From assembly GCF_029581195.1 (NCBI RefSeq), contig NZ_CP120737.1, positions 2,232,001 through 2,296,000 on the forward strand: a DNA stretch of 64,000 bases. The letters run 5' to 3'. Below, piece by piece: positions 1 to 64,000 of this stretch. The notes beneath the pieces were generated by a model, which had not been told where the DNA came from, did not search any database, and saw only the letters and a program-made list of their open reading frames with translations. This DNA comes from Solwaraspora sp. WMMD791. Lineage in GTDB: Bacteria > Actinomycetota > Actinomycetes > Mycobacteriales > Micromonosporaceae. The position numbers were made by a program, and so were the translations under genes. Every line of letters begins with the position of its first letter. The stretch's first letter is position 1.

Positions 1-174
1 TGCGACTCTACGGGAGCCACAAAATGGAAGTCAATGAATCCGAAACAGCGTGGACACGTTCCGGGCATGCATCCTTCGGCCCATGGCGCACAGACCCACC
101 GGGCAATGCCGTTCATTCTGGACGTTGCGGATCACGTCCTTCCATCGCGACCTTGGCACGTCGTAACCTGTCGA
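1..174. other. intergenic, no gene seen
   Basis: Upstream region of the GH5 cellulase. The open frames here have no ribosome binding site, no recognisable domain and run out of frame into the cellulase, so none is called. The only structure supported is the operator that begins at 175. Confidence 0.6.
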
Positions 175-188
175 TGGAAGCGCTCCCA
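175..188. promoter_or_regulatory. CebR-like operator upstream of cellulase
   Basis: The sequence TGGAAGCGCTCCCA differs at one position from the 14-bp palindrome TGGGAGCGCTCCCA, which is the known operator of the LacI-family cellobiose repressor CebR in Streptomyces and Thermobifida. It ends 62 bp before the cellulase ATG, where a repressor would block transcription until cello-oligosaccharides are present. No cebR gene is in the window, so the regulator is inferred to act in trans. Confidence 0.72.
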
Positions 189-250
189 CGGCCTCGCCCG
201 GCACCCGGGAGCCACCCGAACCGCACACCCCACGACAGGAGAATCACTGC

Positions 251-2272
251 ATGCCCTCGATACGGACCCGGTGGGCCGCCACGACGGCGGCCGGCCTACT
301 GCTCGGGGCGGTCGCCGCCGTCCCGGCCACGACCACGGCAGCCGCCGCCCCACCGGCTGCCGCCACCGGCACGTCAGCTGACGCGTCAGCCGCAGCCGCC
401 CAGGCCGTACCGGCCAACGACTGGCTGCACACCGACGGGAACACGATCGTCGACGAGGCCGGCAACCAGGTGTGGCTCACCGGCGCCAACTGGTTCGGCT
501 ACAACGCCACCGAGCGGGTCTTCCACGGTCTGTGGTCGGCCAACATCGAGGCGGTCACCCGCGCGATGGCGCAGCGCGGCATCAACATCGTCCGGGTGCC
601 GATCTCGACCCAGCTGCTGTTGGAGTGGAAGGCTGGCCAGCCGCTGGCCCGGCCCAACATCAACGCGTACGTCAACCCGGAGCTGGACGGGCTGAACAAC
701 CTGCAGATCTTCGACCACTGGCTCGGCCTGTGCGAGAAGTACGGTCTGAAGGTCATGCTGGACGTGCACAGCGCCGAGGCCGACAACTCCGGCCACCTCT
801 ACCCGGTGTGGTGGAAGGGCTCGATCACCTCGGAGGACTTCTACCAGGGCTGGGAGTGGGTGACCGCGCGCTACCGCGACAACGACACGATCGTCGCGAT
901 GGACGTCAAGAACGAGCCGCACGGCACCCCGAACGACCCGCAGCGGGCCAAGTGGGACTCCTCGACCGACCAGGACAACTTCAAGCACGCCTGCGAGACC
1001 GCCGGCCGACGGATCCTGGCGATCAACCCCGACCTGCTGATCCTCTGCGAGGGCATCGAGGTCTACCCTCGCCCGCACGCCGACTGGGACTCGCCCAACA
1101 CCAACCCGGACCTCAGCCCCAACTACTTCTACAACTGGTGGGGCGGCAACCTGCGCGGCGTCGCCGCGCACCCGGTCGACCTGGGCGCCAACCAGGACCA
1201 GCTGGTCTACTCTCCGCACGACTACGGCCCGCTGGTCTACGAGCAGCCCTGGTTCCAGGGCGAGTTCGACAAGGCATCGCTGACCGAGGACGTGTGGCGG
1301 CCCAACTGGCTGTTCATCCACGAGGACGACACCGCGCCACTGCTGATCGGCGAGTGGGGCGGCCGGTACGGTCAGGACGCCCGGCAGGACAAGTGGCTGC
1401 ACGCCCTGCGCGATCTGATGATCGACTACGGCATCCACCACACGTTCTGGTCGCTGAACCCCAACTCGGGCGACACCGGCGGCCTGCTGCTCGACGACTG
1501 GACCAGCTGGGACGAGGTCAAGTACAACCAGGTGCTCAAGCCGGCGTTGTGGCAGCACGGCGGCAAGTTCGTCGGCCTCGACCACCAGGTGCCGCTCGGC
1601 GGGGCCGGCTCGACCACCGGGATCAGCCTCGGCCAGCGCTACAGCGACGGCGGCGGGGACGACGACGTGACCGCGCCGACCGCTCCCGGCCAGCCGGCCG
1701 CCAGCGACGTCACCGCCGACTCGGTGACGCTGACCTGGGCGGCGTCGACCGACGACGTCGGCGTCACCTCGTACCAGGTGCTGCGCTCCACCGCCGGCGG
1801 CCCGGCCACCCCGGTCGCCACGGTCTCCGGTACCACGTACACCGCCTCCGGGCTGACCCCCGAGACCAGCTACACCTTCACGGTCCGGGCCCGCGACGCC
1901 GCCGGCAACGTCTCGCCGGCGTCGCCGGCACGGACGGTCACCACCGCGCCGGACGACGGCGGCACCGGTGACGACGGTTGCACCGCCACGTACACGGTGA
2001 CCAGCAGCTGGCAGGGCGGCTTCCAGGGCGGCATCGAGGTGCGCAACACCGGCACCTCGGCGATCTCCGGCTGGACGCTCACCTGGACCAACCCGAGCGG
2101 TACGTCGATCGGGTCGCTGTGGAACGGCCGGTTGACCACGTCCGGTGGGGTGAACACGGTACGCAACGAGCCGTACAACGGGGCCCTCGCGCCGACGGCC
2201 GCCACCACGGTCGGGTTCGTCGGCTCCGGGGCCGCCACGACGCCGACCGACCTGGTCTGCACCGCGTCCTGA
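251..2272 (+). CDS. secreted GH5 endo-beta-1,4-glucanase with FnIII and CBM2
   Basis: An extracellular cellulase of 673 aa. A Sec signal peptide with a long Ala-rich tail (about residues 1-50) precedes a glycoside hydrolase family 5 domain (about 55-465). The acid/base Glu is E222 in the motif KNEPHG and the nucleophile is E368 in IGEWGG. A fibronectin type III linker domain follows (about 472-565), then a family 2 cellulose-binding module (577-673) with the usual Trp-rich face and Cys residues near both ends. The product should cut internal bonds of cellulose while tethered to it. The ATG has a GACAGGAG ribosome site. A CebR-like box upstream predicts cellobiose induction, and a strong hairpin just after the stop should end transcription, so the gene is monocistronic. 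Confidence 0.95.
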   Translation: MPSIRTRWAATTAAGLLLGAVAAVPATTTAAAAPPAAATGTSADASAAAAQAVPANDWLHTDGNTIVDEAGNQVWLTGANWFGYNATERVFHGLWSANIEAVTRAMAQRGINIVRVPISTQLLLEWKAGQPLARPNINAYVNPELDGLNNLQIFDHWLGLCEKYGLKVMLDVHSAEADNSGHLYPVWWKGSITSEDFYQGWEWVTARYRDNDTIVAMDVKNEPHGTPNDPQRAKWDSSTDQDNFKHACETAGRRILAINPDLLILCEGIEVYPRPHADWDSPNTNPDLSPNYFYNWWGGNLRGVAAHPVDLGANQDQLVYSPHDYGPLVYEQPWFQGEFDKASLTEDVWRPNWLFIHEDDTAPLLIGEWGGRYGQDARQDKWLHALRDLMIDYGIHHTFWSLNPNSGDTGGLLLDDWTSWDEVKYNQVLKPALWQHGGKFVGLDHQVPLGGAGSTTGISLGQRYSDGGGDDDVTAPTAPGQPAASDVTADSVTLTWAASTDDVGVTSYQVLRSTAGGPATPVATVSGTTYTASGLTPETSYTFTVRARDAAGNVSPASPARTVTTAPDDGGTGDDGCTATYTVTSSWQGGFQGGIEVRNTGTSAISGWTLTWTNPSGTSIGSLWNGRLTTSGGVNTVRNEPYNGALAPTAATTVGFVGSGAATTPTDLVCTAS

Positions 2273-2285
2273 CCTGACACGACCT

Positions 2286-2315
2286 GCTGGGCGGGCCCGG
2301 CCGGGCCCGCCCAGC
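2286..2315 (+). terminator. perfect GC hairpin after cellulase gene
   Basis: A 30-bp perfect palindrome (two 15-nt arms with no spacer, G/C throughout except one A-T pair) starts 14 bp after the cellulase stop. It has no T tract, which is normal for actinobacterial terminators. Confidence 0.75.
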
Positions 2316-2409
2316 GGTAGCCAGCCGCCGACCCCACCCCACCAATCACCCGTACGGCCGGTGTGACCTGGGTAAGTTCGATGCGGCTAAACCGGACGAT
2401 AGGCTAAGG

Positions 2410-2439
2410 TGACCTGCTCGAAGCGACTACCACTAGGCT
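2410..2439 (+). promoter_or_regulatory. putative promoter for leaderless metG paralogue
   Basis: TGACCT (2410-2415) and TAGGCT (2434-2439) are separated by 18 bp and resemble -35 and -10 boxes. The ATG of the next gene lies 10 nt after the -10 box and no ribosome site precedes it, so the mRNA probably starts at or very near the start codon. Confidence 0.45.
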
Positions 2440-2449
2440 GGGCACACTG

Positions 2450-4003
2450 ATGACCTCGACGTCCTTCGTCTCGACGACCATCCCCTATGTGAACGCGCAT
2501 CCGCACCTCGGTCACGCCTTCGAATACGCGCAGGCCGACGCTTACGCCCGGCACATGCGCGCGTGCGGCGAGGATGTCTACCTGTTGAGCGGATCCGACG
2601 AGAACAGCCTGAAAAACGTCCTCGCCGCCGAACGCGAAGGTCTCACCGCCCGCGAGTTGGTCGACCGTAACGTCGTTTATTTCGAACAACTCGCGGCAGA
2701 GCTCCAGCTCGACCTTACCCGTTTCATCCGTACGAGTGTCGACCGCGACCATATCGACGGCGCGATCGAGATCTGGCGCCGGATGGCCGCCAACGACGAC
2801 ATCTATTCCCGCGACTACCAGGGGTTGTACTGCGTCGGCTGCGAACAGTTCTACAGCCCGGCAGAGTTGGTCGACGGCAAATGTCCGGAGCATCTCGTCG
2901 AACCGGAACTCGTCGCGGAACGCAACTACTTCTTCCGCTTGTCCCGGTACGGTGACCGTCTCGTCGACGCCTTGGAGTCAGGCCAGCTGAAGATCGTGCC
3001 CGAGTCCCGCTACAACGAGGTGATCAGCTTCATCCGCAGCGGTCTGGCCGACATCAGCATCTCGCGGTCGACCGAACGTGCCCGGGGCTGGGGAATCGAG
3101 GTTCCCGACGATCCCGGCCAGGTCATGTACGTCTGGATCGATGCGCTCACCAACTACATCAACGCGCTCGGCTGGACCCGGGACGGCGAGGAGTACCAAC
3201 GGTACTGGGCCGAAGCCCAGCGTCGGGTACACGTCGTCGGCAAAGGCGTCACCCGGTTCCACGCCGTCTACTGGCCGGCCATGCTGATGTCGGCCGGTCT
3301 GCCGCTGCCGACCGAGGTCGTGGTACACGGCTACATCACCGCCTCCGGAGTCAAGCTGAGCAAGTCGATGGGCAACGCGGTGGATCCCGCCGACCTGATC
3401 GCACGGTACGGGGTCAACGCCGTACGTTATTTCCTGCTTGCCGAGTTCTCGCCGTTCATCGACGGGGACTTCACCGAGGAACGGCTGATCAGCCGGTACA
3501 ACTCCGATCTGGCCAACGGGCTCGGCAACCTGCTGAGCCGGGCGACCAGCATGACGGTGCGTTACCGCGACGGGGTGGTGCCCGAGGCGGCGGACCGGGG
3601 CGAGCCCGAGGCGGCGCTGGCCGCGCAGGTCGCGCAGACCCGGCAGGCGTCGGCGGCGGCGATGCGGGGGTACGACCACCGCGAGGCGCTCGCCCGGATC
3701 TGGGACCTGGTCCGGCGGACGAACGCCTACGTGGACGAGCGGTCGCCGTGGCACTTGGCCAAGTCCGACGACCCGCAGTCCCAGGCGATGTTGGACACCA
3801 CCCTGCATCACCTGGTCGGTGCGGTGCGGCAGCTCGGCGACCTGATCCTGCCGTTCCTGCCGGAAGCCGGTGCCACGATCCTGCAGAACGTGGGCTCCGC
3901 TACGTCCATGGTGCCCGGTGCCGACGCCTGGCTCGACGAACTCGCCGGTACGAAGGTGACCAAGGCCGGCGCGCTGTTCCCCCGGATCGACGTAGCGCCC
4001 TGA
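2450..4003 (+). CDS. metG: methionyl-tRNA synthetase paralogue (class I)
   Basis: A 517-aa class I aminoacyl-tRNA synthetase of the MetRS type, about the same length as mycobacterial MetS. The HIGH-type motif is HPHLGH (17-22), the KMSKS-type loop is KLSKS (302-306), and the helical anticodon-binding domain fills the C-terminal third. Three Cys and a His form an incomplete metal knuckle (CVGC then CPEH). The segment that reads GTDEH in housekeeping enzymes reads GSDEN here (48-52). That change marks a divergent subgroup I remember as a second MetRS in some actinomycetes. The main role is charging tRNA-Met; a duplicate may give resistance to a synthetase inhibitor, but nothing next to it shows that. 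There is no Shine-Dalgarno sequence, so a leaderless mRNA is likely. Confidence 0.82.
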   Translation: MTSTSFVSTTIPYVNAHPHLGHAFEYAQADAYARHMRACGEDVYLLSGSDENSLKNVLAAEREGLTARELVDRNVVYFEQLAAELQLDLTRFIRTSVDRDHIDGAIEIWRRMAANDDIYSRDYQGLYCVGCEQFYSPAELVDGKCPEHLVEPELVAERNYFFRLSRYGDRLVDALESGQLKIVPESRYNEVISFIRSGLADISISRSTERARGWGIEVPDDPGQVMYVWIDALTNYINALGWTRDGEEYQRYWAEAQRRVHVVGKGVTRFHAVYWPAMLMSAGLPLPTEVVVHGYITASGVKLSKSMGNAVDPADLIARYGVNAVRYFLLAEFSPFIDGDFTEERLISRYNSDLANGLGNLLSRATSMTVRYRDGVVPEAADRGEPEAALAAQVAQTRQASAAAMRGYDHREALARIWDLVRRTNAYVDERSPWHLAKSDDPQSQAMLDTTLHHLVGAVRQLGDLILPFLPEAGATILQNVGSATSMVPGADAWLDELAGTKVTKAGALFPRIDVAP

Positions 4004-4102
4004 CGAACGATCCTCGCCCCGACCCGGCCCGACCGACGGCTACGGGGCAGGGCCAGGGCCACGACGCCAGCGGGCCGGGCGGCCCGGCCCGCTGGTGCCG
4101 GT

Positions 4103-4599
4103 CTGATTGAGTGGACGGGAGCCGTCGACCCGGAACTGTCCGCCATGCTGCACGACAGCTCCCGCTACAAGCCGTTCACCCTCAGCCCGATCGTCGACGA
4201 GGGCAGCCGGGCTCCGACGGAGCCGGACGCGCCGGCCCGGATCGTGGTCGGGCTGCTGGTCGACGCGTACGCCGCCCCGGTGCTCGCCGCACTGCACGAC
4301 GCCGCCGAGCATCAGATCGCACAGACCCGCTACCGCACCGTCGACGTGGCCGTGCACGCCGTGTCGTACGCCGAGGTACGGGTGGTCGCGCACCTGGTGG
4401 AGCCGAGGCAGCCGGACCCGGAGCACCGGTTCCGCCGGGGCGCGGTCGGCACGGTGACGTTCCAGTTGGCGGAGCCGACCGCGGTGCCGGGCGACGCGCG
4501 GCGGCGGTCGACGCGTACGCCGGTCTCGGTGACCGGACGGCGATGGGCATGGACCATGTCCGGCCCCGGGCCGACCCCGCCCTGCCACCGCAGCGGTGA
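4103..4599 (+). pseudogene. cas6 relic, truncated and internally deleted
   Basis: In the frame of 4145 the translation reads DPELSA, LHDSSRYKPFTLSP and then a ferredoxin-like stretch ending at PTAV (about 4485). This matches the N-terminal half of the CRISPR RNA endonuclease Cas6, a RAMP protein. In another frame, at 4504-4563, it reads AYAGLGDRTAMGM then HV, which is the glycine-rich C-terminal motif of Cas6, and stops at 4597-4599. About 80-100 residues between the two parts are missing and the join is out of frame. The first 20-25 residues and any proper start codon are also missing. A deletion near 4485-4503 explains this. No other cas gene or repeat array is in the window, so it is non-functional debris. 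Recognition is from motifs only. Confidence 0.65.
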
Positions 4600-4613
4600 T
4601 CGACTGGAAACGG

Positions 4614-4655
4614 CGCTGGCCGGGTCTCGCGCGTACGCGCGAGACCCGGCCAGCG
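4614..4655. terminator. 42-bp perfect palindrome, bidirectional terminator
   Basis: Two 21-nt arms are exact reverse complements with no unpaired loop, centred on GTAC at 4633-4636. It lies between the rightward cas6 relic and the leftward peptidase gene, so it can end transcription from both sides. Confidence 0.75.
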
Positions 4656-4675
4656 GGTAGAAGGTGGTGCTACCG

Positions 4676-5350
4676 TCAGTGCGAGTAGCCGCGCTCGGCG
4701 ATCCAGTGTGCCAGCGTCTCGGTCGACATCCAGTACTCCTGGCCCTCGTACCACGGGTCGGCGATCCGCACCGTGTCGCCGCCGTCGCGGTAGCCGATGA
4801 CGGTCACGTAGTGCCCGCCCGGGTAGGAGTGCGCCACGCCGTCGACGTCACTCGCCGTACCGATGATGTTCGCCACCACGGCCCGGTTGTCGTCGACGGT
4901 CGCCCGCACGTCGTCGCGCAGCTTGTCGATCTGCGCCTGCTCGGCCTTGGTCGACTCGATCGCGGTGGTCTGGTACTTGTCGTTGCCGACGAGCTCGTTG
5001 AGCACCCGGGTGGTGTCCTCGGCCGAGTTGGTGCCGGCCTCGGTGGTGCCCAGCTTCTTGGCGACCTCGTCCTGCGACAGGTCGTGGCCCTGCGCGGTCA
5101 ACGCGATCCGGGTCGCGGCCGGCCCGCAGTAGTAGAAGTTCGGCTGCCGCTCGTAGCGGGTGTTCAGCACCCGGTCGCCGCCGGAATGGTCGCCGCGCTC
5201 GCCACCACGGTCGGAGCTGGCAGCCGCGGCCACGTTCCCCGACCCGCCCGACGGGGCGGCCTGGGCGGCGACGGCGGGGCCGGCCACCACACCACCGGCG
5301 ACGAGCAGACCAGCAACGGACAGCGCAGACTTACGGATGATCGTGTTCAT
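4676..5350 (-). CDS. secreted C39-like cysteine peptidase domain protein
   Basis: A 224-aa protein with a Sec signal peptide (1-31), a Gly/Ser/Asp-rich linker (32-60) and a papain-fold C39_2-type domain (61-224). The predicted catalytic Cys is C75 in FYYCGPAA, the His is H180 in GGHYVTVIGY and the Asp is D198 in ADPW. Such domains cut peptides, although many actinobacterial members have no known substrate. The ATG at 5350 was chosen because GGAGTC precedes it and the signal peptide begins there; a longer frame to 5407 adds 19 residues without hydrophobic character. It stands alone, with a palindromic terminator downstream. Confidence 0.82.
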   Translation of the reverse strand: MNTIIRKSALSVAGLLVAGGVVAGPAVAAQAAPSGGSGNVAAAASSDRGGERGDHSGGDRVLNTRYERQPNFYYCGPAATRIALTAQGHDLSQDEVAKKLGTTEAGTNSAEDTTRVLNELVGNDKYQTTAIESTKAEQAQIDKLRDDVRATVDDNRAVVANIIGTASDVDGVAHSYPGGHYVTVIGYRDGGDTVRIADPWYEGQEYWMSTETLAHWIAERGYSH

Positions 5351-5589
5351 CAGGAAGACTCCGTTCCGAGGGGTACGGGGATCCGGACGCCGCCACCAGA
5401 CGGGCATCGGCTCCCGCGAACGGGACAGAACAGATGATCAGTCGGAGAATCGCCCGCTGACCGGTGTCGCGTCCGCCGGCTGGGCGGGACAGTCTTGCGG
5501 GCGTACCGGATACAACCGCCGGGGGGTGGCCGGCATTCCGGCGGCGGTGCCCCGGCCGGCCCGGCCGCGCCAGCCAAGGGCGAGCCCGG

Positions 5590-6381
5590 TCAGCCCGGCG
5601 CCGCACCGTTGTCGACAAATCGGAAAAACGTCGTCAACGTCGCATCACCCAGCTCTTCGAGGATCAGCCCCCGGGTGCTGGAGTACTGCAGGTAGGCGGC
5701 GCTGCTGCTGATCGCGTACGCGTCCTCGCCCTGGGCCTGCACGACGGTGATCTCGAACCGTTGGCGTGGTTCGTCGGCCGCGCAGACCGCCGCACCCACG
5801 GTGAGTGGTGCGGACCCGGCCGACACCACCTGCCAACAGGTGTCCGATCCGTCCGGGTCAGGGTCGGCTGTCCGGATCCGGTAGCTGTCGTCGTCGAGCG
5901 GCTCGATCACGAACAACCGCCGGCCTTCGACCCCGTCGACCTCGCCGAGCCGGCCCTCGTCGAGCAGCGACACCGCCGACTCGAAGCCGTCCGTCCGCAC
6001 CATCGCCACCTGCCGCTGCCCGGACAGCAACGGGTCGTCCCCGGGCGGCGTACCGACTGTCGGGTCGGAACCGTCGTCGGACGCCGGGCCGGTCGGCGAG
6101 GCGGACGGTGAACCGGTCGGTGCCCCCGGTGTCGCGGTCGGGGTGGGGCCGGCGGGGCCGATCGGCAGCGGCGGCGCGGCCCGGTTGGCCTGAACGGCGG
6201 CGACACCGGCACCGACGGCACCGATCAGCACGACACCGACCGCAGCGGTGGCGACCTGCCGGCGACGGCGCAGCGTGTCGCCCCGGCGGCGGATGTCGGC
6301 GGCGGCGGCCAGCCGACCGGTCCGCCCGGCGTGCTCGGCCATGTCCTGCAGCACCTGCTCGGGATTGGGCTCAGACCGCAT
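5590..6381 (-). CDS. membrane-anchored ricin-like protein, partner of ECF sigma
   Basis: A 263-aa single-pass protein. A short Arg-rich cytoplasmic part (1-40, with RRRGDTLRRRR) is followed by one membrane helix (about 42-65), a Pro/Thr/Gly-rich linker and an outer domain (about 115-263) holding motifs such as VRTDGFE and RQRFEI that recall beta-trefoil lectins. The domain repeats that of the protein at 6908-7582. Its ATG lies inside the sigma factor gene, an 11-bp overlap, so the two are translationally coupled. By position it could be the anti-sigma partner, but no zinc-binding anti-sigma motif is seen. That role is inference. Confidence 0.7.
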   Translation of the reverse strand: MRSEPNPEQVLQDMAEHAGRTGRLAAAADIRRRGDTLRRRRQVATAAVGVVLIGAVGAGVAAVQANRAAPPLPIGPAGPTPTATPGAPTGSPSASPTGPASDDGSDPTVGTPPGDDPLLSGQRQVAMVRTDGFESAVSLLDEGRLGEVDGVEGRRLFVIEPLDDDSYRIRTADPDPDGSDTCWQVVSAGSAPLTVGAAVCAADEPRQRFEITVVQAQGEDAYAISSSAAYLQYSSTRGLILEELGDATLTTFFRFVDNGAAPG

Positions 6382-6889
6382 AGCTCCTCCCGTCGCCGGT
6401 GGTCTGCTGGTCGCCGTCGGTCAGCTGCGCGGCGAGGGCCTTGCGGCCCCGGGCCAACCAGGTCTTGACGGTGTTGACGTTGGTGCCGGTCTCCGCGGCG
6501 ACTTCGGCGACGCTGAGCCCGGCCAGGTAGTGCAGCACGACGACCCGCCGCTGGTCGACGGTGATCTGCCGCAGCGCCGCCACCAGCGCGACGTGGTCGA
6601 CCGACACCCCGTCGACCGACTGGGCGCCGGCGGTGTCCCGACGGTGGGCCTTCCACCGGTTCACCGCCTTACGCCAGGAGCTCACCGCGATGCGGTACGC
6701 GACCGTGCGTACCCAGGCTTCGGGGCTGTCGCAGTCGCGCACGGACGCCCACCGGTCCCACGCGCGGGCGTACGCCTCGGCGACCGCGTCCTCCGCGTCG
6801 GACCGGTTGCCGAGCACCACGTACAGGTGGCCGAGCACCCGCTTGGACGACGCCGCGTAGAAGGCGTCGAACTCGTCGGCGTCACGCAT
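6371..6889 (-). CDS. ECF RNA polymerase sigma factor, SigE-like
   Basis: A 172-aa sigma factor of the extracytoplasmic function type. Sigma region 2 (about 5-75) contains the core-binding stretch DAEDAVAEAYARAW. Region 4 (about 105-158) has the helix-turn-helix LAGLSVAEVAAETGTNVNTV. This matches the SigE-like group common in actinomycetes (Pfam Sigma70_r2 and r4). It should direct transcription of a small regulon, probably including its own operon. It is followed with an 11-bp overlap by the membrane protein gene, and a related lipoprotein gene lies just upstream on the same strand. Confidence 0.9.
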   Translation of the reverse strand: MRDADEFDAFYAASSKRVLGHLYVVLGNRSDAEDAVAEAYARAWDRWASVRDCDSPEAWVRTVAYRIAVSSWRKAVNRWKAHRRDTAGAQSVDGVSVDHVALVAALRQITVDQRRVVVLHYLAGLSVAEVAAETGTNVNTVKTWLARGRKALAAQLTDGDQQTTGDGRSYAV

Positions 6890-6907
6890 CCGTCAAGCCT
6901 CCACCGG

Positions 6908-7582
6908 TCACCTCGTCGGTGCCGGCCCGTTGTCGTTGAACCGGAAACCGTCCGGCGCCGGCGAACCGTCGCCCTGCTCCTCCAGGATCAGCCCGGACCG
7001 CGCCGAGGTACGCAGGTACGCCGAGCTGTTGCTGATCATGAAGGTGTCGTCGGTGTCAGTATCGGCGGCGACGATCTCGAACCGCTGCCGGGGGTCCCCG
7101 GCGTCGCACGCCGCGCCCTCGACCGACAACGACTGGCCGTCGCCCGGGTTGTGCACCCGCCAGCAGACCGGCTCACCGGTGCCAGGACCACCACCGACCC
7201 CCTGGTACGAGTGGATCAGGAACAGCTGCCCGTCGAGCGGCAGCGGCACGAACAGTTGCCGGCCCTCGTCGCCGTCGACCTCGGCCAGCCGTCCGTCGTC
7301 GGTCATCGACAGCCCGCCTTCGAAGCCGCCGGTCCGCACCATCGTGACCTGCCGGGTGCCGGAGAGCACCTCGGGCAGGTTCGTCGCGGTGACCTGCGGC
7401 GTCGGTGCCGCGCTGCTGGCCGGGGCGCTGCTGGCCGCCGTCGGGGACGGACCGGCCGTACCGTCACCGGCCGTACCGTCGCCGGACGGCGTGGCCGGGC
7501 CGCACGCCGTCACCGCCCCCGCCAGCGCGGTGATCCCCAGGCCCGCGATCCATCGGCTGCTACGCACGTCGTTCACCCTCAT
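6908..7582 (-). CDS. lipoprotein with ricin-like outer domain
   Basis: A 224-aa lipoprotein. The signal peptide ends in the lipobox LTAC, then a Ser/Ala/Pro/Gly linker leads to a domain that is clearly paralogous to the one in 5590-6381: both have RQV(T/A)MVRT, GRL(A/G)EVDG, QRFEI and a C-terminal FRF-DNG. The domain is inferred to bind a carbohydrate or another surface ligand. The start at 7582 was picked so the signal peptide begins normally; a longer frame to 7687 has no signal-like start. It lies directly upstream of the ECF sigma gene on the same strand (18 bp), so the three genes probably form one signalling operon. Confidence 0.68.
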   Translation of the reverse strand: MRVNDVRSSRWIAGLGITALAGAVTACGPATPSGDGTAGDGTAGPSPTAASSAPASSAAPTPQVTATNLPEVLSGTRQVTMVRTGGFEGGLSMTDDGRLAEVDGDEGRQLFVPLPLDGQLFLIHSYQGVGGGPGTGEPVCWRVHNPGDGQSLSVEGAACDAGDPRQRFEIVAADTDTDDTFMISNSSAYLRTSARSGLILEEQGDGSPAPDGFRFNDNGPAPTR

Positions 7583-7693
7583 CCGGTTCGTCGGTGACTC
7601 CGGCGGCGAGGGCATCCCGCCCGCCACCGGGGTCCGGTCGATGTTCCTGTTTCGACCGACGTACCCCTTGACGTGCGACGGTGACACCTGGTT

Positions 7694-8398
7694 TCAGCGG
7701 CTACGGAAAAGGTCGCCGCGCTGCCCCCGCAGGGCTTCCCGGCTGGCCCGGTCCGCCAGCCGGGTGGTCTCCGGCAGCCGGAAACTCGGCGTCAGACGCA
7801 GCGTGATCGCCGCCGCCTGGTCGAGGTCGATGAGATGCCCGGCCGACACGTACACCGGGGCGACCCCGGTCCGGGTACGCAGCGCCCGGCCGACGACCTC
7901 GCCGCCGTCGACCAGGTCGGCCCCGCCGCCGCGCTCGCGCGGCACCTCGCCGTCGGTGTCGACGAACGCCGTCTTGGCCACGCCGAACGCCGGGATGCCG
8001 GTGAGCACGCCCAGGTGGCTGGCCAGGCCGCAGCGGCGTGGATGCGCCACGCCGTACCCGTCGCAGACCAGCAGGTCCGGACGGACCGCGAGCTGGTCGA
8101 GGACGGCGAGCAGGATCGGGATCTCCCGGAACGCGAGCAGGCCCGCAACGTACGGGAAGTCCGCGACGCCGGTCGCGGTGGCGCTGGCCACCACGGACAG
8201 GTCGTCGGCGAGGTCGAGCACGACGACGGCGCCGGCGAGCCGACCACCCGCCGACGAGTCGGACGCGTACGCCACGTCGACACCGGCGACGAACCTCGGC
8301 GGTACGGGCATCGGCTGGTCGACCCGGACCCGGCGGGCCAGCTCCCGCTGGATCTCGATCGCTTCCTGCTCGGTACGCGGTGTCCCCGGCGTCGTCAC
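7694..8398 (-). CDS. nfi: endonuclease V
   Basis: A 234-aa protein with the full endonuclease V signature: the metal-binding Asp in VAGVDVAY (about 38-45), the central Glu in FREIP, the second Asp in LVCDGYG, and the conserved block HPRRCGLASHLGVL. The enzyme nicks DNA one base 3' of deoxyinosine and so repairs adenine deamination in the cytoplasm. The gene overlaps the 3' end of an acetyltransferase gene by 4 bp, so both are likely on one transcript. Confidence 0.92.
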   Translation of the reverse strand: MTTPGTPRTEQEAIEIQRELARRVRVDQPMPVPPRFVAGVDVAYASDSSAGGRLAGAVVVLDLADDLSVVASATATGVADFPYVAGLLAFREIPILLAVLDQLAVRPDLLVCDGYGVAHPRRCGLASHLGVLTGIPAFGVAKTAFVDTDGEVPRERGGGADLVDGGEVVGRALRTRTGVAPVYVSAGHLIDLDQAAAITLRLTPSFRLPETTRLADRASREALRGQRGDLFRSR

Positions 8399-8952
8399 CG
8401 GACCGGCCCCGACGCTGCCGGCTGGTCGGACAGGGTGATCCAGTAGCGGCGGGTGCGGCCGAGCTCGGTGTCCCGTACGTCCTCCAGCACGCCGCCGTGG
8501 CGTTCGATGACCCGCGCCGACGCGGCGTTGCCGTCAGCGCAGGTGATCAGGACCCGGTCCAGGCCGCGGGCGGCGGCCAGCGGCAGCACCGCGCCGAGCG
8601 CCCAGGTCGCGACCCGTCGGCCCCGGGCCGACGGCCGTACGCCGTACCCGATGTGCCCACCGGCGCGCAGCAGGAAGTCGTTGAGCCGGTGCCGCAGCGA
8701 GATCGCCCCGAGGTAGCTGCCCTGCTCGACGATCCACCAGTGGGTGGCGTGCACCCGTCCTTCGTCGGCGGGCAGCGACTCGTCGCCCTGGCGGCGCAGC
8801 CGGTCGACCCAGGCGGCGAACCCGGCGGCCGTGTCGACGTCGTCGGCCGGGCGCAGCCCACTGCCGTCCTGATGAGTGCCGGGCCCCCACTCCTCGCGGG
8901 CGGCAAGCCACGACGCGTACAGCTCGGCGGTGGGTGCGATCAGTTCGGGCAC
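8395..8952 (-). CDS. GNAT family N-acetyltransferase
   Basis: A 185-aa protein with the acetyl-CoA-binding GNAT core. The segment GVRPSARGRRVATWALGAVL is motif A with its R/Q-x-x-G-x-A-like loop, and the C-terminal part NAASARVIERHGG is typical of motif B. It resembles the predicted acetyltransferases (COG3981) that act on small molecules; the substrate is unknown. The GTG at 8952 is preferred because a TAACCT -10 box sits 7 nt upstream, which fits a leaderless mRNA, while the frame to 8994 has no ribosome site. Its stop overlaps the start of nfi by 4 bp. Confidence 0.78.
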   Translation of the reverse strand: MPELIAPTAELYASWLAAREEWGPGTHQDGSGLRPADDVDTAAGFAAWVDRLRRQGDESLPADEGRVHATHWWIVEQGSYLGAISLRHRLNDFLLRAGGHIGYGVRPSARGRRVATWALGAVLPLAAARGLDRVLITCADGNAASARVIERHGGVLEDVRDTELGRTRRYWITLSDQPAASGPVR

Positions 8953-8962
8953 GCCGGGCAGG

Positions 8963-9499
8963 TTAGCCCGGCGGCCCGCCCGGTGCCACGCCATTGCGGT
9001 GTCGCAGCACCGCCTCGGCCAGATCTTCGACCCGGCACCTCAGGCCGACCGTGCCGATGTGCACCCCGGAGTAGCCGGTCCGCCGGTTGACCCGCAGCAG
9101 GATTCGCGCCGAGCGGCTCGACAGCGCCGCACGTTCCGCACCGGGGAACAGGTCGAGGGTCAGGAACCGTTGCCGGCCCACGCCGGTGACCCGGACCGAC
9201 GCGACCGACAGCCACGGGATGGTCCGGGGCGACAGCCGACGGTCCAGCACACCCCAGGGGCCGATCAGCACGATGGGCCGACGTTGGAATAGCTGCCAGA
9301 CCAGGCGCAGCACACCGGCCGTAAACAGGGCCAGGCCGAGGGCACCGACCAGCAGGTACGCCGCCGCGAGCGGATGCGGCAGCCCGTCGAGGCCGCTGAC
9401 CGCCATCACCAGGCAGGCAGCGATCAACGCCAGCCCGGCGACGACCCAGCCGAGGGTGCGCCAGAACGACCGGTGGAACGCGGCCGCCGGCTCGCCCAC
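8963..9499 (-). CDS. two-TM membrane protein with PH-like domain
   Basis: A 178-aa protein. Two hydrophobic helices (about 15-35 and 45-68) are followed by a basic domain of beta-strand character that begins RRPIVLIGPWGVLDRR and resembles bacterial PH-like membrane proteins. Function unknown. The GTG at 9499 is chosen because CAGGGGAGAAGC precedes it at good spacing; the open frame continues to an ATG at 9610 but that extension lacks a ribosome site and is polar and unlike the rest. Confidence 0.65.
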   Translation of the reverse strand: MGEPAAAFHRSFWRTLGWVVAGLALIAACLVMAVSGLDGLPHPLAAAYLLVGALGLALFTAGVLRLVWQLFQRRPIVLIGPWGVLDRRLSPRTIPWLSVASVRVTGVGRQRFLTLDLFPGAERAALSSRSARILLRVNRRTGYSGVHIGTVGLRCRVEDLAEAVLRHRNGVAPGGPPG

Positions 9500-9561
9500 C
9501 GCTTCTCCCCTGTCCTGTCGTTGTGCCACCCGACCAGCATGACCGGTGCCGACCGCAGGAC

Positions 9562-9690
9562 TCAGACGCTCGGCGGCGGCGTGGTGGTCAGTTCGCCACA
9601 TTTCGGGCACCAGCGGCTCTTGACCCGGAACGAGAACAGCCCGGCCAGGTAGCCGAGCACCGTGGCACTGGTCAACGCGCAGATCTCCAT
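9562..9690 (-). CDS. small membrane protein with CxxC knuckle
   Basis: A 42-aa gene. It has an N-terminal hydrophobic helix (about 3-21, LTSATVLGYLAGLFSF), a basic stretch, then WCPKCG with a CxxC that could bind zinc or form a disulfide, and a Pro-rich tail. AGGAAAGG lies about 10 nt before the ATG, which supports translation. Codon use is normal for the genome, with high GC at third positions. Function unknown. It sits between the PH-like protein and the GPP34 gene, on the same strand. Confidence 0.55.
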   Translation of the reverse strand: MEICALTSATVLGYLAGLFSFRVKSRWCPKCGELTTTPPPSV

Positions 9691-9816
9691 CGTCGTCTGC
9701 CTTTCCTGTCGTCTTGTGTCGTCTTCTGTCGTCGGTGGTGGGACGGGGTCGGGCCGGCGGTTGCCGCCACCGGCCCGACCCCAGCTCGGTGGGCGGCGTC
9801 CGGGCCGGCGCGTCGG

Positions 9817-10455
9817 TCAGCCCCGGTGGGCGGCGACGGTGCGGCCGAGCGCCGCGCGGGTCTGCCGGGCCAGGTCAGCGATCGGCGGCCAGCCGTGGTC
9901 GACGAGGCGGCGCAGGTCGTCGTAGGCGTGCGGCGGTGCGCCGTCGAGGAGGTGCCGGTCGAGGCCGCAGGCCCAGGCGAGAGCGGCGAGGCCCTGGTCG
10001 GTGACGTCGAGACGCCGCCGGGCGCGTAGCGCGGTGGCCAGCCGGGCGGTCGGCCAGGCGGCGGTGTTCATGTCGGTCGGCACCCACCGTTCGTCGCGGC
10101 CGACGAGGCGCCGGCGGGTCACTTCCCGGCGTACGTGGCCGGCGCGGGTCAGCCGGGTGGTGACCTGCCGTACGGCGGTGTCGCTGAGCACTTCCACCCA
10201 GGTCCGCACCGGTTGCGGGGTCGGCGCGGCGCTGATCTGGGCGAGCAGGCCGTGCACCAGATCGTCCGGTGGGACGATCCTCGCCCCGACGGCGACCCGG
10301 CCGTGCCGGACGGTGATCCACTGTGGGTAGAGCAGTTCGGCGAGCAGTGCGGCGGCCAGGCCGTGGCGCAGTGCCCGGGGGTGCAGCAGTGGGCGGCCGT
10401 GCAGCCGGTGGTGGGCCATCCGGAACAGGTCGTCAGCCAGCGGGTACGTGGGCAT
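9817..10455 (-). CDS. GPP34 (GOLPH3/Vps74-like) family protein
   Basis: A 212-aa mostly helical protein that begins LADDLFRMAHHRLHGRPLL and contains HGLAAALLAELL. This is the pattern of bacterial GPP34 proteins, relatives of the eukaryotic phosphoinositide-binding Golgi protein GOLPH3. Bacterial members are common in actinomycetes and their role is not established; lipid or membrane binding is inferred from the family. GAGGAG precedes the ATG. No catalytic motif is expected in this fold. Confidence 0.7.
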   Translation of the reverse strand: MPTYPLADDLFRMAHHRLHGRPLLHPRALRHGLAAALLAELLYPQWITVRHGRVAVGARIVPPDDLVHGLLAQISAAPTPQPVRTWVEVLSDTAVRQVTTRLTRAGHVRREVTRRRLVGRDERWVPTDMNTAAWPTARLATALRARRRLDVTDQGLAALAWACGLDRHLLDGAPPHAYDDLRRLVDHGWPPIADLARQTRAALGRTVAAHRG

Positions 10456-10544
10456 GGTGGCTCCTCGTCGGCGCAGTGACAGGGTGGGGCTGGTCCGTGG
10501 GTGGGGTCGCGTCGGCCGGGATCGCGTGGGGCGGGTGGGGCGGC

Positions 10545-10906
10545 TCAGGTACGCCAGACGATCAGCACCTCGTCGGCGTCGGCACCGACGTACACCTGAT
10601 CGATGGCGTCGCCGATCACCTCAGCCTGGGTACGCGGCGTCGCGGCGGCGGCCAGGTCGGGGCGGCGGCGGGCGATGGACAGGCCCACGAGCCGCTCGAT
10701 CCGGCCGGCGTCGACCGGTCGCAGCCGGCAACCACACGGCCCCGGTACGCCCGACCACCGTCAGCGGTCCACAACGGCTCCAGCCGCCGCCCACACGCCG
10801 CACACATCAGGACCCCACGCAGCAGCCACTGGTCGGACGTGTCGCCGCGCTCGGGTTCCCCGACCGGTGGGCCGTCTTCGGGCAGGTCAGAGCGCAGCGA
10901 AGGCAT
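10545..10906 (-). pseudogene. frameshifted recombinase-type zinc-ribbon protein
   Basis: Translation from the ATG at 10906 (AGGAG at good spacing) gives LLRGVLMCAACGRRLEPLW, the zinc beta-ribbon seen in large serine recombinases, then AYRG. At about 10740 the frame must shift to read PCGCRLRPVDAGRIERL, which completes the zinc ribbon, and runs to a stop at 10545-10547. The break falls in a short run of C on the plus strand, where one missing base would repair it. The protein would be about 120 aa, so it is either a recombinase C-terminal fragment or a free-standing zinc-ribbon gene. A sequencing error cannot be excluded. Confidence 0.6.
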
Positions 10907-11145
10907 CGAAGGACTCCTACGGGTTCACGAGGTTGACCGGCGACGGAACGGGCGCCACCGGCACAGCGGACTGAAGATCACAGATCGTCGCGATCTAGTA
11001 ACCCGCTTGGATCGACAGTGGCACGCCGAATCTGGTCCGTCAATTCTTCCATGGAAAAATCTTGAGACCATCTCGATCAGTCGGCTTTAATGATCAAGAT
11101 GGATCGCGCTAGCCTGGTTGCGCTGACAGGCATGGATGGTCCAAG

Positions 11146-12039
11146 ATGGCGGAATCCACCTCACCCACTGTGGAGGCAGACGTGCCCAAGGTCGTCGGTC
11201 CAACCATCCCGCGCTGGCAGCTCGGCGAGGAGCTCACCCGCCTACGCCGCGCCGCCAACCTCACCGAGGCAGACGTCGCCGACAAACTCGGCTGCTCCGA
11301 GTCGAAGATCAAGAAGGTCGAGGCCGGCTACGTCGGCACCAACCGCGCCGAACTGCTGGTCATGCTCGACATGTACGGCGTCACCGACGAGGCCGCCCGC
11401 AACGACATGATCGAGCTGCAGAAGCGCGGCAAGGAGCGCGGCTGGTGGTCCAAGTTCGGCATGGTGCCCCAGCAGTTCGCGACCTTCCTCAGCCTGGAGT
11501 CCTCGGCAACCAGCATCCGCGTCTTCGAGCCGCTGATGGTCCACGGGCTCCTGCAGACCGAGGACTACACCCGCGCGATCGTCTCGACGCATACGCCTGG
11601 GCTCACGCCGGATGAGATCGAACGGCAGGTGCAGATCCGCCGCGCCCGCCAAGAGCGGATCTTCGCGGACCCGCCGCAGACCTGGATCATCCTCGACGAG
11701 GCGGTCCTGCACCGCCGGGTCGGCGGCACCGACGCCATGCGCGCCCAGCTCACCCACATCCTCGACACCGTCAAGGCCAACCGTTGGCTCACCCTCCAGG
11801 TCGTCCCGTACAGCCACGGCAGCTACCCCGGTGAGCTCGGCGCGTTCACGATCTTCGACTTCGAGGAGGACATCCACTCCCCCGTCGTCTACGTGGAAGG
11901 TCAGGCCGGCGGCCTCTATCTCGAACGTGACGCGGACCTGCGCCGGTGTAACCTGGCGTACAACCACATCACGGCCGCCGCGCTCAGCCCACCCGAGAGC
12001 GCCAAGCTGATCACCGCCCTGACCCGCGCCACGGGTTGA
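11146..12039 (+). CDS. XRE-family regulator with DUF5753
   Basis: A 297-aa protein. A helix-turn-helix of the XRE type lies at about 25-80 (LRRAANLTEADVADKLGCSE), followed by the DUF5753 domain (about 105-290) with FEPLMVHGLLQTEDYTRA, VVPYSHGSYPGELGAF and VVYVEGQAGG. Proteins of this kind are abundant in Streptomyces and Micromonospora and are paired with DUF397 proteins (Scr1/BldB-type modules), where they influence differentiation or act like antitoxin regulators. The DUF397 gene follows within 20 bp. It provides an intact comparison for the broken copy at 39195-39897. Confidence 0.88.
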   Translation: MAESTSPTVEADVPKVVGPTIPRWQLGEELTRLRRAANLTEADVADKLGCSESKIKKVEAGYVGTNRAELLVMLDMYGVTDEAARNDMIELQKRGKERGWWSKFGMVPQQFATFLSLESSATSIRVFEPLMVHGLLQTEDYTRAIVSTHTPGLTPDEIERQVQIRRARQERIFADPPQTWIILDEAVLHRRVGGTDAMRAQLTHILDTVKANRWLTLQVVPYSHGSYPGELGAFTIFDFEEDIHSPVVYVEGQAGGLYLERDADLRRCNLAYNHITAAALSPPESAKLITALTRATG

Positions 12040-12056
12040 CCGACGAGGAGCAGCAC

Positions 12057-12266
12057 GTGACCCCCGACCTCGACCTCAGCACTGCCGTCTGGCGCAAGAG
12101 CAGGAAGTCATCCACGAACGGTGGCTGCGTCGAGGTCGCCAACCTGGGTCAGGCGTACGCGCTCCGCGACTCCAAGAACCCGGACGGCCCGGTCCTCATC
12201 TTCACCCCAGAGGAGTGGGACTGCTTCCTCGACGGCGCAGAAAAGGGCGAGTTCCGCCAACTCTGA
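12057..12266 (+). CDS. DUF397 protein
   Basis: A 69-aa DUF397 protein with the family signatures WRKSRKSSTNGGCVEV, ALRDSKNPDGPVL and FTPEEWDCFL. Such small proteins are partners of the DUF5753 regulator encoded just upstream. The GTG at 12057 follows GACGAGGAG at good spacing and is preferred to an ATG-like start at 12036 that would overlap the regulator. The gene is in the same operon. Confidence 0.85.
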   Translation: MTPDLDLSTAVWRKSRKSSTNGGCVEVANLGQAYALRDSKNPDGPVLIFTPEEWDCFLDGAEKGEFRQL

Positions 12267-12355
12267 CCTACTTCCGTAGGCCCCAGGGACACCGAGGTCA
12301 TCACCGGTTCTGGCGGATGGACACTCAGAGAAACATATCGATGTAGCTTGCCTCG

Positions 12356-12673
12356 CTACAACAAGCCCTCATCGATTTGAACGCAGTCCGACACTAGTTC
12401 TTGCAGCTCAAATGCGATAGCCATGATTCGCTCCCCAACTTCCCCAGCATATGAATTCGAGTTCGATTCGGTTGCCGGAAATATGTCGACTAGTATGTTG
12501 ACACCCAGTCGTGGGATAGCATCAAGATTCGCCCAAGCCGAGGCACATGCCCCAAGAGCGGACTTGAGCGACTCCAACGCCGACTCATCTAGCCCACGGT
12601 TCATTCGAAGCGAAAGATCGAACTCCTTCCAGGAGTCAGCCAGAAACTGCAATTCCTGCGAGACAATGATCAC
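12356..12673 (-). CDS. candidate immunity protein for RHS toxin tip
   Basis: A 105-aa acidic, helical protein of no family I recognise. The GTG at 12673 has GGAGG 6-7 nt upstream and overlaps the TGA of the preceding toxin fragment as GTGA, so it is translationally coupled to it. In polymorphic toxin loci the immunity gene sits exactly here, directly after the toxin tip. The gene and its surroundings are clearly lower in GC than the flanks, which suggests transfer. Its role as an immunity protein is inferred from position, size and coupling only. Confidence 0.6.
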   Translation of the reverse strand: MIIVSQELQFLADSWKEFDLSLRMNRGLDESALESLKSALGACASAWANLDAIPRLGVNILVDIFPATESNSNSYAGEVGERIMAIAFELQELVSDCVQIDEGLL

Positions 12674-13481
12674 GATGGACCTCCAACGACCCAAGAGATT
12701 GCATCGGCGGGCACCCGACCCGTCAGTAGCACCTCTCCGGAAGATTTAGCTCTATTGATTGCAGTAAAACCTTTGATGCCATGCTGCGCCCGCCCCGCGT
12801 CAGTGGATAGATCGAAAACGCCACCTGAAACCTTGTCAAGATCAATCCTAACCATACGCCCCGATGACCATTGATCTGCGGCAGCCAAACTTCTCGTGGT
12901 GGAAATGTACTGCGATCGCCAGTTGGCTCGACTCCCGTTCAGCACATGTCCGGCCGGCGTGTACGTCGCACCTGGGTTCTTCGCAACCAGACCATCCGCT
13001 GGATCCTCATCCGGTCGCAGATTTCGATAGACGAAATCACCTTCGCCCTGGTCCGGAACACTGCCGGTGGCGCCCTGGACCGGGCGGTGGCTTCGCTGGC
13101 GTCCCGGCGGCTGGTCGCCGCGTCGAAGCCGGGCTCGGCGACACCGGTCGGGGTGGTCGGGACCGCCGGGTCGTGCGGCTGGTACGGCGGCAGGGTGCCG
13201 GCTGCCTGCTCGGCAACCCGACCGGCACCGCCGTCGGCGTCGGTCGCGTCTGCCGGGACGTGATGGTCACCGGTGAACGGTGCCGGTCCGGCCATCGCCG
13301 GCGCACCGAGCGCGGCCGCCGCAGCCGACCACAGGGGACGTTTCGAGGCCCATGACCAGAGCCAGGAGACCGGCCAATTGTCGGCCGGTACGGCACCGGC
13401 CGGCACGGCGACGGTCAGCCCGAACAGCAGCAGCGTGACGATGGCGATCCGCCGGGACGCACGACCGATGGCACGGCGCAT
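12670..13481 (-). pseudogene. RHS polymorphic toxin with core deleted
   Basis: From the ATG at 13481 (GGGGGAGGG upstream) the frame encodes a signal peptide, then PADNW, HHVPADATDADG, GTLPPYQPH and GFDAATSRRDASEAT, the typical N-terminus of a secreted actinobacterial RHS/YD-repeat protein. Near 13060-13085 this stops making sense. A different frame, open to the stop at 12670, gives FVYRNLRPDEDPADGLVAK, NPGATYTPAGHV, YISTTRSL and RIDLDKVSGGVFDLST. That is the ADP-ribosyltransferase-like toxin tip found at the C-terminus of many RHS proteins. The roughly 1500-2000-residue repeat core is gone and the fusion is out of frame, so the protein is dead. The candidate immunity gene follows with a 4-bp overlap. 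Confidence 0.7.
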
Positions 13482-13657
13482 GGCCGCCCTCCCCCGTGTA
13501 CCGAAAACTGTCCGACATCGATCATGCCGACGTCGGACAGTCTCCGATGGCACAAGCGGAGCGCACAAGCATCCGTACGGAGGGTTGACCACACATCGCC
13601 GTCGGCGATTTAATCCCCGGCTCAGCCGATGGCTCGGTCCCCGACTGAGTCCTCAGC

Positions 13658-14233
13658 TCAGTCATCGGCCGGAGCACCGACCGCCGCGTCCACCAGTTCC
13701 CGGACCCGCTGCTGCAGCGCCGCATCGTCGGTTTCGGTCACCACGGTCACGTTGCCGGCGTCGACCGCCGCCGATCCATCGTCGACCAGTACGAAGCTGG
13801 CCTGCGGGTGCCGGGCGGCGTCGCGGACCGTCGCCGCCACCGGCCCCTCACCCACCGCGAGAATCAGCTCACACCCGCTGCCGGCGAGGCTGGCGAGATA
13901 GCTCGCCGCGTTGTCGGCGGTCTGCGGGCCGTCCACTTCGAGGAACTGCACTCTGGCTCGCGTCTGCAGCGACGACTCCTGCATCGCGGTCCATACCGGC
14001 GCGGCGGCCGGGTCGGTCACCCCGGCCGCGCCGGTGAGCAGGCACACGGTGACGTCCCGGTACTCGCGGGCGCGGGGCTCAGCCGGATCGTTCGGCCACA
14101 GCGCCGCCACCAGCACCGCCAGAACGACGACGACCAGCGCGGCAATGACAGCGAGTAGTACGATCCGGGCCCGCCGTCCACTGAGGCGACCCGGTGTCGG
14201 CTGGCGGTCTCGACCGCCCACACGCTTCGGCAC
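13658..14233 (-). CDS. membrane-anchored periplasmic-binding-like protein
   Basis: A 191-aa protein starting at a GTG. Basic N-terminus, one membrane helix (about 23-47), then an extracytoplasmic domain with alternating strands and helices (VTVCLLTGAAGV, ASYLASLAGSGCELILAVGE, ASFVLVDDG). The pattern resembles half of a BMP/PnrA-like solute-binding fold but is too short for a full two-lobe protein. A role in ligand sensing is possible. No partner genes are adjacent. Confidence 0.55.
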   Translation of the reverse strand: MPKRVGGRDRQPTPGRLSGRRARIVLLAVIAALVVVVLAVLVAALWPNDPAEPRAREYRDVTVCLLTGAAGVTDPAAAPVWTAMQESSLQTRARVQFLEVDGPQTADNAASYLASLAGSGCELILAVGEGPVAATVRDAARHPQASFVLVDDGSAAVDAGNVTVVTETDDAALQQRVRELVDAAVGAPADD

Positions 14234-14544
14234 GGTCGCACCCTACCCGTCGGCAACCGCCGCTCCGCCGCACTGCTGCCGGTGTGGCACCGTAGGCGCA
14301 GGCCAGGCGGTCAGCGGTGATGGGCCACCGCTGAGATTAGAACCAGGCTACGCTCCAGGACGTTGGAGTTGACGGAATTGATTCTTCATTGGATTCCAGA
14401 CACTTCGTGACGCGACCTAGAAGTTGCACTTTGCGCGGGAGCCGAGTTTCTCCTACCGCATTTCTCAATTCAGAGTCATGTGGATGAGTCTGGGGCGAAA
14501 TAGCCGTTTGTTGATTGATATTCGAGCCATGGCGGCGAGTCTGC
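14234..14544. other. gene-free, lower-GC stretch
   Basis: No supported gene. From about 14330 to 14525 the base composition drops well below the flanks, as in the RHS remnant nearby. The open frames there lack ribosome sites and domain motifs. It looks like residue of an insertion or deletion event. Confidence 0.4.
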
Positions 14545-14578
14545 CGGGTGCCTACGCACCTCGTCGCGCAGGCACCCG
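14545..14578 (-). terminator. hairpin after methyltransferase-like gene
   Basis: Nine-bp arms CGGGTGCCT and AGGCACCCG with a 16-nt loop lie 10 bp beyond the stop of the leftward gene 14588-15106. Confidence 0.5.
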
Positions 14579-14587
14579 TACCGCAGG

Positions 14588-15106
14588 TCATTTCACCGCG
14601 CGGATGTCCTGGATGACGCCGTACCCGTCCGCGTTGTGTGTCACCTGGTGGGGACCGAAGACGTCCTGGAGCGCCTGGTCAAGGTGTCCACCCGGGTTGA
14701 TGGTCCCCAGACCCGCACGGATGACCACCCGTCCACCCGCCTGCAGCAGCCGGTGCGCGGCTCGCACTGCGGTCAGGCACCAGCCGCGGTTGGCGAACAG
14801 CGGGCCGGGCAGGTTCTCGAAGAATATGACGGAGAATCTGCCGCCCGGCAGGTCCTCGGTGTGGTCGGCGACCCAGAAGTCGCCGACCCGGTGCGGCCCC
14901 TGGGCGTGATTGACGTCGATCGTGTAACTCAGGTGTGCAGGAATGAAGATGTCGGCGTGGGTGTTCGGGTTCCCGAGCGGAATCCGGTGCCCAGGAAGCT
15001 GGTTTCCACCGACGTCGACGACATGGGTGGTCCCACATCCGACAACGATGATCGGCTCGTTGTTGTAGGGCAGATTGTCGACTGCGGGCATGAGGGCAGG
15101 CTGCAC
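14588..15106 (-). CDS. SAM-methyltransferase-like orphan protein
   Basis: A 172-aa protein starting at a GTG with GGAGGT 4 nt upstream. The order of segments follows a class I methyltransferase fold: IIVVGCGTTHVVDVG as the SAM glycine loop, YTIDVNHA as the acidic second strand, GRFSVIFFENLP as motif IV, and AAHRLLQAGGRVVIRAG as the usual post-IV helix and strand. The length is at the short end for a complete domain. No partner gene shows a substrate. It lies beside a low-GC patch and the RHS remnant, so it may also be a detached tip domain of a larger polymorphic protein. Confidence 0.6.
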   Translation of the reverse strand: MQPALMPAVDNLPYNNEPIIVVGCGTTHVVDVGGNQLPGHRIPLGNPNTHADIFIPAHLSYTIDVNHAQGPHRVGDFWVADHTEDLPGGRFSVIFFENLPGPLFANRGWCLTAVRAAHRLLQAGGRVVIRAGLGTINPGGHLDQALQDVFGPHQVTHNADGYGVIQDIRAVK

Positions 15107-15259
15107 GGTGACCTCCGGGCACGGAATGGATTCAGGTCAACGCTATGCCGAATCCCGCCCGACCCCTACTGTCTGTCCGGGACCGGTCACACGAATGCCC
15201 TCAATGCACGATGTGTCGTGTCGTGGAACCGGGTTCCCTGGCGCGAAGGACCCTGTCCG

Positions 15260-16450
15260 TCAGCGCTGGGCTCCGACCCCGCCGATGGTCGGCCCGTCCG
15301 GCCACAGCGCGGTGAGGTCGGCGGGGGTCAACGGCCCCTGGTACGCGGCCCGCAGCACGGCCGTACGGGCGGCGGGGCCGCCGGTGTCGGCCAGCGCGAC
15401 GAACCAGTCGATACCGGCCGGGTACGCCCACAGGTACGACCGCAGTTGCGGGTCGACGCTGCGGTCAGTCAACGCGTTGCCGATCTCCTCGTCGGTCCAG
15501 AACGGCACCCGCTGCCGCGCCCACCGCACACAGTCGGCCACCGGCACGCCGTCGTCGACCGCCCGGTGCAGGCCGGCGCGGACCAGCTGGGTGTAGTGCG
15601 CCAGCCGGACCCGCGCCACCGCCGGGGCGTCGTCGCCGATGACGAACAGCGGCCACGCCTGCGCCAGCCCTTCCAGCAGCACCTGGGTGTCGGTGTGCAC
15701 CGACAGCAGGCGTACCGCGCCGTCGTCGACGGCGGTCCACCGCGCGTACCAGCTGGCCGACTGCAGGGCGTGGCCGAGCACTTCGTGCAGCGCGAACACC
15801 CGCGCCTGGGTCTCGGTGAACTCGGCGCGGTGCCGGTTCAGTCGCAGTCGGGCGGCCGTGCCGGCGCCGTCGAGCCAGTACGACCAGTAGGCGTCGACCT
15901 CGACCTGTTCGATCGTCAACTGGTACGGCGCGTCGGTGCCGGTCGCCGCCCGTACCAGTGGTTCCAGGTCGGTCGCGGCCTGTTCGATCGCGTCGGCGGC
16001 GTCCTGGCCGCGCAGCCGGCCCTCGACCCTGGTGAGCTGGGTGAGGGTCCGGTCGTCCCAGTCGACGTCGAGGTCGGCCAGGCAGGCGCGGGCGCGGTCG
16101 CCGACCTGCGTGAGGTGGGCCTCGGACCAGCCGGCGCTGGCGCAGCCCTGGGTGCGCCGTAGGTAGTCGGCCAGCGGCAGCCGCTCCCCCAGCATCGCCT
16201 GCAGGTAGGTGCGGTCGGCGTCGACGCGGGTCCGCAGCCGGGTGTCGGCCCGGCAGGCCGGCTCGTCGGCGATGGCGGTCAGTTCGGCGAGTACGGCGAC
16301 CCGGCTGGTGGCCGGTGGCGGCGCGGCCGAGTCGGGCTGTGCTGGACGGCAGTCGTAGTCGATCACGGGGGTGGTGCCGCGTCGCCGTTCGTAGCCGTCC
16401 CAGGCGCGCAGCGTCGCTTCGATCCGGTCCCGCACCGCCGTCGTCGTCAT
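15260..16450 (-). CDS. DUF885-like metallopeptidase-type protein
   Basis: A 396-aa, largely helical protein. The motif FALHEVLGHALQ (about residue 255) has His-Glu-x-x-Gly-His, similar to the HExxPGHxxQ zinc site of DUF885 proteins with one residue fewer. A downstream Glu in LLEGLAQAW could be the third ligand. It is probably a cytoplasmic zinc hydrolase of unknown substrate; a signal peptide is absent. The ATG at 16450 was chosen because the frame continues upstream to 17644 only as antisense of the dioxygenase gene. It is divergent from that gene, with about 150 bp between them. Confidence 0.7.
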   Translation of the reverse strand: MTTTAVRDRIEATLRAWDGYERRRGTTPVIDYDCRPAQPDSAAPPPATSRVAVLAELTAIADEPACRADTRLRTRVDADRTYLQAMLGERLPLADYLRRTQGCASAGWSEAHLTQVGDRARACLADLDVDWDDRTLTQLTRVEGRLRGQDAADAIEQAATDLEPLVRAATGTDAPYQLTIEQVEVDAYWSYWLDGAGTAARLRLNRHRAEFTETQARVFALHEVLGHALQSASWYARWTAVDDGAVRLLSVHTDTQVLLEGLAQAWPLFVIGDDAPAVARVRLAHYTQLVRAGLHRAVDDGVPVADCVRWARQRVPFWTDEEIGNALTDRSVDPQLRSYLWAYPAGIDWFVALADTGGPAARTAVLRAAYQGPLTPADLTALWPDGPTIGGVGAQR

Positions 16451-16603
16451 GGTCCCCATCCTGACGCACCCCGACCGGGCGGCAGCCGGGCACAGCGGAT
16501 CCACAGGCACGGCACAGCGGGCTGCTGGAGCGGACGGCCAGGGTTGGTCACAACCAAGGCACGACACCGATGACATGTCGTCGTCACGAACGGAGAAAAA
16601 CGG

Positions 16604-17614
16604 ATGCAGCGCGATCCCCGCCGGGACGGCACCGCACGGTACGAAGGCCGCCCGTTGCCCAGGCCGGACGAGGAACTCGTCGACCAAGGCCTCGGCTTCG
16701 ACCTCGGCACCCTGCTGGGCCGCCGGCAGATCCTGCGGGCCTTCGGCCTGGGCGCGGCGACCCTCGGGCTCGCCGCCTGCGGCAGCAACGCCACCAGCAG
16801 CGGCAGCAGTGGCGGTTCGACCGCGACGTCCGCCGCGACGTCGGCCGGTGAGATCCCGGACGAGACCGCCGGGCCGTACCCCGGTGACGGATCCAACGGC
16901 CCGGACGTCCTGGAGCAGAGCGGCGTCGTGCGCAGCGACATCCGGTCCAGCTTCGGCGACGCCGACGGTACGGCCGAAGGGGTGCCGCTGACCCTGGAGT
17001 TGACCATCACCGATCTGGCCGGCGGCGGTACGCCGTTCGTCGGCACCGCCGTCTACGCCTGGCACTGCGACCGTGAGGGCCGCTACTCGATGTACTCCGA
17101 CGGCATCACCGACCAGAACTACCTGCGCGGGGTGCAGATCACCGACGACGCCGGCAAGGTCAGCTTCACCACGATCTTCCCCGGCTGCTACTCCGGCCGC
17201 TGGCCGCACATCCACTTCGAGGTCTACCCCGACGAGGCAAGCATCATCGACGCGGCCAACGCCATCGCCACCTCGCAGGTCGCGTTGCCGCAGGACGTCT
17301 GCGACACCGTGTACGCCGAGACCGGCTACGACGCCTCGGTCGGCAACCTGGCGCAGATCACTCTGGAGTCGGACAACGTCTTCGGCGACGACGGTGGCGT
17401 CCTGCAGTTGGCCACCGTCACCGGGGACGTGTCCGGCGGGTACGCCGCCGCGCTCACCGTGGCGGTCGACACGACCACCACGCCGAGCAGCGGCTCCGCC
17501 CCGTCCGGTGGCGGCGGTCCGGCCGGCGGCGGCGAGGGCGGCCCGGGCGGTACGCCGCCCAGTGGTGCCCCGGGCGGTCCCGGCGGTACCCCGCCGAGCG
17601 GTGCCCCGGCCTGA
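16604..17614 (+). CDS. secreted intradiol dioxygenase, Tat lipoprotein (copy 1)
   Basis: A 336-aa protein of the intradiol ring-cleavage dioxygenase fold. A long N-region leads to the twin-arginine motif GRRQILRAFGLG and the lipobox LAAC (about 56-59), so it should be exported folded and lipid-anchored. Likely Fe(III) ligands are the Tyr in REGRYSMYS, the Tyr in PGCYSGRW and the two His in PHIHFEV. A Gly/Pro/Ser tail of about 45 residues ends the protein. Secreted members are known from plant-biomass actinomycetes, where they open catechol-type rings from lignin. GGAG precedes the ATG. A closely related copy lies at 19523-20464. Confidence 0.88.
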   Translation: MQRDPRRDGTARYEGRPLPRPDEELVDQGLGFDLGTLLGRRQILRAFGLGAATLGLAACGSNATSSGSSGGSTATSAATSAGEIPDETAGPYPGDGSNGPDVLEQSGVVRSDIRSSFGDADGTAEGVPLTLELTITDLAGGGTPFVGTAVYAWHCDREGRYSMYSDGITDQNYLRGVQITDDAGKVSFTTIFPGCYSGRWPHIHFEVYPDEASIIDAANAIATSQVALPQDVCDTVYAETGYDASVGNLAQITLESDNVFGDDGGVLQLATVTGDVSGGYAAALTVAVDTTTTPSSGSAPSGGGGPAGGGEGGPGGTPPSGAPGGPGGTPPSGAPA

Positions 17615-17779
17615 CCGGACCTGGTCGACGGACCCGGCGAACAACGTCTGCGACGCGGGGTACGCCGACGACGTTACGTCGACATCGCCGAGCGGGGCGG
17701 TTCAGAAGCTGACCAGAAGACATCCAGCGGCACCACCTAACTTCGGTCCGGTGACCCGCCGGTCCAGCCCGGCGGTCCC

Positions 17780-17830
17780 GCCGGCCACGGTCGTGACCGG
17801 CGAATTCGGCCGGTCACGACCGTGGCCGGC
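17780..17830. terminator. 22-bp perfect stem hairpin before 17850 gene
   Basis: Arms 17780-17801 and 17809-17830 are exact reverse complements with the 7-nt loop GAATTCG. It ends 7 bp before the GGAAGGGG ribosome site of the next gene. It may terminate the dioxygenase transcript, or it may lie in the leader of the next mRNA and control it. Confidence 0.6.
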
Positions 17831-17849
17831 CCGTCGGAAGGGGAACGTG

Positions 17850-18359
17850 ATGTCACTGGTCCATCGACGGCACCGGCGACGGGCCGCTGTGTTCCTGCTG
17901 TGCGTGGCGACCACCGTCGTCGCTGTCGCGGCACCGGCGGCTGCGGCCGAGCGGCAACGTCCGTCGGCGGCTGACGCTGGCGCAGCCGTCGTCGAGTTCT
18001 CCTTCACCCGGGCGGGTGGGGTGGCCGCGACCGACGTCATCACCTGCACCGCGACGGCGGACAACCCGCATCTGTCCACACACAACCCGGGCAACATCAA
18101 CGTGGTGGGTCGGGTGAACTGCACCGCCACCGTGGCCGGGATCGACCTGGTCACCGGACTGTTCCGGGGCAACACCCCGGTCGCGAGCGCACGCCGGGTC
18201 GTCGGGGCCTACCCGGGTACGTCGGTACCCGCGCCGGCGCCCTGCGTCAACGGCACGTACTACGGCGTCGCCGACGCGTACGTCTTTGCGCCACGCGGGT
18301 ACCAGCCTCCGTACCTGCATCTGGTGCACCAGTCGGCCGCCGTGTCGATCACCTGCTGA
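17850..18359 (+). CDS. small secreted protein of unknown function
   Basis: A 169-aa protein with an Arg-rich N-terminus, a Sec signal peptide (about 8-34, ending AAPAAAAE) and a mature part rich in beta-strand residues with four Cys (CTAT, CTAT, CVNG, and the last residue). No domain is recognised. The start follows GGAAGGGG at good spacing. It sits between the two dioxygenase genes, just after a strong hairpin. Its role may be in the extracellular process those enzymes serve, which is inference from position. Confidence 0.65.
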   Translation: MSLVHRRHRRRAAVFLLCVATTVVAVAAPAAAAERQRPSAADAGAAVVEFSFTRAGGVAATDVITCTATADNPHLSTHNPGNINVVGRVNCTATVAGIDLVTGLFRGNTPVASARRVVGAYPGTSVPAPAPCVNGTYYGVADAYVFAPRGYQPPYLHLVHQSAAVSITC

Positions 18360-18384
18360 CGGGGCGGTCCCGCATCGGCGGTGG

Positions 18385-19380
18385 CTACGGAGTCGGTGGG
18401 GTCGGTGGAATGGACGGCGCCGGGTCGACGGCGATGCCCACGTGGACGGGCGCGGAGAAGTTGCCGGCGCTGTCGAACGCCCGGACCCGGAACAGGTAGG
18501 TGCCGTAGCCGCGTGACTCACCGTACGCAAAGGTGTCACCGACCAGGGTGACCGCCGAGACGGTCCCCATCTGCTGCACCTCGTAGCCGGCGACGAGGAC
18601 GTTGTCGTCGGACGGGTCCCAGGTGATCTGGTAGTGGCCGTCGCGTGGGCCGGTGAGCCGCAGCCGGGACGGCGCGGTCGGTGGTTCGTCGTCCGGTACG
18701 TCGCCGATGGTGATGATGGCGAAGGGTGACGAGTTCCCGGCCGCGTCGACGGCGCGGACACCGAAGACGAAGACTCCCGGCGGCGGGGGCGGCATCGTAT
18801 GGCTGGTGCCGGTCGTGGTGGCGAGCTGGCCGCTGTGGGAGAAGATGTCGTACCCGACGACCCCCCGGTTGTCGGTCGAGGCGTCCCAGCGCAGGTTCAG
18901 CTGCTGGTTCTCGAAGGTGTGCCGAGGGTTCGCGGGGATCGTCGGTGGGTCGACGTCAGGGCCGGTGCCGTCGTCGTCGGGGGCGCACGGCTGGTTGTCG
19001 ACCAGGCAGTGCACGGGGCTGCCGACGCCGGATGCGATCCAACCGAAGCTGGTCGTGGCGCCGGCGGCGAGGGTGCCGTTCCAGCCGAGATCCTGGAAGA
19101 CGTAGCGGGTCCCGACCCGGGTGAGTTCGGCGTTCCAGTGGCTGCTGATGCTGGTGCCGGCCGGCAACTCGAGGTCGACCCGCCAACTGGTGATCGGGAC
19201 CGGGGCATTGTTGTGGACGGTCAACTTCCCGACGTACCCGTCCGACCATTCGCTTTCTTTCACGAAGTGGGCGATCGCCGCGTGGGCGGCGGTGGGGGCG
19301 AATCCGACGGTGGCGGCACCGATGAGCAGCGCGACCGTCAGCGTGCCGACCCGGGCCCAGGAGGAGCGAGATCCATTCAT
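18385..19380 (-). CDS. secreted CBM2-FnIII-FnIII protein without catalytic domain
   Basis: A 331-aa protein: signal peptide (about 1-34), a CBM2-like cellulose-binding module (about 35-130, with SEWSDGYVGKLTVHNN and WRVDLELPAGTSISSHWN), then two fibronectin type III domains (about 148-235 and 240-325), each with WDxSxDN. No hydrolase, oxidase or other enzyme domain is present. It may cross-link cells to cellulose or carry partners. The ATG at 19380 was chosen because the signal peptide begins there; an upstream ATG adds 11 residues. It is transcribed toward the small secreted gene and flanked on both sides by the dioxygenase copies. Confidence 0.82.
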   Translation of the reverse strand: MNGSRSSWARVGTLTVALLIGAATVGFAPTAAHAAIAHFVKESEWSDGYVGKLTVHNNAPVPITSWRVDLELPAGTSISSHWNAELTRVGTRYVFQDLGWNGTLAAGATTSFGWIASGVGSPVHCLVDNQPCAPDDDGTGPDVDPPTIPANPRHTFENQQLNLRWDASTDNRGVVGYDIFSHSGQLATTTGTSHTMPPPPPGVFVFGVRAVDAAGNSSPFAIITIGDVPDDEPPTAPSRLRLTGPRDGHYQITWDPSDDNVLVAGYEVQQMGTVSAVTLVGDTFAYGESRGYGTYLFRVRAFDSAGNFSAPVHVGIAVDPAPSIPPTPPTP

Positions 19381-19522
19381 GCACTTCGATTCTACGCTCC
19401 CGGATCCCGCCAATCAATCGACATTCCCGAATCTCCTGCCCCGCGCCTGGGGGCTGAATTAGCCAAACGGCCCCCCGGGACCACGACGCGAAAACTACCG
19501 TGTGTCACGGACGGAGGGACGT

Positions 19523-20464
19523 ATGCGACACGACCAGCTTCCCAGCGCGGCCACCACCTACCAGGGCCGCCCACTGCCACGGCCGGACGAGGACCTCGTC
19601 GACCAGGGCCTCGGTTTCGACCTGCGCACCATGTGGGACCGCCGGCAGGTACTACAGGTGCTCGGCCTCGGTGCGGCCACCGTCGGGCTCGCCGCCTGCA
19701 CCCGCAACGTGGTCACCGAGCCGGCCACGTCCCCGTCGGCGGCGGCGGCCACCACCGAGATCCCGGACGAGACCGCCGGGCCGTACCCGGGTGACGGCTC
19801 CAACGGCCCCGACGTCCTCGACCAGAGCGGCGTCGTCCGCAGCGACATCCGCTCCAGCTTCGACGGAGCGAGCGGGACCGCCGAGGGCGTACCGCTGACG
19901 TTGGAGCTGACCCTCACCGACCTCGCGGGCGGCGGTACGCCGTTCGCCGGTGTCGCCGTCTACGTCTGGCACTGCGACCGTGAGGGCCGCTACTCGATGT
20001 ACTCCGAGGGCATCACGGACCAGAACTACCTGCGCGGGGTCCAGCTCGCCGACGACGCCGGCACGGTCAGCTTCACCACGATCTTCCCCGGCTGCTACAC
20101 CGGCCGCTGGCCACACATCCACTTCGAGGTCTACCCCGACGAGGCCAGCATCACCGACGCCGCCATGGTGATCGCGACCTCCCAGGTCGCGCTGCCGCAG
20201 GACGTCTGCGACGCGGTCTACGCCGAGCCGGGCTACGAGGACTCGATCGACAACCTGGCGTCGACCAGCCTCGACACCGACAACGTCTTCGGCGACGACC
20301 GGGCCGAACTGCAGCTCGCCACGGTCACCGGTGACACCGCGAGCGGGTACACCGCGACCCTGCCGGTCGGCATCGACACGAACACGACCCCGACCGGCGG
20401 GCAGCTCGACGGTGACGGGCAGCCGTCCGGAGCGCCGGTGCCGCCGAGCGGCCGCCCGTCCTGA
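19523..20464 (+). CDS. secreted intradiol dioxygenase, Tat lipoprotein (copy 2)
   Basis: A 313-aa paralogue of the 16604-17614 protein; most of the sequence from GRPLPRPDE to DNVFGDD is shared. It keeps the Tat motif DRRQVLQVLGLG, the lipobox LAAC and the same Fe ligands (GRYSMYS, PGCYTGRW, PHIHFEV). Its C-terminal tail is shorter. It should likewise act at the cell surface on catecholic aromatics. GGAGGG lies 6 nt before the ATG at 19523. A 13-bp inverted repeat CCGTG-TGT-CACGG at 19498-19510 precedes the start and could be an operator. Two copies in one locus imply a recent tandem duplication with other genes placed between. Confidence 0.88.
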   Translation: MRHDQLPSAATTYQGRPLPRPDEDLVDQGLGFDLRTMWDRRQVLQVLGLGAATVGLAACTRNVVTEPATSPSAAAATTEIPDETAGPYPGDGSNGPDVLDQSGVVRSDIRSSFDGASGTAEGVPLTLELTLTDLAGGGTPFAGVAVYVWHCDREGRYSMYSEGITDQNYLRGVQLADDAGTVSFTTIFPGCYTGRWPHIHFEVYPDEASITDAAMVIATSQVALPQDVCDAVYAEPGYEDSIDNLASTSLDTDNVFGDDRAELQLATVTGDTASGYTATLPVGIDTNTTPTGGQLDGDGQPSGAPVPPSGRPS

Positions 20465-20508
20465 CGGCACACCGGCAACCGCCGTACGCCGGACCGCGTC
20501 CCCTCACG

Positions 20509-20536
20509 GACACGGCCCGGCGTCGGTATCCGTGTC
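20509..20536. terminator. convergent-gene hairpin
   Basis: Arms GACACGG (20509-20515) and CCGTGTC (20530-20536) form a 7-bp stem with a 14-nt loop between the converging dioxygenase and beta-helix genes. Confidence 0.4.
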
Positions 20537-20538
20537 GG

Positions 20539-23025
<2,487 letters not shown>

Positions 23026-23050
23026 CTACCACAGGAAAGCATACTTTTCA

Positions 23051-23090
23051 TATCGATAGGCGTCAATCTTTGAATCGATTTGTCTCGACA
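23051..23090. promoter_or_regulatory. tandem CG-centred palindromes upstream of beta-helix gene
   Basis: TATCGATA (23051-23058) and AATCGATT (23073-23080) are perfect 8-bp palindromes with centres 22 bp apart, two helical turns, followed by TGTC-TC-GACA (23081-23090). The central CG is typical of LacI-family operators. The region is AT-rich and lies upstream of the leftward glycosidase gene. Confidence 0.45.
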
Positions 23091-23148
23091 CTTTCCATGA
23101 TTCGAATAATCTGGGAGCGGGAGCCGACACCCGGCGGATGCCGGTGAG

Positions 23149-24174
23149 TCACGACCGCAGAAGTCCGGCATCGCGCAGGGCGGACCAGAGTTCGTCCGGC
23201 ACCTCGGTCTCCGCCCGCCGCAGGGTGTCGACCACCTGTCGCCGGTCACGCATGCCGACCACCGTCGAGACCACCGCCGGGTGCGACCGGACGAAGGCGA
23301 GGGCCGCCTGCGGAAGGGTGACCCCGTACGCCGCGCAGATCGACGCGATCCGCCGGGCCCGGTCGATCACCTCCGGCGCCGCCGGTCGGTAGTCGTGGAA
23401 CGCGTCGTCCGGCGGCCACTCCCGCGACAACAGCCCCGAGTTGTAGACACCCGCGACGACCACCCCGACCCCGGCGGCCCGCGCCACCGGCATGAGGTCG
23501 GCCAGCGCGCCCTGTTCGAGCAGGGTGTACCGGCCGGCGCACATCACCACGTCGACGTCGGACTCCCGGACGAACCGGGCGAGCATCCGGGACTGGTTCA
23601 TCCCGACCCCGACGGCACGCAGCACCCCCTCGTCACGCAACTCGACCAGGGCGGGCAGCGCCTCGGCGACGGCCGTCTCCCAGTGCTCGTCCGGATCGTG
23701 CAGGTAGCCGATGTCGATCCGGTCCAGACCCGTACGTTCCAGACTCGCGTCGAGGCACCGGCGCACCCCGTCGCGGCTGAAGTCCCACACCCGACGATGG
23801 GTCGCCGCGACGTCGAACCCCTCCGGGTCGCGGTCGTGCGCGGTCTCCGGAGACGGTACGAGAACCCGCCCGACCTTCGTCGACACGACGTACTCGTCGC
23901 GTGGGCGGGACCGCAGGGCCTCGCCGAGCCGTCGCTCGGACAGCCCCAGCCCGTAGTGCGGCGCGGTGTCGTAGTACCGGACGCCGCCGGCCCACGCCAC
24001 GTCGATGGCGGCGGCGAACTCCTCGTCGGTCGTCGCCCGGTAGAGGTTGCCGCCCTGGGACGCCCCGAAACCGACCTCGCTGAGGCGCACCGCCGGTCGC
24101 CGCAGGAGCGACCGGGCCGCCAGTCGCCGAACCGGCGGCGGGCCCGCCGCCGGACGATCCCGCGTGCCCGTCAT
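23149..24174 (-). CDS. aldo-keto reductase, L-fucose/aldose 1-dehydrogenase type
   Basis: A 341-aa aldo-keto reductase. The catalytic set is visible: Asp and Tyr in DTAPHYGLG, Lys in VSTKVGR and His in GYLHDPDEHW. The nucleotide-binding end has VVGMRDRRQV. The sequence resembles D-threo-aldose 1-dehydrogenases, which oxidise L-fucose and similar sugars to the lactone with NAD(P)+. It is the last gene of the operon and overlaps the SDR gene by 4 bp (ATGA), which sets the start at 24174. It would catalyse the first oxidation in the pathway. Confidence 0.82.
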   Translation of the reverse strand: MTGTRDRPAAGPPPVRRLAARSLLRRPAVRLSEVGFGASQGGNLYRATTDEEFAAAIDVAWAGGVRYYDTAPHYGLGLSERRLGEALRSRPRDEYVVSTKVGRVLVPSPETAHDRDPEGFDVAATHRRVWDFSRDGVRRCLDASLERTGLDRIDIGYLHDPDEHWETAVAEALPALVELRDEGVLRAVGVGMNQSRMLARFVRESDVDVVMCAGRYTLLEQGALADLMPVARAAGVGVVVAGVYNSGLLSREWPPDDAFHDYRPAAPEVIDRARRIASICAAYGVTLPQAALAFVRSHPAVVSTVVGMRDRRQVVDTLRRAETEVPDELWSALRDAGLLRS

Positions 24175-24932
24175 CGCCCCAGCCACCCGCCGTCGACCGG
24201 CAGCACGATGCCGTTGACGTAGTCCGACGCCGGTGCCGCCAGGAACACGGTCGCGCCACCGAGGTCGTCGGGCCGACCCCAGCGGCCGGCGGGGATCCGG
24301 TCCAGGATCGCCCGGCTCCGGTCGGGGTCGGCGCGCAGCGCCCGGGTGTTGTCGGTGGCGATGTAGCCCGGCGCGATGGCGTTGACGTTCACCCCGTACG
24401 CCGCCCACTCGTTCGCCAGTGCCTTCGTGAGCCCCGCCAGACCGGACTTGGCGGCCGCATAACCTGGCACGTTGATACCCCCCTGGAAGCTCAGCAGCGA
24501 CGCGGTGAAAATGATCTTCCCGTACCCCCGGTCGACCATCCGCCGGCCGATCTCCCGGCTCAGGACGAACTGGCTGGTCAGGTTCACCTCGATGACGTGG
24601 TCCCACATTTCGTCGGGATGCTCGGCCGCCGCCGCCCGGGCGATCGTGCCCGCGTTGTTCACCAGGATGTCGGGCGGCCCGGACGCGGTGAGCTCGTCGG
24701 CCAGTCGGTGCACCGCCGCCCGGTCCGCCAGGTCGGCCCGTACGGCGGTGAACCGCCGCCCGGCCGCCCGGACCCGCCGCTGCACCTCATTGCCCTCGGC
24801 TTCGGCGTTGGCGGAGACACCGACGATGTCGGCACCGGCCCGGGCGAGCGCCTCGGCCATGGCCAGGCCGATGCCCCGTCGGGCACCGGTCACGACGGCG
24901 GTCCGGCCGGTCAGGTCGAAGGGTGTGCTCAT
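24171..24932 (-). CDS. SDR dehydrogenase, KduD-like
   Basis: A 253-aa classical short-chain dehydrogenase: TGARRGIG nucleotide motif (about 15-22), NNAG, and the active-site Ser and YAAAK Tyr-Lys pair. The stretch ASLLSFQGG and the C-terminus PAGRWGRPDDLGG with VDGGW match 2-dehydro-3-deoxy-D-gluconate 5-dehydrogenase (KduD) and the related 2-keto-3-deoxy-L-fuconate dehydrogenases. It should oxidise the keto-deoxy acid made by the dehydratase encoded upstream. It overlaps both neighbouring genes by 4 bp, so the three dehydrogenases are translationally coupled. Confidence 0.85.
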   Translation of the reverse strand: MSTPFDLTGRTAVVTGARRGIGLAMAEALARAGADIVGVSANAEAEGNEVQRRVRAAGRRFTAVRADLADRAAVHRLADELTASGPPDILVNNAGTIARAAAAEHPDEMWDHVIEVNLTSQFVLSREIGRRMVDRGYGKIIFTASLLSFQGGINVPGYAAAKSGLAGLTKALANEWAAYGVNVNAIAPGYIATDNTRALRADPDRSRAILDRIPAGRWGRPDDLGGATVFLAAPASDYVNGIVLPVDGGWLGR

Positions 24933-25957
24933 CGGGCCGGCACCTGCCAGTCGATCAGCACCTTCATCACGCCGGCACGCCGGTCCAGCGCGTCGAAGGC
25001 GTCGGTGACGGCGTCGACGGGCACGGTCCGTGAGATGAGCGCGCCCACCGGCACCGCTCCCGACGCCACCAGCCGGATCGCTTCGAGCATGTCGTCGCGC
25101 TGGTACAGCCGGGCACCGCGCAGTTCCAGTTCGCGCCAGAAGAACCGGTGCAGGTCGACGGTCCGCGGCTGGGTGTGGATCGCCACCATCACCAGCCGGC
25201 CGTGGGTGGTCAGGACGTCGACGGCGGTGGCGACGCCCGGCGCCGACCCGGACACCTCGAACGCGACGTCCGCGCCCGCGCCGGCGGTCCACTCGGTCAC
25301 CGCCGCCACCGGGTCGTCCACCTGCGGGTCGATCGCCTCGATCCCGATCCGGCCGGCGACGCCCCGCCGGAACGGGTCCGGTTCGACCAGCAGGACCGGT
25401 GCGCCCCGCTGCTGGGCAACGGCGGCGATGAGGACACCGACCGGCCCGCCGCCGACCACGACGACGTGGTCCGTGGCGGCCACGCTCGCCCGCCGGACGT
25501 CGTGCACGGCGACGGCGAGCGGTTCGACCAGCGCCGCGTGGTCGAGCGGGACTCCCTCCGGCAGTGGCAGGACCAGCTCCGCCGGCACCGTCCAGGACGA
25601 CTGCATGGCACCCGGCGAGTCGATGCCGAGGAAGTCCATGGCGTGACAGACGTGCGACCGGCCGCGCCGACAGGCGACGCACCGCCCACACGACCGGGTC
25701 GGCATGACCGTGACGGCCTGACCGACGGTCCAGCCGGCCACACCTGCCCCGATGGCGGCCACCCGCCCGGACATCTCGTGCCCGAGCACGGCCGGTACGC
25801 CGACCCGGGCGTCCATGCCGCCGTGGTAGATGTGCAGGTCCGTGCCGCAGATGCCGGTGTAGGCCACCGCGATGGTCAGCTCGCCGTCGCCCGGCGGCCG
25901 GCCGGCGCGGTCCTCGACCGCCAGGTTGCCAGCGGTACGGTAGACCACTGCTTTCAT
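24929..25957 (-). CDS. zinc-dependent alcohol dehydrogenase (MDR)
   Basis: A 342-aa medium-chain dehydrogenase. Catalytic zinc ligands are the Cys in GICGTDLH and the His/Glu in LGHEMSG. The structural zinc site is CGRCVACRRGRSHVC. The Rossmann motif is VVVVGGGPVGV. It belongs to the sorbitol/threonine dehydrogenase-like group and should oxidise a sugar or sugar-acid hydroxyl. The ATG at 25957 begins the usual MKAVVY start; a longer frame to 25987 adds 10 polar residues. It lies 56 bp after the dehydratase gene and overlaps the SDR gene by 4 bp. Confidence 0.85.
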   Translation of the reverse strand: MKAVVYRTAGNLAVEDRAGRPPGDGELTIAVAYTGICGTDLHIYHGGMDARVGVPAVLGHEMSGRVAAIGAGVAGWTVGQAVTVMPTRSCGRCVACRRGRSHVCHAMDFLGIDSPGAMQSSWTVPAELVLPLPEGVPLDHAALVEPLAVAVHDVRRASVAATDHVVVVGGGPVGVLIAAVAQQRGAPVLLVEPDPFRRGVAGRIGIEAIDPQVDDPVAAVTEWTAGAGADVAFEVSGSAPGVATAVDVLTTHGRLVMVAIHTQPRTVDLHRFFWRELELRGARLYQRDDMLEAIRLVASGAVPVGALISRTVPVDAVTDAFDALDRRAGVMKVLIDWQVPAR

Positions 25958-26013
25958 CGCACCTGCCTCTCGGTCCTCGGAGGGCACCGGCCGCGCCGGC
26001 GCCGTACGTCGAC

Positions 26014-27264
26014 TCAGCTCGCCGTGGTCGGGGACACCTCGTTACGGGTGGCGGCTGGCCCGCCGTCGGGCTTCCCCAGCACTGGCCCGCCGTCGGGCTC
26101 GCCCAGCACTGGCCCGCCGTCGGGCTCGCCCAGCAGGTGCCGGCCGGCGCGCTCCGGCCGTACCAGCGGACCGTCGGCGGTCAGTGGGCGCGGTCGGCGG
26201 GCTGCCGCGACGATCGCCGCCTCGTCGAGGCGGATGCCCAGGCCCGGGCTGTCACCGAGGACGAAGCAGCCGCCCTCGACGGACAGGTCGATGGTGGTCC
26301 CGACCGGCGGGTTCAGGTCCTGCAACTCGCTGACCAGGTGGTTCGGCACCGAGGTCGCGGCGTGCAACAGTCCGACCGGGGTGTTGCCGATCGGGCTCAC
26401 CGGCAGGTCGTTGGCGTGGGCCAGGACGCTGACCCGGAGGAAGTGGGTGACCCCCCAGGCCGCCGAGGTCTGGACGACGTCGACCGCTGCGGCCGCGATC
26501 AGCGGCCGGAACTGCTCGAGGCCGGTGAGGTTCTCGCCGGTGGCGACCGATGCCCGGATCCCCCGGCTGACGACCGCGAGCCCTTCGGCGTCCCATCGAC
26601 GGACCGGCTCCTCGATCCAGATGAGATCGAGGGTGCGTTCGATCTCGCCGACGTGCCGGACCGCCTGCTTGCGCGTCCACGCCTCGTTCACGTCGAGCAT
26701 CAGACCGGGTCGCAGCCCGTGCGCCGCCTCGGTCAGCACGTCGCGGACCAGACACAGCCGACGCAGATCCCGCTCGATGTCGAGACCGCCTTTGAGCTTC
26801 GCGGCCCGCAGACCGTAGGTGGCGTACACCTCGTACTCGGCGACGAGTCGCTCGTCGGTCAGCGCGATGTCGAGGCCGGAGGCGTACGCCGGCACCCGCC
26901 GGTCGCGGCCGCCGAGCAGCCGCCAGAGCGGTTCGCCGGCCGCCTGCGCCTTGATGTCCCACAGCGCGGTGTCGAGGGCACCGATGGTGCCGAACACCGG
27001 CCCGGTGTGGCCGGCCTTGAACGCCTGCCGCAGCATGCGGTCGTAGAGCGCCGTCACGGCGCGCGGATCCTCGCCGTCGATGGCTGGGAAGATTCGTTCG
27101 ATCTCGACGTGCGACCCGATGCCGACTCCGGAGATCCCCTCGTCGGTCTCCACGACGACGATCGGCACCGAGGTGACGCCGTCGGTGAAGACGCCGTTGG
27201 CGTCGCCGACCGGTCGGCCCCACTCCTGCACCGTGGTCAGGGTGCGATAGCCGGTGATCCGCAT
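26014..27264 (-). CDS. enolase-superfamily sugar-acid dehydratase
   Basis: A 416-aa member of the mandelate racemase branch. The base pair KxK is in AAKLKGG, and metal ligands are the Asp of LMLDVNEAW, the Glu of WIEEP and the Glu of TGENL. Where many dehydratases of this branch have a catalytic His, this protein reads SPIGNTP, so the Lys may work alone. It should remove water from an aldonate such as fuconate to give a 2-keto-3-deoxy acid. The last 30-odd residues contain three copies of LGxPDGGPV, from a 27-bp DNA repeat, and are not part of the fold. It starts 1 bp after the permease gene stop. Confidence 0.82.
   Translation of the reverse strand: MRITGYRTLTTVQEWGRPVGDANGVFTDGVTSVPIVVVETDEGISGVGIGSHVEIERIFPAIDGEDPRAVTALYDRMLRQAFKAGHTGPVFGTIGALDTALWDIKAQAAGEPLWRLLGGRDRRVPAYASGLDIALTDERLVAEYEVYATYGLRAAKLKGGLDIERDLRRLCLVRDVLTEAAHGLRPGLMLDVNEAWTRKQAVRHVGEIERTLDLIWIEEPVRRWDAEGLAVVSRGIRASVATGENLTGLEQFRPLIAAAAVDVVQTSAAWGVTHFLRVSVLAHANDLPVSPIGNTPVGLLHAATSVPNHLVSELQDLNPPVGTTIDLSVEGGCFVLGDSPGLGIRLDEAAIVAAARRPRPLTADGPLVRPERAGRHLLGEPDGGPVLGEPDGGPVLGKPDGGPAATRNEVSPTTAS
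26055..26135. repeat. three tandem 27-bp repeats
   Basis: Units at 26055-26081, 26082-26108 and 26109-26135 are nearly identical; the first differs at two positions. They are in frame inside the 3' end of the dehydratase gene and encode a 9-residue Pro/Gly/Asp repeat. Copy number could vary by slippage. Confidence 0.85.
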
Positions 27265-27265
27265 G

Positions 27266-28093
27266 TCAACCCTTCGTCGCGCCAGCGGCCACGCCGTCGG
27301 CGATCTGCCGCTGCAGAAAGAGATAGATCACCAGTACGGGAACCGCGGCGATCAGGACTCCGGAGGCGAAGGTGGGGATGTCGTCGGAGTACTGGCCGCG
27401 CAGTGCGGTGACTCCCACCATGAGTGTGCGGTTCTCGGCCGACGGCATCAGCAGCAGCGCGATGAGCACGTCGTTCCAGCAGAACAGGGCGTCGAGAATG
27501 CCGACCGACAGCAACGCCGGCCGACCCAGCGGCAGCATGATCCTGCGGTACACGCCGTACGCGCTGTTCCCGTCGATTCGGGCCGCGTCGACGATCTCCA
27601 CCGGAATGGTCCGGTAGTAGCTGGTCATGAGGAACACCGTGAACGGCAGGAACTGGGCCACGTAGGCGAGCACCAGCCCGGGATAGGTGTCGATGAGGCC
27701 GAGGTCGGCCATGGTCCGGGCGATCGGCACCATGATCACCTGGAAGGGAACGAAGAGCGCCGCCAGGCAGCCCAGGAAGATCACCGACGATCCCCGGAAC
27801 CGGATCTGGCTCAGCGCGAACCCCGCCATCGATCCGACGAGCAGGAGCAGGAGCACCGAACAGGTCACGACGAGCAGGGAGTTGGCGAAGTACCGGCCCA
27901 TCCCGACGGAGTTCCAGGCGGTGCCGAGGTTCTCCCAGCGCACCGCGTCGGCGAGGGAGAACCGGTCGAGGACGTACTCGCGCCGGGTCTTCGACGCGAC
28001 GTTCGCGGTGAAGAACAGCGGGTAGACCGTCGCCAGCGCGAGCAGGGTCATCGGGACGGCGACCACCCACCCGACGACCCACCGGCGGCCCAT
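27266..28093 (-). CDS. sugar ABC transporter permease (MalG type)
   Basis: A 275-aa inner membrane protein with six predicted helices and the binding-protein-dependent EAA-type loop EIVDAARIDGNSAYGVYRRI, which docks on the ATPase. The length and the order of helices match MalG-type (CUT1) permeases. With the partner permease and binding protein upstream it should import a mono- or oligosaccharide. No ATPase gene is in the operon; a shared MsmK-like ATPase elsewhere is expected, as is usual in Streptomyces relatives. Its start codon shares one base with the stop of the preceding permease gene. Confidence 0.9.
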   Translation of the reverse strand: MGRRWVVGWVVAVPMTLLALATVYPLFFTANVASKTRREYVLDRFSLADAVRWENLGTAWNSVGMGRYFANSLLVVTCSVLLLLLVGSMAGFALSQIRFRGSSVIFLGCLAALFVPFQVIMVPIARTMADLGLIDTYPGLVLAYVAQFLPFTVFLMTSYYRTIPVEIVDAARIDGNSAYGVYRRIMLPLGRPALLSVGILDALFCWNDVLIALLLMPSAENRTLMVGVTALRGQYSDDIPTFASGVLIAAVPVLVIYLFLQRQIADGVAAGATKG

Positions 28094-29031
28094 CAGTCCT
28101 GCCTTCCCGCGCGCCGCAGCAGGCTGATCTGCGCCAGCCCCACGACGAGCATGACGGCGAACAGGACCGTCGACGCGGCCGACGCGAGGGCGGGACGGTT
28201 CATCTGTCCCTGCTGAATCCAGATGTAGTACTCCGGCAGGTACGTCGAACCCTCCGGGCCGCCGCTGGTCATCACGTACAGCAGCCCGAACATGGACGTC
28301 AGCATCCCGATCATGGTGGTGACGAAGACGAACTGGATCGTCCGGATCAGGCTGGGGACGATCACGTGCCGGATGGTCTGCGGCAGCGACGCGCCGTCCA
28401 CCCGGGCGGCGTCCAGCAGCGCACCGTCCAGGGTGGCGAATCCGGCGAGGAACACCACCAGCGCCATCCCGAACGTCGCCCAGACGTGTACGCCGACGAC
28501 CGCGAACATGGCCACCGCCGGGTCGCCGAGCCAGTCGACCGGCCCCAGGCCCACCGTCGCCAGGGCGGCGTTGAGCGGGCCGTCGAAGGCGAGCAGAAGG
28601 TTGAAGATCGCACCGACGATGACCGGCGAGAGCACCGCCGGGAAGAAGTAGACGCTGCGGTACCAGCGGTGTCCGGGAACCCGCAGGTAGATGAAGGTCG
28701 CGATCAGGCCCGGGACCGCCACGGCCACCGGCAGGAGCAGCACCAGCAGCCCCACGTTGCCCAGTGCCTGCTGGAACAGCGGGTCACCGAACAACTCGAG
28801 GTAGTTGTCGAGGCCGACCGCCGTACCGTCGCGGTCGCCGTCGCCGGTGAAGGAGAAGTTGACCCCCAGCAGGAGCGGCCACAACCGCAGCACGACGATG
28901 ACGAGCACCGCCGGGGCCACCAGGACGTACGGGGCGAGGCGTTCGGCGCGTCGGCCGGCGGACCACCGCTGGTCGGCGCGCCGGCCGGCGGACCGCCGTC
29001 GGAGCACCGGCGGGGACTCGGTGATCGACAC
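28093..29031 (-). CDS. sugar ABC transporter permease (MalF type)
   Basis: A 312-aa permease with six predicted helices and the loop LLDAARVDGASLPQTIRHV. It has a longer N-terminal cytoplasmic part than its partner, with two imperfect SAGRRA repeats. It is the MalF-type subunit of a CUT1 importer. The GTG start at 29031 lies 3 bp from the stop of the binding-protein gene, so the two are co-transcribed. Confidence 0.9.
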   Translation of the reverse strand: MSITESPPVLRRRSAGRRADQRWSAGRRAERLAPYVLVAPAVLVIVVLRLWPLLLGVNFSFTGDGDRDGTAVGLDNYLELFGDPLFQQALGNVGLLVLLLPVAVAVPGLIATFIYLRVPGHRWYRSVYFFPAVLSPVIVGAIFNLLLAFDGPLNAALATVGLGPVDWLGDPAVAMFAVVGVHVWATFGMALVVFLAGFATLDGALLDAARVDGASLPQTIRHVIVPSLIRTIQFVFVTTMIGMLTSMFGLLYVMTSGGPEGSTYLPEYYIWIQQGQMNRPALASAASTVLFAVMLVVGLAQISLLRRAGRQD

Positions 29032-29034
29032 GGC

Positions 29035-30303
29035 TCAGCCCACGTGGTCGGAGTCAGCCAACTGCCGTACGGCATCGTCCACGGTGACCGAGCCGCTGAG
29101 TAGTTGCTGGGAGAGTCTTCCCATCAGGTCCAGGGTCTTCGAGGAGAGCGCGACGTGCAGGGCGGCCTTCCCGGAGTCGAGCTGCGGCACGATCGTGGCG
29201 ACGGCCGGTCCGCTGCGGGAGACGTCGATCGTGGTGTCCGAGGCGATGGCGCCGGCCTCCTGGTAGAAGGCGGTCAGGGCCTCGGTCGAGGTCAGGGAGC
29301 GCACCAGGTCCGCCGCGACCTGGGGGTCGGCCGTCCACCTGGCGACCGCGTAGCCGATGCCGCCGTCGTAGGGCAGGCTCGCGACGGCGCCGGTGGTGGC
29401 GACCGGGGCCGCCATGACGCCGAGGGTGTCGGGTGCCAGGAACTCGCTGAAGTCCTTCCAGTGCCCCACGTCGGACATCAGTCCGATCACGTGCGCGGCC
29501 TCACCGGACTGGAACAGCGCGAACGCGTCGTTGAACATCGCGGTCGAGTTGGCGCCGTCGTTGTTCAGCCCTTTGTCGCCGGCCTCTTTCCACAGTTGGA
29601 AGATCCGTTTGACGTTGGGCGATTCCCAGTCACGCTTTCCGTCGATCCAGGCGTCGTACTCGTCGGGGGTGAGGATCCCCGACGCGAGGCCGGACAGGAA
29701 GAACTGGATGCCGAAACCTTCCTTGTTGCCGAGGGCGAAGCATTTCGCGCCGGTCGCCCCGGTGATCGTCGCGCAGTCGTCGACGAACTGGTCCCAGGTC
29801 GTGGCCGGTGCCGCCGGATCGAGCCCGGCCGCCTCGTAGAGCGCCTTGTTGTAGTAGATCGGATGGCCCTGCAACGTCACCGGCGCGGCGTATGTCCGGC
29901 CGTCCTTGGTGAACGCCTCCCAACCCGCCAGGCGCTGCCGGTCGTCGGCCACGAACTCGTCGAGTGGCAGGAGCGCGTCGACGCGGTCGCGGATCTGGCC
30001 GCCTCCGTTGAAGAGAACGACATCGGGCCCTTTGCCGGCCTGGATGGCCGCGCCGAGCAGGGTGTAGTACTGGTCGAAAGGCTGCGCGACGAACTCGACG
30101 GTGACGTCCGGGTGGGTGCGGGCGAAGTCGGCCTTCGCCTTGTCGATGTAGGCGGCGGACGCGGGGTCGCCGGACTTCCAGTCCCAGACCACCAGTGTGT
30201 CGTCCGAGCCGCCGGACGGGGAGCGCGATCCCGTGGCGCTCCCACAGCCGGCCAGGGCCAGACCCGCGACGAGGGCGACCGACACCGCAGTTCGGTACTT
30301 CAT
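29035..30303 (-). CDS. sugar-binding lipoprotein of ABC importer
   Basis: A 422-aa family 1 solute-binding protein. The signal peptide ends in the lipobox LAGC (about 17-20). The mature part has the family landmarks LVVWDWKSGDPASAAYIDKA, GPDVVLFNGGGQIRD and LPYDGGIGYAV. It captures the sugar outside the cell for the two permeases encoded downstream. It is the first gene of the seven-gene catabolic operon and is divergent from the GntR regulator gene, with 150 bp holding the shared control region. Confidence 0.9.
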   Translation of the reverse strand: MKYRTAVSVALVAGLALAGCGSATGSRSPSGGSDDTLVVWDWKSGDPASAAYIDKAKADFARTHPDVTVEFVAQPFDQYYTLLGAAIQAGKGPDVVLFNGGGQIRDRVDALLPLDEFVADDRQRLAGWEAFTKDGRTYAAPVTLQGHPIYYNKALYEAAGLDPAAPATTWDQFVDDCATITGATGAKCFALGNKEGFGIQFFLSGLASGILTPDEYDAWIDGKRDWESPNVKRIFQLWKEAGDKGLNNDGANSTAMFNDAFALFQSGEAAHVIGLMSDVGHWKDFSEFLAPDTLGVMAAPVATTGAVASLPYDGGIGYAVARWTADPQVAADLVRSLTSTEALTAFYQEAGAIASDTTIDVSRSGPAVATIVPQLDSGKAALHVALSSKTLDLMGRLSQQLLSGSVTVDDAVRQLADSDHVG

Positions 30304-30375
30304 CGCTGCTCACTTTCGAAGAGGGGGCCGGGACGAAACCGGTCTTCGGGCGAGATAGATTTACATGAACGTAAC

Positions 30376-30395
30376 TCGTATGACGTGTGACGTCA
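30376..30395. promoter_or_regulatory. putative GntR/FadR operator
   Basis: TCGTATGACGT (30376-30386) fits the NNGTNNNACNN core recognised by FadR-type GntR proteins, and TGACGTCA (30388-30395) is a perfect palindrome beside it. Both lie in the divergent region between the importer operon and the regulator gene. Confidence 0.45.
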
Positions 30396-30453
30396 AGGGG
30401 TGGACGTACACTGACCACGGAGGTCGTGGGACGGCGACCACCCGGAGGGAACC

Positions 30454-31224
30454 ATGACGGCAACGCAGCAGACCGCGCCGAACGCTTCGACACCCCCGGC
30501 CTGGACGCGACGACCAGCCAATCTCGCCACGGCGGTCACCGCCGAACTGGTGGAACGCATCGTTCGCGGGGTGCACCCGTCGGGCACGACACTGCCCGCC
30601 GAACCGGTCCTCTGCGAGACCTTCTCGGTCAGCCGGACCGTCGTCCGGGAGGCCGTGAAGATCCTTCAGGAGAAAGGGCTGGTGCAGATCCGCCAGGGCA
30701 GCGGCACCATCGTCACCCCGGCGTCGATGTGGGACATGCTCGACGAACACGTCCTCGCGGCGACCATCGCCGAGGACGACAGCCTGTCGATCCTCGACGA
30801 TCTCGTCGTCACCCGACGCGTACTGGAGTCGGACATGGCCAACGTCGCCGCCCGGCTGGCCGATCAGAACACCATCGATCGGCTACGCGGCCTGGTCGAG
30901 CGGATGGACGAACTCGTCGACGACCACGTCACCTACCACGACCATGACCGGGCCTTCCACGACACGATCATGCAGGCGTCCGGCAATCGCATCGCCCGTG
31001 GCGTCATCCGGGCGTTGGAGAGCCAGGTCGTCAACACCGCTCGGTACATGGGCCGGACCGAACGGTCGCTCTGCGTGGCCTCCAACCGCGGCCACCGACG
31101 AATCTACGAACGCATCGCCGCACACGACCCGGACGGCGCCGCCGCGGCGATGTTCACCCACATCACCGAAGCCTGGCTCGTGCGCCGCAGCGGCCCGGGC
31201 AAACCCGTACGCCTCACGCGGTGA
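30454..31224 (+). CDS. GntR-family regulator, FadR/FCD subfamily
   Basis: A 256-aa repressor. The winged helix domain lies at about 22-95 (TLPAEPVLCETFSVSRTVVREAVKIL) and the all-helical FCD ligand domain at about 105-245, with likely metal or ligand residues in HDRAFHDTIMQASGN and in GHRRIYERI. Members usually sense sugar acids or other carboxylates. Its divergent place next to the importer and dehydratase operon suggests that it represses that operon and itself until the pathway intermediate appears. GGAGGG precedes the ATG. Confidence 0.88.
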   Translation: MTATQQTAPNASTPPAWTRRPANLATAVTAELVERIVRGVHPSGTTLPAEPVLCETFSVSRTVVREAVKILQEKGLVQIRQGSGTIVTPASMWDMLDEHVLAATIAEDDSLSILDDLVVTRRVLESDMANVAARLADQNTIDRLRGLVERMDELVDDHVTYHDHDRAFHDTIMQASGNRIARGVIRALESQVVNTARYMGRTERSLCVASNRGHRRIYERIAAHDPDGAAAAMFTHITEAWLVRRSGPGKPVRLTR

Positions 31225-31287
31225 GGTCCCCACGCCGGGTCGCGTATCCGCCCACCGCACGGCCGGAGAACCCACGAAAGGACTGCG

Positions 31288-31605
31288 ATGAGCGACGAGT
31301 TGAGCCCGTTCATCCGCGACGGCCGCCTGATCTCGATGCCGGCGCGGCAGGCGCGGCGCCGCGCGGTGCTGACGCATATCGTCGAGGCGTGTTTCGACCG
31401 TGACATCGTCTACGACGAGCCGGCGGTCGACGAGTTGCTGCGTCACTGGTGCGACGGCGGCGACGTCGACCACGTCACTGTCCGCCGCTACCTGGTCGAG
31501 ACCGAGTTGCTGACCCGCGCCGACGGTCGGTACTGCCGCAACGCGCTGGCGTTGCCGTACCCGAACGCCGCCGAGCGGTACGTGGAATCGATGGGCCTGC
31601 GCTGA
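31288..31605 (+). CDS. DUF2087 domain protein
   Basis: A 105-aa protein with the DUF2087 pattern: FIRDGRLISMPA, a VLTHIVEACFDRD helix, ydEpaVDELL and RRYLVETELLTRADGRY. This is a small helical, winged-helix-like domain often found with helix-turn-helix proteins. Its function is unknown. AAAGGA precedes the ATG. It follows the GntR gene by 63 bp and may share its transcript. Confidence 0.8.
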   Translation: MSDELSPFIRDGRLISMPARQARRRAVLTHIVEACFDRDIVYDEPAVDELLRHWCDGGDVDHVTVRRYLVETELLTRADGRYCRNALALPYPNAAERYVESMGLR

Positions 31606-31609
31606 CACG

Positions 31610-32650
31610 TCAGCCCCCGTTCACCGCGATGATCCGGTCGATCAGCCCGCCACCGGGGAAGTCCAGCATCAACAGCCCGGTACGGTGTACCGGCGGATGC
31701 ACCTCGGGGCCCTCGTTGAGGTAGATCAGCAGGAACGGGTCGACCCCCTGCACACCGAGCGCGCCGCCAGCCACCGCCGCCGGAGTGGCAAAGACACTGG
31801 AGCCGCTGGCGAAGTTGACGTACAGCTTGGTGGGGTCACCGGCGCTGGTGGCGTCGAGGTGCCGGCGGACCTGGTCGCGTTTGGTCGCGATCGCCCCGAC
31901 GTTCGGTACGTCGTACTCGTCCTGCACGTAGGTCGACGAGCCGTGTCCCCAGTCGGCGAACTGGGCGAGCCCGTACTGGCCGTACCGACCGCCGCGCGGA
32001 CCGTGCGCCACGGCCAGGACGACCCGGCCACGGACCGCGCCCAGCGTCGGGGTGGCGGCGGCGGTCGACCGGTTCACCGACGGCGCCCAGAACAGCCCCG
32101 GTCGGGCGTCGCGGTAGCGGTCGAAGATGTCCGGGAAGGCGAGCTGGCCGGTCGCGTCCGCACAGGAGCCGAACTCGCCGGTGCACTCGTGCTTGAGCCG
32201 CATGACCACGGTCTCGCTGGGCCGCTGGCCGAGGAACCCGCCGAGCACCCGCAGCACGTCGTCGAAGTTGGCCTGCTGGTAGACGGCGCCATGATGGACG
32301 GTGAAAGTGTTGCCGGCGTTGATCCGTACCCGGATGTCGACCACCCGGATGCCGGCGTCGAGCTGGGCGGTGAGGGTGGCCGCGCTGTTGCCGTGGTTCT
32401 CCTGGGTCTGGGTCCAGGCACCGCCGTGGATGGACAGGCTCTGGTGGGTGCCGGGCAGCGACAGCGCCGCCAGGTTGGTACCGTCGGGCACTCGACGCAG
32501 CCAGTCCGGGTTGCTGGCGGTACGCAGCGTGCGGTAGCTGGCGTCGGCGGCGAGCGCCGGGGCGGGCAGGGCGACGACCGCGACGGTGGCGGCGAGCAGG
32601 GACGCGGCGAGCCCGGCGACGGCACGTCGCCAACGGGCCGGAGACACCAT
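31610..32650 (-). CDS. secreted PI-PLC-like phosphodiesterase
   Basis: A 346-aa secreted protein. Signal peptide about 1-35, then the X-domain TIM barrel of phosphatidylinositol-specific phospholipase C. The two catalytic His are in LPGTHQS and FTVHHG, with the supporting VVDIRVR strand between them. It should cleave phosphoinositides or GPI-like lipids outside the cell; bacterial forms act without calcium. It is 48 bp downstream of the ABC exporter genes on the same strand, so read-through is possible, but there is no obvious functional link. Confidence 0.85.
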   Translation of the reverse strand: MVSPARWRRAVAGLAASLLAATVAVVALPAPALAADASYRTLRTASNPDWLRRVPDGTNLAALSLPGTHQSLSIHGGAWTQTQENHGNSAATLTAQLDAGIRVVDIRVRINAGNTFTVHHGAVYQQANFDDVLRVLGGFLGQRPSETVVMRLKHECTGEFGSCADATGQLAFPDIFDRYRDARPGLFWAPSVNRSTAAATPTLGAVRGRVVLAVAHGPRGGRYGQYGLAQFADWGHGSSTYVQDEYDVPNVGAIATKRDQVRRHLDATSAGDPTKLYVNFASGSSVFATPAAVAGGALGVQGVDPFLLIYLNEGPEVHPPVHRTGLLMLDFPGGGLIDRIIAVNGG

Positions 32651-32698
32651 GGCAGGAAATATAGATCAATCCATACGTCGACACTACTGGTCGGTCAC

Positions 32699-33544
32699 TC
32701 AGTTGCCGGCCGACTCGTAGCGGCGCAGCCCGGCGCGGAAGACCAGCGCCGCCACCGCCACGCAGTAGGCGGCGACCAGCGGGGTCAGCCAGCCCAGCCA
32801 GGCCGGGCCCACCCCGACCCGGTCGCCGGTGCCGTCACCGAGGACCGCGCTGGCCGGGAAGAAGCTGACGAACGCGAACGGCAACCCGACGACCAGCACC
32901 AGCCGTACCCCGAACGTGTAGACCGACACCGGGTAGCGGGCCAGGTCGCCGATCTGATGCACCGCGTACGCGAAGATCGAATGGGGACTCTGCATCCAGA
33001 ACGCCGACGAGTTGGTGGCCAGGTTGATCGACAGCTTGATCGCCATGCCGCTGGCGAACAGTCCCAGCCCGCCGAGCACCAGCGCCGGCGACCAGGCGAC
33101 GTCGACGCGCCACAACGCCCAACCGAACATCGCCCCACCGGTCACCAGGTTGCCCAGCCCGTTGATGCCGACGTCGTCGCTGAGCACCTGCAGCACCACC
33201 GGGTACGGCCGGACCAGCTTGTAGTCCAGCTCCCCCTTGTTGACCAGCCACGGCAGCCGCCACATGCCCTCGAACAGCAGCGGCCCGACCGCGTCGGAGA
33301 GCACCACGACCGAGTAGATCAGCACCACCTCGGCGAAGGTCCAGCCGTTGACCTGCGGCACCCGGGAGAAGACCGCGCCGAGAAAGGCCAGGCCGACCAG
33401 CTGGGTCAACGCCGAACCGGCGACCAAAATCCAGAAGTCGGCCTCGTACTCCAGGGTGGCCCGCAGGTGGGCGCCGAGGCTGCGTCGGTAGAGCCGCACA
33501 CCCCGGCGCAGGCCGGTCCGGCTCGGGCCGGTACGCGGTCGCAT
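32699..33544 (-). CDS. ABC-2 permease (DUF990 type), subunit 1
   Basis: A 281-aa membrane protein with six predicted helices and an Arg-rich N-terminus (LRRGVRLYRRSLGAHLRATLEYE). It matches the DUF990/ABC-2 permease group that works as a pair with a second permease and one ATPase. All three genes are here in the order ATPase, permease, permease. The substrate is unknown; such trios often export antibiotics or lipids. Its start lies 2 bp after the stop of the second permease. Confidence 0.85.
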   Translation of the reverse strand: MRPRTGPSRTGLRRGVRLYRRSLGAHLRATLEYEADFWILVAGSALTQLVGLAFLGAVFSRVPQVNGWTFAEVVLIYSVVVLSDAVGPLLFEGMWRLPWLVNKGELDYKLVRPYPVVLQVLSDDVGINGLGNLVTGGAMFGWALWRVDVAWSPALVLGGLGLFASGMAIKLSINLATNSSAFWMQSPHSIFAYAVHQIGDLARYPVSVYTFGVRLVLVVGLPFAFVSFFPASAVLGDGTGDRVGVGPAWLGWLTPLVAAYCVAVAALVFRAGLRRYESAGN

Positions 33545-33546
33545 GA

Positions 33547-34374
33547 TCAACCCCCGTGTACGGTCAGTTGGCGCACTGCCGTCCGCCAGGCCAGCCGGGC
33601 ACCCCACCACAGGGCCACCGTCCACACCGCCTGGATGCCGATCAGCCGCCACGCGTCGGCCCCGGTCGCCTGCCCGAGGTAGATCGTCGCCGGGGTGAAG
33701 GTCATCCCGGCGAACGGCAGCACCGCCGCGATCGCCTGCAACCAGCCGGGCAGCAGCGTCAACGGCACCAGGGAACCGGAGAACAGGTTGGTGATCGCCT
33801 GCCGGGCCAACGACACCCCGAAGATGTTCTGCGTCCAGAAGCAGAGCAACGCCGTCAGGTAGACGGTCGTGAACCGCAGCGGCAGCACCAGCGCGGCGCT
33901 GACCGCGAACAGCGCCGCCTGCCCCGGCGACGGCACCGGGACCGGCCCGGTGACCGCCAGCACCACCGCACACACCACCAACGAGAAGGCGACCTCGACG
34001 ACGGCGACACCGACCGTCTCGGCGAACCGGGCCCGCTGGTAGTCGACCGGCCGGGTCAGATCGACCGCGACCATCCCGTCGCGGATCCGGGCGGCCATGT
34101 CCCAGTCACCGAACGACATCAACGCCCCGGTGACGTAGGCGATCAGCAGGTACGCCTTCATCTGCGGCCAGGTGAACCCGCCGATGCTGGTCCCGGAGCC
34201 GAGCAGCACCGCCCAGATCGACAGCATGGCGAGCAGTTGCAGCAGCACCCCGGCCATGCCGAGGACGAAACTCAACGGGTACGCCAGGGTGCTGCGCGCC
34301 GCCACCCGGGCCAACGCCCGGTACGGGCGGACCAGCGCCGGCCGGGTCGGCGTACCGGCCCCGAGGGTGGTCAC
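33547..34374 (-). CDS. ABC-2 permease (DUF990 type), subunit 2
   Basis: A 275-aa membrane protein with six predicted helices, beginning at a GTG that overlaps the ATPase gene by 4 bp. It contains DWDMAARIRDGMVAVDLTRP, a conserved loop of this permease group. It forms the exporter with the permease encoded next and the ATPase encoded before it. Confidence 0.85.
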   Translation of the reverse strand: MTTLGAGTPTRPALVRPYRALARVAARSTLAYPLSFVLGMAGVLLQLLAMLSIWAVLLGSGTSIGGFTWPQMKAYLLIAYVTGALMSFGDWDMAARIRDGMVAVDLTRPVDYQRARFAETVGVAVVEVAFSLVVCAVVLAVTGPVPVPSPGQAALFAVSAALVLPLRFTTVYLTALLCFWTQNIFGVSLARQAITNLFSGSLVPLTLLPGWLQAIAAVLPFAGMTFTPATIYLGQATGADAWRLIGIQAVWTVALWWGARLAWRTAVRQLTVHGG

Positions 34375-35381
34375 GGGGCCGGCTCCAGGCGCAGCTCACC
34401 GGCGTACACCTTGCGGACCACGTCCTCGATGGCCGGCTCGTCGATGCGCAGGTCGCGTACCTCGGACACCGCCGACACGGCCGCGATCACCTGGCCGGCG
34501 GTGACCACGAACCGGTCGAACCGGACGGTGAACTCCCCCGGCGTCTGGCCCGCCGTCACCTCGACGCCGGGCAGCGCGGCGGTGACCGCGCCGTACGGCA
34601 ACGGGTCGGCCAGGTGCAGGTGCATCGACCGGTGCCGGGCGAACTGGTCCTTCACCCCGGTCAGCGGCCCGTCGTAGATGATCCGCCCCTGGTCGATGAT
34701 CACGATCCGCTGGCAGACGTCCTCGATGTCGCCGAGGTCGTGGGTGGTCAGGATCAGCGTGGTGCCGTCGGCGCGCAGCTCCCGCAGGAACGCCCGGACC
34801 CGGTCCTTGACGGCGATGTCCAGCCCGATGGTCGGCTCGTCGAGGTAGACCACCCGGGGCCGGTGCAGCAGCGCGGCGGCCAGATCGGCGCGCATCCGCT
34901 GACCGAGGGAGAGTTTGCGGGCCACCACCGGCAGCAGCTCGCCGAGGCCGAGGACGTCGTCGAAGCGCGCCAACTGCTCGCGGTAGGTGGCGGCGTCGAG
35001 GTCGTACAGGTCGCGCAGCAGGGCCAGGGACTCGCGCACCGGCAGGTCCCACCACAGCTGGGTACGTTGACCGAACAGCACACCGATCTGCCGGGCGTTG
35101 GCGACCCGCTGCCGGTGCGGCACCACTCCACCGACGCGGACCTCCCCGGCGGTCGGCACCAGAATGCCGGCGAGCAGCTTCACGGTGGTCGACTTGCCGG
35201 CACCGTTCGGGCCGACGTACGCCACCGCCTCGCCCGCCTCGACCCGCAGGTTGATGCCGTCGACCGCGGCATGGTCGGAGAACCTCCGGGTGACCAGGTG
35301 TTTCAGTGCGCCGCGCAGACCCGGGTCCTTCACCGGCCGGCGGAACCGTTTGGTCAAACCATCAGCTTCGATGAAGGCCAT
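34371..35381 (-). CDS. ABC exporter ATPase
   Basis: A 336-aa ATP-binding protein of the ABC-2 class. Walker A is GPNGAGKST, the signature is LSLGQR, Walker B is VVYLDEPTIGLD, and the switch His is in LTTHDLGD. The C-terminal 80 residues form an extra regulatory domain. It powers the two DUF990 permeases. The start at 35381 (MAFIEADGLTKRF) is the normal start of the family; a longer frame to 35447 has no ribosome site. It is divergent from the EamA transporter gene. Confidence 0.9.
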   Translation of the reverse strand: MAFIEADGLTKRFRRPVKDPGLRGALKHLVTRRFSDHAAVDGINLRVEAGEAVAYVGPNGAGKSTTVKLLAGILVPTAGEVRVGGVVPHRQRVANARQIGVLFGQRTQLWWDLPVRESLALLRDLYDLDAATYREQLARFDDVLGLGELLPVVARKLSLGQRMRADLAAALLHRPRVVYLDEPTIGLDIAVKDRVRAFLRELRADGTTLILTTHDLGDIEDVCQRIVIIDQGRIIYDGPLTGVKDQFARHRSMHLHLADPLPYGAVTAALPGVEVTAGQTPGEFTVRFDRFVVTAGQVIAAVSAVSEVRDLRIDEPAIEDVVRKVYAGELRLEPAP

Positions 35382-35489
35382 ATGCGGATCGTGCCGTAGA
35401 CACCCGTCGGCCGCCCAGCGATTTTCCGCCCTTCGGTAAGGAGCCATACCCGCTGGGGCGCTGACATGTGCGGCGGTAGCCTCACCGGC

Positions 35490-36500
35490 GTGACAACTGC
35501 GTACCTGCGCCGGCCGTTGCTCGGCCTGGCCCTGGTCATCGGGGCCAGCGCCCTGTTCGCGATCAACGGCACCGTCTCGAAGCTGGTGCTGCGCGCCGGG
35601 CTGGACGCCCCGCAGCTGACCGTACTGCGGGCGGTCGGCGCGTTCGCCGGGCTGCTGGTGCTCAGCGTGGTGCTGCGACCCGGGGTGCGCCGGCTACGGG
35701 TACGTCGCCGCGAGGTGCCGCTGCTCGTCGCGTACGGCCTGACCGGGTTCTTCCTGGTGCCGATGCTCTACTTCGTGGCGATCGCCCGGCTCCCGGTCGG
35801 CATCGCCCTGCTGTTCGAGTACACCGCGCCGCTGATGGTGGCGCTGTGGGCGTGGGCGGTGCAGCGCCAGCAGGTGCGGTCACGGATCTGGGCCGGGCTG
35901 GGCCTGAGCCTGGTCGGGCTCGCCTGCGTCGCGCAGGTGTGGGGCGGGCTCACCCTCGACGCGCTCGGGGTGGCCGCCGGGCTCGGCGCGGCGGTGATGC
36001 TCGCCGCGTACTTCCTGATCGGTGCCCGTGGTGTGCGCGACCGCGACGCGCTGTCGCTGACCACCCTGGCGTTCGGCGCGTCGGCGGTCGCCGGGCTGGT
36101 CCTGCGCGGGGCCACCGCCGGGCTGGACGGCTGGCAGCCGCTGCTCACCCGCACCGACGGCGGCGTACCGGTCGCGCTGCTCTGCTGCTACGTGGTGGTC
36201 CTGGGCTCGATCGTGCCGTACCTGCTGATCACCGCCGCGCTGCGGCACCTGCCGGCCACCAGCGTCGGCATCGTCGCCATGCTCGAACCGGTGCTGGCAG
36301 CCGCGGTCGCCTGGCTGATCCTCGGCGCCGGCGAGGCGTTGACCCCGGTCCAGTTGGCCGGCGGCGCGCTGGTGACCGTCGGCGTCGTCCTGGCCGAGAC
36401 GGCCCGGCCCGGTGGTCCGCCGGCCACCCCGCCGGTGCCCGACGCCCCGCCACCGCCGCCGGTCGCCCGGGTCGGCGTAACGGGGCCGTCCGGCGGGTAA
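35490..36500 (+). CDS. EamA-family (DMT) transporter
   Basis: A 336-aa protein with ten predicted helices in two EamA repeats (about 10-145 and 155-295) and a Pro-rich tail. Members of this drug/metabolite transporter superfamily (RhaT/EamA) export amino acids or other metabolites; the substrate here is unknown. The GTG at 35490 is chosen because TAGCCT (35477-35482) lies 7 nt upstream and no ribosome site is present, which fits a leaderless start; an ATG at 35466 would add 8 residues upstream of that box. Confidence 0.85.
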   Translation: MTTAYLRRPLLGLALVIGASALFAINGTVSKLVLRAGLDAPQLTVLRAVGAFAGLLVLSVVLRPGVRRLRVRRREVPLLVAYGLTGFFLVPMLYFVAIARLPVGIALLFEYTAPLMVALWAWAVQRQQVRSRIWAGLGLSLVGLACVAQVWGGLTLDALGVAAGLGAAVMLAAYFLIGARGVRDRDALSLTTLAFGASAVAGLVLRGATAGLDGWQPLLTRTDGGVPVALLCCYVVVLGSIVPYLLITAALRHLPATSVGIVAMLEPVLAAAVAWLILGAGEALTPVQLAGGALVTVGVVLAETARPGGPPATPPVPDAPPPPPVARVGVTGPSGG

Positions 36501-36510
36501 GAGCGCCGGC

Positions 36511-37395
36511 ATGAGTGCACCGAGACGCGTCGCCGTCGTCGCCCACCGCAAGAAGAGCCTCGGTGGCGGCCTGGACGAGCTGCGGGCGGCGATCGCCGGG
36601 CACGGCGCGTCGGACATCGACTGGTACGAGGTGCCGAAGAGCCGCAAGGCGCCGAAGAAGGCCCGGCGGGCTGTCGAACGCGGTGCCGACCTGGTCTTCG
36701 TGTGGGGCGGCGACGGGATGGTGCAGCGCACCATGGACGCCCTCGCCGGCTCCGGGGCCACGGTGGCGATCGTCCCGGCCGGTACGGCGAACCTGCTCGC
36801 CGGCAACCTGGGCATCCCCGACGATCTGGGCGAGGCGGTCCGGATCGGTTTCGAGGGCCGGCGACGCCAGCTCGACCTGGGCAGACTCAACGGCGAGCAC
36901 TTCGCGGTGATGGCCGGGGCCGGCTTCGACGGCCGGCTGATCCGCGACGCCGACCGCGACCTCAAGGACCGGGCCGGCAAACTGGCGTACGTCTGGACCG
37001 GCCTGCGCCACGTCCGCGGCGTCGCCCCCAAGGTGCGGATCAAGGTCGACGGGACGACCTGGTTCGACGAACCGGCCAGCTGCGTCCTGGTCGGCAACGT
37101 CGGCAGGATCACCGGTGGGATCCACGCCTTCGACGACGCCCAGCCCGACGACGGCTGGCTGGAGGTCGGGGTGGCCACGGCACAGGGCGCGGTGGAGTGG
37201 GCGCGCACGCTGGGCCGGATGGCGGTCGGGCGGTCCGAGAAGTCGCCGTTCGTGCGGGTCACCCGGGCGAAGCGGATCTCCGTCCGGCTCGCCGAGCCGA
37301 TGACCTACGAGCTCGACGGCGGTGCCCGCGCCCAGGCCAGGAAGATGAAGGTACGGGTGGTCCCCGCCGCGATCACCGTCTGCGTCCCCGCCTGA
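36511..37395 (+). CDS. diacylglycerol kinase family lipid kinase
   Basis: A 294-aa protein with the DAGK catalytic fold. The nucleotide motif is FVWGGDGMVQR and the conserved PAGTANLLAGNLGIP loop follows. The second domain has AGAGFDGRLIRDAD and the substrate-side motif PDDGWLEV. It should phosphorylate diacylglycerol or a related lipid at the membrane. It begins 10 bp after the EamA gene and may be co-transcribed. The interrupted palindrome downstream probably was its terminator. Confidence 0.9.
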   Translation: MSAPRRVAVVAHRKKSLGGGLDELRAAIAGHGASDIDWYEVPKSRKAPKKARRAVERGADLVFVWGGDGMVQRTMDALAGSGATVAIVPAGTANLLAGNLGIPDDLGEAVRIGFEGRRRQLDLGRLNGEHFAVMAGAGFDGRLIRDADRDLKDRAGKLAYVWTGLRHVRGVAPKVRIKVDGTTWFDEPASCVLVGNVGRITGGIHAFDDAQPDDGWLEVGVATAQGAVEWARTLGRMAVGRSEKSPFVRVTRAKRISVRLAEPMTYELDGGARAQARKMKVRVVPAAITVCVPA

Positions 37396-37475
37396 CCGAC
37401 CGTCACTGGCCCGACGTGTCACTGGCCCGACGCGTCACGGATCGTCACCACCCGAGGAGCAACTACGCGCGTGAG

Positions 37476-37500
37476 CGATATTCCTCTGAGGAATAATTAT
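37476..37500. repeat. left half of split palindrome plus 8-bp target duplication
   Basis: Positions 37476-37492 form the left 17-nt arm of a palindrome whose right arm is at 38921-38937. Positions 37493-37500, ATAATTAT, are the left copy of the target site duplication made by the insertion sequence. Confidence 0.85.
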
Positions 37501-38912
37501 GGGTCTTGTGTTGTTTGTGTGGGTCGGTTCTGGATCGTCATCTGGGTAGTTGTGGTCGGTGGCCGCCGAGGCTGAGCATGGCGAGGGCGATCAGTGCGTG
37601 GGGTGAGTGGAAGCCGAACGCGATCCGGGTGATCAGCCGGATCTTGGCGTTGACTGACTCGATGAGTCCGTTGGACAGTTGGTGTTCGATCGCGGCGCGG
37701 ATCGTGTCGCGGTGGCGTGTGATCCGGCGTTGGAGTTCGACGAAGGCGTCGATACGGCTGCGGCGGGCCCACTCGATCCACCTGTCGAGGGCTTCGAGTG
37801 CCGCTGCCGGGCTGTCCTTGGCCATGGCGAACACGGCGCGGAGGCCTTCCTTGAGGGCCCAGGCCCGGTACAGCTGGGGCTGGGTCCTGGCGATCCAGTC
37901 GAGTTTTGCCTTCTGTGCCTCGGTGAGGTTGTCCGGGTTCTTCCACAGGGCCCACCGTGCGTTCTTGAGTGTGCGGGCGTCGCCCCGGGCGGTGTTGCGT
38001 CGGCCGGTGCCGCGTCCGGCGGCCTGGTTCCACGCCTGTCGGCGTACCAGGTCCAGCGCTTCGGTGGCCCAGGCCACGACGTGGAACGGGTCGGCGCACC
38101 GCACCGCCTGCGGGCAGCGGCGGGTGACGACCTTCGCGATCGTGTCGGCGCCGTCGGCGGACACGTGGGTGATGGCCGCGGCGCGCTGCTCACCGAGCTG
38201 GTCGAAGAAGGCGTGCAACGTCGCGGCGTCCTTGCCCGGCGCGGCCCACACCAGTCGGCCGGTGTCGTGGTCGACCACGACGGTCAGGTACCGGTGACCC
38301 TTCTTGTAGGCGATCTCGTCGATGCCGATCCGACGCAGCCCGGCGAACCGGTCGGTGACCTCGCCGGTGTCGGCCCATACCCTGGCCACGATCGCCCCGA
38401 CGGTGCGCCAACCGACGCGCATCAGCTGACACACCGTCGATTTCGCGGTGCGCACCGCCAGCCACGCCACGGTGGCGTCGAACGCCCGGGTGTGTCCGGC
38501 GTTGTGACGCGCCCACGGCACCGCCGCGACCACCACGCCGTGCTCGGCGCAGGACACCCGTGGCGCGTCGGCCTCGACGACCGCCCTGACCGTGCCCAGA
38601 TCCAGAGCCCGCCACCGCCGCCGCCCGTGACCGGCGTCGAAACCCGGACACCGCCGGCCGCAGTACGGACACCGCCGCCGCGCCCCTCTACGCACCCGTA
38701 CATGGACCACCAACAACGCGTCTTCGTCGTCGAACTCGACGTCCTCCACCACCGCCCGCTCGACGCCGAGCAGAGCAGCCCATACGCTGACAGAACGCAC
38801 GCCGTTCCCCGCCTTTCCCAGTTCTGACCTTCGACAAGCCAGAACCTAGGCAGGGCAACGGCGTGCGCCACCAACGCCGCGCCGAACCACCCACAGACAC
38901 AACACAAGATCC
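37501..38912. mobile_element. ISL3-family insertion sequence, complete
   Basis: A 1412-bp element. The terminal inverted repeats start GGGTCTTGTGTTGT on the left and GGATCTTGTGTTGT on the right (read inward) and match at about 21 of the first 24 positions. Both sides are flanked by the 8-bp duplication ATAATTAT, the length usual for ISL3. It carries a single leftward transposase gene with intact motifs, so it is probably active or recently was. It lies between the lipid kinase gene and a DUF397 gene. Confidence 0.92.
37538..38800 (-). CDS. ISL3-family transposase
   Basis: A 420-aa DDE transposase. An N-terminal zinc knuckle (CPYCGRRCPG) and helix-turn-helix precede the RNase H-like domain. 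The likely catalytic residues are the Asp in IGIDEIAYKKGH, the Asp in CADPFHVV and the Glu in GLIESVNAKIRL. Length and motif order match ISL3/IS204/IS1001/IS1096 transposases. The gene fills the element almost completely and has no frameshift or stop. Confidence 0.95.
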   Translation of the reverse strand: MRSVSVWAALLGVERAVVEDVEFDDEDALLVVHVRVRRGARRRCPYCGRRCPGFDAGHGRRRWRALDLGTVRAVVEADAPRVSCAEHGVVVAAVPWARHNAGHTRAFDATVAWLAVRTAKSTVCQLMRVGWRTVGAIVARVWADTGEVTDRFAGLRRIGIDEIAYKKGHRYLTVVVDHDTGRLVWAAPGKDAATLHAFFDQLGEQRAAAITHVSADGADTIAKVVTRRCPQAVRCADPFHVVAWATEALDLVRRQAWNQAAGRGTGRRNTARGDARTLKNARWALWKNPDNLTEAQKAKLDWIARTQPQLYRAWALKEGLRAVFAMAKDSPAAALEALDRWIEWARRSRIDAFVELQRRITRHRDTIRAAIEHQLSNGLIESVNAKIRLITRIAFGFHSPHALIALAMLSLGGHRPQLPR

Positions 38913-38937
38913 ATAATTATTCCTCAGAGGAATATCG
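38913..38937. repeat. right target duplication plus right half of split palindrome
   Basis: Positions 38913-38920, ATAATTAT, repeat the left duplication. Positions 38921-38937 are the exact reverse complement of 37476-37492. Joined without the element and one duplication copy they make a perfect 42-bp palindrome with the AT-rich duplication as its centre. Confidence 0.85.
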
Positions 38938-39000
38938 TCGTGGCGCAGTACATGCGTGGACCGTCCGGGTGATCGAGGTCCCGATCGTGAGCGGTGCCGG

Positions 39001-39198
39001 TCAGTAGGTGGTGACCAGCTCGGTCACGAAGGCAGACCAGGCGGCCGGACCAAAGGTGAGCACCGGGCCTGCGACGTCCTTGCTGTCGCGGACCAGCACC
39101 TGACCAGGAAGATTGTCGGCGACCTCGACACAGGTGTTGCCGCCGTTGCCGGACCTGGTCGAGGTGCGCCACTGTGGTGTCGCGCTCATGCCGCTCAT
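39001..39198 (-). CDS. DUF397 protein
   Basis: A 65-aa DUF397 protein with WRTSTRSGNGGNTCVEVAD, VRDSKDVAGPVL and FGPAAWSAFV. Its ATG overlaps the TGA of the upstream regulator as ATGA, so translation is coupled to it. The regulator is broken but its last part is still in the correct frame to end here. The gene itself is intact. Confidence 0.85.
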   Translation of the reverse strand: MSGMSATPQWRTSTRSGNGGNTCVEVADNLPGQVLVRDSKDVAGPVLTFGPAAWSAFVTELVTTY

Positions 39199-39897
39199 AG
39201 CTCCTTCACCAGACCTTCGATCAGTTCACGAGAGGCACGCTCGGGAAGCGCCTCGGTCAGCAGACTGTCCCACATCCGCACCACCTGCTCCACGCCGCTC
39301 GAATGGTCCACGGGGTGTCCGAAGACGCCATCGACATGCACCACGTCGTCGCCCTCGGGAAGGGTGCCGCCGCTCGTTGATCAGCTTGAGCAGATAGTTG
39401 AGCTGCTCAAGCTGGACGACGGTGTCACCGACGATGCGACGAAGTGCCCCTTCGTCGACCACAGCTACGAACACCGGCGGCTTCTCCCTGGTGAGCAGCC
39501 GCTGGCGATCCAACCGCATGGACACCTGCTCCTCGACCCCGTCCGGGGTGTAGAGGCCGGTGCCGGTGAAAACAGCGCGAGCGTACTCCTCGGTCTGGAG
39601 CAGTCCGGGCACAAGCAACGGCTCGTACGTCCGCAGCTTGACAGCACGGTCCTCGACCGTTCGCCATGATGCGAACCAGCTCGGCGATTGTTTCTTGTTG
39701 ATCAGATCCAACATCTCGGCGAGCAGACCACCGGTATCCAAGGCTTCGTCGGCACCCACAGCCAACGTCATGGTCGGCCTACGCCGACCCGTCTCCACGG
39801 CAGCGATGGTGGAGGCGCTGTAGTTGATTTTGGGAGCGAGCTGATCCTGGGAAACGTCCGCCGCTGCCCTGGCCGCTTTGAAGGCCTTGATCCACAT
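39195..39897 (-). pseudogene. XRE/DUF5753 regulator with internal frameshifting deletion
   Basis: The frame from 39897 encodes an XRE helix-turn-helix (SQDQLAPKINYSASTIAAVE) and the first part of DUF5753 (YEPLLVPGLLQTEEYARAV) up to YLLKLINER near 39365. The family then has about 25-30 residues of the VQVLPxxxGxxPG type, which are missing. The sequence resumes in another frame as LPEGDDVVHVDGVFGHPVD and ends LIEGLVKEL with a stop at 39195-39197 that overlaps the DUF397 start. The deletion leaves a shortened, mistranslated product of 223 aa. The intact relative is at 11146-12039. Confidence 0.75.
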
Positions 39898-40007
39898 ATC
39901 GACATCTACCAGCTGATCCGATCAGGAAAGAATGATCGAATCAACACTCTGGAGTGGAGATTGCGGGCGTGACCATGGCGGACCAAAGCAACGTACGGCC
40001 GGGATGG

Positions 40008-40550
40008 TCAGCGTGAGCGCGACGGTGCCTGGATGCGGAACAAGGTGTGTCGGCGTACCGGGCCGTCCGGGACGTTCGGGTGGTCGAAGTCGCCATCCGG
40101 GTCGCGGGTCATCCCGATCCGCCGCATCACCGCCTGCGACCGTAGGTTCCCGACAGCGGTCAGGGCCACGATCTCCGGCAGCGCCAGCTCATCGAAGCCG
40201 TACGCCAGGCAGGCGCGGGCCGCTTCGCTCGCGTACCCGTGGCCCCAGGCGGTACGGCGCAGCCGCCAGCCGATCTCCACCCCGTCGAACGGCATGTTTG
40301 CGTCCACCGGATCCAGCCCGGTCATGCCGATGAACTCGCCGGTGTCGACCACCTCGACCGCCCACCAACCCCAGCCGCGCTGCTCCAGACCAGCCTGGCA
40401 GCGCAGCATGGTGGCGGTGCTCTGCTCACGGGTCGCCAGGCCGGGGAAGAACTCGCGTACCTGCGGGTCGGCGTTCATCGCCACCCAGGGCTCCAGATCG
40501 GATTCCCGCCAGTGCCGCAGCAGCAGCCGTTCAGTGCTCAACTCCCCCAT
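40008..40550 (-). CDS. RimJ/RimL-type N-acetyltransferase
   Basis: A 180-aa GNAT protein of the Acetyltransf_3 group. It starts TERLLLRHWRESDLEPW and has IGWRLRRTAWGHGYASEAA, the acetyl-CoA-binding motif, then ALTAVGNLRSQAVMRRIGM. Relatives acetylate ribosomal proteins or small amines; the target is unknown here. GGG-rich sequence precedes the ATG at 40550; the open frame extends upstream to 40718 without support. It is divergent from the carotenoid-region operon. Confidence 0.85.
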   Translation of the reverse strand: MGELSTERLLLRHWRESDLEPWVAMNADPQVREFFPGLATREQSTATMLRCQAGLEQRGWGWWAVEVVDTGEFIGMTGLDPVDANMPFDGVEIGWRLRRTAWGHGYASEAARACLAYGFDELALPEIVALTAVGNLRSQAVMRRIGMTRDPDGDFDHPNVPDGPVRRHTLFRIQAPSRSR

Positions 40551-40678
40551 GCCGGCACTGTAACCGCCCGGCGACCGGCGCGGCCCAGACCAGGGCCGGG
40601 GTGGTAGGCCCCGTTCAGCTGGCGGTACACGTGCTCCCGGCCTCAGGCAGCGGACCGCCAGCGAGCAAGATAGAGGGC

Positions 40679-41167
40679 ATGCAGACACATCCGAACGTGC
40701 AGGCGGTGCAGGACGCACTGAACGCCGCCGACGCCCGGGACGGCTCCGGCACCGGCTGCCAGGTCCGGCTGCTGCCGGACGCGGTGCACACCGCCGCCGC
40801 GGCGGCGGCCGCGCTCGACATCGAGGTCGGCCAGATCGCCAACTCGTTGATCTTCGACGCGGACGGGGAGCCGCTGCTGGTGCTGACCTCCGGCGCGCAC
40901 CGGGTGGACACCGCGAAGGTCGCCGCCGACCTCGGGATCGGCAAGCTGCGCCGGGCCACCCCGGAGTTCGTCCGGGAGCACACCGGCCAGCCGATCGGCG
41001 GCGTCGCCCCGCTCGGGCACCCCAAGCCGGTCCGTACCCTGGTCGACGTCGCGTTGGAGCAGTATCCGCAGATCTGGGCCGCCGGTGGCGTACCGAGGGC
41101 AGTGTTCCCGACGACGTACGCCGAACTGTTGCGGATCACCGCCGGTACCGCCGCCGAGGTGGCGTGA
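40679..41167 (+). CDS. ybaK: YbaK/ProX-type aminoacyl-tRNA deacylase
   Basis: A 162-aa protein with the YbaK fold: IANSLIFDADGEPLLVLTSGAHRVD, the catalytic-type Lys in DTAKVAADLG, and the glycine loop GQPIGGVAPLGHP. These enzymes hydrolyse mischarged tRNA, often Cys-tRNA-Pro. The ATG at 40679 is preceded by AGAGGGC. Its stop overlaps the GTG of the CrtA-like gene by 4 bp (GTGA), which puts it at the head of the carotenoid transcript. Confidence 0.88.
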   Translation: MQTHPNVQAVQDALNAADARDGSGTGCQVRLLPDAVHTAAAAAAALDIEVGQIANSLIFDADGEPLLVLTSGAHRVDTAKVAADLGIGKLRRATPEFVREHTGQPIGGVAPLGHPKPVRTLVDVALEQYPQIWAAGGVPRAVFPTTYAELLRITAGTAAEVA

Positions 41168-41928
41168 ACGACCCGGCCGACCCGCCGGGCCCGGTGCCCG
41201 GGCTGGTCACCCTGCACGTCTGGCGGGTGCCCCGCCGACGGCTGCCGCGTGTCCTGGCCCGGATGGCCGTCGACGCCCGCCGGCTGCGGCGCGTCGACGG
41301 CGTACGGTTCGCGAAGATGCTCGGCACCGGGACCGGCACCGGGTTCGGCCCCACCGACGCCGACCCGACCCGGTGGGCGGCGCTCGTGGCCTGGGCCGAC
41401 CCGGCCGCCGCGGCCGGCTTCGACACCGGCCCGGTCGCGCGGGCCTGGCGGCGCATCGCCGACGCGGCCGTCCGCGTCGACCTGCGGCCACTGCACAGCC
41501 GGGGACGCTGGTCGGGTGTCGCCCCGTTCGGTACGCCGAGCGGCGGACAGCCCGACGCCGGGCGGCCGGTGCTGGCGTTGACCCGGGCCCGGCTCCGCCC
41601 GGCGCGGGCGGTCACGTTCTGGCAGGCGGTGCCGCCGGTCGCCGCCGCTCTGGCCCAGGCTGAGGGGCTGTACTGCCGGTTCGGCATCGGCGAGGCACCA
41701 CTCGGCTGGCAGGGCACGGTCAGCGTGTGGCGCGGTACGGCGGATCTCACCCGGTTCGCGTACCGTCACCCGGAGCACCGGGCGGCCATCACCCAGACCC
41801 CGGTGAAACAGTGGTACGCCGAGGAGCTGTTCGCCCGGTTCGAGGTGCTCGGCGTCGACGGTGACCGGGCTGTGCTGGGCTGGCTCGGAGAGGACGTGGA
41901 CAGGACATGCGGTGCAGGCGGCGGATGA
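41164..41928 (+). CDS. crtA: CrtA-like (spheroidene monooxygenase family) protein
   Basis: A 254-aa protein of the spheroidene monooxygenase family. Family-type segments are LVTLHVWRVPRR at the start, VRFAKMLGTGTGTGF, and the later FWQAVPPVAAAL, FGIGEAPLGWQGTVSVW and FAYRHPEHRAAI with WYAEELFARFEVL. CrtA adds a keto group to acyclic carotenoids in purple bacteria using haem and O2. Its role in an actinomycete is inferred from its place beside CruF, CruG and CrtI. The GTG overlaps ybaK by 4 bp. Confidence 0.8.
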   Translation: MNDPADPPGPVPGLVTLHVWRVPRRRLPRVLARMAVDARRLRRVDGVRFAKMLGTGTGTGFGPTDADPTRWAALVAWADPAAAAGFDTGPVARAWRRIADAAVRVDLRPLHSRGRWSGVAPFGTPSGGQPDAGRPVLALTRARLRPARAVTFWQAVPPVAAALAQAEGLYCRFGIGEAPLGWQGTVSVWRGTADLTRFAYRHPEHRAAITQTPVKQWYAEELFARFEVLGVDGDRAVLGWLGEDVDRTCGAGGG

Positions 41929-41941
41929 GGGACGGACACCG

Positions 41942-42532
41942 ATGAGGCTGGTGCCGTGGCTGCCGGACGACCTGCTCCGCCGGCTCGACGACGTGGTCGC
42001 CGTCTACGGTGAGGCGATGAACTACCGGGCCGAGTTGCTGGAGGTCCGGCGCGGCTACATCGCCACCCACGTGCGTCGCCCCGGGTTCCGGGCGGTCGCC
42101 ACCCTCACCGACGAGGGCGCGCTGGCCGGGTTCGGCTACGGCTACCACTCCTCCGCCGGCCAGTGGTGGCACGACCAGGTACGCGGCGCGCTGCCCCGGT
42201 CACAGCGGCAGACCTGGCTCGCCGACTGCTTCGAAGTCGTCGAACTGCACGTGCATCCGCAGGCACAGGGCCACGGGCTCGGCGCGCACCAGCTGCGTAC
42301 CCTGCTGCACATGGCCGCCGGCACGACCACGCTGCTGTCCACCCCCGAGGCCGACGAGCAGCGGTCCCGGGCCTGGCGGTTGTACCGCCGGTTCGGCTTC
42401 GTCGACGTACTGCGCCACTTCCACTTCCCCGGCGACGAACGGGCCTTCGCGGTGCTGGGCCGTACGTTGCCGTTGCCGCAACCGCAGCCGGCCGCCCACC
42501 CGGACGCCGCCCCGACCCCGCGACGCTCATGA
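41942..42532 (+). CDS. GNAT family acetyltransferase
   Basis: A 196-aa protein with the GNAT acetyl-CoA motif in VVELHVHPQAQGHGLGAHQL and a C-terminal Pro-rich tail. The substrate is unknown. Its ATG follows the CrtA-like stop by 13 bp, and its stop overlaps the CruF start by 4 bp (ATGA), so it belongs to the carotenoid operon. Whether it modifies a pigment or is a passenger cannot be told. Confidence 0.8.
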   Translation: MRLVPWLPDDLLRRLDDVVAVYGEAMNYRAELLEVRRGYIATHVRRPGFRAVATLTDEGALAGFGYGYHSSAGQWWHDQVRGALPRSQRQTWLADCFEVVELHVHPQAQGHGLGAHQLRTLLHMAAGTTTLLSTPEADEQRSRAWRLYRRFGFVDVLRHFHFPGDERAFAVLGRTLPLPQPQPAAHPDAAPTPRRS

Positions 42533-43305
42533 ACCTGCGGCGAACGCTGCCCTGGGCGGTCCTAGCGCTGCTGGTCGCCGCCCAGATCGGCTACCCGCTG
42601 ACTGACGGCGGCGGGCGGACGGTGCTGACCGTCGCCACCGTGGTGATCGGCTTCGTCCTGTCGGTGGGCCACGCCGTGCTCAGCCGGGGGCCGCGCAGCG
42701 CCGCCGCGCTGGTGCTGGTCACCACCGGCGGTGGGCTGGCGGTCGAGGCCTGCGGGGTGGCGACCGGGTTCCCGTTCGGCGGCTACGACTACGCCGGCAC
42801 GCTCGGGCCGAAGCTGCTCGGCGTACCGGTGATCATCCCGCTGGCCTGGACCTGGATGGCCTGGCCGGCCTGGCTGGTCGCGACGCGGCTGGTCAGCGGC
42901 GCGACGGCCCGCAGCGCGGCGGCCCGGGTCGCCGTCGGCGCGGTCGCGCTGGCCGCCTGGGATCTCTTCCTCGACCCGCAGATGGTCGCCGAAGGCCACT
43001 GGACCTGGCTGGACACCGAACCGGCGCTGCCCGGAGTGGCGGACATCCCGGTCGGCAACTACCTGGGCTGGCTCGCCGTGGCGGCGGTGATGATGGCGTT
43101 GTTGCAGCTCACCGGTGCCGCCGGTCGGGCCGAGCCGGCGGCGGACCCGCCGATGTACGCGCTGTACCTGTGGACGTACGCGTCGAGCGTGCTCGCCCAC
43201 GCGGTGTTCCTCGGGCTGCCGGCGTCGGCCGGCTGGGGCGGGCTGGGGATGGGGCTGGTCGCGGTCCCGTTCGCGGTGGCGCTGATCCGCGCCCGCCGCC
43301 GATGA
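42529..43305 (+). CDS. cruF: CruF-type carotenoid 1',2'-hydratase
   Basis: A 258-aa membrane protein with seven or so helices. It has the landmarks of the CruF/bisanhydrobacterioruberin hydratase family: FPFGGYDYAG, GVPVIIPLAWTWMAWP and WDLFLDPQMVAEGHW, with Asp and Glu residues on the membrane face. The enzyme adds water to the psi end of a carotenoid to make a tertiary alcohol that can then be glycosylated. The start overlaps the previous gene by 4 bp and the stop overlaps the CruG gene by 4 bp. Confidence 0.88.
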   Translation: MNLRRTLPWAVLALLVAAQIGYPLTDGGGRTVLTVATVVIGFVLSVGHAVLSRGPRSAAALVLVTTGGGLAVEACGVATGFPFGGYDYAGTLGPKLLGVPVIIPLAWTWMAWPAWLVATRLVSGATARSAAARVAVGAVALAAWDLFLDPQMVAEGHWTWLDTEPALPGVADIPVGNYLGWLAVAAVMMALLQLTGAAGRAEPAADPPMYALYLWTYASSVLAHAVFLGLPASAGWGGLGMGLVAVPFAVALIRARRR

Positions 43306-44504
43306 GTGGGTGGACGGCGGCCGCCGTCGGCGCGACCGCCATCGTGGCGGTGCTGCTGGCGCTGACCGCGCTGACCCTGGTCAACGCGCTGCGCTGGCTG
43401 CGCCGCCCGGTCGCGGTGACGGCCCCGGTGACCGAACCGGTGTCGATCCTGCTGCCGCTGCGTGACGAGGCAGACCGGGTGACGCCGTGCCTGCGGGCGC
43501 TGCTGGCCCAACGGCAGCTCACCGACTGGCGGATCGTCGTACTCGACGACGGCTCGACCGACGGCACCGCCGAGGTGGTCGCCGGGATCGCCGGCACCGA
43601 CCCCCGGGTCCGGCTACTGACCGGCACCGGCCTGCCGCCCGGTTGGCTGGGCAAACCGCACGCCTGCCAGCAGCTGGCCGACGCAGCCGCACCGGCCGAC
43701 GATGCGCGGGCCGACGGCACGCCGGCCGGCGTACTGGTCTTCGTCGACGCCGACGTGGTCCTCGCCCCGGACGCGGTCGCCGCCGCCGTCGCCACCCTGC
43801 GGGCCGTGCCGGCCCAGCTGCTCAGCCCGTACCCGCGGATCGTGGCCGGCTCGGCCGGTGAACGGCTGGTGCAGCCGCTGCTGCAGTGGACCTGGTTGAC
43901 GTTCCTGCCGCTGCGGGCGATGGAACGCTCGCCGCGTACCTCGCTGGCCGCCGCCGGTGGCCAGTTCCTGCTGGTCGACCGGGCGGCGTACGACCGGGCC
44001 GGCGGGCACGCGGCCGTGCGTGACCAGGTGCTGGAGGACATCGCGCTGGCCCGGGCGGTCAAGCGGGCCGGCGACCGGATCGCCCTGGCCGACGGGTCGG
44101 CGCTGGCGACCTGCCGGATGTACGGGTCGTGGCGCGAGCTGTCCGCCGGCTACACCAAGTCGCTGTGGGCGTCGCTGCCATCGCCGGTCGGTGCGGCCGC
44201 CGTCGTGGCCACGCTGCTGATCCTGTACGCCGTACCGCCGGTGCTGGCCGTGGCGGGCCTGGCCGGCCTGGTCGGCGGGGCCGGGCCGGCCGCTGCCGGG
44301 CTGGCCACGGCCGGGGTGGCCGGCTACGCGCTCGGGGTCGTCGGCCGGGTGGTGGCGGCGCGGGCCACCGGGGGCCGGCCGGTCCCGGACGGATTGGCAC
44401 ATCCGGTCTCGGTCGCGCTGCTCGGTTGGCTCGTGATCCGGTCCTACTATCTGCGCAAGCGGCGGCGCCTCACCTGGCGCGGTCGCCCTGTGCTCATGCC
44501 CTGA
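43302..44504 (+). CDS. cruG: CruG-type carotenoid glycosyltransferase
   Basis: A 400-aa family 2 glycosyltransferase with an N-terminal membrane helix (about 8-28), the GT-A domain (about 45-260: VSILLPLRDEADRV, VVLDDGSTDGT, metal motif VFVDADVV and LEDIALA), and three C-terminal membrane helices. It matches CruG, which transfers a sugar to the hydroxyl made by CruF. The gene follows cruF with a 4-bp overlap, as in other actinomycetes making glycosylated carotenoids such as sioxanthin. Confidence 0.88.
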   Translation: MSGWTAAAVGATAIVAVLLALTALTLVNALRWLRRPVAVTAPVTEPVSILLPLRDEADRVTPCLRALLAQRQLTDWRIVVLDDGSTDGTAEVVAGIAGTDPRVRLLTGTGLPPGWLGKPHACQQLADAAAPADDARADGTPAGVLVFVDADVVLAPDAVAAAVATLRAVPAQLLSPYPRIVAGSAGERLVQPLLQWTWLTFLPLRAMERSPRTSLAAAGGQFLLVDRAAYDRAGGHAAVRDQVLEDIALARAVKRAGDRIALADGSALATCRMYGSWRELSAGYTKSLWASLPSPVGAAAVVATLLILYAVPPVLAVAGLAGLVGGAGPAAAGLATAGVAGYALGVVGRVVAARATGGRPVPDGLAHPVSVALLGWLVIRSYYLRKRRRLTWRGRPVLMP

Positions 44505-44565
44505 GCGCCGCGGGCCGGCCGGTGCCGGCCGGGTCGGCGCCGGGCCAGCTGCGAGGAGGAGACCG

Positions 44566-46071
44566 TTGAGCCGGGTGGTGGTGATCGGTGCCGGGGTCGG
44601 CGGGCTCGCCGCCGCGATCCGGCTGGCGCACGGCGGACACGACGTGACCGTCGTCGAACAGGCCGACACCGTCGGCGGGAAGCTGGCCCGCTGGACGCGG
44701 CAGACCCCCGACGGCGAGTTCACCTTCGACACCGGGCCGAGCCTGCTGACCCTGCCACAGGTCTTCGCCGACCTGTTCGACGCCACCGGTGAGCCGCTGG
44801 AGAAGGTGCTGGACCTGGTCGCGCTCGACCCGATCGTGCGGCACCGGTTCCCTGGTGTCGGCGACACCGACGCGGCCTGGCTCGACTCGTGCGCCGACCC
44901 GGCCCGGTTCACCGACCGGATCGCCGCCGCCCTCGGCGACGGTGCGGCCGCCGACTGGCAGCGGGTGTGGCGGCGGGCGCAGCGGATCTGGGACGCGTCC
45001 TGGCGGGACGTGCTGCGCCGGGAGGTCGGTTCGCCGCTGGCGATGGCGCGGCTGGCGTACCGCCTCGGTGACCTGGCGGCGATCGCACCCGGCCGGACCC
45101 TGCGCGGGGTGCTGCGCCGCGACGTGCGCGACCCACGGCTGCGGACCCTGCTGGAGCGGTACGCCACCTACACCGGCGCGGATCCGCGGCGCGCCCCGGC
45201 GGCGCTGCTCGCCGTGCCGTACGCCGAGTTGGCCTTCGGCGGCTGGTACGTGCGCGGCGGGCTCGGCGCGCTCGCCGACGCCCTGCTGTCGCGCTGCCTG
45301 GACCTGGGGGTGGTGGTGCGGACCGCGACGACGGTCACCGCGATCGACGCCGCCGGTGGCCGGGTGCACGGGGTACGGGTGGCCGGGGAGTCCCGGCCGG
45401 TGCCGGCCGACGTGGTCGTGGCCAACGTGGACGCGCTGCGGGTCTACCGGGAACTGCTGCCGCACGCCGGGCGGCTGGCCCGGCTCACCGACCGCAGCCT
45501 CGGCGGGTTCGTGCTGCTGCTCGGGGTACGCGGCCGGACCGAGCAGTTGGCGCACCACACGGTCTTCTTTCCGGGTGACTACGACGCCGAGTTCGACGCG
45601 GTCTTCGGTGACCCGGGACGCGGTCGGCCGGCGCGGCCGGCGGCCGACCCGACGGTGTTCGTCACGGTGGCCGACGACCCGGCGGCCCGCCCGGACGGCC
45701 ACGAGGCGTGGTTCGTGCTGGTCAACGCGGCCCGGCAGGACCTGTCGTTGGCCGGGGTGGACTGGCGCCGGGAGGGTCTGGCCGACGCGTACGCCGACCA
45801 CGTGCTGCGGGTGCTGGCCGAACGCGGCGTCGACGTCCGGGACCGGGTGCTGTTCCGCGAGGTCCGCACCCCGGCGGATCTGGCCGCCACGACGGGTACG
45901 CCGGGCGGGTCGATCTACGGCACGGCCGGTGGCCTGCTGCGGCCGGCCAACCGGGGGCCGGCGGCCGGGCTGTTCCTGGTCGGCGGGTCGGTGCATCCCG
46001 GCGGCGGGTTGCCGATGGTGACCCTGTCGGCGCAGATCGTCGCCGAGCAGATCGGCCCGGCCGGGCGCTGA
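44566..46071 (+). CDS. crtI: CrtI/CrtD-type carotenoid desaturase
   Basis: A 501-aa FAD-dependent oxidoreductase. The N-terminal dinucleotide motif is VVIGAGVGGLAAAIRLAHGG and the C-terminal FAD motif is GLFLVGGSVHPGGGLPMV, both standard for CrtI-type phytoene desaturases. Next to cruF/cruG it may be the 3,4-desaturase (CrtD) rather than the main phytoene desaturase; the two cannot be separated by motif alone. The start codon is TTG at 44566, preceded by GAGGAGGA with good spacing. The gene is 61 bp after cruG. Confidence 0.88.
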   Translation: MSRVVVIGAGVGGLAAAIRLAHGGHDVTVVEQADTVGGKLARWTRQTPDGEFTFDTGPSLLTLPQVFADLFDATGEPLEKVLDLVALDPIVRHRFPGVGDTDAAWLDSCADPARFTDRIAAALGDGAAADWQRVWRRAQRIWDASWRDVLRREVGSPLAMARLAYRLGDLAAIAPGRTLRGVLRRDVRDPRLRTLLERYATYTGADPRRAPAALLAVPYAELAFGGWYVRGGLGALADALLSRCLDLGVVVRTATTVTAIDAAGGRVHGVRVAGESRPVPADVVVANVDALRVYRELLPHAGRLARLTDRSLGGFVLLLGVRGRTEQLAHHTVFFPGDYDAEFDAVFGDPGRGRPARPAADPTVFVTVADDPAARPDGHEAWFVLVNAARQDLSLAGVDWRREGLADAYADHVLRVLAERGVDVRDRVLFREVRTPADLAATTGTPGGSIYGTAGGLLRPANRGPAAGLFLVGGSVHPGGGLPMVTLSAQIVAEQIGPAGR

Positions 46072-46120
46072 CCCGGTGCCGGGATGCCGTCGACTTCGAC
46101 TGTCGGACGGTGTGGGCGTG

Positions 46121-46798
46121 TCAGCGCAGGGTCCGGCGGACGGCGGTGAGGAGTTGGCTGAACCCGAACAGGGCCAGCAGCACCCACACCGCGGTGACGA
46201 CGGTGAGCACCCCGGCGGCGAGATCCGGGGCGATCATCGCGGCCGCCCCGGCCAGCAGCAGACCGACCAGGGCGGCGCTGACCCGGGTCGGCCGCTCCCC
46301 CATCGTCACCGCACCGATCTCGCGCATCCCGGCCGCCGCCGCCCGGGCCCGCAGGTACTCGTGCAGCCAGGACAGCGCACCGGCGGCGACGACCAGCGGG
46401 CCGGGCGCGCCGGCCAGCCAGAAGGCGAGCAGCCAGAACGCCTCACCGGCCCGGTCGGCCAGCGAGTCGTAGACGTAGCCGAGCCGGGTGGCGCGCCCGG
46501 TCACCACCGCCAGGGCCCCGTCGACCGTGTCGGCGACCGCGGCCAGCAGCACCAGGGCGGCGGCGACCAGCAGCCCGTACCCGCCACGGGAGGCGGCCAC
46601 CGGCGTGGCGGCGCAGAGCACCAGCCCGGCGACGGTGACCGCGTTCGGCCCGACGCCGGCCCGGCCGAGCAGGTCGGCGACGGCGTGCGCGGCGCGCAGC
46701 CAGTAGCGCACCACCGGGGTGGCCGTACGCGGATCGAACCCGCCGTGCAGCCGTGCCCAGGTGACGGCGTAGTCCTGCCAGTTGAGCCGGGTGTCCAC
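46121..46798 (-). CDS. CDP-alcohol phosphatidyltransferase
   Basis: A 225-aa membrane protein with the CDP-OH-P-transferase motif D-x2-DG-x2-A ... G-x3-D-x3-D, here DTVDGALAVVTGRATR followed by LGYVYDSLADR, and six predicted helices. It should join a CDP-activated lipid to an alcohol to make a phospholipid or related head group. It converges with crtI and lies next to metF, with about 44 bp between. Substrate not known. Confidence 0.87.
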   Translation of the reverse strand: MDTRLNWQDYAVTWARLHGGFDPRTATPVVRYWLRAAHAVADLLGRAGVGPNAVTVAGLVLCAATPVAASRGGYGLLVAAALVLLAAVADTVDGALAVVTGRATRLGYVYDSLADRAGEAFWLLAFWLAGAPGPLVVAAGALSWLHEYLRARAAAAGMREIGAVTMGERPTRVSAALVGLLLAGAAAMIAPDLAAGVLTVVTAVWVLLALFGFSQLLTAVRRTLR

Positions 46799-46842
46799 GA
46801 CAGCTCAACCGTGCCGGGGCGCTACCGGTGGCGGGACGGCGG

Positions 46843-47760
46843 TCACACCCGGGTGCCGGCGGCGACGTTGAGCCACACCTCGCGGGTGGCCGTCGACCTG
46901 TTCATGGTGATGAAGTGGATGCCCGGCACGCCCTCGTCGATCAGCCGCCGGCAGAGCAGGTTGGCCTGCTCGATGCCGAGCTGGCGGACCGCTTCGGCGT
47001 CGTCGGCGACCTTGGCGAACTGGGCGGCCAGCGCGGGCGGGAACGGTGCACCGGACAGCTGCTCGGAACGTTCGATGGTGGCCAGCCTGGTCACCGGCAT
47101 GACACCGGGCAGGATCGGGGTGTCGCAGCCGGCGGCCGCGACCCGGTCGCGCAGCCGCAGGTAGTCGTCGGCGTCGAAGACCATCTGGGTGATCGCGAAG
47201 TCCGCGCCGGCGCGGCACTTGCGGATGAAGTACGCGGTGTCGGTGGCGATGTCCGGCGACCGGGGATGTTTGTACGGGAAGGCGGCGACGCCGACGCTGA
47301 AGTCGCCCGAGTCGCGGACCAGCCGGACCAGGTCCTCGGCGTAGTGCACCCCGTCGGGGTGCGGAATCCATTCGCCGGTCGGGTCACCGGGCGGGTCACC
47401 GCGTACGGCGAGCACGTTGCGCACTCCCGCGCCGGCCAGCCGGCCGATCACGTTGCGCAGTTCGGCGACCGAGTGGTTGACGGCGGTGAGGTGTGCCATC
47501 GGCAGCAGGGTGGTCTCGGTGGCGATCCGTTCGGTGACGTCGACGGTGGTGTCGCGGGTGGTGCCGCCGGCCCCGTAGGTGATCGACACGAACGACGGCT
47601 GCAACGGCTCCAGCTCGCGGATCGCCTGCCAGAGCAGCCGCTCGCCCTCCGGGGTCTTCGGCGGGAAGAACTCGAACGAGAAGGTCGGTGCGCCGGCGCG
47701 GATCAGGTCGCCGATCGACGGCTGGGAGCCGGGGAGTACGGACGGTAGACCGAGAGCCAC
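46843..47760 (-). CDS. metF: methylenetetrahydrofolate reductase
   Basis: A 305-aa FAD enzyme of one-carbon metabolism. Landmarks are FSFEFFPPKTPEGE, SITYGAGGTTRDTT, MAHLTAVNHS, NVLAVRGDPPGD, FAITQMVFDADDY and ILPGVMPVTRLA. It reduces methylene-THF to methyl-THF for methionine synthesis. The GTG at 47760 begins ALGLPSVLPGSQPS; the open frame continues upstream only as antisense of the prenyl synthase gene. It is divergent from that gene with 60 bp between, the arrangement also seen for Rv2172c and idsA2 in M. tuberculosis. Confidence 0.93.
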   Translation of the reverse strand: MALGLPSVLPGSQPSIGDLIRAGAPTFSFEFFPPKTPEGERLLWQAIRELEPLQPSFVSITYGAGGTTRDTTVDVTERIATETTLLPMAHLTAVNHSVAELRNVIGRLAGAGVRNVLAVRGDPPGDPTGEWIPHPDGVHYAEDLVRLVRDSGDFSVGVAAFPYKHPRSPDIATDTAYFIRKCRAGADFAITQMVFDADDYLRLRDRVAAAGCDTPILPGVMPVTRLATIERSEQLSGAPFPPALAAQFAKVADDAEAVRQLGIEQANLLCRRLIDEGVPGIHFITMNRSTATREVWLNVAAGTRV

Positions 47761-47820
47761 GGATGTGACTGTACCGGGTGGCGGGTGAGATGCGTACCGG
47801 CCAGCCGATAGCGTCAGGGC

Positions 47821-48903
47821 GTGACAGAGAGCATCGCGGTCGCGCCGACCGACCGGGCCGACCTGCGCCAGCGCGTCGACCGTGCGCTGGCCGACTTCCT
47901 GCGGGACCGGCGGCGCTGGTTGCGCGACGTCGACGAGGCCCTGCTCGAGGTGGCCGACGCCATCGAGGACTTCGTGCTCGGTGGCGGTAAGCGGTTGCGG
48001 CCGGCGTTCGGTTACTGGGGCTACCGGGGCGCGGGGGGCGCCGACTCGGCGCAGGTGGTGACCGCCCTGGCGGCGTTGGAGTTCGTACAGGCCAGCGCGC
48101 TGATCCACGACGATCTGATGGACGGTTCGGACACCCGCCGGGGCGAACCGTCGGTGCACCGACGGTTCGCCGCGCAGCACCGTCGGCACGGTTGGCGCGG
48201 CCCGGCGGACGGCTTCGGTGCCTCGGCGGCGGTGCTGCTCGGTGACCTGTGCCTGGTCTGGTCGGACGAGTTGCTGCACGGCTGCGGGCTGACCGCCGGA
48301 ATGCTGCGGCGGGCCCGGCCGGTCTTCGACGAGATGCGCACCGAGGTCACCGTCGGGCAGTACCTGGACGTGGTGACCCAGTTCACCGGGGACACGTCGG
48401 TACGCCGGGCCACCCAGATCGCCCGGCTCAAGTCGGCGAAGTACACGGTCGAACGACCACTGCTGCTCGGCGCGGCGCTGGCCGACGCACCACCGTCGCT
48501 GGCGGCGGTCTACTCGGCGTACGGTCTGCCGCTGGGTGAGGCGTTCCAGCTGCGCGACGACGTGCTCGGGGTCTTCGGTGACCCGGCCCGGACCGGTAAA
48601 CCGGCCGGCGACGATCTGCGGGAGGGCAAGCGGACCTTCCTGGTGGCCTCGGCGTACCAGGCCAGTGGGCCGGCGGGCCGGGAGCTGCTCGACGTCCGGC
48701 TCGGCGACCCGGCGCTGGATCCCGACGGCATCGACCAGTTGCGGGAGCTCATCGTCGCCAGCGGCGCGTTGGCGGTCACCGAGGCGCGCATCACCGAGCT
48801 GACCACGCGGGCCTTGGCGGCGCTGGAGCCGGCCGCCGTCGACCCGCAGGCGCGGCAGGTGCTGGTCGACCTGGCGATCGCCGCGACCAGCCGCACCGGC
48901 TGA
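47821..48903 (+). CDS. idsA: polyprenyl diphosphate synthase (GGPP synthase type)
   Basis: A 360-aa trans-isoprenyl diphosphate synthase. The first aspartate-rich motif is LIHDDLMDGSDTRRG and the second is LRDDVLGVFGD; GGGKRLRP is the substrate-binding stretch. It should make geranylgeranyl diphosphate, the precursor of carotenoids and other terpenoids. It begins at a GTG; TAGCGT (47809-47814) lies 6 nt upstream and there is no ribosome site, which fits a leaderless mRNA. The lycopene cyclase genes converge on it. Confidence 0.9.
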   Translation: MTESIAVAPTDRADLRQRVDRALADFLRDRRRWLRDVDEALLEVADAIEDFVLGGGKRLRPAFGYWGYRGAGGADSAQVVTALAALEFVQASALIHDDLMDGSDTRRGEPSVHRRFAAQHRRHGWRGPADGFGASAAVLLGDLCLVWSDELLHGCGLTAGMLRRARPVFDEMRTEVTVGQYLDVVTQFTGDTSVRRATQIARLKSAKYTVERPLLLGAALADAPPSLAAVYSAYGLPLGEAFQLRDDVLGVFGDPARTGKPAGDDLREGKRTFLVASAYQASGPAGRELLDVRLGDPALDPDGIDQLRELIVASGALAVTEARITELTTRALAALEPAAVDPQARQVLVDLAIAATSRTG

Positions 48904-48939
48904 CCGGCTGACCGGCACGCGACCGACCGCGTAGCGGAT

Positions 48940-49320
48940 CTAGCCGGCGGGCGGCTGCGTCGGCGGGCGGCGCTGGCGCAGCCAGGTCAGCAACCAGTCG
49001 CCGGTGCCGGCGGCCGGGGTACGCCCCACCCCGCGACGTCCGAGCCACACCCACGTCGACAGGGTGAACAGCACCATGGCGAAGCCGAACAGCAGGTCCT
49101 CCACCGGCGCGTACGCGATCCGCAGGCCGATGATCGCCTCGGGGTCGTAGATGACGATCTCGCGGCCGGTCAGGATGCCGTTGGACAGCAACTGGAAGCC
49201 GACGATGATCGGGTAGGTCGCCCAGAAGACCGCCCGCAGCACCAGCCGGGTCCGCAGCACCAGCAGGTCGACCAGCACGGCGGCGAGAACTCCGGTCACG
49301 GCCGCCAGGGTGTAGCTCAT
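48940..49320 (-). CDS. crtYd: lycopene cyclase subunit CrtYd
   Basis: A 126-aa protein with three predicted helices and the lycopene cyclase domain motif APVEDLLFGF. Together with the upstream CrtYc it forms the heterodimeric lycopene cyclase found in actinomycetes, which closes a beta or epsilon ring. Its ATG overlaps the crtYc stop by 4 bp (ATGA). The C-terminal tail is Pro/Arg rich. Confidence 0.88.
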   Translation of the reverse strand: MSYTLAAVTGVLAAVLVDLLVLRTRLVLRAVFWATYPIIVGFQLLSNGILTGREIVIYDPEAIIGLRIAYAPVEDLLFGFAMVLFTLSTWVWLGRRGVGRTPAAGTGDWLLTWLRQRRPPTQPPAG

Positions 49321-49772
49321 CGGGTGACCGGCCGCTGGTCGCGCCGGGCCGGGCGGTCGTCACCGCCGTCCCCGCCGACGCCGACGACGGTCCCGTCGCC
49401 GACCTCGCTACCGACCTCGTCGCCGGCCGACCAGCGGTCGTCCGGCCGGCGGGGCCGACCCGGTGGGGTACGCACCGCCCGGACCGCCTCGAATCCGAGG
49501 ACGGTGCAGATCGGTACGACCACGAAGAACAGCAACTCGTCCAAGGGCAGCCGGCCGGGCAGCAGGATCCCGGTGGTCTGCGCCGGATCGAACTCCCAGT
49601 GACCGGCGGCGATCGCCGCGACGTCCCAGGCCACGAAGACCACGATCACCGGCAGCAGGGTCAACAGCAGCCGGCGCCATCGCCGCAGCACGTTGACCCG
49701 CAGGATCGGCTCCAGCCAGAGCGCGGCGAGCAGGCAGCCGGCGAGCACCGCCAGGTAGCTGAGCCGGGCCAT
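49317..49772 (-). CDS. crtYc: lycopene cyclase subunit CrtYc
   Basis: A 151-aa protein with three predicted helices (about 4-24, 34-56 and 75-98), WDVAAIAAGHWEF and the key motif LPLDELLFF of the heterodimeric lycopene cyclase. The last 40 residues are a Gly/Asp/Arg linker, longer than the usual subunit. It acts in the membrane with CrtYd. The gene follows the Rv2175c-like gene on the same strand, with 5 bp between. Confidence 0.88.
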   Translation of the reverse strand: MARLSYLAVLAGCLLAALWLEPILRVNVLRRWRRLLLTLLPVIVVFVAWDVAAIAAGHWEFDPAQTTGILLPGRLPLDELLFFVVVPICTVLGFEAVRAVRTPPGRPRRPDDRWSAGDEVGSEVGDGTVVGVGGDGGDDRPARRDQRPVTR

Positions 49773-49777
49773 CGCGG

Positions 49778-50206
49778 TCAGAAACCTTCGGCCTGGGCCC
49801 GGCGTTTCACTTCGCGGGCCCGGTCACCACCGAGCGCCGCCGCCGGGGTGCCGGGCAGCGTGTCGTCGGGGCGGTACAGCCACTCGAGGGTCTCCTCGTC
49901 GGAGAATCCGGCGTCGTGCAGCACCGTCAGCACCCCGGGCAGATGCTTGCGGACGGTCCGGTTGGCGACCAGTTCGGCCGGCACCCGGCGGACACCCTCG
50001 CGGCGTACCGCCAGCAGCTCCCGGTCCCGGATCATCTGATGGACCTTGCTGATCGTCACCTCCAGCCGCTCGGCGACCTCGGGTAGCGTGAGCCAGTCGG
50101 TGGGCCCACCGGCGGTCGACGGCGCGGACGCGGCGGTGGCGGCCGGCCCGCCGGTGGCGGCCGACACGGTGCTGGCGGCCGACGCGGTGATGGCGGGATC
50201 TGTCAC
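49778..50206 (-). CDS. Rv2175c-like DNA-binding protein
   Basis: A 142-aa protein: an Ala/Thr-rich flexible N-terminus, a helix-turn-helix of the winged excisionase kind (LTLPEVAERLEVTISKVHQM, about 37-60), then a C-terminal domain with VANRTVRKHLPGVLTVLHDAGFSDEE. The size and order match Rv2175c of M. tuberculosis, a DNA-binding protein whose threonine-rich N-terminus is phosphorylated by the kinase PknL encoded next to it. The same neighbour is here, divergent. The GTG at 50206 was chosen; the frame to 50344 is unsupported. Confidence 0.8.
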   Translation of the reverse strand: MTDPAITASAASTVSAATGGPAATAASAPSTAGGPTDWLTLPEVAERLEVTISKVHQMIRDRELLAVRREGVRRVPAELVANRTVRKHLPGVLTVLHDAGFSDEETLEWLYRPDDTLPGTPAAALGGDRAREVKRRAQAEGF

Positions 50207-50334
50207 ATCACTACCCTGCCACGCAGCATACGTGCGCCACCACGTACCCCGCAGGTAACGGTTTGGCCCGGTTCGGTCCGCCCGGGTCGATCGGTGTTCT
50301 GCCGCTGCCCTCCGGCCGCATAGACTGCCTGCCG

Positions 50335-52440
50335 ATGGACACACAGGTCGCCGATTCGCTGCTGGGCTCGTTGATAGGCGGGCGCTACCGCATCCGTGCC
50401 CTCGTGGCCCGGGGCGGCATGGCGACCGTGTACACCGCCACGGACGAACGGCTCGAACGTACCGTCGCGCTGAAGATCATCCATTCGACGCAGCTCAATG
50501 AGGTCCGCAGCCGCGACACGGGTTTTCTCGACCGGTTCACCGACGAGGCGAAGACCATCGCCCGGCTCACCCACCCCAATGTCGTCGCCGTCTACGACCA
50601 GGGCGTCCACGAGGGGCTGCCCTACCTGGTGATGGAGTACGTCCGGGGCCGGACGCTGCGTGACGTGCTGGCGGAACGTCGCCGGCTCAACCCGGGTGAG
50701 GCGCTGGCCATCCTCGACCAGATGCTGGCGGCCATCGGCGCCGCGCACCGGGCCGGCCTGGTGCACCGCGACGTCAAGCCGGAGAACGTACTGGTCGCCG
50801 AGGCACCGACCGGTGGTGCGGGCAACCTGATCGACAGCGTGGTCAAGGTCGCCGACTTCGGTCTGGCCCAGGCGGTGGAGGCCAGTTCCGAGGCGGGCGC
50901 CGGGCAGCTCATGGCGACGGTGGCGTACGTGGCACCGGAGCTGGTCACCGAGGGTCGGGCGGATCCGCGCACCGATGTCTACTCGGCCGGGATCGTGCTG
51001 TTCGAGATGCTCACCGGCCGGGTCCCGTACGACGGCGACCAGCCGGCCGTGGTGGCCTGGCAGCACGTCGACCAGGACGTACCGCCGCCGTCACAGACGG
51101 TGCCCGGGATTCCCGCGATGGTCGACGACCTGGTCGTGCGGGCCACCCGTCGGGATCCGGGGCAACGACCGACCGACGCCGGGGCGTTGCTGACCCAGGT
51201 GCAGGCGGTCCGCGACGATCTCGGCAACGCCAGCGCCAACACCGCGGTGCTGCGCCACGTGGCCCAGCCCACGATGGCGATCAACCCGGTGCAGCCGGCC
51301 GACCGGCCGGCATGGGCCCGGCTGCCCGAGCCCAAGGAGAAGCGCGATCGGTCGGGGCAGCGCCGGCGGGCCTCGGCCAGCACGGTGGTCCGGTCGACGG
51401 CGGCCGGTGGACCGCCGGTGGCGGCGGTCGCTGGCGACAGCTACACCCCCGGCACCTACCGCAGTGGTGACGTCGGCGCCGGCACCTACCGTAGCGGTGA
51501 CGCCAGCGCCGGCACCTACCGCAGTGGTGACACCGGTCCCGCTGCCGGGCGCGGCGGGTGGCTGCGGGACCCGCAGAACCGGCTGGCGGTGATCGCCGGC
51601 GTGGTGGTGCTGGTCCTGCTGGTGGGCATCGGCGGTTGGTGGTTCGGCGCCGGCCGGTACACCGTGGCACCCGAGCTGGTCAGCCTCGACCGGGCGCAGG
51701 CCCAGGCACTGGCCAACGAACGGGGCCTGACGGTGCGGTTCACCGATCCCCGCCACGACGACACCGTGGCCCGCGACCTGGTGCTCGCCCAGGATCCGCC
51801 GGGCAACGGCCGGGTCGTGCGCGGCGGCGAGATCGTACTCACCCTCTCCCTCGGTCCGGAGCGCTACCAGGTGCCCGACGTTGTCGGCAAGACCCTCGAC
51901 CTGGCCCGGGTCGACCTGGAGAAGGCGCTGCTCGTGCTCGAACAGGGCCCCGACCGGTACGACGACAACCTGCCCGCCGGCAGGGTGATCGCCGTCGATC
52001 CACCGGTCGGTGCCGAGGTCACCGCCGGCGACGTGGTGACGGTGACGGTCAGCAAGGGCCGGGCGCCGATCACCGTGCCGAACGTGCTGGGGCTCGACGT
52101 CAACGAGGCGCGGCGGATCCTGGAGGAGCTCAAGCTCGAGCCGTTGATCGCCTCGGAGGAGTCGGACAAGCCGAAGGACCAGGTGATCGGGCAGGAGCCG
52201 GCGGACGGGGCCGGAGTGGAGGAGGGTGCGGAGATCAAGCTCAAGGTGAGCGAGGGTCCACCCGCCGTCACGGTGCCACGAGTGATCGACCGCCCGTGTC
52301 CGGAGGCGCAGGCCGAGTTGCAGGGTCTGGGCTTCGCGGTCCGGGTCGACTTCAACCCCAACGGTACGGTCCGGTACCAGAGCCCGGGCGAGAACTCCCA
52401 GGTGCCGCCGGGCACCGAGATCGTGATCGGTTGCCTGTAG
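50335..52440 (+). CDS. pknL: PknL-type serine/threonine kinase with PASTA domains
   Basis: A 701-aa receptor kinase. The kinase domain (about 18-285) has GGMATVY, the ATP Lys in VALKII, HRDVKPENVL and DFGLAQ. A membrane helix lies at about 420-440 (AVIAGVVVLVLLVGIGGWW), and four PASTA repeats (about 445-701) face outward to sense peptidoglycan fragments. Three 10-residue GTYRSGD repeats lie in the juxtamembrane region. M. tuberculosis PknL has no PASTA domains, so this is a longer version in the same place. TAGACT (50321-50326) is 8 nt before the ATG, which fits a leaderless start. The stop overlaps the next gene by one base. Confidence 0.92.
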   Translation: MDTQVADSLLGSLIGGRYRIRALVARGGMATVYTATDERLERTVALKIIHSTQLNEVRSRDTGFLDRFTDEAKTIARLTHPNVVAVYDQGVHEGLPYLVMEYVRGRTLRDVLAERRRLNPGEALAILDQMLAAIGAAHRAGLVHRDVKPENVLVAEAPTGGAGNLIDSVVKVADFGLAQAVEASSEAGAGQLMATVAYVAPELVTEGRADPRTDVYSAGIVLFEMLTGRVPYDGDQPAVVAWQHVDQDVPPPSQTVPGIPAMVDDLVVRATRRDPGQRPTDAGALLTQVQAVRDDLGNASANTAVLRHVAQPTMAINPVQPADRPAWARLPEPKEKRDRSGQRRRASASTVVRSTAAGGPPVAAVAGDSYTPGTYRSGDVGAGTYRSGDASAGTYRSGDTGPAAGRGGWLRDPQNRLAVIAGVVVLVLLVGIGGWWFGAGRYTVAPELVSLDRAQAQALANERGLTVRFTDPRHDDTVARDLVLAQDPPGNGRVVRGGEIVLTLSLGPERYQVPDVVGKTLDLARVDLEKALLVLEQGPDRYDDNLPAGRVIAVDPPVGAEVTAGDVVTVTVSKGRAPITVPNVLGLDVNEARRILEELKLEPLIASEESDKPKDQVIGQEPADGAGVEEGAEIKLKVSEGPPAVTVPRVIDRPCPEAQAELQGLGFAVRVDFNPNGTVRYQSPGENSQVPPGTEIVIGCL
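51451..51540. repeat. three 30-bp in-frame repeats in pknL
   Basis: Units at 51451-51480, 51481-51510 and 51511-51540 are close copies and each encodes GTYRSGD plus three variable residues, just before the membrane helix of the kinase. They are probably prone to copy-number change. Confidence 0.85.
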
Positions 52441-53363
52441 TGCGGCCGGGGCACAGCGCCGACGGTCACCGGCCGGTCGGATCGCACACACCGACCTCGG
52501 GCGGGCTGGCGCGCGCCGCGCTGCCCTACGCCGACGCCGCCGGATCCGAGGTGGTGCAGGTCTACGTCGGCAACTCGCGCGGCTGGGCGATGCCCGACGG
52601 CGACCCGGCGCAGGACGTGGCGTTCCGGGACGGCTGCGCCGAGCGCGGGCTGCGCGCGTACATCCACGCCTCGCTGCTGGTGAATCTCGGCTCGCCGACC
52701 GCGGCCACCGTCGAACGCTCCACCGCGACCTTGGCGCACGCGCTGCGCCGGGGTCGGGCGATCGGCGCCGAAGCGGTCGTCTTCCACGCCGGCAGCGCCG
52801 TCGACGACGGGTACGCCGACACCGCGATGCGCCAGGTACGTGCGGCGCTGCTGCCGTTGCTGGACGCCGCCGAGGCCGCCGACGGGCCGTTGTTGCTGGT
52901 GGAACCGAGCGCCGGCGGCGGCCGATCGTTGGCGTCGCGGGTGGAGCACCTGCAGCCGTACCTGGCCGCGGTGGACTGGCATCCCCGGATGGGGGTCTGC
53001 TTCGACACCTGCCATGCCTGGGCCGCCGGGCACGACGTGGCCGCCCCGGGTGGCATGACGGCGACGCTGGACGCGCTCGTCGCGGCGGTCGGCGCGGACC
53101 GGCTGCGGCTGGTGCACGCCAACGACTCCCGCGACGGCTGCGGATCCACCCGGGACCGGCACGAGACGATCGGCAAGGGCACGATCGGTGCGGCGGCGTT
53201 CGCCGAACTGATGCGGCATCCGGCCACGGCCGGGGTGCCGGTGGTGGCGGAGACCCCGAGCGACAAGCACCTCGGGCACGCCGCCGACATCGCGACGCTG
53301 CGACGGCTGGCGGACGACCCGGCCGCTCTGGTGACCGTCCGCCACCCGTCGTCGGCGCGCTGA
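52440..53363 (+). CDS. nfo: endonuclease IV-family AP endonuclease
   Basis: A 307-aa TIM-barrel protein of the endonuclease IV family. Metal ligands can be followed in order: IHASLLVNLGSP, FHAGSAV, LVEPSAGGG, CFDTCHAWAAGHD, VHANDSR, DRHETIGKG and VAETPSD. It cuts DNA 5' of abasic sites during base excision repair. It starts at a GTG at 52440 that shares one base with the pknL stop (TAGTG), so translation follows from the kinase gene. Confidence 0.9.
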   Translation: MRPGHSADGHRPVGSHTPTSGGLARAALPYADAAGSEVVQVYVGNSRGWAMPDGDPAQDVAFRDGCAERGLRAYIHASLLVNLGSPTAATVERSTATLAHALRRGRAIGAEAVVFHAGSAVDDGYADTAMRQVRAALLPLLDAAEAADGPLLLVEPSAGGGRSLASRVEHLQPYLAAVDWHPRMGVCFDTCHAWAAGHDVAAPGGMTATLDALVAAVGADRLRLVHANDSRDGCGSTRDRHETIGKGTIGAAAFAELMRHPATAGVPVVAETPSDKHLGHAADIATLRRLADDPAALVTVRHPSSAR

Positions 53364-53393
53364 CCGCAGGTCAGGCACCGAACGCCCGCCGGT

Positions 53394-54169
53394 TCAGGTA
53401 CGGAGCCTGCGGTAGGCCCGCCCGGCGAGCGGGACGAAGATCGCGGTGATCAGCAGTGGCCAGCCGATCGCGAGCCACACCGCGCCGTCGGCGAGTGGGC
53501 CGTCGGTGACGCCAGTCGGATTGCCGAACAGTTGGCGGGCGGCGGTGGCGGTGGCCGACAGCGGATTCCAGGCGGCGATCGCGCCGAGCCAGCCGGGCAT
53601 CGTCTCGGCGGACACGATCGCAGTGGAGAGGAAGCCGACCGGCCAGACCAGCACCTGAACGGCCATCGTCGCGCCCTCGCCGCGCAGCAGCAGGCCGAGA
53701 TAGATGCCCAGCCACAGCAGGGCGAACCGCAGCCACAGCAGCAGCCCGACGGCCAGGACGATCGACGCCGGACCGGCGTCGATCCGCCAGCCGACGACCA
53801 GCCCGCCGGTGATCAGCACGAGCAGTTCGACCGCCGAGGTGGACATGTCGGCACCGACCCGGCCGAGCGAGACCGCCGCGCCGCCGATCGGCATCGAGCG
53901 GAACCGGTCGGTGATCCCCTTGCGGGCGTCCTGCGCCATCGCGGTGCTGGTCGCCTCGACGCCGAACATCATGGTCAGGGCGAGCATCCCGGGGAGCAGG
54001 AAGGCCAGGTAGTCGCCGCCACCGGGGACGGTGATGGCACCGCCGAACAGGAATCCGAAGATCAGCAGCAGCATGATCGTGAAGAGCAGGTTGAAGATCG
54101 GGGTCCACGGTTGGCGTACCCAGTGGGCCAGGTCCCGTTGGGTGATGATCCATCCGGCGCGCAGGGTGG

Positions 54170-54173
<4 letters not shown>
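53394..54173 (-). CDS. ABC-2 permease, DrrB type
   Basis: A 259-aa membrane protein with six predicted helices and the ABC-2 transport signature around FGVEATSTAMAQDARKGITDRFRSMPI. With the ATPase encoded upstream (4-bp overlap) it forms a two-gene daunorubicin-type (DrrAB) exporter. The natural substrate is unknown. Confidence 0.88.
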
Positions 54174-55120
<947 letters not shown>

Positions 55121-55134
55121 TCGCTCCTAACTCC

Positions 55135-55154
55135 GTATAGGTTACGGAATATAC
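55135..55154. promoter_or_regulatory. putative TetR operator between exporter and regulator
   Basis: GTATAGGTTACGGAATATAC is an inverted repeat with GTATA and TATAC arms 10 bp apart. It lies 15 bp upstream of the exporter ATPase gene and in the shared promoter region with the regulator. Confidence 0.5.
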
Positions 55155-55193
55155 CGCTGCAACACCGTACACCACACGGCGTATCCTGCCCAC

Positions 55194-55936
55194 ATGGCCG
55201 ATCAGGACGTCGACCGCACGCTGACGCTGCTCTGGCGCCGTACTCTCGGCACACCGCAAGGCTCGCGGGGGCCGAAGCAGCGGGTCAGCGTGGACGACGT
55301 GGTGACGGCGGCGATCGAGGTCGCCGACGAGTCCGGCCTGGCCGCCTTCGCACTGCGCAAGGTCGCCGACCGGCTCGGCCTGAAGCTGATGTCGCTCTAC
55401 ACCTACGTACCGGGCCGGTCCGAGCTGATCGGCCTGATGGTCGACGAGGTGCTGGGCGAGCGGGAGCTACCGGCACTCACCGGTGACCTACGGCAACGGC
55501 TGTACACCGTCGCCCGGCACCAATGGGACGAGGCACACCGGCACCCGTGGTTGCTGCAGGTCGACAACAGCCGGCCGTGGATCGGGCCGAACGGGTCGGA
55601 CCGCTACGAGTGGCAGCTCACCGCCGTCGAAGGCGCCGGCTTCACCGACCTGGAGATGGACCAGATCGTCACGCTGATCAGCGGATTCACCGCCAGCGCC
55701 GCCAAGGCGTCCATCGAGGCACGACAGGCCGTCGACCGGTCGGCGATGACCGACGCCCAGTGGTGGGAGATCAACGCACCGATCCTGGAGCGGGTGATGC
55801 CCGCCGGCGCGTACCCGATCTCGTCACGGGTCGGCACCGCCGCCGGCCAGGAGTACAGCTCCATCGGCGATCCGCAGCGGTCCTTCCGCTTCGGCCTGGA
55901 CCGGATCGTCGACGGGCTGGAGCGTCTGCTGGAACG

Positions 55937-55940
<4 letters not shown>
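55194..55940 (+). CDS. TetR/AcrR-family regulator of exporter
   Basis: A 248-aa repressor. The N-terminal helix-turn-helix (about 30-75) reads SVDDVVTAAIEVADESGLAA then LRKVADRLGLKLMSLYTYV. The C-terminal ligand domain is of the TetR_C type. Its divergent position suggests control of the DrrAB-type exporter. TATCCT (55182-55187) lies 6 nt before the ATG with no ribosome site, suggesting a leaderless mRNA. The stop overlaps the threonine aldolase stop region by 4 bp (convergent). Confidence 0.88.
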
Positions 55941-59040
<3,100 letters not shown>

Positions 59041-59057
59041 CCGCGTCCTCCTCGTGA

Positions 59058-59699
59058 CTACCCGGGCCGGGACGAGTCTACGGCCGTTGGCCGCCCGGCC
59101 CCGGTGACGGTGAGCGCGGCGGCCACCGCGTCGGCGACCTGACTGACGTACCGGGCGGGCAGCGGGGTCCGGGCGACCGCCAGGCGCCAGTAGAGCGGGC
59201 CGACCATCAGGTCGACGAGCAGATCGGGATCGGTGTCCACCGGGATCTCCCCCCGGGCCACCGCGCGGCTGGTCACCAGGCTGCCGATGCCCCGCTGGCT
59301 GTCCCGCAGCGCGGTCTGCAGGGTCTGCGCGATCGCCGGGTTGCGGGCCGCCTCGGCGAGCAGGTCGGGCACGATCTGCCCGGCCAGCGGATGGCGCAGG
59401 GCACGGGCCGCGATGGCGAGCACCACTTCGAGGTCGCCACGCAGGGAGCCGGTGTCGGGCACGGCGGTCACCCCGACGGCCACCTCGGAGATGATCTCGA
59501 TCACCATCTCGAGCTTGGAACCCCACCGCCGGTACACGGCCGTCTTGCCGACACCGGCCCGACGGGCCACCGCCTCGATCGACATCCGGCCGTATCCGAC
59601 AGCGGCCAGCTCCTGGAAGACCGCAGCCCGGATCGCCTGTGTCACGTCCTCGCGGAGCACCGCCGCTCCGGCGGGTGCACGTTTGCCGTCGCCCTGCAT
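59058..59699 (-). CDS. TetR-family regulator with autoregulatory operator
   Basis: A 213-aa repressor. Helix-turn-helix at about 25-70: MSIEAVARRAGVGKTAVYRRW. The C-terminal domain is of the common TetR_C11-like kind. A 26-bp palindrome lies 18 bp upstream of the start, overlapping the probable promoter (TACACT 7 nt before the ATG), so it should repress itself. The divergent polysaccharide exporter genes begin 187 bp away and may be the second target. Confidence 0.88.
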   Translation of the reverse strand: MQGDGKRAPAGAAVLREDVTQAIRAAVFQELAAVGYGRMSIEAVARRAGVGKTAVYRRWGSKLEMVIEIISEVAVGVTAVPDTGSLRGDLEVVLAIAARALRHPLAGQIVPDLLAEAARNPAIAQTLQTALRDSQRGIGSLVTSRAVARGEIPVDTDPDLLVDLMVGPLYWRLAVARTPLPARYVSQVADAVAAALTVTGAGRPTAVDSSRPG

Positions 59700-59717
59700 C
59701 CGTCGGAGTGTAGCCGA

Positions 59718-59743
59718 ACGACGATACGGTTGCGTATCGTCGT
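59718..59743. promoter_or_regulatory. 26-bp operator palindrome
   Basis: Arms ACGACGATACG (59718-59728) and CGTATCGTCGT (59733-59743) are exact reverse complements separated by GTTG. The position over the promoter of the leftward TetR gene suggests autorepression. Confidence 0.7.
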
Positions 59744-59885
59744 CGGCTCCCCTACCGTTTCCGTCAGGACGCGACGGTATCGTTCCGTGCCACCGGGCGC
59801 CCGAGGTGAAAAATCGGACGGGCAGCTACGGGAAGGGGTCGGAGGTGCGCGAGTGGCAGCGCTGGCTGAGGGAAGGACGGACGGG

Positions 59886-60791
59886 ATGCAGCAGCCAACC
59901 AGCGGCACGACCGTGACGCTGGAACCGGAGAGCGGGCCGACGCTCGCCGAACTGGCCGAGCGGCACGGGCTGGCTGTCAGCGGTGCCCGGCCCGGCCTGG
60001 GCACCTACCTCAAGCAGGTGTGGTCCCGACGGCACTTCATCTGGACGTTCGCCAACGCACGGCTCATCGCGACGTACACCAACGCCCGGCTGGGTCAGAT
60101 CTGGCAGGTGATCACGCCGCTGGCCAACGCCGGCGTCTACTTCCTGGTCTTCGGGGTGCTGCTCGGCACCAACCACGGGATCGACAACTTCATCGCGTAC
60201 CTGTGCACCGGCATCTTCATCTTCAGCTTCACCCAGCAGACGGTGAGCACGGCGGCCCGGTCCATCGCCGACAACCTCAACCTGATCCGGGCGATGCACT
60301 TCCCCCGGGCCAGCCTGCCGATCACCTCGGTCCTGGTCCAGGTGCAGCAGCTCGCCCCGTCGATGCTCGTCCTCGTGGTGATCATGCTGGTCACCGGCGA
60401 GTGGATCGACCTCAGCTGGCTGCTGCTGATCCCGGCCCTGATCCTGCAGATCCTGTTCAGCACCGGGCTCGCCCTGATGGTGGCCCGCTGGGCGTCGCGC
60501 ACCAGCGACCTGTCCCAGCTGCTGCCCTTCGTGATGCGGACCTGGCTGTACGCCTCCGGCGTCTTCTACAACATCGACCGGTTCACCGCCGACCTGCCGG
60601 GCTGGGTGGCGGTGGCGCTGCAGTTCAACCCGATGGCGGTCTACATCGACATCGTCCGGTACGCGCTGATGGACTCGATGGGCACCGCGCCCGGCTACCT
60701 GTGGCCGGCGGCGGCCGCCTGGGCGCTGGTGATGAGCGTCGCCGGCTTCGTCTACTTCTGGCGTGCGGAGGAGGAGTACGGCCGTGGCTGA
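59886..60791 (+). CDS. polysaccharide ABC exporter permease (TagG/Wzm type)
   Basis: A 301-aa membrane protein with six predicted helices and the landmark WQVITPLANAGVYFLVFGVL of TagG/Wzm permeases. A 45-residue cytoplasmic N-terminus precedes them. It should export a cell-wall polysaccharide such as a teichoic-acid- or galactan-type polymer with the ATPase encoded next. The ATG at 59886 lies after a GGACGGACGGG stretch. No glycosyltransferase genes are adjacent in the window. Confidence 0.88.
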   Translation: MQQPTSGTTVTLEPESGPTLAELAERHGLAVSGARPGLGTYLKQVWSRRHFIWTFANARLIATYTNARLGQIWQVITPLANAGVYFLVFGVLLGTNHGIDNFIAYLCTGIFIFSFTQQTVSTAARSIADNLNLIRAMHFPRASLPITSVLVQVQQLAPSMLVLVVIMLVTGEWIDLSWLLLIPALILQILFSTGLALMVARWASRTSDLSQLLPFVMRTWLYASGVFYNIDRFTADLPGWVAVALQFNPMAVYIDIVRYALMDSMGTAPGYLWPAAAAWALVMSVAGFVYFWRAEEEYGRG

Positions 60792-61584
60792 ACCGCTGGT
60801 CGCACCGGCACCCGGCACCGACACCCGGGTGCCCACGGTGATCGTCGACAACCTGCACGTCGTCTACCGCGTCACCGCGGGCGGCGGCGGACGCACCAGC
60901 CCGGTCGCCGCGCTGCGGCGCATCGTCACCCGACAGCCCGCCCCGTCGGTACGCGAGGTGCACGCCATCCGGGGCGTGAGCTTCGTGGCGTACCGGGGTG
61001 AGGCGATCGGCCTGATCGGCAGCAACGGCTCCGGCAAGTCGACCCTGCTGCGCGCGGTGGCGGGGCTGCTGCCGCCCCGCCGGGGCAAGGTCTACACCCA
61101 GGGCCAGCCGTCGCTGCTCGGGGTGAACGCCGCGCTGATGAACGACCTGACCGGCGAGCGCAACGTGGTGCTCGGCTGCCTGGCGATGGGGATGAGCCCG
61201 GCCGAGGTACGGGCCCGGTACGACAGCATCGTGGACTTCTCCGGGATCAACGAGCGGGACGACTTCGCCTCGCTGCCGATGCGGACCTACTCGTCGGGCA
61301 TGGCCGCCCGGCTGCGGTTCTCCATCGCCGCCGCGAAGAGCCACGACGTACTCATGATCGACGAGGCGTTGGCCACCGGTGACGCCGCCTTCCAGAAGCG
61401 CAGCGAGGAGCGGGTCCGCGAGCTGCGGGCCGAGGCCGGCACGGTCTTCCTGGTCAGCCACTCCAACAAGTCGATCCTGGACACCTGCGAGCGCAGCATC
61501 TGGCTGGAGTCCGGGGTGATCCGGATGGACGGCCCGAGCGCCGACGTGGTCAAGGCGTACCAGGACCACGTCAACCGCAAGTAA
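60784..61584 (+). CDS. polysaccharide ABC exporter ATPase (TagH/Wzt type)
   Basis: A 266-aa ATPase. Walker A is GSNGSGKST, signature YSSGMAARLRF, Walker B VLMIDEALATGD and switch FLVSHS. It has no C-terminal carbohydrate-binding extension, unlike the longer Wzt proteins. It pairs with the TagG-like permease. The GTG at 60784 is used because GGAGGAGGAG lies directly upstream; it overlaps the permease stop by 8 bp. Confidence 0.9.
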   Translation: MAEPLVAPAPGTDTRVPTVIVDNLHVVYRVTAGGGGRTSPVAALRRIVTRQPAPSVREVHAIRGVSFVAYRGEAIGLIGSNGSGKSTLLRAVAGLLPPRRGKVYTQGQPSLLGVNAALMNDLTGERNVVLGCLAMGMSPAEVRARYDSIVDFSGINERDDFASLPMRTYSSGMAARLRFSIAAAKSHDVLMIDEALATGDAAFQKRSEERVRELRAEAGTVFLVSHSNKSILDTCERSIWLESGVIRMDGPSADVVKAYQDHVNRK

Positions 61585-61609
61585 GCCGTACGGTCCTCCG
61601 GCAGACCGC

Positions 61610-61644
61610 ACGGTCCGGAGCGGGCATCGCCTGCTCCGGACCGT
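61610..61644 (+). terminator. 12-bp stem hairpin after exporter operon
   Basis: Arms ACGGTCCGGAGC (61610-61621) and GCTCCGGACCGT (61633-61644) pair perfectly with an 11-nt loop, 26 bp after the ATPase gene. Confidence 0.75.
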
Positions 61645-61655
61645 CGGACGGCCCG

Positions 61656-61686
61656 CTGGCGGGGCGTCGGTTGCCGACCCCGCCAG
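61656..61686 (-). terminator. hairpin after chitinase gene
   Basis: CTGGCGGGG and CCCCGCCAG arms extend with CGG/CCG across a small bulge. It lies 5 bp beyond the chitinase stop on the opposite strand. Confidence 0.6.
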
Positions 61687-61690
61687 TGGG

Positions 61691-63301
<1,611 letters not shown>

Positions 63302-63322
63302 GAGGCGTCTCCCTATTAGTTA

Positions 63323-63333
63323 GGAAACTTTCC
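63323..63333. promoter_or_regulatory. inverted repeat upstream of chitinase
   Basis: GGAAACTTTCC is an 11-bp palindrome with one central base, in an AT-rich segment 22 bp before the start. It resembles GGAAA-TTTCC boxes that I recall upstream of glycosidase genes in this family of bacteria. A regulator is not identified. Confidence 0.4.
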
Positions 63334-63417
63334 ATAAAGTGCCTGAGACGCTACTCACCTGTCCAACCGTTCGTCAAGATGTCGATATCTCGATGCGATG
63401 GGCGAACGCGCCGCAGC

Positions 63418-63768
63418 TCAGACGCGCCGACGTCCGGAGAAGCCGCACTCCAGCCGGTGATACCAGCGGATCTCGCCGTCACCTTCCAACCAGCACCAGA
63501 GCACGGGGCGCCCATCGAGCTCGCCCGGAAAGTCCAGCAGCACCGGGGCGACGCCCTTGACCTGGATGTCGTGCTCGTTCACCTCGTCGATGATCCCGTA
63601 GATCCGGGCTTCCAACCCTTTGACCTCGGCCAACCCGCCGTGCGGACTCGGCACGCCAGCGGCCAGATCGGCCCGCAACTCGGCCAGGTCCGCCCGCAAC
63701 GACACGAGCTCGTCGATGCGGGGTCGCAGAGTGGCCATCAGGTGCCGTGCCTGGGCGAGAGTGAACAC
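63418..63768 (-). CDS. DUF2203 family protein
   Basis: A 116-aa protein with the DUF2203 pattern: FTLAQARHLMATLRPRIDELV, a coiled helical middle, DIQVKGVAPVLLDFPGELDGRPV and the C-terminus CWLEGDGEIRWYHRLECGFSGRR. Function unknown. The GTG at 63768 directly precedes FTLAQAR, the normal start; the frame continues to 63960 but that part is low-complexity. Confidence 0.82.
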   Translation of the reverse strand: MFTLAQARHLMATLRPRIDELVSLRADLAELRADLAAGVPSPHGGLAEVKGLEARIYGIIDEVNEHDIQVKGVAPVLLDFPGELDGRPVLWCWLEGDGEIRWYHRLECGFSGRRRV

Positions 63769-64000
63769 GTCCGACAGTATGGTCCACGGACCGGACCGGC
63801 GGGCACCACCATCACGCTGGGCCACCACCGGCAGGCCCGGAACCGGCCTGACACCGGCCATCGCCGCTGCCCCCGGGCCGCCGCCGGTCGCCCGAGCGCC
63901 GGCGGCGGCACAGGGCGCGTCGGCGGAACGCGCCCCGGTCGGCCGGCCGTAGGGGGGCAACCAGGGCCGGCACTACGACGTCGCCGCAGGGGGAAGTGTC
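63769..64000. other. no supported gene at window end
   Basis: The open frames here are continuations or shadows of neighbouring frames, Pro/Ala/Arg-rich and without ribosome sites. A gene running out of the window cannot be excluded. Confidence 0.3.

Follow-up and report, generated by a model that had tools for sequence, protein, structure and literature searches.

We present a probably disarmed RHS locus in Solwaraspora sp. WMMD791, in which a loss of about 10 kb appears to have left the two ends of a large toxin gene joined out of frame, together with an orphan immunity gene, a state known from one assembly. The locus lies in a window of 64,000 nucleotides, bases 2232001-2296000 of a 6.93 Mb genome that is assembled as one contig with 100% completeness. 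The following features of the window bear on this reading:

11146..12268, plus strand: downstream flank, comprising an HTH_31/DUF5753 gene and a DUF397 gene (Pfam; the conserved DNA ends at 12268)
12356..12673, minus strand: intact immunity-type gene, with a GTG start in a GTGA overlap with the TGA of the tip (ORF reading and homologues)
12670..13076, minus strand: ART-like (RhsF-CT/DUF7587-like) toxin tip in the other frame, open (Pfam, profile and ORF reading)
12939..13481, minus strand: the frame as it now reads, about 134 native and about 45 frame-shifted codons, with the stop ending at 12939 (ORF reading)
13077..13080, no strand: 5' edge of the deletion, where identity to all four relatives stops (blastn and base-level comparison)
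13078..13481, minus strand: 5' remnant of the RHS gene, about 134 codons, with a signal-peptide-like start recognized by eye (identity to the N-termini of relatives)
13658..14233, minus strand: upstream flanking gene, within the segment 13077-14282 that matches the congener G006 at 93.7%

The ATG at 13481 on the minus strand and the TGA of the tip ending at 12670 are both exact. The chromosomal place is shared with relatives: by blastn, the window DNA matches four of them up to 12268 and then again from 13077 (from 13081 in G005), and the downstream flank is present at 95-96% in five of the six congeners. We searched for the N-terminal part in 121 genomes, namely the source genome, where it is single-copy, and 120 relatives, and recovered matches in 30 of these, the source included. 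In four of the six congeners (G006, G003, G001 and G005) the matches sit in open frames of approximately 3600 codons, which from the matched start measure 3566, 3576, 3590 and 3580 amino acids respectively, with amino acid identities over residues 1-135 of 95%, 86%, 84% and 83% in the same order; against G006 the nucleotide identity is 96% over 402 nucleotides. The orthologue from G003, the one of the four that was scanned with Pfam, contains RHS repeats, three Laminin_G_3 stretches and a PT-HINT domain. The HINT ends at codons 3445-3457 in the orthologues, and by eye the ends of all four differ after a common HINT motif. A preliminary description made from the window alone had read the first 130-140 residues as an RHS N-terminus with a signal peptide and had advised looking for the full gene in relatives; the match of residues 1-135 to RHS N-termini and the signal-peptide-like start agree with this reading, and relatives do have a single long RHS gene at the same place. 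The contrary possibility raised there, that the two parts match two separate intact genes in relatives, is not what the relatives display, and an origin from two unrelated neighbouring genes is ruled out, since the N-terminal part heads a long RHS frame at the same locus in four congeners. Codon differences between the N-terminal part and G006 amount to 6 synonymous and 6 replacement changes over 134 codons, as against 4 and 5 for the pair G001-G005 and 27-32 and 18-27 for more distant pairs; these counts permit no statement on relaxed selection. Separately, G006 has the repeat matches of a second RHS gene (C1:3429296-3435511, minus strand, in an ORF of 3429 amino acids), which starts about 8 kb past the stop of the first, on the opposite strand.

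From the window copy, about 10 kb of the RHS core is gone. By coordinate subtraction, the interval from the N-terminal end to the flank is 12.6 kb in G006, 15.2 kb in G003, 12.9 kb in G001 and 11.2 kb in G005, as opposed to 0.8 kb here, and codon 135 to the end of the HINT in the orthologues spans about 10 kb. Pfam searches with both pieces detected neither RHS/YD repeats nor a HINT domain between 12670 and 13481, and hence the window copy is a remnant rather than a working RHS toxin. The deletion of the whole repeat core was thus correctly recognized from the window alone; the size put on it, a full gene 5-6 kb longer, was too small, given the roughly 10 kb that are missing and intact relatives of 3566-3590 amino acids. 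A relocation of the core within the same genome was rejected, as no long copy was found: the core DNA of G006 (9841 bases) gave as its best match 97 bp at 78%, with 40 of 1674 first-look candidates scored, and a core/HINT piece of G003 (233 amino acids) gave two distant matches of 33 and 39% identity in ORFs of 734 and 2293 amino acids. RHS-repeat matches in the source genome number eight (118 of 118 candidates scored), the two listed being in ORFs of 2293 and 2130 amino acids; the six congeners have 10, 45, 55, 57, 81 and 108 such matches, scoring having been limited to 150 candidates per genome.

At the junction, the blastn alignments end at 13077 in three relatives and at 13081 in G005, DNA identity to the relatives reaches 13080, and the G+C fraction drops from about 0.77 to 0.48-0.60. 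This places the join within the range 13060-13085 given in the preliminary description, which had also put the two ends in different frames; the frame of the tip is indeed distinct and is open back to 13266, such that both frames are open around the junction. The same description had suggested looking for short repeats at the deletion ends. A search of 12000-13700 detected none in direct orientation at the junction. A single 12/13-base repeat lies nearby but is weak, since 18 of 1049 background tiles contain a comparable one. We accordingly rejected deletion between long direct repeats, and likewise the copying of junction DNA from the core, for which matches have 2 or 3 mismatches at best. 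These observations also bear on the idea that a large repetitive gene was collapsed in assembly. RHS genes are long and repetitive, which lends that idea some plausibility; we nonetheless regard it as highly improbable, given the absence from 12000-13700 of a direct repeat at the junction, the weakness of the nearby one, of a type seen in 18 of 1049 tiles, the single copy of both the N-terminal part and the tip in the genome, and the one contig at 100% completeness. None of the remnants contains a stop in its own frame; hence, the loss may be of recent date, and the immunity gene may owe its survival only to youth.

The open state of both frames around the junction is likewise what synthesis of a compact, functional two-part toxin through frameshifting would require. 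No slippery heptamer of the type X XXY YYZ was found in the scanned stretch where both frames are open, and programmed frameshifting was rejected on this ground. In known RHS systems the core serves delivery, which further argues against a compact toxin. Matches to the N-terminus outside the source genome in ORFs shorter than 1500 amino acids number eight, and among the seven inspected (G008:C540, of 1329 amino acids, was left out) there is no clear fusion of an N-terminus with a tip. Two of these (G007 and G103) resemble long RHS genes broken up between frames, contig ends truncate another two (G065 and G064), in one (G039) the frame closes after 1266 amino acids, and two (G054 and G069) are weak, have internal stops and look unrelated. 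Taken together, we find such a frameshifted toxin scarcely credible. In G007, a one-contig genome of another genus, the N-terminus family heads a long RHS-like stretch distributed over three frames (C1:659000-672000), a split that could be due either to sequencing errors or to a pseudogene.

A profile of seven tip sequences matched PDB 9zdm_B, an RHS ART tip, with an E-value of 8.8e-15. The tip alone matched DUF7587 at 9.1e-05, below the curated cut-off of Pfam, and of the seven aligned tip sequences five reach DUF7587 at E <= 0.1. From these sequence relationships the tip is probably an RhsF-type ART, in keeping with the ART-like nature earlier ascribed to the last ~110 residues. The RhsF-CT of Chromobacterium violaceum, in the available text of PMC13324451, is an ART that modifies RNA in vitro, and its toxicity requires R1403, Y1456 and E1497. 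In an alignment counted by eye, the arginine (in VYR) and glutamate (in EVL) are conserved in the window tip, whose residue at the place of the tyrosine is a tryptophan; homologous tips have W, F or Y at that place of the R-Y-E triad. The tip is single-copy in its own genome and has six homologues in other genomes: the set of 121 genomes gave one in G034 and two in G086, and a draw of 397 genomes from the order gave those of G233, G366 and G273, and G086 again. Against the six congeners there was no match at E <= 0.001. That the tip has RHS homologues, which the preliminary description had made a point of its reading, holds for three of the six, which end long RHS-type ORFs (2093 amino acids in G233, 1523 in G366 and 3595 in G034); the first two contain RHS repeats by Pfam, and the third has an RHS-type N-terminus and a HINT-like stretch, the latter seen by eye. 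The tip of G273 is preceded by a HINT-like stretch that is cut by a contig end, and the matches in both G034 and G273 are weak (E 4.3e-4 and 7.1e-4). The two tips of G086, in short ORFs next to contig ends, are uninformative on RHS membership. Both G086 contigs stop about 30 bases past these similar tips; their final bases are nearly identical and open an immunity-like start. Repeated RHS loci that broke the assembly may be the cause.

The codon for the arginine of the tip lies at 13026-13024. Upstream of it there is no in-frame ATG, GTG, TTG or CTG in a frame that is open back to 13266; the most upstream candidate start is a CTG at 13020, past the arginine codon, and the first common start is a GTG at 12945. 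Since a product begun at any such codon would lack the catalytic arginine, and a delivery core is absent as well, the ART toxin is, judging from its sequence, very probably dead.

Directly after the tip, and beyond what the preliminary description had noticed, follows an immunity-type gene running from 12673 to 12356, whose GTG start at 12673 overlaps the TGA of the tip (GTGA) and is preceded by a GGAGGT motif resembling a ribosome site; its frame is intact to 12356. A homologue in G233 (43% over 91 amino acids, E 1.5e-26) stands in an ATGA overlap directly after the homologous tip. No homologue was found at the tip loci of G366, G273 and G034, and therefore the pairing of this immunity family with the tip family is complete at only one other locus, that of G233. 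Searches of PDB, Pfam and NCBIfam gave no relative of the gene. Given its intact frame and a homologue in the immunity position at one other locus, it is probably an orphan immunity gene. Homologues are present in three of 250 genomes of the family: its own, G001 (64%) and G483 (53%). In G483 there is no tip match genome-wide at E <= 0.1, and the 17 kb analysed at the homologue contain no RHS match. In G001 the homologue lies about 0.9 kb past the stop of the full RHS gene, which has a different tip, and no remnant of an ART tip was found before it; the only two tip matches of that genome are partial, have an internal stop and lie elsewhere (E 0.009 and 0.07), and were taken as chance.

Across seven species of the genus, this locus comprises four full genes, two internally deleted copies and one case, G002, that has the upstream flank and lacks both a match to the N-terminal part and a full match to the downstream flank. 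The second deleted copy, in G004, retains the downstream flank at 96%. Compared with G006, its RHS gene lacks two internal segments, of 672 and 4458 bases. Each of these lengths is a multiple of three, and the larger deletion has a 9-base repeat (CGACGCCGG) at its ends. There is also a frame change near codon 655; the HINT end, the tip and an immunity-type gene are retained. The tip and the following immunity gene of G004 (C1:3693900-3705000, minus strand) form one open frame with no stop between them. An orphan immunity-type gene of 253 amino acids, 93% identical to the post-tip gene of G004, lies about 0.8-1.56 kb past the RHS stop in G006. Its homology with G004 begins about 25 codons before the immunity start, near the 3' end of the tip, and this leading stretch looks like a remnant of a displaced tip.

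The ART tip and its immunity gene could have been a displaced orphan pair in the array behind another, main tip, in which case a larger deletion would have taken the core, the main tip and the immunity gene of the latter. The orphan gene of the same immunity type 0.9 kb past the RHS stop in G001 is in line with this. However, the G001 copy has no tip remnant, and the homology of the G006 orphan starts only near the 3' end of the tip, whereas the window tip is whole; we hold this course of events to be unlikely. Equally doubtful, in our view, is a failed tip exchange, in which an incoming tip-immunity cassette was joined illegitimately to codon ~134 and replaced the core, the HINT and the resident tip. 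About 15-18 codons of the retained tip precede VYR, by eye nearly the HINT-to-VYR spacing of G034 and G273, which would put the join near a natural cassette edge and thereby keeps the exchange alive. The absence of any HINT remnant at this 3' join and of tip matches at E <= 0.001 in all six congeners points in the same direction, and illegitimate recombination is proposed for effector displacement in the available text of Kirchberger et al. (PMC5361080). Nevertheless, linker lengths vary, so that the edge is uncertain by several codons, and one deletion accounts for the same DNA. That the tip is the resident gene's own last one, rather than a displaced orphan or an incoming tip, is not proven.

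We favor a single loss as the probable history of the locus. A gene of the LamG-RHS-HINT type would have been shortened by about 10 kb, from codon ~134 to the beginning of the ART tip, leaving a toxin with neither a start that includes its catalytic arginine nor a core to deliver it, and a secreted-looking N-terminal stub as an idle by-product. The immunity gene, which the loss would have brought from more than 10 kb to about 0.8 kb from the old RHS start codon, would still be expressed from the old locus and would shield the cell against relatives deploying the same ART tip. The locus would thereby have shifted from a weapon with its shield to a shield only. The immunity gene may, on the other hand, simply not have decayed yet and have survived in the absence of selection. 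More tentatively, and with little confidence, we suggest that the RHS locus of the genus repeatedly loses its core by deletion while immunity genes stay under selection. Cells would thereby be spared the cost of a 10-kb weapon and retain the shield, which would come to lie beside the old start region, with the join falling, in the present case, near the boundary of HINT and tip, the natural cassette edge.

This type of decay is known. Jackson et al. 2009 (PMC2935791) describe, in the text available, variable tips on a conserved core, displaced tip fragments that mostly lack a start codon, and frameshifted relics, and the window locus resembles these in its variable tip on what was a conserved core, its start-less tip fragment and its frameshifted state. 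The Serratia fragments described there consist of part of the core with a tip and lie downstream of a full gene, whereas here the N-terminus and a whole tip are left at a locus that has neither a core nor a full gene. As in the orphan immunity arrays that Kirchberger et al. 2017 (PMC5361080) report in the sections available, an immunity gene has outlived its toxin; in those arrays a new effector displaces the toxin, whereas the window locus has no working effector left. The orphan rhs-CT/rhsI modules of Poole et al. 2011 (PMC3150448), so far as the accessible account goes, are likewise pairs of tip and immunity gene without the remainder, but the window tip is in addition joined out of frame to the old N-terminus. 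With RhsF-CT/RhsFi (PMC13324451, available portion; PDB 9zdm) the locus shares the ART family of the tip, the aligned R and E, and an immunity partner; RhsF is delivered by a T6SS in a Gram-negative bacterium, whereas the window tip has a tryptophan at the tyrosine position and cannot be started whole. A PDB profile search revealed no relation between RhsFi and the window immunity gene. In the literature searched, we found no identical core-deleted RHS locus with a retained immunity gene. What is particular here is that the entire core is lost while both ends are left, with intact orthologues at the same place. The locus thus offers a putative step from weapon to shield whose before-state is preserved in sister species at the same locus, along with a second congener, G004, that has different deletions. 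With the window and G004, one can ask in a testable way if immunity genes persist beyond delivery cores at a rate above chance. Moreover, ART tips of the RhsF type, and an immunity family without a PDB relative, are now placed in actinomycete RHS loci.

Beyond the conserved upstream segment lies an intergenic patch, 14283-14544, with a G+C fraction of about 0.5 and no blastn match in G006, which has about 710 unmatched bases there instead.
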